Assembly (NCBI GenBank): GCA_017472605.1
Contig: JAFUPV010000041.1
Coordinates: 1-34,106 of the forward strand
DNA: 34,106 nucleotides
DNA from: Lachnospiraceae bacterium
GTDB lineage: Bacteria; Bacillota; Clostridia; Lachnospirales; Lachnospiraceae
Direction of reading: 5' to 3'
Positions 1 to 34,106 of this stretch are shown in pieces. The notes under the pieces were generated by a model. It saw only the letters and a program-made list of their open reading frames with translations, was not told where the DNA came from and made no database searches. The position numbers and the translations under genes were made by a program. Each line of letters opens with the position of its first letter. Positions within the stretch are counted from its first letter, which is position 1.

Positions 1-29
1 AAGTGACTAAAGGTAAAGAAAGCCGCGAG

Positions 30-116
30 GAAGACGAAGTCTTCTGAGTGAAGGAGCGCCAAAACCGAAGGTTTTGTGTGCATCTGCTCGATAGAGCAGC
101 GGCGACCGGAGGTCGC
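30..116. repeat. Cluster of four consecutive perfect small hairpins
   Basis: Four hairpins follow one another: GAAGAC-GAA-GTCTTC (30-44), CAAAACC-GAA-GGTTTTG (60-76), CTGCTC-GATA-GAGCAG (84-99) and GCGACC-GGA-GGTCGC (102-116). Every loop is closed by C-G and has the form GNA or GNNA. No coding frame is convincing here. A similar hairpin (CCGAAAC-GGA-GTTTCGG) occurs at 19175-19191, so this looks like one member of a structured intergenic repeat family, possibly cut by the window edge. Whether it acts as RNA or is a passive mobile repeat cannot be told. The rest of 1-219 shows nothing else I can support. Confidence 0.6.
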
Positions 117-219
117 AGGTTTAATGGATAGGAAAAAGAGGAAGTTATCGTTAAGGTAACAATGGATGAAAAATGATTTCTGTGTGTAGTTTTGAAGGTA
201 TATGACTTCAATAAAATAT

Positions 220-293
220 GGCGGAATAGCTCAGTTGGCTAGAGCACACGGTTCATACCCGTGGTGTCATGAGTTCGAATCTCTTTTCCGCTA
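220..293 (+). tRNA. tRNA-Met (CAT), elongator type
   Basis: The cloverleaf folds: acceptor GGCGGAA/TTCCGCT with a G-U first pair, D stem GCTC/GAGC, anticodon stem CACGG/CCGTG with loop TTCATAC (anticodon CAT), and T loop TTCGAAT. The T stem has one T-T mismatch. The anticodon stem lacks the three G-C pairs typical of initiator tRNA and the first pair is formed, so elongator Met is favoured; tRNA-Ile2 (CAT, lysidine-modified) is the alternative. CCA is not encoded. Confidence 0.95.
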
Positions 294-300
294 CTGAAAA

Positions 301-329
301 GATCCTGAGAAATCAGGGTCTTTTTTTTT
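301..329 (+). terminator. Intrinsic terminator of tRNA-Met
   Basis: Stem GATCCTGA / TCAGGGTC (one G-T pair) with a short GAAA loop, followed by nine T. It lies eight bases after the tRNA 3' end and so terminates the tRNA transcript. Confidence 0.9.
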
Positions 330-353
330 CTTGTTGAATGATCTATTCGTTCC

Positions 354-390
354 TGGTGTTTCAGAAGTTGGTATGGTGTTTCAGAAGTTG
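354..390. repeat. 17-nt direct repeat, 20-bp period
   Basis: TGGTGTTTCAGAAGTTG occurs twice, at 354-370 and 374-390. The start-to-start distance of 20 bp is close to two helical turns. It sits between the tRNA terminator and the putative promoter of the secreted-protein gene, so it could be a tandem regulator-binding site. That role is inference. Confidence 0.6.
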
Positions 391-430
391 ATGCGATTAG
401 GAAAAATGGAGAGAAATTTGTAAAAAGCTG

Positions 431-459
431 CGGACATAATTGGCGGCATGTGATAGAAT
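431..459 (+). promoter_or_regulatory. Putative promoter of the secreted-protein gene
   Basis: An extended -10, TGATAGAAT (451-459), lies 17 nt after a weak -35, CGGACA (431-436). The TG extension could compensate for the poor -35. The leader to the ATG at 549 would be about 80 nt. Confidence 0.45.
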
Positions 460-548
460 GGTATCAGAAACAAAAAGCCATGTCTGCGGGAAAAGAGATG
501 GCTTCAGGGTTCGTAAAACATGTGTGAAGGGTGCAGGAGGGAAGCAAC

Positions 549-2123
549 ATGAAAAAAATGAGGATGACGTTGTTTGGTGTCGGTTTGTTTGTACTGGCAG
601 GCGCATCGGCGGTTTTCGCCCAGGGTGCGGATACGGTTTCCTATGACTGGTATGATTCCAGTCAGATGGGGGAATTGCCGACCGGACGAGTGAATGTGGT
701 CGATGGCGAGCTGTCGATTACCGATACCGGTGATTATTATGTGTTGAAACTGAGTGATGATGACTGGGATCAGGTTACATACATCGAGCAGCAGGTCTAT
801 CTGGATGATGGGGAAGGCTATGTAGAAGCCGGTTTTGATAATCTGTATGAGTGGGATGATGATGGAAATCTGATTATTTCATCCAATTTTGCGTGGCTGG
901 CGCTGGACGGACAGTTTGCGCCTTACTATGTGGAGGCAGATGGCTATCTGAGCAATGGGGATTGGTACACCTATGGCTACGTTCCGGCTGAGATGGATGG
1001 AGACAATATTGAGATTATTGTCTGCTGGGAAGGTGCGGATGGAGATCCCTATGTGGCTGGCTGGCGTTATGAAGATACTTCGCTGAATCCGTCAACGACA
1101 AATTGCATGTACCGTTTTAATTCAAATGATTCTGTACGGATTTGGGGATCCTACTATGATTATGATGGAGACTTTGAGGGGAATTATTATTTTGGAGATT
1201 CGCTGCAGGTGGGACTGAATGGTCTGGAGGTCAGCTATGAGGATACCGGTGTGGACCGTTTGATGGTCTGGTATATGCTTGGTGACAGTTCCGGCAATTT
1301 CTACTATACGGAAACGGCGGAATATGCAAGAGATTCGTCGAATGGATTGGGAAGCGGGTCTGGAAATGGATCCGGCAGTGAGCAGGCATCAGAGTCTGAG
1401 CTGGAGAATGCAATGACGGCAGTAGTCAATGGAGAAAGCTGCACGTTTGAGCTGGTGAAGGCACAGATGAATTCCAATGGAAAGCAGATGAATGTGATTT
1501 TTGAGGCCTATAATCCAAGAGGAAATCGGATGCATCAGATTGAACTGGTGCTGGATGAGAACCTTGCACCGGGACAGTATTTTGCTTCTGATAATTATGA
1601 TAATGGGGTATGTATCTGGGTGAATGACCAGAATTATCAGGCAAGGGGACCGAAACCGCCTTATTTTGGATCTAAGGGATCGTTTACGTTTTCACTGACA
1701 GAGCGCAGTTCAGACTGGAGTGAGTACCGTGGAACTTTCTCTGCATCGGCAGTCGGAGTGGACGGAACGACAGGTACGGTTACGATTGAGGATGCAAGTT
1801 TCCACTTTACCTTCCCATTTGCCGGATCGTCTTCTGGCGGAAGTTCCTACAGCTCCGGCAGCAGTTCCTACAGTTCGGGTGGATCTTACAGTTCCGGATT
1901 CGACTGGGACGATGACAGCGGAAGCAGCGGCACAACATGTTACAGTTGCAGCGGAACCGGAAGATGTCAGGACTGCGGCGGAACCGGAAAACGGGAAACC
2001 CAGAAGGAGAGCATAAATCTTGGATCAGGAAGCAGTAAGTATACGGTAACGCAGGCCTGCTATACCTGCAGCGGATCCAGAAAATGTATCTGGTGTAAGG
2101 GAGACGGCATTACCGGAAACTGA
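549..2123 (+). CDS. Secreted protein with C-terminal DnaJ-like zinc-finger repeats, function unknown
   Basis: Start ATG 549 follows AGGAGG (535-540) with an 8-nt spacer; the GTG at 531 overlaps that site and is rejected. The 524-residue product opens with a Sec signal peptide: a basic MKKMRM start, a hydrophobic core and an AFA-Q cleavage site near residue 25. The mature part is acidic and rich in Tyr, Asp and Gly. Residues ~255-275 and ~420-460 are Ser/Gly linkers. Residues ~464-520 carry four CxxCxGxG-type knuckles (CYSCSGTG, CQDCGGTG, CYTCSGSR, CIWCKGDG), the pattern of the DnaJ cysteine-rich domain, although there is no J domain. The gene is monocistronic, with its own promoter and terminator. 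Structural zinc binding outside the membrane is inferred. I do not recognise the N-terminal domains. Confidence 0.85.
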   Translation: MKKMRMTLFGVGLFVLAGASAVFAQGADTVSYDWYDSSQMGELPTGRVNVVDGELSITDTGDYYVLKLSDDDWDQVTYIEQQVYLDDGEGYVEAGFDNLYEWDDDGNLIISSNFAWLALDGQFAPYYVEADGYLSNGDWYTYGYVPAEMDGDNIEIIVCWEGADGDPYVAGWRYEDTSLNPSTTNCMYRFNSNDSVRIWGSYYDYDGDFEGNYYFGDSLQVGLNGLEVSYEDTGVDRLMVWYMLGDSSGNFYYTETAEYARDSSNGLGSGSGNGSGSEQASESELENAMTAVVNGESCTFELVKAQMNSNGKQMNVIFEAYNPRGNRMHQIELVLDENLAPGQYFASDNYDNGVCIWVNDQNYQARGPKPPYFGSKGSFTFSLTERSSDWSEYRGTFSASAVGVDGTTGTVTIEDASFHFTFPFAGSSSGGSSYSSGSSSYSSGGSYSSGFDWDDDSGSSGTTCYSCSGTGRCQDCGGTGKRETQKESINLGSGSSKYTVTQACYTCSGSRKCIWCKGDGITGN

Positions 2124-2164
2124 TGCAGGAATCGTTTGACGAAGAAGATAAAAGAAATGTAATG

Positions 2165-2219
2165 TCGCTGCAGCGGATGAATTCAGAAGAAACATCCGCT
2201 GCAGCGATATTGTTTTGTT
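2165..2219 (+). terminator. Strong intrinsic terminator
   Basis: A perfect 15-bp stem, TCGCTGCAGCGGATG (2165-2179) with CATCCGCTGCAGCGA (2193-2207), is followed by the T-rich TATTGTTTTGTT. It ends the secreted-protein transcript. Confidence 0.85.
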
Positions 2220-2222
2220 CCT

Positions 2223-2264
2223 GCATCCAGGCGAACGGGCCAGTGACACGTCCGGTCGGATTTT
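2223..2264. repeat. Post-terminator repeat, copy A
   Basis: The segment begins GCATCCAGGCGAAC and ends GGTCGGATTTT. It matches segments at 6909-6950 and 10831-10873 over about 40 nt. The centre can form a short imperfect hairpin (CGAACG/CGTCCG). It lies a few bases after the preceding terminator. Confidence 0.6.
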
Positions 2265-2300
2265 GTATATTCAGGTGAATTTACTTGAACTTGGAGGATT

Positions 2301-3131
2301 CTATGATTCGCCGGTTTCCTTCATGGTATAAGAAGGAGAAACACCAAAATATTTATGGTAGGCCCGGTAAAAGGCGGAATAATCATTGAATCCGCATTCG
2401 GTCAGAACCTTTGTTGCCGGTGTTTTGGCACGGAGCATTTGTTGCGCTTTCAGGAGACGCTTTGTGGTGATGTATTCGCCGATCGAAGCTCCGGTCGAAC
2501 GTTTGAAGATGCGGCACAGCTGGGACTGACTGATGTAGAATCGGCTGCAGAGGCTGTTCAGGGACAGGGGCTGGTCCAGATTCTGATTGATATGGCGGAT
2601 GATCTGCATGGTGAGCGTATGGGTCTGCGGTGCGGAGTGGGGGGAACAGATCTGTTCATGTTTCTGCAGTTCATTCAGAAGCGGAAACAGCGCGGAGAGG
2701 ATTTGCAGCCGTTTGTCATCCGAGGGCTGCAGAAGCTGTGTCAGATAGAAACGCCAGGTTTCATCCGGAAAGTCTGTGCTTCGGAAGTGGTTGCAGGTTC
2801 CGGCTTCCCTCTGAAAAAAAGGACGCATCAATCGGTTTTCAGGATCCACAAAAGCAAAAAGTGACGGATTGAAATTCAGGGTTGCCCGTTCATAGGGCTG
2901 TGTCGGATCGATTTCAATATAGTGTGCTTCCGTTGGCCGCATGAGCATCAGATCACCGTAGCTCAGATGGTATTCATTTCCTTCTACATGAAAAATGGCA
3001 TGATCTGAGAGAAAATAATAGAGCTCACAGGTATCGTGGGTATGCATGCGGAATGTGTCCGGTACTGGCGACTCAGTGCGCAGGTAACGGAATAGAATGT
3101 CAGGATAGCTGCAGGTTCCATAGAATGACAT
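2301..3131 (-). CDS. AraC-family transcriptional regulator (cupin + HTH)
   Basis: A 276-residue AraC/XylS regulator. Start ATG 3131 lies 8 nt after GGAGG (3144-3140); an upstream GTG at 3140 would overlap that site. The N-terminal half is a cupin sensor: HTHDTCELYYF near residues 30-40, then a GDLMLMRPTEAHY stretch typical of the AraC arabinose-binding-like barrel. The C-terminal ~100 residues hold two helix-turn-helix motifs (SLNSLCSRFYISQSQLCRIFK, and a CGFNDYSAFYRAYHKYFG second helix pair). It is divergent from the epimerase/dehydrogenase operon and shares a 220-bp intergenic region with an inverted repeat over both -35 boxes. It therefore very likely controls that operon and itself. The ligand is probably a sugar or sugar acid and is unknown. 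Confidence 0.93.
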   Translation of the reverse strand: MSFYGTCSYPDILFRYLRTESPVPDTFRMHTHDTCELYYFLSDHAIFHVEGNEYHLSYGDLMLMRPTEAHYIEIDPTQPYERATLNFNPSLFAFVDPENRLMRPFFQREAGTCNHFRSTDFPDETWRFYLTQLLQPSDDKRLQILSALFPLLNELQKHEQICSPHSAPQTHTLTMQIIRHINQNLDQPLSLNSLCSRFYISQSQLCRIFKRSTGASIGEYITTKRLLKAQQMLRAKTPATKVLTECGFNDYSAFYRAYHKYFGVSPSYTMKETGES

Positions 3132-3195
3132 GGATGACACCTCCGGGGCGTTTTCGTAAACGATTTCGTGACTGCATGGTAATTTATTTGAGATA

Positions 3196-3224
3196 ACTAT
3201 AGCATTTCATGATAAGAATTGCAA
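3196..3224 (-). promoter_or_regulatory. Promoter of the AraC gene (minus strand)
   Basis: Reading the minus strand, -35 TTGCAA (3224-3219), a 17-nt spacer, and -10 TATAGT (3201-3196). The -35 lies inside the left arm of the inverted repeat. Confidence 0.65.
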
Positions 3225-3261
3225 TGTAAAATGGAAAGATAAGCAATTTTGATTGCAATTC
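3216..3261. promoter_or_regulatory. Candidate operator: 10-bp inverted repeat across divergent promoters
   Basis: GAATTGCAAT (3216-3225) and ATTGCAATTC (3252-3261) are exact reverse complements, with arm centres 36 bp apart. The left arm covers the minus-strand -35; the right arm lies just at or after the plus-strand -35. It is a natural binding site for the adjacent AraC protein; binding itself is inference. Confidence 0.6.
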
Positions 3262-3275
3262 GGATGAGGTATAAT
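3247..3275 (+). promoter_or_regulatory. Promoter of the epimerase/dehydrogenase operon
   Basis: A consensus -10, TATAAT (3270-3275), is paired with a poor -35 (TTTTGA, 3247-3252, 17-nt spacer). A weak -35 flanked by an operator arm fits activator dependence. Transcription would start near 3282, which rules out the GTG at 3280 as start of the first gene. Confidence 0.65.
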
Positions 3276-3351
3276 ACCTGTGAAAGCGGAAAGGTATATG
3301 CTCTGCATGTGTTGCAAGGATGTCTGCGTGCGTGGGCGGAAAGGAAGGATT

Positions 3352-4215
3352 ATGATGGAACAGATAAAAATTTACGGTTTTGCAGACGAAGCCGGTTCAT
3401 CCATGGACAAACAGATCGCTGCGATGAAGCGGAACGGACTGAGCGGTCTGGAAATCCGCAGCGTGGAGAGCGGAAATGCGGTTGATATGAGTCTGGAAGA
3501 GGCGAAGGAACTGAAAAAGAGACTGGACGGAGAGGGGCTGGTTGTCTGGTCTATGGGATCTCCCATCGGAAAGATTGACATTGTGAAGGATGACTTTGAC
3601 GCGCACATGGAACGTTACCGCAGGGCGCTGGAGGTGGCGAATGTGCTGGGAGCAAAGAATCTGCGCATGTTTTCGTTCTATATTCCGCAGGGACAGGATC
3701 CGGCGGTATATAAGGATGAGGTGTTTGCGCGTCTGAGCCGCTTGGTGGAAGAGGCGAAGGGAAGCGGTGTACAGCTTTGTCATGAGAATGAAAAGGGAAT
3801 TTACGGTGACATGGCTGTTCGCTGTCTGGAGATTCTGGAGGCGTTCCCGGAAATCCGGTGTGTGTTTGATCCGGCGAATTTTATTCAGTGCGGTCAGGAT
3901 ACGATGGAAGCGTGGAAGATGTTGAAGAAGTACACCTATTACATGCATATCAAGGATGCACTGGCAAACGGAAGCGTAGTTCCGGCCGGATGCGGAATTG
4001 GAAACCTGAAGGAAATTACTGCCGATTTCATTGCGGCAGGGGGCTGCCACTTCTCGATGGAGCCTCATCTGACTCGATTTGAGGGACTTTCCGAGCTGGA
4101 GAGAAAGGAACAGACGAGCAAAATTGGCCATACTTATGTATATGAGAGCGCGGATGACGCGTTTGACGCGGCATGTGAGGCATTCCGGAATGTGGTGAAG
4201 GCCTGCGGCAGATGA
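3352..4215 (+). CDS. Sugar phosphate isomerase/epimerase-like TIM-barrel protein
   Basis: A 287-residue xylose-isomerase-like TIM barrel. Start ATG 3352 (or the adjacent ATG 3355) follows AAGGAAGGA; the longer frame would begin upstream of the predicted transcript start. Four candidate metal ligands stand at the family's expected spacing: Glu145 (in CHENEK), Asp173 (FDPANF), His199 (MHIKDA) and Glu237 (SMEPHL). Members use a divalent metal for epimerisation, isomerisation or retro-aldol/elimination chemistry on sugars, polyols or keto-sugars. It is the first gene of an operon with two Gfo/Idh/MocA dehydrogenases, which suggests that it acts on an oxidised (keto) product of those enzymes. Substrate unknown; cytoplasmic. 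Confidence 0.88.
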   Translation: MMEQIKIYGFADEAGSSMDKQIAAMKRNGLSGLEIRSVESGNAVDMSLEEAKELKKRLDGEGLVVWSMGSPIGKIDIVKDDFDAHMERYRRALEVANVLGAKNLRMFSFYIPQGQDPAVYKDEVFARLSRLVEEAKGSGVQLCHENEKGIYGDMAVRCLEILEAFPEIRCVFDPANFIQCGQDTMEAWKMLKKYTYYMHIKDALANGSVVPAGCGIGNLKEITADFIAAGGCHFSMEPHLTRFEGLSELERKEQTSKIGHTYVYESADDAFDAACEAFRNVVKACGR

Positions 4216-4352
4216 ATGAGACTGTAACAGAGCGGCAAAGAAGCTGAAGCGCAGGCGGTTTATTACCGGATGACAGCAGCGTGTGCGGTTCTGTTTGTGA
4301 AGAAAAATGGTGAATTGAGAAAAAACGGGCATATCAGCCCGGGGAGGAAATG

Positions 4353-5525
4353 ATGGGACAGAAAATCAGAGTGGGCATGATCGGAATCGGAAACATGGGA
4401 AGCGGTCATGCGAGGAATATTGTGAGCGGAAAGTGTCCGCAGATTGAACTGACGGCGATTGCGGATACTAATCCGGCGCGTCTGGAGTGGGCAAAGGAGC
4501 AGTTTGGAGCAGAGGTTACTTATTTTGCAGATGCGATTGAGATGCTGGAGAGCGGGCTGATCGATTCCTGTATTGTGGCAGTTCCGCACTATGACCATCC
4601 GAAATATGCGATTGCGTGCATGGAGCGCGGCATTCATGTGATGGTGGAGAAGCCGGCCGGTGTGTATACGCTGCAGGTGCGTGAGATGAATAAGGTATCG
4701 GAGCAGCATCCGGAGGTTGTGTTTGGTCTGATGTTTAATCAGCGTACCAATTGCATGTACCGGAAGATGCGTGAACTGGTGCAGTCCGGCAAGTACGGAC
4801 AGATTCGCCGTACCAACTGGATGATCACCAACTGGTATCGGCCGCAGGCATACTATGATTCCGGTGACTGGAGAGCAACCTGGAGCGGTGAGGGCGGCGG
4901 CGTCCTGCTGAATCAGTGTCCGCATCAGCTGGATTTGTGGCAGTGGATCTGCGGCATGCCGGTTAAGGTGCGCAGCTTTATGAAGTTTGGCCAGTGGCAT
5001 GACATTGAGGTGGAAGATGATGTGACGACCTATGTGGAATATGAAAATGGCGCAACAGGCGTTTTTGTGACCACGACCGGTGATGCCCATGGAACAAACC
5101 GTTTTGAGATTCAGATGGACGGCGCAAAGCTGATTGCGGAGAATGATGAACTGACGGTGGAAGAGTTTGAAGTGTGGGAGTCGGAGTTCACAAAGACAAA
5201 TAAGGTTCCGTTTGGCAAAATGAATGTGAAAAAAATTGATGCCGAGCTGGATGGAATCAATGATCAGCATGTTGGTGTGCTGAATGCGTGGGCAGCTGCA
5301 ATCCTGGAGGGAACACCACTGGTGGCAGACGGCAAGGAGGGTATTAACGGTCTGATGCTGTCCAATGCGATGCATCTGTCTGCGTTTCTTGGTCAGGATG
5401 TGACGCTTCCGATGGATGAGGAGCTGTATTATCAGGAACTGATGAAGCGCGTGAAGACATCCAGACGGAAGGATGTGACGGAGACGGTGTTTGCGGATAC
5501 GGAGAATACATATAAAGGAAACTGA
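4353..5525 (+). CDS. Gfo/Idh/MocA family oxidoreductase (tandem paralogue 1)
   Basis: A NAD(P)-dependent sugar or polyol dehydrogenase of about 390 residues. The Rossmann motif is GMIGIGNMGSGHA near residues 7-19. The catalytic EKP is present in VEKPAG, and the second-domain motif GGGVLLNQCPHQLD carries the active-site His and Asp. ATG 4353 is 5 nt behind GGGGAGG; the adjacent ATG 4350 would leave only 2 nt. It lies 137 nt after the epimerase gene with no terminator between, only a small GGGC/GCCC hairpin (4328-4341) just before the ribosome site. It is closely similar to the next gene, most clearly in the NWYR..YYDSG.WRATW block. Cytoplasmic; probably oxidises a carbohydrate hydroxyl. Exact substrate unknown. 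Confidence 0.9.
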   Translation: MGQKIRVGMIGIGNMGSGHARNIVSGKCPQIELTAIADTNPARLEWAKEQFGAEVTYFADAIEMLESGLIDSCIVAVPHYDHPKYAIACMERGIHVMVEKPAGVYTLQVREMNKVSEQHPEVVFGLMFNQRTNCMYRKMRELVQSGKYGQIRRTNWMITNWYRPQAYYDSGDWRATWSGEGGGVLLNQCPHQLDLWQWICGMPVKVRSFMKFGQWHDIEVEDDVTTYVEYENGATGVFVTTTGDAHGTNRFEIQMDGAKLIAENDELTVEEFEVWESEFTKTNKVPFGKMNVKKIDAELDGINDQHVGVLNAWAAAILEGTPLVADGKEGINGLMLSNAMHLSAFLGQDVTLPMDEELYYQELMKRVKTSRRKDVTETVFADTENTYKGN

Positions 5526-5633
5526 TGCTTCATGGAAACCGTGGAGTAGAATGGCTGTAGGGATAGAAGCAGAAATCGGGCAAGCAGAGCGGCTGACATG
5601 AGAGAAATAGGAATGAAACAAGGAGGGAGTGGC

Positions 5634-6815
5634 ATGGGAGAGGTTCGCGTAGGAATAATCGGAATCGGAAACATGGGATCTGCGCATGCAGCCTGTATTG
5701 GTGATGGAAAAATCCGGGGGATGAAGCTGACCTGTGTCTGCGACTGCAGAATTCCGCGGCTGCAGATGGTACAGGAACGATATCCATCGGTGGCTGTGTT
5801 TACTGATTATAAGGACATGTATGCGAGCGGGCTTGTGGATGCGGTGGTGATTGCCGTGCCTCATCGGCTCCATGCACAGATGGCGGTGGATGCGCTGGAG
5901 AGCGGGCTTCATGTGCTGGTGGAAAAGCCGGTGGATGTGTCTGTTTCCCAGGCAAGGCGGCTGAATGAGGCGGCAGAGAAAAGCGACCGTGTTTTTGGCA
6001 TCATGTTTAATCAGCGGACCAACCAGCTGTTTCAGAAGGCGCGGGAGCTTGTGCAGAGCGGACAGCTGGGAGAGCTGAAACGGTGCGTGTGGATCGTCAC
6101 AAACTGGTACCGGACGCAGCACTACTATGACTCGGGAAGCTGGCGTGCGACCTGGGCCGGAGAGGGCGGCGGCGTTCTTCTGAATCAGGCTCCTCACAAT
6201 CTGGATCTGTGGCAGTGGATCTGCGGCATGCCTGTGTCGGTGACAGCTTTTTGCGATGTGGCGAAGTATCACCGGATCGAGGTGGAGGATGATGTGACCA
6301 TAGCTGCCCGGTACGCAAATGGTGCGACTGGTCTGTTCATAACTTCTACAGGAGAGTACCCGGGAACGAACCGGCTGGAAGTTGCAGGAAGTCGTGGAAA
6401 GCTGGTTCTGGAAAATGGTGTGCTGAAGTGGTGGAAGCTGGCGGAATCGGAGCGGGAATACTGCTTTTCGGCGGAGAACAATTCGGGTAAAATAGAGACG
6501 GAATATCAGGAGTTTACACAGACACAGAAGGAAGCGGCTCATGCCGGTATTCTTCAGAACTTTACCAATGCGATTCTGTTCGGTGAGAAGTTGATCGCGC
6601 CGGGAGAAGAGGGGATTTATGAACTGATGATCTCCAACGCGGCTTATCTGTCGCAGTGGAACGGAAACAGGGCAGTAAATCTTCCTTTTGAAGAAGCGCA
6701 GTTTGATGAATTGCTCGCGAAACTGGCAGAGACATCGGCAGTGATTGACAGGGATTGTGAAGAGAAGAGTTCCTGTGAGCGTGGATATCGTGAGCGATGG
6801 CAGGTGCAGTGGTAA
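5634..6815 (+). CDS. Gfo/Idh/MocA family oxidoreductase (tandem paralogue 2)
   Basis: 393 residues. Start ATG 5634 lies 7 nt after AGGAGG (5621-5626); ATG codons at 5598 and 5613 lie upstream of that site. The Rossmann motif is GIIGIGNMGSAHA, the catalytic motif VEKPVD, and the second-domain motif GGGVLLNQAPHNLD. Long blocks match paralogue 1 (WYR.QxYYDSGxWRATW, LDLWQWICGMP), so the pair arose by tandem duplication. The C-terminal ends differ: this one has a Cys/Ser/Arg-rich tail. It is the last gene of the operon and is followed by a strong terminator. Two related dehydrogenases may handle different positions or substrates, or run oxidation and re-reduction around the epimerase; that is inference. 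Confidence 0.9.
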   Translation: MGEVRVGIIGIGNMGSAHAACIGDGKIRGMKLTCVCDCRIPRLQMVQERYPSVAVFTDYKDMYASGLVDAVVIAVPHRLHAQMAVDALESGLHVLVEKPVDVSVSQARRLNEAAEKSDRVFGIMFNQRTNQLFQKARELVQSGQLGELKRCVWIVTNWYRTQHYYDSGSWRATWAGEGGGVLLNQAPHNLDLWQWICGMPVSVTAFCDVAKYHRIEVEDDVTIAARYANGATGLFITSTGEYPGTNRLEVAGSRGKLVLENGVLKWWKLAESEREYCFSAENNSGKIETEYQEFTQTQKEAAHAGILQNFTNAILFGEKLIAPGEEGIYELMISNAAYLSQWNGNRAVNLPFEEAQFDELLAKLAETSAVIDRDCEEKSSCERGYRERWQVQW

Positions 6816-6864
6816 GTAAGATCGCTGGATTGTGGTCGTGGAATAATGAGGCAGAAATGGGTTT

Positions 6865-6902
6865 ATGGAGGATTTGAATTGATCCTCCATGAGCCTTTTT
6901 TT
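6865..6902 (+). terminator. Intrinsic terminator of the epimerase/dehydrogenase operon
   Basis: ATGGAGGAT (6865-6873) pairs with ATCCTCCAT (6882-6890); GAGCC and seven T follow. Confidence 0.9.
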
Positions 6903-6908
6903 GCATAC

Positions 6909-6950
6909 GCATCCAGGCTAACATGCCCGCAATATGTTCGGTCGGATTTC
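6909..6950. repeat. Post-terminator repeat, copy B
   Basis: The segment runs from GCATCCAGGCTAACATG to TTCGGTCGGATTTC. It matches copy A closely at both ends. The centre pairs as AACAT/ATGTT. It begins 7 nt after the terminator T-run. The remaining 6951-7182 holds no gene I can support. Confidence 0.6.
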
Positions 6951-7182
6951 AGCGAACCGCGAGACGGGCGAAAATATTTGTGTAGTCATCCGGTGCACGT
7001 TGTGATAACGGGAGAATTTTGTGAAGCATGTCGTATCTCGTTGCGGAGAATGCCGTCGAGAAGGGATGAAAAACAGAAAAGGCAGAGATTTTATGTCGTA
7101 ATTATTCGATGAATTATGATTGCGCAAATCGATTTTACGAGGTAGAATAGATTTTGCTAATACGCATTTGAGAAAATAATTC

Positions 7183-7211
7183 TTGCAGTGCGTGCGAAAA
7201 AAGAATATAAT
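7183..7211 (+). promoter_or_regulatory. Promoter of the Rpn-family gene
   Basis: -35 TTGCAG (7183-7188), 17-nt spacer, -10 TATAAT (7206-7211). Transcription would start near 7218, leaving a leader of about 12 nt. The GTG at 7188 is therefore excluded as a start. Confidence 0.8.
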
Positions 7212-7229
7212 GAAAGGGCAGAGCAGTTC

Positions 7230-8261
7230 ATGTCAGAGAAGGATGTTGCCGAGAAAACGCTGGAGGCGCACAATGACGTATTTGCGGATATTGTGAATGT
7301 ACTTCTCTTTAACGGCGAACAGGTTGTACATGAGGATGAACTGGAGGATGCGCTGCCGCGGTCTATCTATAAGGCAGCGGGAAAAACACATGAACAGGAA
7401 CGGGATGTGGCGAAGTTTTGGAAGATGAACGGAATCCGCATTGCGTTCTGCGGGTTTGAAAACCAGACAAAAGCAGATGCGGATATGCCACTGCGCGTCA
7501 TCGGGTATGATGGAGCAGCATATCGCGCGCAGATGCAGCATACAAAAGCAAAAAAGAAGAACGATACATCACAAAAGGCTGCTGTGGGGGAGGCCGCAGT
7601 AACTGCAGAAGCCAGATGCAATAAGATACGGAAGAAAAAGCGGAGAGAGGCAGTCATTCGTTACCCGGTTGTCACGCTGGTTTTGTATTTCGGGTATGAG
7701 CGAAGATGGAATCAGGCAAAGTCGCTGCTTGAGCGGCTTGTTGTTCCCGAACATATGAAACCGTATGTGAGTGATTACCGAATCAATGTATTTGAGATTG
7801 CCTTTTTGACGGATGAACAGGTTGCCATGTTTCAGAGTGATTTCAGGGTAGTAGCAGATTACTTTGTTCAGATGAGAAAGAACAGAGAATATGTACCAAC
7901 AGCGGATGAAGTGGAGCATGTGGGAGAGATAATGGAATTGATGGCGGCAGTGACTGGGGATAATCGGTTTGAGAAGCAGATGAATCTTCCGGTCCGGAAA
8001 GGAGACAAAGTGAGAATTAATTGTCAGGTCATGGATCAGGCAGAAGCTGCGGGGATCAGCAAAGGGATGAAGCGTGGGATGAAGCGTGGAATGAAACGTG
8101 GAATGAAGCGTGGGCTATCCAGAGGAAGATTTTTGGCAATGTGTGAACTTGTGGACGATGGCCAGATTTCCATTGAGGAAGGCGCAAGACGGGTCAATAT
8201 GACGGAAACAGAGTTTCGTGAGCAACTGGAGCGTATGAAGGAGGAGAAGGCGCAGGCCTGA
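7230..8261 (+). CDS. Rpn-family recombination-promoting nuclease / PD-(D/E)XK putative transposase
   Basis: 343 residues from ATG 7230; a weak AAAGGG precedes it, and the promoter position fixes this start. The N-terminal ~170 residues match the Rpn/PD-(D/E)XK pattern common in Lachnospiraceae: a DALPRSIYKAAGK block, the IRIAFCGFENQT strand with the ExQ signature (Glu77, Gln79), and YPVVTLVLYFGYERRW. Rpn proteins are DNA endonucleases linked to recA-independent recombination; no transposition is shown here and I see no terminal inverted repeats. Near residues 278-297 a basic Lys-Arg-Gly-Met unit is repeated four times, encoded by a 12-nt minisatellite. A second, truncated relative lies at 13297-13629. 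The gene stands alone between its own promoter and terminator. Confidence 0.85.
   Translation: MSEKDVAEKTLEAHNDVFADIVNVLLFNGEQVVHEDELEDALPRSIYKAAGKTHEQERDVAKFWKMNGIRIAFCGFENQTKADADMPLRVIGYDGAAYRAQMQHTKAKKKNDTSQKAAVGEAAVTAEARCNKIRKKKRREAVIRYPVVTLVLYFGYERRWNQAKSLLERLVVPEHMKPYVSDYRINVFEIAFLTDEQVAMFQSDFRVVADYFVQMRKNREYVPTADEVEHVGEIMELMAAVTGDNRFEKQMNLPVRKGDKVRINCQVMDQAEAAGISKGMKRGMKRGMKRGMKRGLSRGRFLAMCELVDDGQISIEEGARRVNMTETEFREQLERMKEEKAQA
8061..8118 (+). repeat. 12-nt tandem repeat inside the Rpn-family gene
   Basis: A unit like AAGCGTGGGATG is repeated about four times with one or two base changes, encoding Lys-Arg-Gly-Met. The 12-nt unit keeps the frame if copy number changes. Confidence 0.85.
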
Positions 8262-8283
8262 ACGTTAGAGATTGACAGGAAAA

Positions 8284-8315
8284 GGGGCTGCCGTTTGATG
8301 CGGCAGACCCTTTTT
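8284..8315 (+). terminator. Intrinsic terminator of the Rpn-family gene
   Basis: GGGGCTGCCG pairs with CGGCAGACCC around a TTTGATG loop (one bulged or mismatched base); five T follow. Confidence 0.88.
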
Positions 8316-8335
8316 CCTTCCGTTTGTCTGTTCGG

Positions 8336-8503
8336 TTAAAGCGTGTCAAATTTCCCGCCGGTGAGCTCGTCATCGCAGTACAGCTCACCATCATCTCTTT
8401 CTACATTAAATTCCATTAACCAGTCGAGGAAACCGCTTCTGACGTCTTCTTTTACGCCGCTTCTTGCTTCGTCAGCCAGTGTTACTTTGGGGTTATCGAT
8501 TTT
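8336..8503 (-). pseudogene. 3' remnant of an unidentified gene
   Basis: On the minus strand an open stretch of about 55 codons ends at TAA (8338-8336). The encoded tail (…VTLADEARSGVKEDVRSG…, ending GGKFDTL) has the acidic, well-balanced composition of a real protein. It has no usable start: an in-frame TAG sits at 8506-8504 and the only Met is internal, with no ribosome site. It is best read as the decayed C-terminus of a gene whose 5' part is gone. I do not recognise the family. Confidence 0.5.
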
Positions 8504-8562
8504 CTATGAATTGTTAATCGGATGGTAAAATCCGACCGCATTGCAATCTCTGAAAATAGGAT

Positions 8563-8591
8563 TTGCTTTCTGCGGGAAAATACGATATAGT
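8563..8591 (+). promoter_or_regulatory. Promoter of the UroD-like gene
   Basis: -35 TTGCTT (8563-8568), 17-nt spacer, -10 TATAGT (8586-8591). The leader to ATG 8638 is about 40 nt. Confidence 0.7.
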
Positions 8592-8637
8592 GGAAGAAAA
8601 GAACAGCAACGATTTTCAGTGTGCAAAGGAGAATAAA

Positions 8638-9771
8638 ATGAAAGAAAACAGCACCTTCCAATATGATAAAAGAGATTCCCAGAGTACGATTGTTTATCCG
8701 ATCGCCAGTGAGAAATTCGATTACGCGGCATATCAGGAATATGATGCGTCTCTGGCAGAGCGTCAGCAGGCGTTTTTGAAAGCGGACAGCGGCATCCTGG
8801 TATATCGCCGTGTCCGGGCAGATGGCGTTTTTTATGATAAGTGCCAGAACATGAAGGAGTCTCTGGAACTTCAGCTAGGAGCGCTCCAGAAGAGTCTGGA
8901 GTATCAGGCAGATATTGCAAACTTCCTGGAGCCCTGGTACGGAATTGGGTATATTGCGGGATGTTTTGGGGGTACCTATGAGTTTCCGGCGGGGCAGGCT
9001 CCGGTGGTAAAACCGATGTTTCATACCATTGCGGACTTGCTGGCAGTGGATCCGAAACCGATTGCTCAGACACCAATGGGTCGCCATATTCTGGAAATGA
9101 CAGAATACTTCATGGACAAGACAAAGGGAAGAGTTCCGGTATCTATGACAGATATCCAGGCTCCTGTGAACATGCTGTCCTATCTGCTTCCGATTACCGA
9201 TCTGTTTATGGAAGTCTATGATGATCCGGAAGGACTGGCAGAAGCGTCTATGCTGGTTGCCGATTTGCTGGCAGAATTTCTGGAGAAGCAGCGTTCCATC
9301 ATCGGCGATGCACTTGCTGCGCCTGGTCACGGCTTTGCCAGCAGCCGGATTCTGAAGGGAATTGGTCTCAGTGATGACAACAGCATCATGGTCAGCGAGG
9401 AGGATTACCGTGACTGCTTCCAGTGTGCCGATGAGAAGCTGGGTGATCGATTTGGCGGTCTGGTATTCCATTCCTGCGGAAACTGGGAGAAAAAAATTCC
9501 AATGGTAAAGAAGATGAACGGAATCATCATGGCAGACGGAGCCTTCACCCAGCAGACCGATCCGTCACCGAATACACCGGAAATTTTCCGCGATGCCTTC
9601 ACCAACAGCGGAATCATCCTGAATGCAAGAGCAGTTGGTCCGGATGCGGAGGAAACGTTCAGCAGGCTGTATCAGAAGGGAATGAAGCTCATCGCCGTTA
9701 CTTACTGCGAAACCGCAGAGGAACAGACCAGGCTGTACCGAAAGCTGCATGAGATGGAGACGAGAGAATAA
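8638..9771 (+). CDS. Uroporphyrinogen decarboxylase (UroD/MtaA)-family protein
   Basis: 377 residues. Start ATG 8638 follows AAGGAG with a 6-nt spacer. The C-terminal half has the UroD-superfamily motif VFHSCGNW with His278 and Cys280, and a late Cys357 (TYCET). His-x-Cys…Cys is the zinc-ligand pattern of the MtaA/MtbA corrinoid methyltransferase branch rather than of haem-pathway HemE, so a zinc-dependent methyl-transfer or demethylation role is possible. No corrinoid protein or activator is adjacent, so the partner and substrate are unknown. It is monocistronic, between a good promoter and a long hairpin. Confidence 0.82.
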   Translation: MKENSTFQYDKRDSQSTIVYPIASEKFDYAAYQEYDASLAERQQAFLKADSGILVYRRVRADGVFYDKCQNMKESLELQLGALQKSLEYQADIANFLEPWYGIGYIAGCFGGTYEFPAGQAPVVKPMFHTIADLLAVDPKPIAQTPMGRHILEMTEYFMDKTKGRVPVSMTDIQAPVNMLSYLLPITDLFMEVYDDPEGLAEASMLVADLLAEFLEKQRSIIGDALAAPGHGFASSRILKGIGLSDDNSIMVSEEDYRDCFQCADEKLGDRFGGLVFHSCGNWEKKIPMVKKMNGIIMADGAFTQQTDPSPNTPEIFRDAFTNSGIILNARAVGPDAEETFSRLYQKGMKLIAVTYCETAEEQTRLYRKLHEMETRE

Positions 9772-9787
9772 CTGAGAAAAAACGAAG

Positions 9788-9831
9788 TGACCCGCAAAAA
9801 TAGTTCACCTTTGGCTATTTTTAGCGGGTCA
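9788..9831 (+). terminator. Long hairpin between UroD-like and pyridoxamine kinase genes
   Basis: TGACCCGC-AAAAATAG (9788-9803) pairs with CTATTTTT-A-GCGGGTCA (9815-9831) with a single bulged A: 16 bp around an 11-nt loop. There is no long T-run after it, only AAAATG. It may terminate the upstream transcript through its U-rich right arm, or act on the downstream promoter, whose -10 starts 9 nt later. Confidence 0.6.
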
Positions 9832-9839
9832 AAAATGTG

Positions 9840-9845
9840 TATAAT
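9840..9845 (+). promoter_or_regulatory. -10 box of the pyridoxamine kinase promoter
   Basis: A perfect TATAAT. No good -35 exists at 17 nt (ATTTTT inside the hairpin arm), so the promoter may need an activator or be weak. The predicted start, near 9852, is at the first base or two of the leader element. Confidence 0.5.
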
Positions 9846-9854
9846 ATACATAAA

Positions 9855-9887
9855 GCAGTGAGCCGCGCGAGGGCGCTTGCGCACTCA
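9855..9887 (+). ncRNA. Structured leader element, copy 1 (GCAGTGAGCC … GCGCTTGCGC)
   Basis: It starts GCAGTGAGCC and carries GCG-CTTG-CGC, a CUUG tetraloop hairpin extended by GAG/CTC. The same element lies at the same distance (9 nt) behind the -10 box of the AAA-ATPase gene at 19124. It fills most of the untranslated leader of the pyridoxamine kinase gene. A regulatory or RNA-stability role is inferred from position and structure only. Confidence 0.55.
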
Positions 9888-9914
9888 TTTGATACATATT
9901 TGGAGGATAAATTA

Positions 9915-10751
9915 ATGAAAAGAATCGTTACAATTCAGGATATTTCATGTGTGGGAAAGTGCTCTCTGACGGTAGCTCTTCCGATTATTTCCGCAATGGG
10001 AGTTGAAGCATCCATCATCCCGACTGCGGTTCTTTCGACTCATACGATGTTCAAGAACTTTACCTGCAAGGATCTGACGGATCAGATTAAGCCGATCACC
10101 GCTCATTGGAAGAGTGAAGGGATTGATTTTGGTGCGATTTATACCGGATATCTTGGATCCTTTGAGCAGATTGATCTGATGAAAGAGCTCTTTGATGAGT
10201 TTCGGACGGAAGATACCATTGTGTTTGTGGATCCGGCAATGGCGGACAATGGAAAACTGTATGCTGCATTTGATGAGGCGTTTGCAAAGCACATGGCAAC
10301 TTTGTGCGCGAAAGCCGATATTATTGTGCCCAATATCACCGAGGCTGCCTATATGACAGGAATGGAGTATAAGACAGTTTATGATGAGGCTTATGTGAAG
10401 GAACTGCTTCAAAAGCTGGCAGCTCTTGGTGCGAAGATCAGCATCCTGACCGGGGTTAGCTTTGAAGAGGGAAAGACCGGCGTAATGGGCTATGACAGGA
10501 TGAAAGACGAGTATTTCTATTATTCTCATGAGCGGCTGAATGTCAGCTATCATGGAACCGGAGACGTTTTCTCCAGTACCTGTATCGGCGCCATGATGAA
10601 TGGTCTGAACTGGAAAGAAGCAGTTCAGGTGGCAGCTGATTATACGAAGGAATGCATCCGCGTGACATTGGAGGACCCGGCAGAGCCATGGTATGGTGTG
10701 AATTTTGAACAGGCAATTCCGTATCTGCTGAAACAGCTTGGAAAGATGTAA
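9915..10751 (+). CDS. Pyridoxamine/pyridoxal kinase (PfkB/ribokinase fold)
   Basis: 278 residues. Start ATG 9915 lies 8 nt after GGAGG (9902-9906). It opens with RIVTIQDISCVGKCSLTVALPI, the substrate-binding block of bacterial pyridoxamine kinases. It ends with the ribokinase-superfamily anion-hole motif HGTGDVF, in which Asp217 is the catalytic base. It phosphorylates pyridoxal, pyridoxine or pyridoxamine with ATP in the vitamin B6 salvage route in the cytoplasm. Length is normal for the family. It stands alone, with a structured leader upstream and a strong bidirectional-looking terminator downstream. Confidence 0.92.
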   Translation: MKRIVTIQDISCVGKCSLTVALPIISAMGVEASIIPTAVLSTHTMFKNFTCKDLTDQIKPITAHWKSEGIDFGAIYTGYLGSFEQIDLMKELFDEFRTEDTIVFVDPAMADNGKLYAAFDEAFAKHMATLCAKADIIVPNITEAAYMTGMEYKTVYDEAYVKELLQKLAALGAKISILTGVSFEEGKTGVMGYDRMKDEYFYYSHERLNVSYHGTGDVFSSTCIGAMMNGLNWKEAVQVAADYTKECIRVTLEDPAEPWYGVNFEQAIPYLLKQLGKM

Positions 10752-10769
10752 AAACTGTATGAAAAAAAG

Positions 10770-10819
10770 GACGCGAGAGAGATGCCATAATGAAATGGCA
10801 TTCGGCTCGCGTCTTTTTT
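10770..10819. terminator. Terminator after pyridoxamine kinase, probably bidirectional
   Basis: GACGCGAG (10770-10777) pairs with CTCGCGTC (10806-10813), with an inner ATGCCAT/ATGGCAT stem. Six T follow on the plus strand and seven A precede it, so it can also serve the convergent flavodiiron gene. Confidence 0.9.
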
Positions 10820-10830
10820 CTGGAGTGTTC

Positions 10831-10873
10831 ATGGATTCAGGCGAACATGCCAGTGACACATTCAATCGAACTG
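10831..10873. repeat. Post-terminator repeat, copy C
   Basis: The segment includes ATTCAGGCGAACATGCCAGT and GACACATTCAATCGAACTG. It is related to copies A and B and again sits just after a terminator. It ends 2 nt before the stop codon of the convergent flavodiiron gene. Confidence 0.55.
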
Positions 10874-10874
10874 T

Positions 10875-12188
10875 TTATTGGTTTACTTCCATGAAATGAT
10901 CTGCGGACTGTCTGCACAGCGGACATGTAAATCCTTCCGGAATGGAATCACCTTCATACACATAACCGCAGATATCGCAGACGAAGCGTTTTCCAGTCGG
11001 TGTCTCCTGGTTTTTCGGCTCGGCAGACTCAGCCTGTGCACATAATTCGTCTGCCAGCGCATCCAGCTGCGCACTGCTTTCGTCATTGAGTGTGGACATG
11101 ATTTTCACACTGGTTTCTGCAAAGGTCAGATTTTTGCTCTTTTCCAGCATACTCTTCATTACCTTTGCAGCCATTGGCGCCCAGCAGCCGTTTTCGATGA
11201 ATGCAACGGTGCGGCTGCTGAAATTGCGCTCTGTCAGGTGGTTGATGAATTCACGCATGAATGGGAAAATATCAGCGTTGTAGGTGGTGGTAGCGAGAAC
11301 GAGTTTGCTGTAGCGGAACGCATCCTCCACCGCTTCTGCCATGTCACATCGTGCCAGATCGTTTACAACTACCTTCGGACATCCCTTTGTCCTCAGTGTT
11401 TCGGCGAGCTGCATCACGGCCTTTCTGGTATTTCCGTAAATGGAAGTATATGCGATGACAATGCCTTCTTCTTCCGGCTGATAACTGGACCAGGTGTGGT
11501 ATCGGTCAAGATAGTACCCAAGATTTTCCGACAAAGCAGGTCCGTGAAGGGGGCAGATGATCCGGATGTCCAAATTTGCCGCTTTCTTCAGCAGGCTTTG
11601 TACCTGTGCGCCGTATTTGCCCACGATTCCGATGTAATAGCGCCTTGCTTCGCATGTCCAGTCCTCTTCTGCATCAAGGGCGCCGAATTTGCCAAAACCG
11701 TCCGCAGAAAACAGGACTTTGTCGGTGCTGTCATAGGTGACAATGACTTCCGGCCAGTGAACCATGGGCGCGGTAACGAAGGTCAGGTGATGGGTTCCGA
11801 GAGAAAGAGTATCCCCTTCGCCGACAATCATCTGGCGGTCTGCAAAATTCGTTCCGAAGAAATTCTTCATCATAGCGAAGGCTTTGCTGGAAGCCACGAG
11901 TTTTGCTTCTGGATATGCAGCAGCGAAATTGGCAATGTTTGCGGAATGGTCCGGCTCCATGTGCTGAATGATCAGATAATCCGGTTTTCTTCCGTTTAGT
12001 GCATTGGCGGTGTTTTCCATCCACTCGTCGGTGAAATTGGCATCCACGGTGTCAATGACGGCAATTTTCTCGTCTAAAATCAGGTAGGAATTGTAAGACA
12101 TGCCGTTGGGGACGTGATATTGTCCCTCAAACAGGTCAATTTTGTGGTCGTTGACGCCGATATATTGAATGGTATCTGTAATAGTCAT
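10875..12188 (-). CDS. Flavodiiron protein with C-terminal rubredoxin domain
   Basis: 437 residues. Start ATG 12188 lies 9 nt after GGAG. There are three domains. Residues 1-~245 form a metallo-beta-lactamase-like diiron core with His76, Glu78, Asp80 and His81 (HMEPDH) and a later PLHGP ligand. Residues ~250-395 form a flavodoxin domain with the FMN loop TSIYGNTRKA. Residues ~403-437 form a rubredoxin with CDICGY and CPLC knuckles. Flavodiiron proteins reduce O2 to water or NO to N2O in the cytoplasm of anaerobes. The fused rubredoxin acts as electron donor to FMN, so this is a flavorubredoxin-type architecture. It is divergent from a flavodoxin-ferredoxin gene, which may share the redox-stress theme. 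Confidence 0.95.
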   Translation of the reverse strand: MTITDTIQYIGVNDHKIDLFEGQYHVPNGMSYNSYLILDEKIAVIDTVDANFTDEWMENTANALNGRKPDYLIIQHMEPDHSANIANFAAAYPEAKLVASSKAFAMMKNFFGTNFADRQMIVGEGDTLSLGTHHLTFVTAPMVHWPEVIVTYDSTDKVLFSADGFGKFGALDAEEDWTCEARRYYIGIVGKYGAQVQSLLKKAANLDIRIICPLHGPALSENLGYYLDRYHTWSSYQPEEEGIVIAYTSIYGNTRKAVMQLAETLRTKGCPKVVVNDLARCDMAEAVEDAFRYSKLVLATTTYNADIFPFMREFINHLTERNFSSRTVAFIENGCWAPMAAKVMKSMLEKSKNLTFAETSVKIMSTLNDESSAQLDALADELCAQAESAEPKNQETPTGKRFVCDICGYVYEGDSIPEGFTCPLCRQSADHFMEVNQ

Positions 12189-12224
12189 CTTGCTTGTCTC
12201 CTTTAAAGTTATCTGTCTTTATTC

Positions 12225-12254
12225 AGTATATCACATTTCATGATATCTCATCAA
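12225..12254 (-). promoter_or_regulatory. Promoter of the flavodiiron gene (minus strand)
   Basis: On the minus strand, -35 TTGATG (12254-12249), 18-nt spacer, -10 TATACT (12230-12225). The leader to ATG 12188 is about 30 nt. Confidence 0.65.
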
Positions 12255-12313
12255 GGAGAAAAGCGATCTGCCCGTCCAGCACGGATTGTTGGTCAGCTGA
12301 TTTTGTGCTTTAT

Positions 12314-12342
12314 TTGACGGAGAAAGTCAAGTGTGGTATGAT
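12314..12342 (+). promoter_or_regulatory. Promoter of the EFR1 gene
   Basis: -35 TTGACG (12314-12319), 17-nt spacer, -10 TATGAT (12337-12342). The leader to ATG 12409 is about 60 nt. Confidence 0.75.
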
Positions 12343-12408
12343 AAAAGAAAAGAAGCGGTCCTGCGCTGCGGGTAACTTATCGATTCATAAAGGGAACAGG
12401 AGGCAAAT

Positions 12409-13191
12409 ATGAAACTTTATCAGATTACATTCAGCCCAACCGGAGGCACAGAAAACGTGGCGTCTGCGCTTGCATCTGCCTGGGAGATGCCAGCAGCGAG
12501 GATTAATTTACTGAAAAAACAGGAAGAGGAATACCGGATTTACCTGAGCCCGGAAGACGTGTGTATCGTAGCGGTGCCGGCATATGGCGGACGGGTTCCG
12601 GCAGCAGCGGCTGTGAATCTGAAGCGGCTGAAGGGAAATGGAGCAAGAGCGATTCCGGTTGCCGTGTTTGGAAATCGTAAAATTGATGATACATTGGCGG
12701 AGCTTCAGGATTTGCTGGAAGAATCCGGTTTTGTGTGCATTGCAGGAGTGGAAGCTGCAGCGGAGCATTCGCTTGTCCGTCAATTTGGAAAAGGAAGACC
12801 GGATGCTGCGGATCGGGCAGAGCTGAAGAATTTTGCGGCGAAGATAAAATCGATGCTGGAAGATGAAAAGGCCTGGAAAGAGAGTGCACAAGCGCTGAAA
12901 CTTCCGGGAAATCGTCCATACCGGGAAGCAGGAGGCGCGGCATCTGTTCCGATTGTAACAGATACCTGTGTTGAATGCGGTTTGTGCAGCCGGGAATGTC
13001 CGGTTGAGGCAATCGCGGCAGATGATCCGAAAAAGACGGATAAAGAGCGGTGTATGTTGTGCATGCATTGCGAAGCCGTCTGTCCAATGAATGCGCGAAT
13101 GCTTCCAAAGGAGATGGTCGATGGTCTGAGGCAGAGGCTGAAAGATGCATGTGAAGGAAGAAAAGAGAACCGGCTGTATTTAGAGACGTGA
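12409..13191 (+). CDS. EFR1-type flavodoxin/ferredoxin fusion protein
   Basis: 260 residues. Start ATG 12409 follows AGGAGG. The N-terminal ~160 residues are flavodoxin-like, with the phosphate-loop-like FSPTGGTENVA (residues ~8-18) and the PAYGGRVP loop near residue 60. The C-terminus carries two [4Fe-4S] motifs, CVECGLCSRECP and CMLCMHCEAVCP. This is the layout of the EFR1 family: cytoplasmic electron carriers of anaerobes with no firmly known partner. It has its own promoter, divergent from the flavodiiron gene about 220 bp away. A weak AT-rich hairpin follows the stop codon and overlaps the next promoter. Confidence 0.9.
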   Translation: MKLYQITFSPTGGTENVASALASAWEMPAARINLLKKQEEEYRIYLSPEDVCIVAVPAYGGRVPAAAAVNLKRLKGNGARAIPVAVFGNRKIDDTLAELQDLLEESGFVCIAGVEAAAEHSLVRQFGKGRPDAADRAELKNFAAKIKSMLEDEKAWKESAQALKLPGNRPYREAGGAASVPIVTDTCVECGLCSRECPVEAIAADDPKKTDKERCMLCMHCEAVCPMNARMLPKEMVDGLRQRLKDACEGRKENRLYLET

Positions 13192-13198
13192 ATTTCTA

Positions 13199-13227
13199 TT
13201 GACTGCAAAGTGAAATAGAAATATAAT
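13199..13227 (+). promoter_or_regulatory. Near-consensus promoter upstream of a truncated gene
   Basis: -35 TTGACT (13199-13204), 17-nt spacer, -10 TATAAT (13222-13227). It overlaps a hairpin, ATTTCTATT (13192-13200) with AATAGAAAT (13214-13222). Only the Rpn-like remnant lies downstream, so this is a working-looking promoter left in front of a broken gene. Confidence 0.7.
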
Positions 13228-13296
13228 AAAATTACAGGTGGAAAAAGATACATACTGACATTTGCTGTACAAAAGATAACCGCAGAAATCCTGTAA

Positions 13297-13629
13297 GAAA
13301 ATGGAAAGGCAAATGGAGCAGAGAATCCGATCCGACTGGCAATTGATCAGTGCATTCACGAAAATGTGCTAAGTGAATATCTGCCCAGAAAAGCGAGTGA
13401 GGTGAAGAATATGCTGATAGCGGAATATGATTACCAGACTGATATTGAAGTGCAGCGGGAAGAGGCATGGGAGGATGGTCACGCAGAAGGAAAAGCTGTA
13501 GGGATCATTTCTACAGGAAAGAAGTTTTGCATTCCCAAAGAGCAGGTTCTGTCTGAACTCATGAGTCAGTTGGGTGTGGATGAAAACGCAGCGAAGCTGC
13601 TGTTGGACCGATACTGGGATATGAAATAA
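13297..13629 (+). pseudogene. 5'-truncated Rpn-like / PD-(D/E)XK nuclease gene (C-terminal part)
   Basis: An open stretch from just after a TAA (13294-13296) to TAA 13627-13629. From 13324 it encodes a pattern typical of the C-terminal half of Lachnospiraceae Rpn-like proteins: NPIRLAIDQCIHENVLSEYL, then ASEVKNMLIAEYDY, QREEAWEDGHAEGKAVG and a final helical repeat. The nuclease half is missing and the 5' part is interrupted by stops. A short product could still start at ATG 13411, which follows GAGG, but no full-length protein is possible. A strong promoter (13199-13227) and a perfect terminator (13681-13726) still bracket it, so the loss looks recent. Confidence 0.75.
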
Positions 13630-13680
13630 GTGCTGGGATGATTTGGCGGGGAAGATAATCAGGTATCGATTTTGACTGGT

Positions 13681-13726
13681 GCTGTATGGAATAACGATGA
13701 ACGTGGTTATTCCATACAGCTTTTTT
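13681..13726 (+). terminator. Strong intrinsic terminator
   Basis: A perfect 15-bp stem, GCTGTATGGAATAAC with GTTATTCCATACAGC, is followed by six T. On the minus strand there is no T-run, so it serves the plus-strand remnant. Confidence 0.9.
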
Positions 13727-13742
13727 GTTTGGATGAAAACGG

Positions 13743-14873
13743 TCAGAACTTCGGAACAACAACCGCTTCGCCGTCTCTCATTGCGGATTCATGGGCACAG
13801 ATTCCTGCAGCTGTGATGTTCGCACCAAGTACTTCATCGATCCACGGTTTTCTTCCTTCAATCAGGCTGCTGACAAATTCATGTACCAGATGGGCGTGGG
13901 CTCCGTGGTGGCCGGCTCCGGCACCTTTTTTCAGAGAATCCTGCGGATTCAGCGGATCATAGTTGCCGCCGACGGTAAACGGCCACAGTTCTTCCGGAAG
14001 CAGATGGTAGTAGTTGGGCATCTGGACTACCTGCACATCAGCGCGTCCGCCGCGGGAACCGTCGGCAGCCGGAATTGCAGTCGTGATGTAAGGGGAGTCA
14101 TGGTCGGCGAATCCCCACTCAAAGCAGGAATCGGAACCGTAGATAAACATGCCTTCCTGATAAACACGGGCAGTCTCGAAGAGAGAACGTGTGGCTTCGC
14201 CCTTCAGACCATTTTCAAATTCAAAAATTGCTGTTTCTACCGGGAAGGGATTGCCGTATTGACGGCTCATTTCCTCATCCATGGTACCGGAACCGAAGCA
14301 GTGAACCTTGCAGATCCGGGAATCGGAAAGCGCAACCATTGGCGCAATCGCATGAGTGCCGTACCACATGGGCGGCAGACCGAGCCAGTAGGAAGGCCAG
14401 TTGACCATGTCCTGATAGTGGGAACCGCGCAGAAACTGAATTTTGCCGAATTTTCCATCCGCTTTCATCTGGGAAGCATAGAAGAACTGGTAAGTATAAA
14501 GCGTCGTTTCCATCATCATGTAAGTTTTTCCCGACTTGCGGATGGCGGCAAAAATCCGACGGATGTCCTCCAGCGAAGTTGCCATGGGAACGGTGCAGGC
14601 ACAATGCTTTCCGGCTTCCAGAACGGCAACCGTCTGATCGGCATGGAGCGGGATTGGCGTTACCAGATGAACGGCATCAATAGACGGGTCGGCAAGAATT
14701 GCTTCAAAACTGTCGGCGCATTTGACATTGCCGGTATCGTCTGCCGCTTTTTTTAGAAGATCTGCGTTGGTATCAAAAAGAATTAATTCATTTACATTCG
14801 GGTGAGCGCGGTAGATTTTTGCAAAAGCACCGCCGAAACCGAGACCGACAAGGGCAATATTTTGTTTTTTCAT
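13743..14873 (-). CDS. Gfo/Idh/MocA-fold protein of the GH109-like branch
   Basis: 376 residues. Start ATG 14873 lies 10 nt after GGAGG (14888-14884). The N-terminus is a Rossmann domain (ALVGLGFGGAFA, residues 7-18). The usual catalytic EKP is replaced by Thr94-Val95-Pro96 in CTVPMATS, so the normal dehydrogenase lysine is absent. GH109 NAD-dependent glycosidases also lack it (EVPAA in the same place). Further GH109-like marks are MMMETTLY (Glu122) and YGTHAIAP, with Tyr171 and His174 in the Y-x-x-H arrangement. This suggests a bound NAD cofactor and glycoside cleavage through transient C3 oxidation, or a related elimination. Alternatively it is an uncharacterised oxidoreductase of the same branch. 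No signal peptide, so cytoplasmic. Monocistronic. Confidence 0.85.
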   Translation of the reverse strand: MKKQNIALVGLGFGGAFAKIYRAHPNVNELILFDTNADLLKKAADDTGNVKCADSFEAILADPSIDAVHLVTPIPLHADQTVAVLEAGKHCACTVPMATSLEDIRRIFAAIRKSGKTYMMMETTLYTYQFFYASQMKADGKFGKIQFLRGSHYQDMVNWPSYWLGLPPMWYGTHAIAPMVALSDSRICKVHCFGSGTMDEEMSRQYGNPFPVETAIFEFENGLKGEATRSLFETARVYQEGMFIYGSDSCFEWGFADHDSPYITTAIPAADGSRGGRADVQVVQMPNYYHLLPEELWPFTVGGNYDPLNPQDSLKKGAGAGHHGAHAHLVHEFVSSLIEGRKPWIDEVLGANITAAGICAHESAMRDGEAVVVPKF

Positions 14874-14997
14874 AGCTGGGAAACCTCCAATTTAATTTCA
14901 GGTACATTCTGTGGACCGGTTATAAGCCGCTTTCGGGACGAAAATAGAATACATAAACATCCCGCAACATGCATTTCTGGTTTGTTGCCATGATACC

Positions 14998-15026
14998 ATC
15001 ATAACAGCGGACCCCCTTTTCAACAA
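14998..15026 (-). promoter_or_regulatory. Promoter of the GH109-like gene (minus strand)
   Basis: On the minus strand, -35 TTGTTG (15026-15021), 17-nt spacer, -10 TATGAT (15003-14998). The leader to ATG 14873 is about 120 nt and holds no clear structure. Confidence 0.6.
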
Positions 15027-15134
15027 GGAAAAAACATACAGAAAATTAGAAAAAATTTTTGTGAACGAATTGAAGGGGAAAGAAAACCGAGACTTACGAA
15101 ATTAACTGAAATTTTTTGTATAGAAATCAGGAAA

Positions 15135-15194
15135 AACACGTGTTACAATTCAGATAGGAATGAAACTGTGAACATGACAGAAGAAAACGTTTCC
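15135..15194 (+). promoter_or_regulatory. Promoter/operator region of the broken GH2 gene
   Basis: An extended -10, TGTTACAAT (15141-15149), overlaps the perfect palindrome AACACGTGTT (15135-15144), a likely repressor or activator site. About 35 nt further, GAAAACGTTTCC (15183-15194) contains AAACGTTT and fits most of the CcpA cre consensus on the minus strand (CAGGAAACGTTTTCT, two flank mismatches). That would suit carbon catabolite repression by roadblock. No good -35 is visible. The rest of 15027-15278 holds no gene. Confidence 0.45.
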
Positions 15195-15278
15195 TGCTGC
15201 AGATGGCTTCTTTCAGCGATGATGAGCGTATTGGCAGCACTGGTGCGTGACTGTTGAGAACGATGGAGGACATAAGAT

Positions 15279-17624
15279 ATGATGAAGAAGCAGAATCTGG
15301 ACAAAAACTGGAAATTTTTCCTCGGCAATTTGTCCCCGACAGACGAAACCGAGGGCTGGGGCGGCGCAAAAGCAAGAGCCTACAGTTTTGGCGCGGCGGC
15401 GGAGGATCTTTGCGATGAGAAATGGCGCACAGTTGAATTTATATCAACGAATATCTGCTTGCCAGTCAGAAGAGCGGGTACACAAGCTTCGTCTATGACA
15501 TTACGGACTTCGTAAACATCGGCGGCGAGAATCTGCTGGCGATCCGTGTGGATGCCACGGGACGGGAAGGCTGGTGGTATGAAGGCGGCGGAATCTACCG
15601 CCATGTCTGGCTGGAATATCGGGATTGCATCCACATTGCTCCGGATGGCGTTTATGTGGCGGCAAAGCCGCTTTTGGCAATCGGCGGGATGGCATCTGCA
15701 CCTGCAGCGGCAGGAGCAGATGTGCGGCTCCAGGAAGCAGGAACTGCTGCACAAAGCCAGGAAGCAGGGATCGCCGTGCAGCCGGGAGAAGCAGTCGCAG
15801 CTTCTGTCCGGATTCGTACAGAAGTGAGAAGCCGCAAGCTGGAAGCAGAAATCGTACAGGTAATTTCCACCGTTGAAGATGTCGATGGAAATGCCGTCGC
15901 CAAAACGGAAAGCAGCCTGACGGCAAATCCGTGGGAGGATACTATCTGTGAGCAGGAGATATCCATGGAGCAGGCGATGCTGTGGAGTCTGGAATCCCCC
16001 TATTTATATAAACTGAGAATAAAAATCCTTGTGAACAGAACTGAGACAGATTCCTGTGTTACTTCCTTTGGCGTCCGCTCCATCCGTTTTGATGCGGATC
16101 AGGGCTTCTTCCTCAATGAGAAGCATGTGAAGATCAAGGGTCTGTGCTGCCACCACGACCATGCCGGTGTGGGAATTGCGGTGCCGGATTCGGTTCAGGA
16201 ATACCGGATTGCAAAGATGAAGGAAATGGGAGCGAATGCGTATCGTACCGCCCACTACCCGCCTACAAGAGAGCTGCTTGACATTTGCGATCGGATGGGA
16301 GTTCTTGTGTTTGACGAGACAAGACGGATGTCTGCTGCGCCTCAGGACCTGGAGTGTATTCAGGCGATGGTAAGGCGCGACCGCAACCATCCCTGCGTTT
16401 TTCTGTGGGGTATCGGCAACGAGGAGATCTTTGCCCAGCACCGCCCTGAGATGGCAAGAGCGACCGTGACCATGCGCATGGCGGTCCGGAAGCTGGATGA
16501 TACAAGACCGATTACGTCAGCTGTTGTCTGCTGGGACGGAAAGCAGCGGTTTGACAATGCAGCGATGTATGTGCCGGTGACAAAGGAACTGGATGTGATG
16601 GGATTCAATTACTGCCAGACTGCATGGGACGATTATCATGAGCGCATGCCGAAGCAGCCGATTATCATCACAGAGGCTTCTGCAAACAGCGGAACAAGAG
16701 GCTGCTATGAAACGGACGAAGCAAGAGGTATGTACTATGTGATGGATCCGGACAATGAAACCAAGTGTAAAAACGGAAAGAAGGCGGTGAAGAGGAACAA
16801 CGGTGAGAACCAGTGGAAAGCCTGTGATGAGCGTCCCTATCTGGCAGGTATTTTCCTCTGGACAGGAATTGATTACAGGGGAGAGCCGACACCGTCAGCA
16901 TGGCCTGCCGTAAACTCCCAGTTTGGTATTCTGGATTCCTGCGGTTTCAGAAAAGACAATTTCTATTATTATAGAAGCTGGTGGACCGATGAACCGAACT
17001 TCACATTTTCCCTCACTGGAATGCGCCGGTAGAAGTAGGAAAAACAGTTTCTGTTTATTGTTATAGTAACATGGATGAAGTGGAGCTGCTTGTCAACGGA
17101 AAGAGCTATGGCAGAAAAACCATGGAGAAAAACTGGTATCTGGGATGGGATGAAGTTGTTTATGAGCCGGGTACGCTGACGGCACAGGGATACCGCAATG
17201 GTGAGCTGGTGCTGACGGAGTCTGTGGAGACAACAGGAGCGCCGTATCAGATTGTTCTGGAACCGTATCAGGATGCGGTTGGGGCAGATGATACAGCCAT
17301 CGTTCAGGTCAGTGTCCGTGATGAAGCAGGGCGGATTGTTCCCAATGCGGACAACGAGATCCGTTTCAACGTATCCGGAGCAGGCAGTTTTCTTGGAACA
17401 GGAAACGGAAATCCGGGAAGCCATGAGTCGGATTTGCTTCCGGTGAGAAGGGTATTTAATGGTCTTGGTCAGCTGCTGGTAAGAAGCAGCCGGCAGGAGA
17501 CGGATGGGGTGATTACTGTGACAGCGGTATCGCCGGGGCTGCATGGCGCATCGGTTTCGGTCGGTGTGAAAGCGGCTTGCGCTGGTTTCCTTCTCTCTCC
17601 GATGAAGAAGAACAGGCTGCCTGA
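15279..17624 (+). pseudogene. Broken glycoside hydrolase family 2 gene (beta-galactosidase-like)
   Basis: Start ATG 15279 lies 8 nt after GGAGGA. Three frames together read as one GH2 enzyme with a DUF4982-like C-terminus. Frame 1 (15279 to ~15437) encodes the N-terminus (NLDKNWKFFLG…WGGAKA). Frame 2 (~15439-17032) resumes at YINEYLLASQKSGYTSFVYD and holds the whole catalytic barrel, with acid/base Glu at 16421 (GNEE) and nucleophile Glu at 16673 (ITEAS). The missing part between them is the middle of the sugar-binding jelly roll, about 70-85 codons. At ~16995-17000 a one-base loss shifts the expected HIFPHWN into another frame. Frame 3 (~17000 on) completes the C-terminus without a stop and runs into GH43; the tail frame SDEEEQAA-TGA ends at 17624. 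A 27-nt repeat (15731-15794) lies in a linker. It is probably non-functional. Confidence 0.85.
15731..15794 (+). repeat. 27-nt tandem repeat inside the GH2 pseudogene
   Basis: Units start CAGGAAGCAG (15731), CAGGAAGCAG (15758) and GGAGAAGCAG (15785), encoding Gln-Glu-Ala-Gly-type repeats in an Ala-rich stretch after the jelly-roll domain, where homologues normally have a short linker. Confidence 0.7.
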
Positions 17625-17694
17625 TTTAATAGAAAGAGATTTTAATAAAAAGATATTTCAAGAAAAGAAGACTTTAAGAAAAGGAGATTTCATC

Positions 17695-19044
17695 ATGCCC
17701 AATCCATACCTTCCAACCTGGGAATATATCCCTGACGGCGAGTCCCGTGTATTCGGTGACCGCGTCTATGTGTACGGCTCCCACGACAAAGCCGGTTCTG
17801 ACAGCTTCTGTGACTATGTGTTAAAGTGCTGGAGTGCGCCGCTGACCAATCTGAACCAGTGGACCTGTCATGGAGACATCTTCCACACCCGTGCTGACCG
17901 GGATCATAGATCTGACACGGACTGGACCGGTGAGAACAATCAGCTTTACGCGCCGGATGTGGTGGAAAAGGACGGAAAATACTATTTATATGCATATATT
18001 ATCGGTGCGAAGGGATGTGTCGCTGTCAGCGACCGGCCGGAAGGACCGTTTACTCTGCTGTCAAACTATCAGTATACCATATCGGATGAAATCTGCTGCA
18101 ACGGCTGGTTCATCGATCCCGGTGTGCTTGTGGACGATGACGGCAGAGTTTTTATTTACTGCGGCTATGAGCGTTCCTTCATGGCAGAGATCAATGGGGA
18201 CAACATGTATGAGGTACTGGACGGAACCTGCATCGAGCACATCATTCCCTGTGAGATTACAGAGGACGGCGGATTTGACGCAAAGGAGAAAATCTTCTTT
18301 GAGGCGGCGTCACTGCGCAAAGTAAAGGATACCTATTATCTGATCTATTCGCCGAAGCGGGGAAGCCGTCTTGCCTATGCAACTTCGGACAAGCCAACCG
18401 GACCGTTCACCTATCGCGGTTATCTGGTTGACAATGGCGTGGACTATCCCGGCGGCAACAACCATGGCTCCATTGCCTGCATCAACGGTCAGTGGTACAT
18501 TTTTTACCATCGGATGACAAACAATTCCATCATGTCCCGCCGTGCATGCGTAGAGCGGATTGAAATGCGGGAGGATGGAACCATCTTGCCGGTGGAAATG
18601 ACCTCTCTGGGATTTGAGGAATCGCTGAATCCCTATCAGACAACGCCTGCTGACATTGCCTGTGTCCTGAAAGGATCTGCTTTCATCACAGAGCGGAATC
18701 CATTTGAGCGGGTGGTCACCAACATCACAGACAAAACGGTGATCGGTTATAAATATTTTGACTTTGGCGAAGACTTCTCCAGTCAAACCATGGAATTTGC
18801 CGCGCAGATCAATGGCTTTGGCGCGGACTGCACACTGCATATCCGTCTGGATGGGGAGGACGGAGAGGAAATCGGTTCCTGCCGGATTGGACATGACGGC
18901 GGTGTGGTTCAGACTGTAGTAACCAACGTGACCGGACGCCACGCGGTTTTCTTTACCGTCAGCACAGACTACAGCGGCTGGACGGCGGAGTTCTTCAAGG
19001 GAAGACAGCTGTTTGAGTTGAAGGCGTTTGTTTTCATGAAATAA
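17695..19044 (+). CDS. Glycoside hydrolase family 43 (beta-xylosidase / alpha-L-arabinofuranosidase type)
   Basis: 449 residues from ATG 17695, which follows AAGGAG (17681-17686) with an 8-nt spacer. The same frame is open upstream into the broken GH2 gene, but this ribosome site and the canonical PNPYLPTWEY start mark a separate gene. The five-bladed propeller triad is visible: Asp14 (IPDG), Asp141 (WFIDPG) and Glu203 (FFEAAS). The C-terminal ~120 residues (after ~330) look like a CBM6-type beta-sandwich. There is no signal peptide, so it probably works in the cytoplasm on imported oligosaccharides, releasing arabinose or xylose from pectin or xylan side chains. It was probably co-transcribed with the GH2 gene. 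Confidence 0.9.
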   Translation: MPNPYLPTWEYIPDGESRVFGDRVYVYGSHDKAGSDSFCDYVLKCWSAPLTNLNQWTCHGDIFHTRADRDHRSDTDWTGENNQLYAPDVVEKDGKYYLYAYIIGAKGCVAVSDRPEGPFTLLSNYQYTISDEICCNGWFIDPGVLVDDDGRVFIYCGYERSFMAEINGDNMYEVLDGTCIEHIIPCEITEDGGFDAKEKIFFEAASLRKVKDTYYLIYSPKRGSRLAYATSDKPTGPFTYRGYLVDNGVDYPGGNNHGSIACINGQWYIFYHRMTNNSIMSRRACVERIEMREDGTILPVEMTSLGFEESLNPYQTTPADIACVLKGSAFITERNPFERVVTNITDKTVIGYKYFDFGEDFSSQTMEFAAQINGFGADCTLHIRLDGEDGEEIGSCRIGHDGGVVQTVVTNVTGRHAVFFTVSTDYSGWTAEFFKGRQLFELKAFVFMK

Positions 19045-19085
19045 GCCGGTACAGAAATATGCGGCCGAAGACACCTTCCCCCATA

Positions 19086-19114
19086 TTGAACAAACCCCAC
19101 AAATATGATAAAAT
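19086..19114 (+). promoter_or_regulatory. Promoter of the AAA-ATPase/PD-(D/E)XK gene
   Basis: -35 TTGAAC (19086-19091), 17-nt spacer, -10 TAAAAT (19109-19114). The transcript would begin near 19121, at the front edge of the leader repeat. Confidence 0.75.
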
Positions 19115-19123
19115 GCTCGTGAA

Positions 19124-19226
19124 GCAGTGAGCCAAGTGGGGGCGCTTGCGCACACATTTGGCGAACGCCACGGGCCGAAACGGAGTTTCGGAATGGTGAA
19201 GCAGTGAGCCAAGTGGTGCGCTTGCA
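19124..19226 (+). ncRNA. Structured leader: element copies 2 and 3 with intervening hairpin
   Basis: Copy 2 (19124-19162) starts GCAGTGAGCC. It folds as GCCAAGTG (19131-19138) with CATTTGGC (19155-19162), enclosing GCG-CTTG-CGC. CCGAAAC-GGA-GTTTCGG (19175-19191) follows. A degenerate copy 3 starts GCAGTGAGCC at 19201 and ends at the ribosome site. The element begins 9 nt after the -10 box, exactly as at the pyridoxamine kinase gene (9855). Nearly the whole 120-nt leader is structured. Confidence 0.6.
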
Positions 19227-19239
19227 GAAAGGAGGAGTT

Positions 19240-20823
19240 ATGGGCATTTACTTAAATCCGGGAAATGACAGTTTTGAAAGAGCATTGAATTCCAGAATTT
19301 ATGTGGATAAATCGGAATTGATTGCCTGTACAAATGATGTGCTTGGCTCGGAACAGTGTAACCTCTGCGTGAGCCGACCGCGCAGATTTGGAAAATCAAT
19401 GGCGGCGAATATGCTGGCTGCCTACTATTCTCGCGGTTGTGAGTCGGGAGAACTGTTTCAAAGTCTGAAAGTCAGCAAAAATCCTTCTTATCAAATGCAT
19501 TTGAATCAACATGATGTGATTTACATGAATGTACAGCAGTTTTTGCGAAGTGCAAAAGAACCGGAAAATTTGGTGAACTGTATGGAACAGAAGGTAGTGG
19601 ATGAAATCCGGGAAATCTATGGAAGCTGTTTCGGTCAGGAGGTTCGCAGTCTGCCGGATGCTCTGACTGCGGTTTTCTCAAAAGCAATTCAGCCAACGAA
19701 GGGATTTATATTCATTATTGATGAATGGGATTGCGTGTTCAGAGAAGCCAGAGATCATGTGGAGGCTCAAAAAGCATATCTGAATTTTCTGCGAGATCTG
19801 CTGAAAGACCGTTCTTATGTTCAGCTGGCATATATGACGGGAATTCTTCCGATTAAGAAATATGGAACGCATTCTGCTTTGAATATTTTTCAGGAGTATT
19901 CCATGACAAATGCAGATGTTTTGGCAGAGTACATGGGCTTCACGGAATCGGAAGTGAAAAATTTGTGTGAACGGTTTGAAAAACCGTTTGATGAAGTTCA
20001 AAAATGGTATGATGGGTACCAGTTGGCAGATGATCTTCATATTTATAATCCCAAATCCGTCATTGATGGAATGCTTAGCAGAAGATTGAAAAGCTTCTGG
20101 ACAGGAACGGAAACCTACGAGGCGCTTCAGATTTACATTGATCTGGATTATGATGGACTGAAATCGGAAATCATCTCCATGCTTGGAGGGGGAATATGCA
20201 AAACAGATGTAGGTTCCTTTCAGAATGACATGACAACCTTTAAGAGTCGGGATGATGTATTCACTCTGTTGGTTCATCTTGGATATCTTGGATATCATGA
20301 GATGGAGCAGACTGTTTTTATTCCAAATGAGGAAGTGAGACTGGAGTTTATCCGGGCCTTGAAGAATGGGAAAAGACCGGAACTGGTGAAGGCAATTCTT
20401 ACGTCTGACCAGCTTTTGGAAGCAACACTGACAATGGATGAGAAAAAAGTTGCTGCATTGATTGATGAGGTACACAGTGCAACGACAACACCGTTGATGT
20501 ATAATGATGAAGAGTCGCTGAGAAGTGTGATCAAGCTTGCTTATTACAGTTCAAAAGATGATTATTATGCAATTCAGGAACTTCCTTCCGGAGTTGGCTA
20601 TGCGGATATTGTTTTTTTGCCGAGACGCGGCTCAGAGAAACCTGCGCTTGTTGTGGAACTGAAATGGGATAAGAAAGCGCAGGGAGCGATTGCACAGATA
20701 AAAAAACAGAAATATGTGCAGGCGATCGAGAACTATGGAGGTCCAGTTATTTTGGCAGGTATCTGTTATGATAAGAATACGAAAAAACATGAGTGCGTGA
20801 TTGAAACATATCAGAAAGAGTAG
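19240..20823 (+). CDS. AAA-ATPase-like protein with C-terminal PD-(D/E)XK nuclease domain
   Basis: 527 residues from ATG 19240, which follows AAAGGAGG (19228-19235). An upstream GTG (19204) lies in the repeat and is rejected. The N-terminal ATPase has the family's Walker A variant RPRRFGKSM (near residues 46-54) and Walker B FIFIIDEWD (Asp161, Glu162). The C-terminus has a PD-(D/E)XK core: Asp456 in YADIVF, then Glu473-Leu-Lys475 in VVELKW, followed by a long helix. This matches the AAA-ATPase_like plus PD-(D/E)XK pairing that is highly amplified in gut Clostridia and Bacteroidetes. The function is not established; mobile-element or defence roles have been suggested for relatives. It sits inside a carbohydrate island to which it is not obviously related. 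Its stop lies 9 bp from the convergent AraC stop. Confidence 0.88.
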   Translation: MGIYLNPGNDSFERALNSRIYVDKSELIACTNDVLGSEQCNLCVSRPRRFGKSMAANMLAAYYSRGCESGELFQSLKVSKNPSYQMHLNQHDVIYMNVQQFLRSAKEPENLVNCMEQKVVDEIREIYGSCFGQEVRSLPDALTAVFSKAIQPTKGFIFIIDEWDCVFREARDHVEAQKAYLNFLRDLLKDRSYVQLAYMTGILPIKKYGTHSALNIFQEYSMTNADVLAEYMGFTESEVKNLCERFEKPFDEVQKWYDGYQLADDLHIYNPKSVIDGMLSRRLKSFWTGTETYEALQIYIDLDYDGLKSEIISMLGGGICKTDVGSFQNDMTTFKSRDDVFTLLVHLGYLGYHEMEQTVFIPNEEVRLEFIRALKNGKRPELVKAILTSDQLLEATLTMDEKKVAALIDEVHSATTTPLMYNDEESLRSVIKLAYYSSKDDYYAIQELPSGVGYADIVFLPRRGSEKPALVVELKWDKKAQGAIAQIKKQKYVQAIENYGGPVILAGICYDKNTKKHECVIETYQKE

Positions 20824-20832
20824 AGGATAAAA

Positions 20833-21795
20833 TCAATACAGCAGCAGCTGCGCCTTCCGATATGCTGACGGACTCATCCCAAACTGCCGGTGAAAACAGC
20901 GGCTGAAATACAGAGAGTCGGAATATCCCAGCTGTTCGCTGATTTCCGTAACCGATAACAGCGTGGATTTAAGCATCTTACAAGCCGCGTTCATGCGCAC
21001 CTGCGCATGGTACTGCTGCATGGTAAGGTGCTTTTCTTTTTTAAAGACTGCCGCAAGATGCTTGTAGCTCAGAAAAAAGTGCTGCTCCAGGACTGCGGCG
21101 GAAAATGGCTCACTGAGGTGGGAATCCAGAAACAGACAGATTTGATCGGAACGGGACAGCTGCTGCGTTTTGGAAGGAGATTCCTGGCAGAAGGAGATTT
21201 TCGTCAGTAACAGATGAAAGAGCGCATTCGCTTTCAGGCGTTCGGAAACCTGATCCGAGTGAAAACAGTCAATGATTTCTGTCATGGAGGATTCAGGACG
21301 CATATTAGCCGGACAGGAAGTAAATTTCGGGACAGAAACGACGGCTGCTCTTGTATCTGCGGGAACGCCGTCAATGGCCGGCAAGACAGGAGAGGTGAGA
21401 ATGCCATTGGCCGGCAAAACAGGGGAGGCGAGAATGCCACTGGCCGGCAAAACAGGAGCAACGAGGACGCCATTGGTCGGTAAAACTGAAGAGGCGGAAG
21501 TGTCAATGGAAGCGGACTGCGCATCAGCCAGAAAATGGACATAGTACCACTGAGTTCCTTTGGAAATCTGTTTTTTTCCGTAATGATGGATGCCGCGTCT
21601 CAGAAACAGCAGCTGTCCCGGCGCGATATCATAGTCGGTATCTTCCTCGGTAACGTAGATGTGACCGCTGATCACATAGATCATCACATCGTAAAGAAAG
21701 GTACGGTCCGCGTGAAAAAACGGTTCCTGAGCTGTGTAGAGATCGCATCCGGTGATGACGGGCATGATTTGACTGGATAAAAGTATTTCGTTCAA
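20833..21795 (-). CDS. AraC-family regulator with an expanded repeat linker
   Basis: 320 residues. The start is TTG 21795, 6 nt after GGAGG (21806-21802); the first ATG (residue 11) has no ribosome site. The N-terminal cupin half (FLYDVMIYVISGHIYVTEED, GQLLFLRRGIHHYG) is followed by an inserted linker at ~105-145, made of an 11-residue unit like VLPANGILTSP repeated about 3.6 times. The C-terminal ~100 residues hold the two AraC helix-turn-helix motifs (FFLSYKHLAAVFKKEK and LGYSDSLYFSRCFHRQFG). It is divergent from the GH127 gene with about 130 bp between them, so it probably controls arabinofuranoside use. Usual members are ~280 residues; the linker accounts for the excess. Confidence 0.92.
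   Translation of the reverse strand: MNEILLSSQIMPVITGCDLYTAQEPFFHADRTFLYDVMIYVISGHIYVTEEDTDYDIAPGQLLFLRRGIHHYGKKQISKGTQWYYVHFLADAQSASIDTSASSVLPTNGVLVAPVLPASGILASPVLPANGILTSPVLPAIDGVPADTRAAVVSVPKFTSCPANMRPESSMTEIIDCFHSDQVSERLKANALFHLLLTKISFCQESPSKTQQLSRSDQICLFLDSHLSEPFSAAVLEQHFFLSYKHLAAVFKKEKHLTMQQYHAQVRMNAACKMLKSTLLSVTEISEQLGYSDSLYFSRCFHRQFGMSPSAYRKAQLLLY
21375..21494. repeat. 33-nt tandem repeat in the AraC linker
   Basis: Units start at 21375, 21408, 21441 and 21474 (TGGCCGGCAA-type cores, the last TGGTCGGTAA), spaced exactly 33 nt, about 3.6 copies. The unit keeps the reading frame, so copy number could vary without destroying the regulator. Confidence 0.9.
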
Positions 21796-21841
21796 GAGAA
21801 TCCTCCATATAAATCCGCAGATAGTCTATATAAAATCAATC

Positions 21842-21857
21842 ATAATACGATTATAAT
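21842..21857 (+). promoter_or_regulatory. Putative -10 and inverted repeat before GH127
   Basis: TATAAT (21852-21857) overlaps ATAAT-ACG-ATTAT (21842-21854), a small inverted repeat in a very AT-rich divergent region. No clear -35 is present, which fits activation by the adjacent AraC protein. Confidence 0.45.
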
Positions 21858-21925
21858 ACATATAAAAGAGGCGGCGGTCAAGTGGGAAAATGCCGCGGAG
21901 CGAATACAGGAAAGTGAGGTATCTT

Positions 21926-23836
21926 ATGAAACAGACACATCAGGCAGACTTAAAAGCCTACAGGGCAGGAAACGGCTTCATCGGCCGCTACCAGCAGATC
22001 ATTCGTGAAACAGTGATTCCCTATCAGTATGCGGTTCTCAATGACCGGATTGAGGGGGCGGAAAAGAGCCACGCGGTTCAGAATTTCATTAACGCAGGGG
22101 CTGCGTTGCGGGGTGAGGAGCCGGGAGACGGCTTCTATGGATGGGTGTTCCAGGACAGCGACGTGGCAAAATGGCTGGAGGCAGTTGCCTATTCGCTGGC
22201 AAATCATCCGGATAGCGAACTGGAAGCGACCGCGGATCAGGTGATTGACTATGTTGCGGCAGCCCAGGATGAAGACGGCTATCTGAACACCTATTTCACC
22301 ATTAAAGATCGGGAAAAACGCTGGCAGAATCTGATGGAAGCCCATGAGATGTACTGCGCAGGACACATGATGGAAGCTGCATGTGCATATTACGAGGCAA
22401 CCGGCAAGGACAAGCTGCTGAAGGTAATGGAAAAGAATGCGGAGCATATTTACAGACTGTTCGTGACGGAAGGGCATGAAGGCTATCCTGGTCATCCGGA
22501 AATTGAGCTGGCACTGATGAAAATGTACCGCCTGACCGGAAACATGCATTGTCTGGAGCTGGCAAAACATCTGGTTGATGTGCGCGGAGTGGATGCGGAT
22601 TTTTACCGGAAGGAGAAAGCAAAGCGTGACTGGAGTGTGTGGAGCAGCAATGTGTTTGAACCGGACTATGCACAGAACGGCAAGCCGGTAAGAGAGCAGA
22701 ACGAGGCAACCGGCCATTCCGTACGCGCGGTTTACCTCTACACGGGAATGGCAGATCTGGCGGGAGAAACGGATGATCCGACGTTGCTTGCGGCATGTGA
22801 CCGTCTCTGGAACAACATCACACAGAAGCGCATGTATCTGACCGGAGGCATCGGTTCCACGGTGCATGGCGAGGCGTTTACTGTGGACTACGACCTTCCA
22901 AACGATACTGCCTATGCGGAGACCTGCGCGTCCATCGGTCTTGTCTTCTTTGCGTCCAGAATGCTGGAAAATAAGGTGGACCGCAGATATGCGGATGTGA
23001 TGGAGCGGGCATTTTACAACACAGTTCTTGCCGGCATGCAGCTGGACGGCAAGCGTTTCTTCTATGTAAATCCGCTGGAGGTGGTTCCGGGAATTTCCGG
23101 TGTTGCAGCAACCCAGCGTCACGATCTCCCACAGCGGCCGGGCTGGTACTCCTGCGCATGCTGTCCGCCAAATGTGGCGCGCATGATCACCTCTCTTGGA
23201 AAATATGCCTACGGTGAAAATGAGAGCACTGCATTCTGCCATCTGTTCGCGGACGGTGAGATCTGCTTTGACAATGGACTGAAGCTTTCCTGTGAAACAG
23301 AGTATCCTTATGGATTTGACGTAACCTGGAGGGTGCTGGAAGGAACGAAAACACTGGCAGTCCGCATTCCAGGCTGGAGTAAGAAGTGGGAGATGACCGT
23401 AAACGGCAGTTCGGCTGACTGTCAGATGAAAGATGGATATGTTTATCTGGATGTGACGGCAGGGGATGAGATCTGCCTGAAGCTGGATTCCACTCCATAT
23501 TTCGTTTACGGTTCCACGAAGGTACCGAAGCTGAGCGGAAAGACGGCTCTGTGCAGAGGCCCGCTTGTCTATTGCTTTGAGGGCGTGGATAATGACGGGG
23601 ATGTGCTGTCTCTGGCGGTGAAGGATGGTTCCCTGCCAAAAGCGCTGGATTACAATGCGGATCTGCTGAACGGAACGGTACAGGTGAAGCTGGATGCGGT
23701 TCGTTTTGCGGATGATGGCGAGCTGTACAGCATGGCGGCTCCGAAGGAGGAGGCGTGTGAGGCGATTGCCGTTCCTTATTATACATGGGGAAACCGCGGA
23801 AAGAATCAGATGAGAGTGTGGATGGAGCGGAAATGA
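21926..23836 (+). CDS. Glycoside hydrolase family 127, beta-L-arabinofuranosidase
   Basis: 636 residues from ATG 21926, which has GAGGT just before it; an upstream ATG (21890) has no ribosome site. The family's zinc-cysteine active site is complete: Glu332 and Cys334 (AETC), Cys412 and Cys413 (CACC), and Glu316 (HGEAF). These match HypBA1 of Bifidobacterium (Glu338, Cys340, Cys417, Cys418, Glu322) with a constant offset of 5-6. Cys412 would be the nucleophile. An N-terminal (alpha/alpha)6 barrel is followed by beta-sandwich domains, and the length is normal. No signal peptide, so it acts on imported sugars. It releases L-arabinose from beta-linked arabinofuranosides such as those on extensin or pectin-derived glycans. 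Regulated by the divergent AraC protein (inferred). Confidence 0.94.
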   Translation: MKQTHQADLKAYRAGNGFIGRYQQIIRETVIPYQYAVLNDRIEGAEKSHAVQNFINAGAALRGEEPGDGFYGWVFQDSDVAKWLEAVAYSLANHPDSELEATADQVIDYVAAAQDEDGYLNTYFTIKDREKRWQNLMEAHEMYCAGHMMEAACAYYEATGKDKLLKVMEKNAEHIYRLFVTEGHEGYPGHPEIELALMKMYRLTGNMHCLELAKHLVDVRGVDADFYRKEKAKRDWSVWSSNVFEPDYAQNGKPVREQNEATGHSVRAVYLYTGMADLAGETDDPTLLAACDRLWNNITQKRMYLTGGIGSTVHGEAFTVDYDLPNDTAYAETCASIGLVFFASRMLENKVDRRYADVMERAFYNTVLAGMQLDGKRFFYVNPLEVVPGISGVAATQRHDLPQRPGWYSCACCPPNVARMITSLGKYAYGENESTAFCHLFADGEICFDNGLKLSCETEYPYGFDVTWRVLEGTKTLAVRIPGWSKKWEMTVNGSSADCQMKDGYVYLDVTAGDEICLKLDSTPYFVYGSTKVPKLSGKTALCRGPLVYCFEGVDNDGDVLSLAVKDGSLPKALDYNADLLNGTVQVKLDAVRFADDGELYSMAAPKEEACEAIAVPYYTWGNRGKNQMRVWMERK

Positions 23837-23851
23837 TTTCGTGAATACAGG

Positions 23852-23907
23852 GCGGCAGATTGGAAATCCGGAATGGAGAATGATTTCGGAACAATCTGCC
23901 GCTTTTT
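23852..23907 (+). terminator. Intrinsic terminator after GH127
   Basis: GCGGCAGATTG (23852-23862) pairs with CAATCTGCCGC (23892-23902), with an inner GAAATC/GATTTC stem. Five T follow. Confidence 0.9.
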
Positions 23908-23908
23908 C

Positions 23909-23937
23909 TTGCGCTTTTGGAGCGGATTTGTTACGAT
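23909..23937 (+). promoter_or_regulatory. Promoter of the heparinase-like gene
   Basis: -35 TTGCGC (23909-23914), 17-nt spacer, and extended -10 TGTTACGAT (23929-23937). It starts 2 nt after the preceding terminator T-run. Confidence 0.65.
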
Positions 23938-23956
23938 AGATGCATGGACGTGCTGC

Positions 23957-23998
23957 GTTATGAAAATGCGGTTATGAAAACGTGGTTATGGGAAAATT
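23957..23998 (+). repeat. 14-nt direct repeats in the heparinase leader, with a cre-like match
   Basis: GTTATGAAAATGCG, GTTATGAAAACGTG and GTTATGGGAAAATT are adjacent (23957, 23971, 23985). The middle unit contains ATGAAAACGTGGTTA (23974-23988), which fits the CcpA cre consensus at all but two positions. The block lies just downstream of the predicted transcript start, where a bound protein would block elongation. Confidence 0.5.
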
Positions 23999-24025
23999 TG
24001 ATGCAGCAGGAAAAGAGGTTTGCAG

Positions 24026-25948
24026 ATGAAACAAATGGAAACAGAACTGGAGCAGAAACTGGAGCAGTTTCTGCAGACCTATGAGCAGGATCTTCTCCGA
24101 CTGACAGAAGAGATGAGAAACGAGCCGCTGCCAAAGCTGACAGAGGAATTGTTTGCGCTGTTTGAGCAGACCGGAGACAGAAGCCGTTATCAGGCAGCAT
24201 ATTTTGGAAGGCGTCTGTTTTTGTCAGTCTACGGAACGGCCGCCTGTCTCTATGGAAGAGGCGAGGATCTGGCGAAGCTGGAGTCGGTGATTGATGAGGT
24301 CTGTGAAGAGGAATGCTGGGCACTTCCTGCCCATGTGGACCGGGCAAAGGATAAGGACTGGCGGATTGCCGTGGATCTGTTTGCGGCGGAAACCGGGCAG
24401 ACGCTGGCGCAGCTGTACCATGTGCTGGGGCTGAAGCTGAGTGAGACGATCCGGACAAAGATCCGGCGCGAAGTGTTTCGCCGTGTGCTGACGCCGTTTC
24501 TTCAGTCTCCGGTTCCCTATCCGCGCTGGGAGCATAATTTCAGCAACTGGAATTCGGTCTGCGGCGGCTGTGTCGGCTCGGCTGCCATCTGGCTGATGGA
24601 GGATGAAACAGAAAAGCGGGCATGTGTGGAGCGGATCCTGGCATCACTGGAGTCCCACTACCTGAAGGGACTTGGCGATGACGGCGCATGCATGGAAGGT
24701 CTTGGCTACTGGACCTATGGCTTTGCTTATTATGTTTATTTTGCGGATGCGGTGAAGCGGGATCTGGATGGAGATGTGGATCTGCTGAAGTGGGAGACGG
24801 ATGAGTTCAGGCAATCACTGGCAAAGCAGTCCGGTGTGCAGCAGACTGGCTCGAAGATAGCTGGCGCAAAGATGGCTGGCGCAGATAGGACTGACACGGA
24901 AAAGACGGACACGCAGGTAAGTCCGACGCTGGCCGAAAAATTAAAGCGGGTAGCCCTGTTCCAGCAGGCCTGCTATTTTCCCCATGGAAGAACGGTCAGC
25001 TTTTCCGACGGAAACCGCAGAGGAACCTATCAGATGGGACTGACCGCCTGGCTGGCAATGAACTATGTGGATGAATCAGGCGAGTCTCTGATCCGGCTGC
25101 CGGATCCGTCTTACGCAGAAACGCTCCAAAAGACGGACTGCTGGCGGTTTGCCCACATTTATCACTCGATTTTGTGGACAAGAGAGCTTCTCGGTGTGGT
25201 TCGCTGTGGAAAACTCCGCGTGCGCGGACTGGATGGAAGCCTTGGTCAGACGACGCTGGAGGATGCCCAGTGGGCAATCTGCCGCGGTGTGGGAGACGTT
25301 TCCGTGGCAATCAAAGGCGGCGTGAATGATGAGCCCCACAACCACAATGATGCGGGAAGCTTTCTGTATCTGGTTGGAGAGGACGAGGTGTTCTGCGATC
25401 TGGGAAGCGGCGAATATACGCGGGATTATTTCAGTGAGAACCGGTACACGATTTTCTGTAATGGCTCCCAGAGTCATAATGTTCCGATCGTTGATCACGG
25501 CTATCAGAAAGAGGGAAGCAGCTGCGGCTGCAGCCGGTTTGTGACTGATGGGCAGGGCAGAGTGGAAATGGAGTTTGCGGCGGCATATGGCAATCCAAAA
25601 CTGGAGAAGCTGGAGCGGGAAATCCGGTTCAACGGGGCGGATGGCTCACTGAAAATCACGGATACATTTGTATTAAGGGAAAACTGTTCGCTGCGGGAGA
25701 ATTTTGTGACTCAGCTTCCTGTGTCTATCGAAGGAAATCTGGTAACTCTGCAGGGACAATCCGCTGTCGTACAGATGCATGTGAGCGGCATCGCCGGTGA
25801 AATTACGCTGCAGAAGCAGGAGCACCGGAATCACTCCGGAGAATGCGAATCCGTTACACAGATTCAGTGGGACGTTCCGGTGGAAAACGGGTGGGCCAGG
25901 GCGGAGATTGAGGTGAAAATTGTGCCATTGGGAGATCCTGTAATTTAG
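24026..25948 (+). CDS. Heparinase II/III-like family protein (probable polysaccharide lyase)
   Basis: 640 residues from ATG 24026; AAGAGG lies 7 nt upstream, and the TTG at 24020 is too close to it. The N-terminal ~400 residues form an (alpha/alpha) toroid, with a YPRWEHNFSNWNSVC block near residue 165. The C-terminal beta domain begins with the family hallmark NDEPHNHNDAGSFLY (His438, His440), followed by DLGSGEYTRDYF. Such enzymes cleave uronic-acid polysaccharides by beta-elimination; the exact substrate is unknown. There is no signal peptide, so it would act on imported oligosaccharides. Residues ~268-301 are an insertion with a 15-nt repeat. The gene follows GH127 with its own promoter and possible catabolite control. 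Confidence 0.87.
   Translation: MKQMETELEQKLEQFLQTYEQDLLRLTEEMRNEPLPKLTEELFALFEQTGDRSRYQAAYFGRRLFLSVYGTAACLYGRGEDLAKLESVIDEVCEEECWALPAHVDRAKDKDWRIAVDLFAAETGQTLAQLYHVLGLKLSETIRTKIRREVFRRVLTPFLQSPVPYPRWEHNFSNWNSVCGGCVGSAAIWLMEDETEKRACVERILASLESHYLKGLGDDGACMEGLGYWTYGFAYYVYFADAVKRDLDGDVDLLKWETDEFRQSLAKQSGVQQTGSKIAGAKMAGADRTDTEKTDTQVSPTLAEKLKRVALFQQACYFPHGRTVSFSDGNRRGTYQMGLTAWLAMNYVDESGESLIRLPDPSYAETLQKTDCWRFAHIYHSILWTRELLGVVRCGKLRVRGLDGSLGQTTLEDAQWAICRGVGDVSVAIKGGVNDEPHNHNDAGSFLYLVGEDEVFCDLGSGEYTRDYFSENRYTIFCNGSQSHNVPIVDHGYQKEGSSCGCSRFVTDGQGRVEMEFAAAYGNPKLEKLEREIRFNGADGSLKITDTFVLRENCSLRENFVTQLPVSIEGNLVTLQGQSAVVQMHVSGIAGEITLQKQEHRNHSGECESVTQIQWDVPVENGWARAEIEVKIVPLGDPVI
24846..24890 (+). repeat. 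15-nt tandem repeat inside the heparinase-like gene
   Basis: Units starting CTGGC at 24846, 24861 and 24876 encode Ala-Gly-Ser-Lys-Ile, Ala-Gly-Ala-Lys-Met and Ala-Gly-Ala-Asp-Arg. They lie in a polar linker, rich in Thr/Asp further on, between the toroid helices. Confidence 0.75.
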
Positions 25949-25951
25949 CCA

Positions 25952-25980
25952 TTGCCCCTCATTAAAAAAAATGATAAACT
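25952..25980 (+). promoter_or_regulatory. Promoter of the membrane AraC gene
   Basis: -35 TTGCCC (25952-25957), 17-nt spacer, and extended -10 TGATAAACT (25972-25980). It begins 4 nt after the heparinase stop codon, with no terminator in between. Confidence 0.6.
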
Positions 25981-26012
25981 GGGGATATGTAAAATCAGGG
26001 CGGAGGAAAACG

Positions 26013-28193
26013 ATGAGGGGAATGAGAAAAAGGGGAAATTCGCCGGAAAGACAGGAAAAATCCTATGATACATACCTGTTTCATAACATGGTGCTGTGGC
26101 TGACTGTGCCGCTGCTGATTATGGCGATTATCATTTATTCGGTATATTTTCGCGGAGAAAACAACAAGAGCAGACTGGTTCTTCAGTCATACAGTATGCA
26201 GATGCAGGATATTTTTAATCATTATCTGACCGATCTGAAAGAATATTATCTGGATGTCATAAATGAAGACAGCTATCAGCAGATGAACCAGATGACAAAT
26301 GCGCCGTTTTCGGATATTCCATTTGCCAGGAAGCAGCAGACGCTGTTGTCCGGTGGAAGAATTGAAGGCTATGTAAATGGATATACCTATGTAAATCTGC
26401 GCAATGAGTGGGTTTTGAGTAATTGCGGTATGTATTCATATGAAAAGCTCAGAGATCGGGAAACACTGGATTCCTTTCTGGAAGAACGGAAAACGGAAAG
26501 CAGTGAAATTGAGTGGGTGAATTATGGAGACGGAATGGAGCCGAACCAGACACTGCCCGGGTACGGGGAGCTTGATTTTTCCGGTGTCCTGATGCTTATG
26601 AAAACCTACAGCCGCGCCGGAGAACTGGAAAGTGTTCTGGCGGTTCAGCTGAACATGTCCTATATCCAGCAGCGAGTCGAGTTTTATGAGAGCGCCGGAT
26701 ATGAGATTCTCTGGATGAATGGCGCTGATGTGTTGTTTGAGACAAGTCCGGAGATTGCCGATTTACTGCAGTCGGCTCTTGAAAACAGAGAAACAGGAGA
26801 CGTGGTGCAGAGCGGATCCTATCTGGTGACAGCGTCTTTTGACGAAAGCAATGGAATGAGCTGTCTGTTTGGGTATGATACGAGCCGGGATCGGCGCGAG
26901 ATTACGACAGCACTTCTGCTGGCCGGTGCGTTTTTGATCTGCTATGTGGTTCTGATGTATTTTCTTCGCAGAAAATCTTCGGTTCTTGCTCAGCCGTTTC
27001 TGCGCATGAAAGAAACCAAGGAAGAGCAGGAACAGCATATCCGTACCCTGTTTGTCACCAATCTGCTGAAAGGGGAGATCAATTCCGAAGCGGTTCGGGA
27101 GATGATCTGCAAGTACCGGTATCCGGTACATCCGGGTTTTCGAATGATGTTCATTCGGCTGAAAGGGGAAGAGCTGCCAATGGAGCAGGTGCTGGCAGGA
27201 ATTCCGTCTGAAATCAGGGAAATGGTATACATTACGCCTGTAATCTACAGAGACAGCATTGCCATGATTATCGGCGGCGATGAGGAATATCAGGTGGAAT
27301 ACCAGACAGCAACGGTGTTCAAGGCAATGGAAGCCTATGCCGTGAAAGAATATGGATGTACCCTTCTGGCAGGAATCAGCCGTCACTTTACAGATCTCAG
27401 TCTGGCAATGCAGGCCGGACATGAATGCCATGAAGTACTGCTTCGAAAGGCGAGAGAAGAGACCGATGACTATTCCCTTGGTGTCTATGATGATTTTGAA
27501 CTGCTGCGCGGAGAAAAAACAGCGTCAGTCAGCTCGGAAGATGAATTTTATGAGGCAGTATCTTCCTGTAACGAAGAAGAAGCTGTCCGGCTTTTAATAA
27601 TCATACTGGATCAGCTGGATCAGCGGAAGCTGTGGGGGGAACATCGTGCGTTCTATGTGTATCGCCTTCTGATTGGTCTGCTTGAGATTCCGGAAAAAGA
27701 AGTCAGTCAGTTATCTGAAATTTTTGAGCGCGGACAGCTGCGGATTTTTGAGTGGAAAGATCTGGTTGTTGACCGGAAAAAGCTTCAGATATTTATCATA
27801 GAAGAAATGATTCGGCCCATTATTGCCGAACTGCAGAAATGCCAGTCACAGCGTGATTCGGAAATTGTAAGAAAGATGATGAAAGTAATCCGGGAGCGTG
27901 GAGGAAATGTCACACTGACCGAATGTGCCGAAGTGCTGAACTATCATCCGGGCTATCTGTCGAGAGTCCTGCGTCAGGAAAAAAATGTATCGTTCCTGGA
28001 TATGGTGAATGCAGAGAAATTAAAGATGGCAAAGCATTTGTTAGTTACAACGAAACTTTCCATTGCGGAAGTATCGGAACAGCTGGGATACAATAATGTG
28101 CAGAATTTTATTCGTTTCTTTAAAAATCAGACGAATCTGACACCTGCTCAGTTCAGAAAGGAGGCCAGAGATGAGCATGCGAATCCGATCTAA
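26013..28193 (+). CDS. Membrane-anchored AraC-family regulator
   Basis: 726 residues from ATG 26013, 6 nt after GGAGG (26002-26006). A first membrane segment (MVLWLTVPLLIMAIIIYSVYF, residues ~26-46) and a second (~298-319, TTALLLAGAFLICYVVLMYFL) enclose an extracytoplasmic sensor of about 250 residues. A cytoplasmic region follows, and the last ~100 residues carry the AraC helix-turn-helix pair (LTECAEVLNYHPGYLSRVLR and SEQLGYNNVQNFIRFFKNQT). This is the YesS/YtdP-type layout found with Gram-positive pectin and glycan loci, where an external sugar or a loaded binding protein is sensed directly. Its 3' end overlaps the solute-binding protein gene by 23 nt, so the two are translationally coupled. 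The likely target is the downstream lipoprotein/GH2/YetA-like set. Confidence 0.92.
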   Translation: MRGMRKRGNSPERQEKSYDTYLFHNMVLWLTVPLLIMAIIIYSVYFRGENNKSRLVLQSYSMQMQDIFNHYLTDLKEYYLDVINEDSYQQMNQMTNAPFSDIPFARKQQTLLSGGRIEGYVNGYTYVNLRNEWVLSNCGMYSYEKLRDRETLDSFLEERKTESSEIEWVNYGDGMEPNQTLPGYGELDFSGVLMLMKTYSRAGELESVLAVQLNMSYIQQRVEFYESAGYEILWMNGADVLFETSPEIADLLQSALENRETGDVVQSGSYLVTASFDESNGMSCLFGYDTSRDRREITTALLLAGAFLICYVVLMYFLRRKSSVLAQPFLRMKETKEEQEQHIRTLFVTNLLKGEINSEAVREMICKYRYPVHPGFRMMFIRLKGEELPMEQVLAGIPSEIREMVYITPVIYRDSIAMIIGGDEEYQVEYQTATVFKAMEAYAVKEYGCTLLAGISRHFTDLSLAMQAGHECHEVLLRKAREETDDYSLGVYDDFELLRGEKTASVSSEDEFYEAVSSCNEEEAVRLLIIILDQLDQRKLWGEHRAFYVYRLLIGLLEIPEKEVSQLSEIFERGQLRIFEWKDLVVDRKKLQIFIIEEMIRPIIAELQKCQSQRDSEIVRKMMKVIRERGGNVTLTECAEVLNYHPGYLSRVLRQEKNVSFLDMVNAEKLKMAKHLLVTTKLSIAEVSEQLGYNNVQNFIRFFKNQTNLTPAQFRKEARDEHANPI

Positions 28194-29571
28194 TTTGTTT
28201 TTGACGGTCGGCCTGCTGGCAGCTGTCTGTCTGACCGGATGCGAGAATGGGCAGTCAAAGAAGGATGAGAAACCATCGATTTCTTTTATGTCGATTGCAT
28301 TGTCTCAGGATGTGCTGTCGCGCAGAGGGTCTCAGAAAATCGTCAGCGCTTATGAGGAATACACAGGAATCCAGGTAGACTGGACCTGGGTTATGAGCGA
28401 TGTCTATGGTGAAACACTTTCCTATGTGATGAGGGACAAGAGCAATCTGCCAATGATCGTTACCTACGGAGGTGAACTGAGCGGTGATGTGGTGAAAGAG
28501 GCGAGAAATGGAAGCTTCTGGGATCTGAGACCTTTTTTGGAAATGGAAGAGCTGTTTCCCAATCTTTCTCAGGCCAATGAAAAAATCCTGAACGCGCTGA
28601 CCGTTGACGGGGAAGTGATTGGCATTTACCGCAGCCGGGAGATTGGACGCTATGGTCTGTCTTACAGGAAGGACTGGGCAGAAGCGGTCGGAATTACAGA
28701 GGAGCCTCAGACGGCAGAAGATGTGTATGAACTGCTGTACCGCTTTACCTGGAATGATCCGGACGGTAACGGGAAGGATGACACTTTTGGTCTGGAGATG
28801 ACCAGATATACCGGAAGCTTTGATATCATTCAAACCTGGTTTGGATGCGGAAATCAATGGGTTGAGGAAGACGGTGTGTTAATTCCGGTCCATGAGACGG
28901 AAGCGTATCTGGAGGCACTTAACTGGCTGCGCCGGATCTATGAAGATGGACTGATGCGTCCGGACTGGCCTCTGGTTGATTCAGAAACATCCGGAAATGC
29001 GCTGAAAAACGGTCAGGCAGGCGCGGTTGTCAATGTCATGGGAGATGGAACAAGAGCCTGGAGATACTATGAGGAGAATGGAATTTCTTCTGTTGCAGAA
29101 GAAGGAGAAAACGCGTCCATCTGCATGGTTGGACCGATCGAGGGAGCAACTCTTGCAACCAGCGGCTACAATGGCTTTTTTGCCATCACGAAGGCTGGAG
29201 CGAAGACAGAGGAGGATGTCAGTCAGACAGACGGTGCGCAGTACGGGCTGAATCAGGCTGTGTGTTATATTCCCAGGCTGTCCAATGCGACCCATCCGGA
29301 GAAACAGAGCGTGATGAACCAGGCACAGGAAGCTGCTTATGAGCGGAACCGGGAAGCAGCTGTCTATAATCCGGCCAGTGGATATCTGCCGCAGTCCAGG
29401 GTGTTTGAAGAAAAGGGAACAACCCTTGATGCAATCATCGAGGATGCCAGAACGATGTATGTCTGCGGTCAGATCGATGAGGCGCAGTGGCGGGAGGAAA
29501 TCGAGCGCTGGAATCAGGAAGGCGGAGCAGCCCTGAAGGAAGAATTGAATCAGCTCCATCAGGAAAAATGA
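28171..29571 (+). CDS. Extracellular solute-binding lipoprotein (ABC sugar transporter, LplA-like)
   Basis: 466 residues from ATG 28171; AAAGGAGG (28157-28164) lies inside the regulator gene. A lipoprotein signal peptide ends in the lipobox LTGC (Cys24). The rest is a family-1 periplasmic-binding fold with WxW-type sugar-contact patches, a Ca-like DPDGNGKDDTFG loop near residue 195, and a C-terminal GGA….LNQL helix. It would sit on the outer face of the membrane and bind an oligosaccharide. No permease or ATPase gene is in the window, so it either uses distant permeases or serves mainly as ligand presenter for the coupled membrane regulator. The protein looks short for its class: the stretch after TKAGAKTEEDV jumps straight to YGLNQAVCYIP, suggesting an internal in-frame deletion. 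Confidence 0.88.
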   Translation: MSMRIRSNLFLTVGLLAAVCLTGCENGQSKKDEKPSISFMSIALSQDVLSRRGSQKIVSAYEEYTGIQVDWTWVMSDVYGETLSYVMRDKSNLPMIVTYGGELSGDVVKEARNGSFWDLRPFLEMEELFPNLSQANEKILNALTVDGEVIGIYRSREIGRYGLSYRKDWAEAVGITEEPQTAEDVYELLYRFTWNDPDGNGKDDTFGLEMTRYTGSFDIIQTWFGCGNQWVEEDGVLIPVHETEAYLEALNWLRRIYEDGLMRPDWPLVDSETSGNALKNGQAGAVVNVMGDGTRAWRYYEENGISSVAEEGENASICMVGPIEGATLATSGYNGFFAITKAGAKTEEDVSQTDGAQYGLNQAVCYIPRLSNATHPEKQSVMNQAQEAAYERNREAAVYNPASGYLPQSRVFEEKGTTLDAIIEDARTMYVCGQIDEAQWREEIERWNQEGGAALKEELNQLHQEK

Positions 29572-29580
29572 ATCAACGCG

Positions 29581-29600
29581 GTTATCATCAAGATGATAAC
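29581..29600. other. Perfect 9-bp hairpin GTTATCATC-AA-GATGATAAC
   Basis: An exact inverted repeat with a two-base centre lies 9 nt after the lipoprotein stop and 9 nt before the terminator stem. It could protect mRNA 3' ends or be a protein-binding palindrome. Confidence 0.6.
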
Positions 29601-29609
29601 TGAACCGAA

Positions 29610-29653
29610 AACAGGAAATCAAAGGGAGGAAGCTTTGATTTCCTGTTTTTTTT
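29610..29653 (+). terminator. Strong intrinsic terminator after the lipoprotein gene
   Basis: AACAGGAAATCAAAG (29610-29624) pairs with CTTTGATTTCCTGTT (29633-29647); the T-run extends to 29653. Confidence 0.92.
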
Positions 29654-29683
29654 GCATGCAGTCAGAATGTTTTCCAATGATTA

Positions 29684-29713
29684 TTCCGAATGATACCGGC
29701 TGGACAGTATGAT
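29684..29713 (+). promoter_or_regulatory. Putative promoter of the GH2/YetA-like operon
   Basis: A -10 TATGAT (29708-29713) with a poor -35 TTCCGA (29684-29689, 18-nt spacer). A weak -35 would fit activation by the upstream membrane AraC protein. Confidence 0.35.
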
Positions 29714-29773
29714 ACAGGCAATCGCCGGGACATGAGCACGTCACGGCAGAACAGCAGGGAAAGAGGAAAAGAT

Positions 29774-31465
29774 ATGACACGACTATTTGAAACGCATCAG
29801 ATCAGAAAACAGACCATGTTGACAGGGAGACTCTGGGATTTTACGGCGCTGGAGGGAGAGCATGCCGGCAAACACATACCGGTGATGACTCCGGGCTGTT
29901 GGGAGACCTTGCCTGGATACGAGAACTACCGCGGACTGGCGGAATATACTACGACCTTTGAGGCAGAGGGAGATATCCGTCTGGAATTCAAGGGAGTCAG
30001 CCACATGGCATGGATTTTTGTGGATGGAAAAGAAGTAGCCAGCCACTATAATGCATACACGCCATTTGATGCGGTTGTACGCGGTCTTGCTGCCGGAGTT
30101 CACGAACTGAAAGTGAAAGTGGACAATTCCTTTAAGCCGGAATATGCCCTGAACCGTCCCAATGATTACATGTCCTATGGCGGAATCAGCCGTGCTGTTG
30201 TACTGGAAGAGATCAGCCAGGTCTATGTGAAAAACATTCATGTGACACCGCTTGAACCGGCAGACGGTGGATGGAAGGCGAGAATACAGGTATTTACGGA
30301 GAATCTCACAGCGGCTGACGTGACTGTTGCACTTCAGATCGAGCTGGCCGGATGGAATGAGTGCAGCCCTGAACGGAAGGCAGTACCGGGAACGCAGATG
30401 ATTCTGGATACGGTGGTTACGATTCCGGGTGTGAAGTCATGGATGCCGGATACTCCGAACCTGTATCTGGTGAAGACTGCATTATTAATAGAAGGAAAGA
30501 AAGTGGACGATCTGATTGACCGTATTGGTTTTAGAACCGTATCGATTCAGGGAAACAGGGTGCTGATGAATGGAAAATCTCTGCGGATTAAAGGCTTCAA
30601 CCGTCATGAGGATCACCCGCAGTATGGCTGCGCGCTGCCGCTTTCCGCAATGGCATATGATCTGGCACTGATCCGCGACATGGGAGGAAACTCCGTTCGC
30701 ACCTCTCATTATCCAAATGATGAATTATTCCTTGATCTCTGCGATGAGCTGGGAATTCTGGTGTGGGAGGAACATCATCTGAGGGGCGGAAGCGAGACCA
30801 TGATGCGCAATCCATATTTCGAAATCTATGCAGAGCAGGTAATCGAGGAAATGATTACACTTCACTATAATCATCCCAGCATCTACATCTGGGGCATTAT
30901 GAATGAATGTGCCAGTGATACCGAGTTCGGACGTACCTGCTATGAAAAGCAGTATGCGCTGATTCGCCGACTGGATCAGAGCCGCGTATGCAGCTCCGCA
31001 TCCTGCCGGTATGAAAAAGACATCTGCATGGATCTGCCGGATGTCGTTTCCTGGAACATGTATCCGTACTGGTATGAACGAAAAACAGCAGAAGATATGG
31101 TGAATGGTCTTTACAACTGGACGCAGAATGAAGGAAAGGGAGGCGGGAAGCCATTCCTGGTGACGGAGATCGGGGCAGGCGCGCTCTATGGTTTCCGCAG
31201 CCACGACCGTGATCCGTGGACGGAGGAATATCAGGCAGAATGTCTGGAGAAGCAGCTGACAGAAGTGATGAATTATCAAAACTGCATGGGTCTTTATATC
31301 TGGCAGTTCTGTGATGTCCGCGTAAACCGGGAATGGTTTGACAGACGCCCCCGTACCAGAAATAACAAAGGCATTGTAGATGAGTTTTGCAGACATAAGC
31401 TGGCATATGATGTCGTAAAACGGCTGTTTGGAGCGGTACCGGATTACTGGGAGGAAGAGAATTGA
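29774..31465 (+). CDS. Glycoside hydrolase family 2, beta-glucuronidase-type
   Basis: 563 residues from ATG 29774; AGAGG lies 7 nt upstream. It has the compact GH2 layout: jelly-roll (residues ~10-165), Ig-like domain (~170-275) and TIM barrel (~280-555). Acid/base Glu378 sits in IWGIMNECAS and nucleophile Glu465 in VTEIGAG. Near the C-terminus Asn530-Asn531-Lys532 (RNNKG) matches the NxK motif (Asn566/Lys568 of E. coli GusA) that reads the glucuronate carboxylate. This favours beta-glucuronidase over beta-galactosidase; galacturonidase activity is possible in this group. No signal peptide. The stop overlaps the start of the YetA-like gene (TTGA), so the pair is translationally coupled and probably acts on one uronic-acid-bearing substrate. 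Confidence 0.9.
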   Translation: MTRLFETHQIRKQTMLTGRLWDFTALEGEHAGKHIPVMTPGCWETLPGYENYRGLAEYTTTFEAEGDIRLEFKGVSHMAWIFVDGKEVASHYNAYTPFDAVVRGLAAGVHELKVKVDNSFKPEYALNRPNDYMSYGGISRAVVLEEISQVYVKNIHVTPLEPADGGWKARIQVFTENLTAADVTVALQIELAGWNECSPERKAVPGTQMILDTVVTIPGVKSWMPDTPNLYLVKTALLIEGKKVDDLIDRIGFRTVSIQGNRVLMNGKSLRIKGFNRHEDHPQYGCALPLSAMAYDLALIRDMGGNSVRTSHYPNDELFLDLCDELGILVWEEHHLRGGSETMMRNPYFEIYAEQVIEEMITLHYNHPSIYIWGIMNECASDTEFGRTCYEKQYALIRRLDQSRVCSSASCRYEKDICMDLPDVVSWNMYPYWYERKTAEDMVNGLYNWTQNEGKGGGKPFLVTEIGAGALYGFRSHDRDPWTEEYQAECLEKQLTEVMNYQNCMGLYIWQFCDVRVNREWFDRRPRTRNNKGIVDEFCRHKLAYDVVKRLFGAVPDYWEEEN

Positions 31466-34106
31466 GTCGGTTGGAACGATGTGATGCTGCCAATTTGGCA
31501 GGAAGAAGTCAGAATGGCTATACCACCTGGGGATGTGTCTGGAAGAAAGGGCAGCTGACTGCGGAATCCGTGTTCTCAGCGCTGGATGAGACGGGAAAGC
31601 CGGTTCCCATTCAGTCCCGGGTGACGGCATTCTGGCCTGACGGAAGCGTTAAATGGAGTGCTCATACGGCGGACGCATCCGGAATTACCGGGAAAGTGAC
31701 AGTGATTTCAAAACAGGAAGCAGCGAATCCGAAAACAAAGAGCGAACTGGCAGAGGTTCCGGGGAAACGATGGCGCAGCCAGATGCTGGCCTGCAGTTGT
31801 CCGGAAGGCTGGCAGGTGGACACCGGCGCGATTTCCTTTCTGATACCGTCCCGCGGTGATTTTTTCTTCTGTGAAATGCGGGCAGGCGCAACGGAGGTTA
31901 TCAGCCATGCGGAGTCCGTGTTACTTCTTGAAGAACGTCCGAAAGAAGGTGTTTTTGTTCAGAGACGATACCGCGGTCAGATTGAGAAGGTGGAGCTGGT
32001 TGAAAATGGTCCGCTGTTTACAGTCTTTCGGTATGAAGGAATTCATGTGAATGAAGAGGGAGAAAAACGGATTCCGTTTATCCTCTATCTGAAAGCGGGG
32101 AGGGGCAGTAAAAAGCTGTTATTCACACATACCTTTGTGTATGATGGGGATGAAGAGAAGGAATTTCTCAAAGGCCTGGGGATAACGTTTGCCGTTCCGC
32201 TGAAGGGAGCCGTTTATAACAGACATGTGAAATTTGGCGGAGATTATGGATATTTCCATGAAGCCTGTGTGGGTCTGCTGGGTGGAAAGGTGATTCCGAA
32301 GGACATTTATGAGCAGCAGATGAGAGGAGAATTCCTGGACAACAGCCAGTCGGGCATGGAGCGTGTGGAGGGTATTTACCGGGATCTGCCCCATTGGGAT
32401 CGTTATGATTATTTTCAGGACAGCGTCAGTCACTTTGGAATCCGGAAAAAAATTGCGGATGTCAATTGCTGTTTCCTGAATTGTCTGGATGGCATGCATG
32501 CAGCAGGAACTGCGGCTCTGGGCAGCGAGAATGGAAGTCTGCTCTTTGGCGGGAGAGATTTCTGGGAACGCTATCCCTCCGGTTATACGTTTGAGGATCT
32601 GACCGGTGATCAGGCGAAGGTAACGATGTGGCAGTGGGATCCACATGCGGAAGCCATGGATTTCAGACATTATGCCAACCGGGGATATGACCGTGTCTAT
32701 TACGAAGGATATTCCTGGAAGGGGGCGACGCCATATGGGATTGGCTGTACCACAGAATGGGCTGTTGCATATGAGGACTGCCTGATTCCATCAGATGAAA
32801 CGATGGGGGATTTTTCAGAAGCAGTTCAGAATCCGCCTCAGTATGTATGCGCGCCGGAAATCTACCATGAGCGGAAGACCTTCGGATACTGGTCTCTGCC
32901 GAAACGGGAGACACCGGTGGAGAGCTGGCTGGAGGAACAGCTGGATCGGGCTTTTGCCTTCTATCGGGATGAGATCCGGCAGAGGAACTGGTACGGCATG
33001 TTTGATTATGGGGACATCATGCACTCCTATGACAGCAGCCGCCACATATGGCGCTATGACATGGGCGGGTTTGCCTGGGACAACACGGAACTGGTTCCGA
33101 CCTATTGGCTGTGGTATATGTTTTTGAGGACGGGACGCAGGGATGTGTTTGATATGGCGGAGAGGATGTGCCGTCACAGTTCGGAAGTCGATGTGTACCA
33201 TATCGGTCCCATGAAGGGACTGGGATCCAGGCATAATGTGCGTCACTGGGGATGCGCCTGCAAAGAAGTCCGGATTGCGATGGCAGGACATCATCGTTTC
33301 TATTATTATCTGACCGGTGATTATCGGCTGGGAGAAATTTTTGACTCATTTCAGGATGCGGAATTTGCGCTGCTGGAAGTGGATCCGGTTCGTGTCTTTC
33401 ATGAGGGAGAAGAGAATCCCGCTCCGACTCATGCAAGAAGCGGTCCGGACTGGTCCAGCCTCTGTGCCAACTGGCTGGTTCAGTGGGAGCGGTTTCGGGA
33501 TGAAGGATGCCGAAGGAAAATCATGACCGGAATGGAAGACATTGCCAAAGCTCCGTTTGGTCTGGTTTCCGGAACAGATTTTGCATTCGATCCGGAGAGC
33601 GGACACCTGACATATCTTGGTGAGTCTGCTTCCGGCGGCAGCCATCTGCAGTTCTGCATGGGATCCAGTGAGCTTTGGATGGAGCTGGCAGATCTGATGG
33701 AGACAGATGACTGGAAGAAACTCCTGATCGAGTTTGGTGCGTTCTACTTTCTGGATCAGGAAGAGCGAAAAAGAAAAACCGGAGGACTGGTTCGAAGAGA
33801 ATGCTCCCTGATGATACTGGCTTCAGCCATGGGCGCATACAGTGCAGCCATGAGCGGCAATATTGAACTGGCGCAGAAGGTGTGGAAAGAACTGCTGCGA
33901 TCCATCGCGGTCCGCGACGACTGGAACGGGTTCGAAGGAAAAAAACGGATGAATTGCGGCAATCGAAAGGAGCTGTATGAGATCGAATGGATCCATACAA
34001 ACTTTACTGCCCAGTGGTGTCTGAATGTGATTGTCTGTCTGGAGCTGATTCGGGAGTGGCTGCCGGAGAGCCGGGAAGAAGCAGAGGAATGGCTTTTCAA
34101 AGAGCC
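31462..34106 (+). CDS. YetA/PcRGLX-like exo-rhamnogalacturonan lyase family protein (partial, runs off the right edge)
   Basis: An uninterrupted frame from TTG 31462 to the window end (881 codons, no stop). GGGAGG (31449-31454) lies 7 nt before the TTG, and the TTGA overlap with the GH2 stop supports this start; the first in-frame ATG is over 300 nt later. There is no signal peptide. The beginning (GYTTWGCVWKKGQ, FWPDGSVKWSAHTA) and the middle (GGDYGYFHEACVGLL, FDYGDIMHSYD, GGFAWDNTELVP, SRHNVRHWGCACKE) look like the PcRGLX/YetA family, which includes the PL26 exo-rhamnogalacturonan lyase of Penicillium and YetA of Bacillus. It would cut unsaturated or rhamnose-ended rhamnogalacturonan I fragments inside the cell. 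Identification rests on recalled motifs; the C-terminus is not visible. Confidence 0.8.
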   Translation, partial: MSRLERCDAANLAGRSQNGYTTWGCVWKKGQLTAESVFSALDETGKPVPIQSRVTAFWPDGSVKWSAHTADASGITGKVTVISKQEAANPKTKSELAEVPGKRWRSQMLACSCPEGWQVDTGAISFLIPSRGDFFFCEMRAGATEVISHAESVLLLEERPKEGVFVQRRYRGQIEKVELVENGPLFTVFRYEGIHVNEEGEKRIPFILYLKAGRGSKKLLFTHTFVYDGDEEKEFLKGLGITFAVPLKGAVYNRHVKFGGDYGYFHEACVGLLGGKVIPKDIYEQQMRGEFLDNSQSGMERVEGIYRDLPHWDRYDYFQDSVSHFGIRKKIADVNCCFLNCLDGMHAAGTAALGSENGSLLFGGRDFWERYPSGYTFEDLTGDQAKVTMWQWDPHAEAMDFRHYANRGYDRVYYEGYSWKGATPYGIGCTTEWAVAYEDCLIPSDETMGDFSEAVQNPPQYVCAPEIYHERKTFGYWSLPKRETPVESWLEEQLDRAFAFYRDEIRQRNWYGMFDYGDIMHSYDSSRHIWRYDMGGFAWDNTELVPTYWLWYMFLRTGRRDVFDMAERMCRHSSEVDVYHIGPMKGLGSRHNVRHWGCACKEVRIAMAGHHRFYYYLTGDYRLGEIFDSFQDAEFALLEVDPVRVFHEGEENPAPTHARSGPDWSSLCANWLVQWERFRDEGCRRKIMTGMEDIAKAPFGLVSGTDFAFDPESGHLTYLGESASGGSHLQFCMGSSELWMELADLMETDDWKKLLIEFGAFYFLDQEERKRKTGGLVRRECSLMILASAMGAYSAAMSGNIELAQKVWKELLRSIAVRDDWNGFEGKKRMNCGNRKELYEIEWIHTNFTAQWCLNVIVCLELIREWLPESREEAEEWLFKE

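Follow-up and report, generated by a model that had tools for sequence, protein, structure and literature searches.

We propose that two genes of a Lachnospiraceae bacterium carry, immediately behind their promoters, copies of a short DNA hairpin that moves within this bacterial family. We consider it probable that the element is a non-autonomous, single-strand-type mobile hairpin with TTTATT, a T-run, or TATAAT as its left target, so that its fixed distance from a promoter reflects target choice. Such a hairpin would insert in a single orientation, with a short target rich in T and A immediately on its 5ʹ side, in an IS200/IS605-like manner, mobilized in trans by a putative transposase, and its subfamilies would differ in their left targets: TTTATT, terminator T-runs, or an extended −10 box, TGNTATAAT. 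At the two genes in the window (the whole analyzed stretch of 34,106 nucleotides), the −10 box would have been the target, with the hairpin starting 9 nt behind it (9–10 nt at ten loci of the host genome), and the inserted hairpin would become the 5ʹ end of the mRNA.

The first-pass annotation had described a structured leader at the same distance behind two −10 boxes, and this spacing was confirmed at both sites: GCAGTGAGCC begins at 9855, 9 nt behind TATAAT at 9840–9845, and GCAGTGAGCC begins again at 19124, 9 nt behind TAAAAT at 19109–19114. The features of the two sites are as follows.

9840–9845, + strand: TATAAT, the −10 hexamer preceding copy 1 (pattern match G000:C12:9840), 9 nt from the element
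9855–9891, + strand: copy 1 of the element, with 0 mismatches to the shared pattern
9915–10751, + strand: pyridoxamine kinase gene behind copy 1 (NF005491, 308 bits against a cut-off of 231; PF08543)
19086–19114, + strand: site resembling a promoter, TTGAAC-17-TAAAAT, its −10 preceded by TG (promoter scan)
19124–19169, + strand: copy 2, complete first hairpin, P1 (cmsearch 72.5 bits, E 3.8e-16; copy 2 is among the six sequences behind the model)
19170–19200, + strand: copy 2, second hairpin (CCGAAAC at 19175–19181 with GTTTCGG at 19185–19191), plus the lead of the next unit (folding)
19201–19227, + strand: incomplete tandem copy, 77 nt (one unit) past 19124, running up to AAAGGAGG
19240–20823, + strand: AAA-ATPase_like/PDDEXK_9 gene behind copy 2 (PF09820, PF08011; a search of NCBIfam gave no match)

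We read the TATAAT at 9840–9845 as the left target of copy 1. This copy has lost its right part, with a broken outer stem and no second hairpin by folding, and positions 9864–9891 score 28.5 bits (E 0.00125, cmsearch). The sites are 79% identical to each other across the 52 nt that run from the −10 through CATTTG, and only the second (19124) has a −35 by the rule of the promoter scan. The flanking stems of the earlier description are present as named, GAG/CTC at 9869–9871/9884–9886 and GCCAAGTG/CATTTGGC at 19131–19138/19155–19162. The third copy described at 19201 is also present and reaches AAAGGAGG, but it is not an independent site, lying exactly one 77-nt unit past the second; the same spacing was seen among three copies on contig C50 of the host genome. 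The −10 of the pyridoxamine kinase gene is immediately preceded, at 9789–9830, by an inverted repeat, GACCCGCAAAAATAG/CTATTTTTAGCGGGTC, with one bulged base, on which the terminator scan made no call on either strand. The window also holds tandem repeats in or near reading frames, at 21372–21503 (33 nt, four copies) and 8052–8111 (12 nt, several copies).

The repeating unit consists of one conserved, mismatched hairpin (P1) and a second, variable hairpin. Seven full units were aligned, and a covariance model of the 46-nt P1 was built from six of them. These six rows, not fitted to the structure, already showed two-sided changes at 5 of 16 pairs, with 97.9% of cells paired. Across 113 matches (87 distinct), 13 of 16 pairs had two-sided changes and 92.0% of cells were paired, in an alignment that leans towards the structure as it was fitted to it; the pairing values were reached by 0 of 500 shuffles, and sliding the partners destroyed the signal. 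One pair of the stem is almost always G.T (in 79 of 87 rows), and when G.T and A.C cells were tried as a strand test, with one near-constant G.T pair excluded, they stood at 31 to 18. The P1 hairpin and its covariation are real. A covariance search, as the first-pass annotation had suggested, yielded a covarying hairpin with matches across the host genome and other Lachnospiraceae genomes.

The cmsearch run that scored copies 1 and 2 covered 150 of 424 candidates. In the host genome there were 50 matches at E ≤ 0.01; G002, from the same genus, had three matches, and the model search of G001 gave none. Across the Lachnospiraceae, the model found P1 in 64 of 299 genomes at E ≤ 1e-4, with at most 20 candidates scored per genome so that copy counts are lower bounds. 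A consensus scan of named genomes added at least 120 stretches, and the hosts among the matches listed include Blautia, Dorea, Muricomes, Acetatifactor, Parablautia, Lacrimispora, Sellimonas, and Mediterraneibacter, among others.

Most host copies lie away from promoters. The loci fetched were matches up to an E of about 0.05, and counts left out L014 and L031, each the opposite end of an array that collapsed at a contig edge, as well as inner tandem copies. Among the 42 loci examined, 10 lie behind a −10 box and 18 directly adjoin a terminator. A hairpin with a T-run adjoins 18 of the 32 non-promoter copies; the rate at 484 control positions was 2.7%, and the reversed test gave 1 of 32. The other 14 copies failed the terminator test, and chance may account for the weakest matches among the 32. 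The lead of the terminator-type copies resembles TTTACGCGA, placed behind the T-run. By crude gene calling, a same-strand gene lies upstream of 28 of 33 such copies, a count that includes L061, whose context looks like the interior of a gene and which was left out of the 32-locus test; by eye, three terminator-type copies lie behind apparent tRNA genes. Another repeat family, of the GCATCCAGGCGAACGTGCC..GACACGTTCGGTCGGAT type, has three copies in the window (2216–2268, 6902–6954, and 10826–10878), and by eye its relatives flank the terminator-type element, immediately on the left side in L022, L025, and L049 and behind the element in L037.

Next to these host copies stands a common form in other genomes, represented here by copies chosen by an exact P1 string. 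Here TTTATT is followed by CCCGCGAGCAACGAGCC, with TTTATT exact at 77 of 100 loci. The left boundary is sharp: in 78 distinct rows there is scarcely any base preference up to −14, followed by TTTATT/CCCGCGA. The right end, TTTGA(C/T), was found within 300 nt at 81 of 100 loci, and the internally deleted copies L201, L217, and L237 keep a TTTGACT end. A terminator is present at 27 of 100 loci vs 4.3% of 513 controls, and a −10 box at the corresponding place was found at none of the 100. Relative to neighboring genes, the common form occurs in both orientations (27 ++, 28 −−, 16 −+, 13 +−, and 3 one-sided; n = 87). The common form has subterminal hairpins, lacks terminal inverted repeats, and is inserted in a set orientation behind its short target, on the 3ʹ side. 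We considered and rejected a MITE, as terminal inverted repeats and target duplication are both absent. By eye, the copies in L083, L086, and L206 lie just before an excisionase-like gene of a Tn916-like element, which is a possible vehicle between species.

Comparison with sister species revealed insertion sites. One common-form copy in G263 reads TTTATT-(CCCGCG...TTTGACT)-TCAAAC, and the site is uninterrupted in G302 (TTTATTTCAAAC, 95% identity) and G301 (TTTATTTTAAAC, 86%); relative to these empty sites the insertion is precise, with no target duplication. A second common-form locus is filled in G263 and G301 and seemingly empty in G308, at 71% identity. Among −10-type copies, one between genes named by eye as PhoU-like and response-regulator genes is present in G385 and absent from G409, where the empty site is the stop codon of the upstream gene, TTATAG, and a full TATAAT is lacking; G069, from the same genus, has a different sequence upstream of this locus. 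The −10 of the G385 copy was therefore at least partly the end of a gene before insertion, and, since TATAAT is only partial in G409, some of this −10 may come from the element itself. The foot of the hairpin lies 7 nt (to GCA) from both TTTATT and the T-run, and 9–10 nt from the −10, a register that is off by 2–3 nt in the −10 form, with the foot CG again 2–3 nt from the motif. Because the G409 site is a gene end, and because TTTATT, the T-run, and TATAAT share a register left of the foot, we read the −10 as a probable target rather than as part of the element. The fixed distance would then be a matter of target choice, as the −10 occupies the place of the TTTATT or T-run target in other copies. 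In the −10 class, the −10 is constant while the bases between it and P1 vary by locus, and a single guide-target rule does not explain a varied spacer beside a constant −10.

These results bear on the earlier preference for an RNA leader over repeat insertion, which is not supported: 32 of the 42 host loci are away from promoters, and the empty sites reflect insertion of DNA. The finding named as counting against a leader, copies lying mostly away from promoters or randomly in both orientations and without covariation, was borne out in part, in that copies are mostly away from promoters and the common form occurs in both orientations, but host copies are orientation-locked and covariation is strong. 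The fixed distance itself recurs at ten host loci and in other genera.

We then examined the −10-type copies across genera. At the ten host loci, TAWAAT precedes the element by 9 nt (seven loci) or 10 nt (three loci), a spacing expected at about 0.1% per site, and the reversed-pattern control gave 0 in the host genome. The pattern matched 24 of 397 genomes, and the reversed-pattern control gave 4 matches in 4 genomes. Twelve matches, each in its own genome (G359, G172, G211, G338, G126, G105, G039, G137, G103, G131, G368, and G213), were excluded by eye as chance; in the ten that were searched, all but G368 and G213, P1 was absent at E ≤ 10. This selection by eye left 37 loci in 12 genomes and 12 genera, comprising the 10 host loci and 27 in 11 other genomes. 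The model was run on nine locus representatives from other genomes: it recovered P1 in seven at E ≤ 0.1, the best at 1.3e-5, and the copies in G233 and at G066:C15, with no P1 match at that threshold, were kept by eye. The −10-type copies of other genera are, judging by their sequences, diverged. In G072, the one genome of its genus, all six copies end with TCATGRTATAAT, placing an extended −10 in an arm of the second hairpin exactly 92 nt from the left TATAAT. The same genome (L404–L423) carries many copies of a second, unrelated hairpin repeat, TATAATGAGCACAGCGC...GATAACATGATATAAT, which has a TATAAT...TATAAT layout too and forms 82-nt tandem units in L412/L417.

Several explanations compete with a mobile DNA hairpin. 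A cis-acting leader RNA family, in which the 5ʹ-end hairpin regulates or stabilizes the mRNA, for example by blocking 5ʹ-end-dependent decay, and has either spread by duplication or been captured from a mobile repeat, seems to us unlikely, though a leader-RNA role is possible, if unproven. It fits the fixed distance behind the −10 at 37 loci in 12 genomes, 30 of which have an extended −10 (TGN before the −10) compared with 425 of 4,177 (10.2%) other TAWAAT in the retrieved DNA. With +1 assumed at the seventh base behind the −10, folding puts the first paired base no more than 6 nt away at 30 of the 37 loci (median 3), and known 5ʹ-stabilizing hairpins have paired bases similarly near the 5ʹ end. 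A same-strand frame with a ribosome-site-like motif follows 33 of 37 copies in a crude scan. The glgB leaders of G385 and G409 are orthologous, and a long stem in them shows concerted change of its two arms between alike flanks, which fits selection for structure as well, although conversion between copies or template switching within the palindrome could also produce such paired changes. Against a leader family, the same hairpin also occurs on the 3ʹ side of terminators and, in either orientation, at TTTATT, and another orthologous leader is a full element in G409 but a shrunken remnant in G385. Folding gives modest z-scores, with a median of −1.5 and 9 of 37 below −2, and the genes behind nine host loci are unrelated: they include those for a LytTR regulator, glycoside hydrolase-like proteins, kinases, an Rpn-type protein, a flavodoxin-like protein, and others, with no obvious common function (all named by eye except two with domain matches, pyridoxamine kinase and AAA-ATPase_like/PDDEXK_9). 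Moreover, the conserved P0 CG pair would lie upstream of the expected start, which is also why retroposition from a transcript started at the −10 was set aside.

It is more doubtful still that the element is a putative mobile promoter, bringing its own −10 and spreading as promoter plus leader. The bracketing of all six G072 copies by TATAAT, 92 nt apart, such that the element ends in an extended −10, and the missing full TATAAT at the G409 empty site would suit this explanation; by eye, however, nothing shared is apparent left of the −10 beyond TGN and host copies lack a right-hand TATAAT, and the TTTATT form has no −10 there. To chance, in the form of two promoters with similar start regions, we give almost no credence. 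The 10-mer, which has three exact copies in the window, does occur at chance level when up to 2 mismatches are allowed (31 found vs 29.2 expected), but the shared pattern at 0 mismatches, the cmsearch scores, and the covariation of P1 refute chance, and the spread of the family and the recurring placement behind a −10 speak against it too. Within the preferred reading of a mobile DNA hairpin, we tentatively raise a further step, which is possible but short of probable: one lineage would insert on the coding strand at an extended −10 melted by RNA polymerase, its right end would rebuild the −10 in some hosts, and the insertion would keep the gene on while planting a structured 5ʹ leader, with some leaders kept by selection. 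This suggestion comes from the right-end extended −10 in G072, through which a gene would keep a −10 beside its old 5ʹ region, and from the TATAAT...TATAAT layout of the second G072 repeat.

We also looked for a mobilizing enzyme. A search of the host genome for Y1_Tnp (PF01797) gave no match, and Y1 occurs in 37 of the 64 P1-positive genomes vs 174 of 299 overall, showing no association. At 57 Y1 loci tested, which are part of the Y1 matches and include one false match (L306), there was no P1 and no sequence similarity to the element. G040 encodes one 252-aa protein named by eye as RAYT-like, and P1 is absent from its locus; a 267-aa “Y1” match in G285 was rejected as a weak false match to a protein that is AraC-type by eye. 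No gene-bearing, autonomous version was recognized among 82 copies, 63 of which have the right end within 300 nt; in the remaining 19, frames were inspected by eye alone. A transposase partner was thus not found by Y1 profile search, co-occurrence, Y1 loci, or similarity.

Among known systems, the element resembles non-autonomous IS200/IS605 derivatives in that it has hairpins near both ends, lacks target duplication as well as terminal inverted repeats, always faces the same way behind (3ʹ of) a short T-rich target, and has a conserved right-end pentamer, TTGAC, the right cleavage site of ISDra2. It differs in that a parent element with these ends was not found and that one subfamily seems to target a −10 box. 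As no Y1 (HUH) transposase with matching ends was found in the host genome or at the 57 Y1 loci tested, we do not file it as an IS200/IS605 member but as an element that would work alike. BOX and RUP are Gram-positive hairpin repeats in the 5ʹ and 3ʹ regions of unrelated genes, with BOX being modular; by description, the element is like them a hairpin repeat beside unrelated genes, both 5ʹ and 3ʹ, and unlike them in having no inverted-repeat ends. RUP is named in PMC3733652. REP/REPIN sequences with RAYT (TnpA_REP), as described in two papers (PMC3733652, PMC8266576), are likewise short, high-copy, extragenic hairpins with conserved mismatches, often transcribed and presumed to be mobilized in trans as single strands. 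The defining mark of a REP is the tetranucleotide GTAG, or CGTC, at the foot of its hairpin (PMC3733652). The element lacks GTAG/CGTC, having GCAG, GCAA, or ACAA in nearly all listed copies; it has no linked RAYT, its host has no Y1 gene, no copy lies beside the tested Y1 genes, and it forms two-hairpin units, often in tandem, with definite left targets. Group II (IIC) introns have a similar placement 3ʹ of terminators, and no Rfam group II match suggestive of an intron remnant was found among 6 loci (E up to 5) or 14 loci (E up to 10).

Finally, we asked whether the family is already known. At gathering thresholds, Rfam 15 matched only a tRNA in the window; it gave nothing for 6 element loci at E up to 5, and for 14 loci at E up to 10 it gave one weak overlap, Ms_IGR-8 in L084 (19.8 bits vs a threshold of 44, E 5), which we read as chance. 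The element had no match in phage and plasmid records; the copy beside the excisionase-like gene, used as a query, hit 3 plasmid records, each of which matched less than 80% of its length. One consensus string was absent from the searched literature, another was present solely in eight papers titled on other subjects, and no title in the literature search described this repeat, which is apparently uncatalogued. The suggestion of an undescribed family therefore stands insofar as a covarying hairpin lies below every Rfam threshold, while its identity as an RNA leader is not supported. Thus a mobile repeat that is common in one of the major bacterial families of the gut seems to be uncatalogued. 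If −10 targeting is true for one lineage, the element would be a natural machine that equips many unrelated genes with structured leaders, and it would show how covariation can point to a “leader RNA family” that is in fact mobile DNA.
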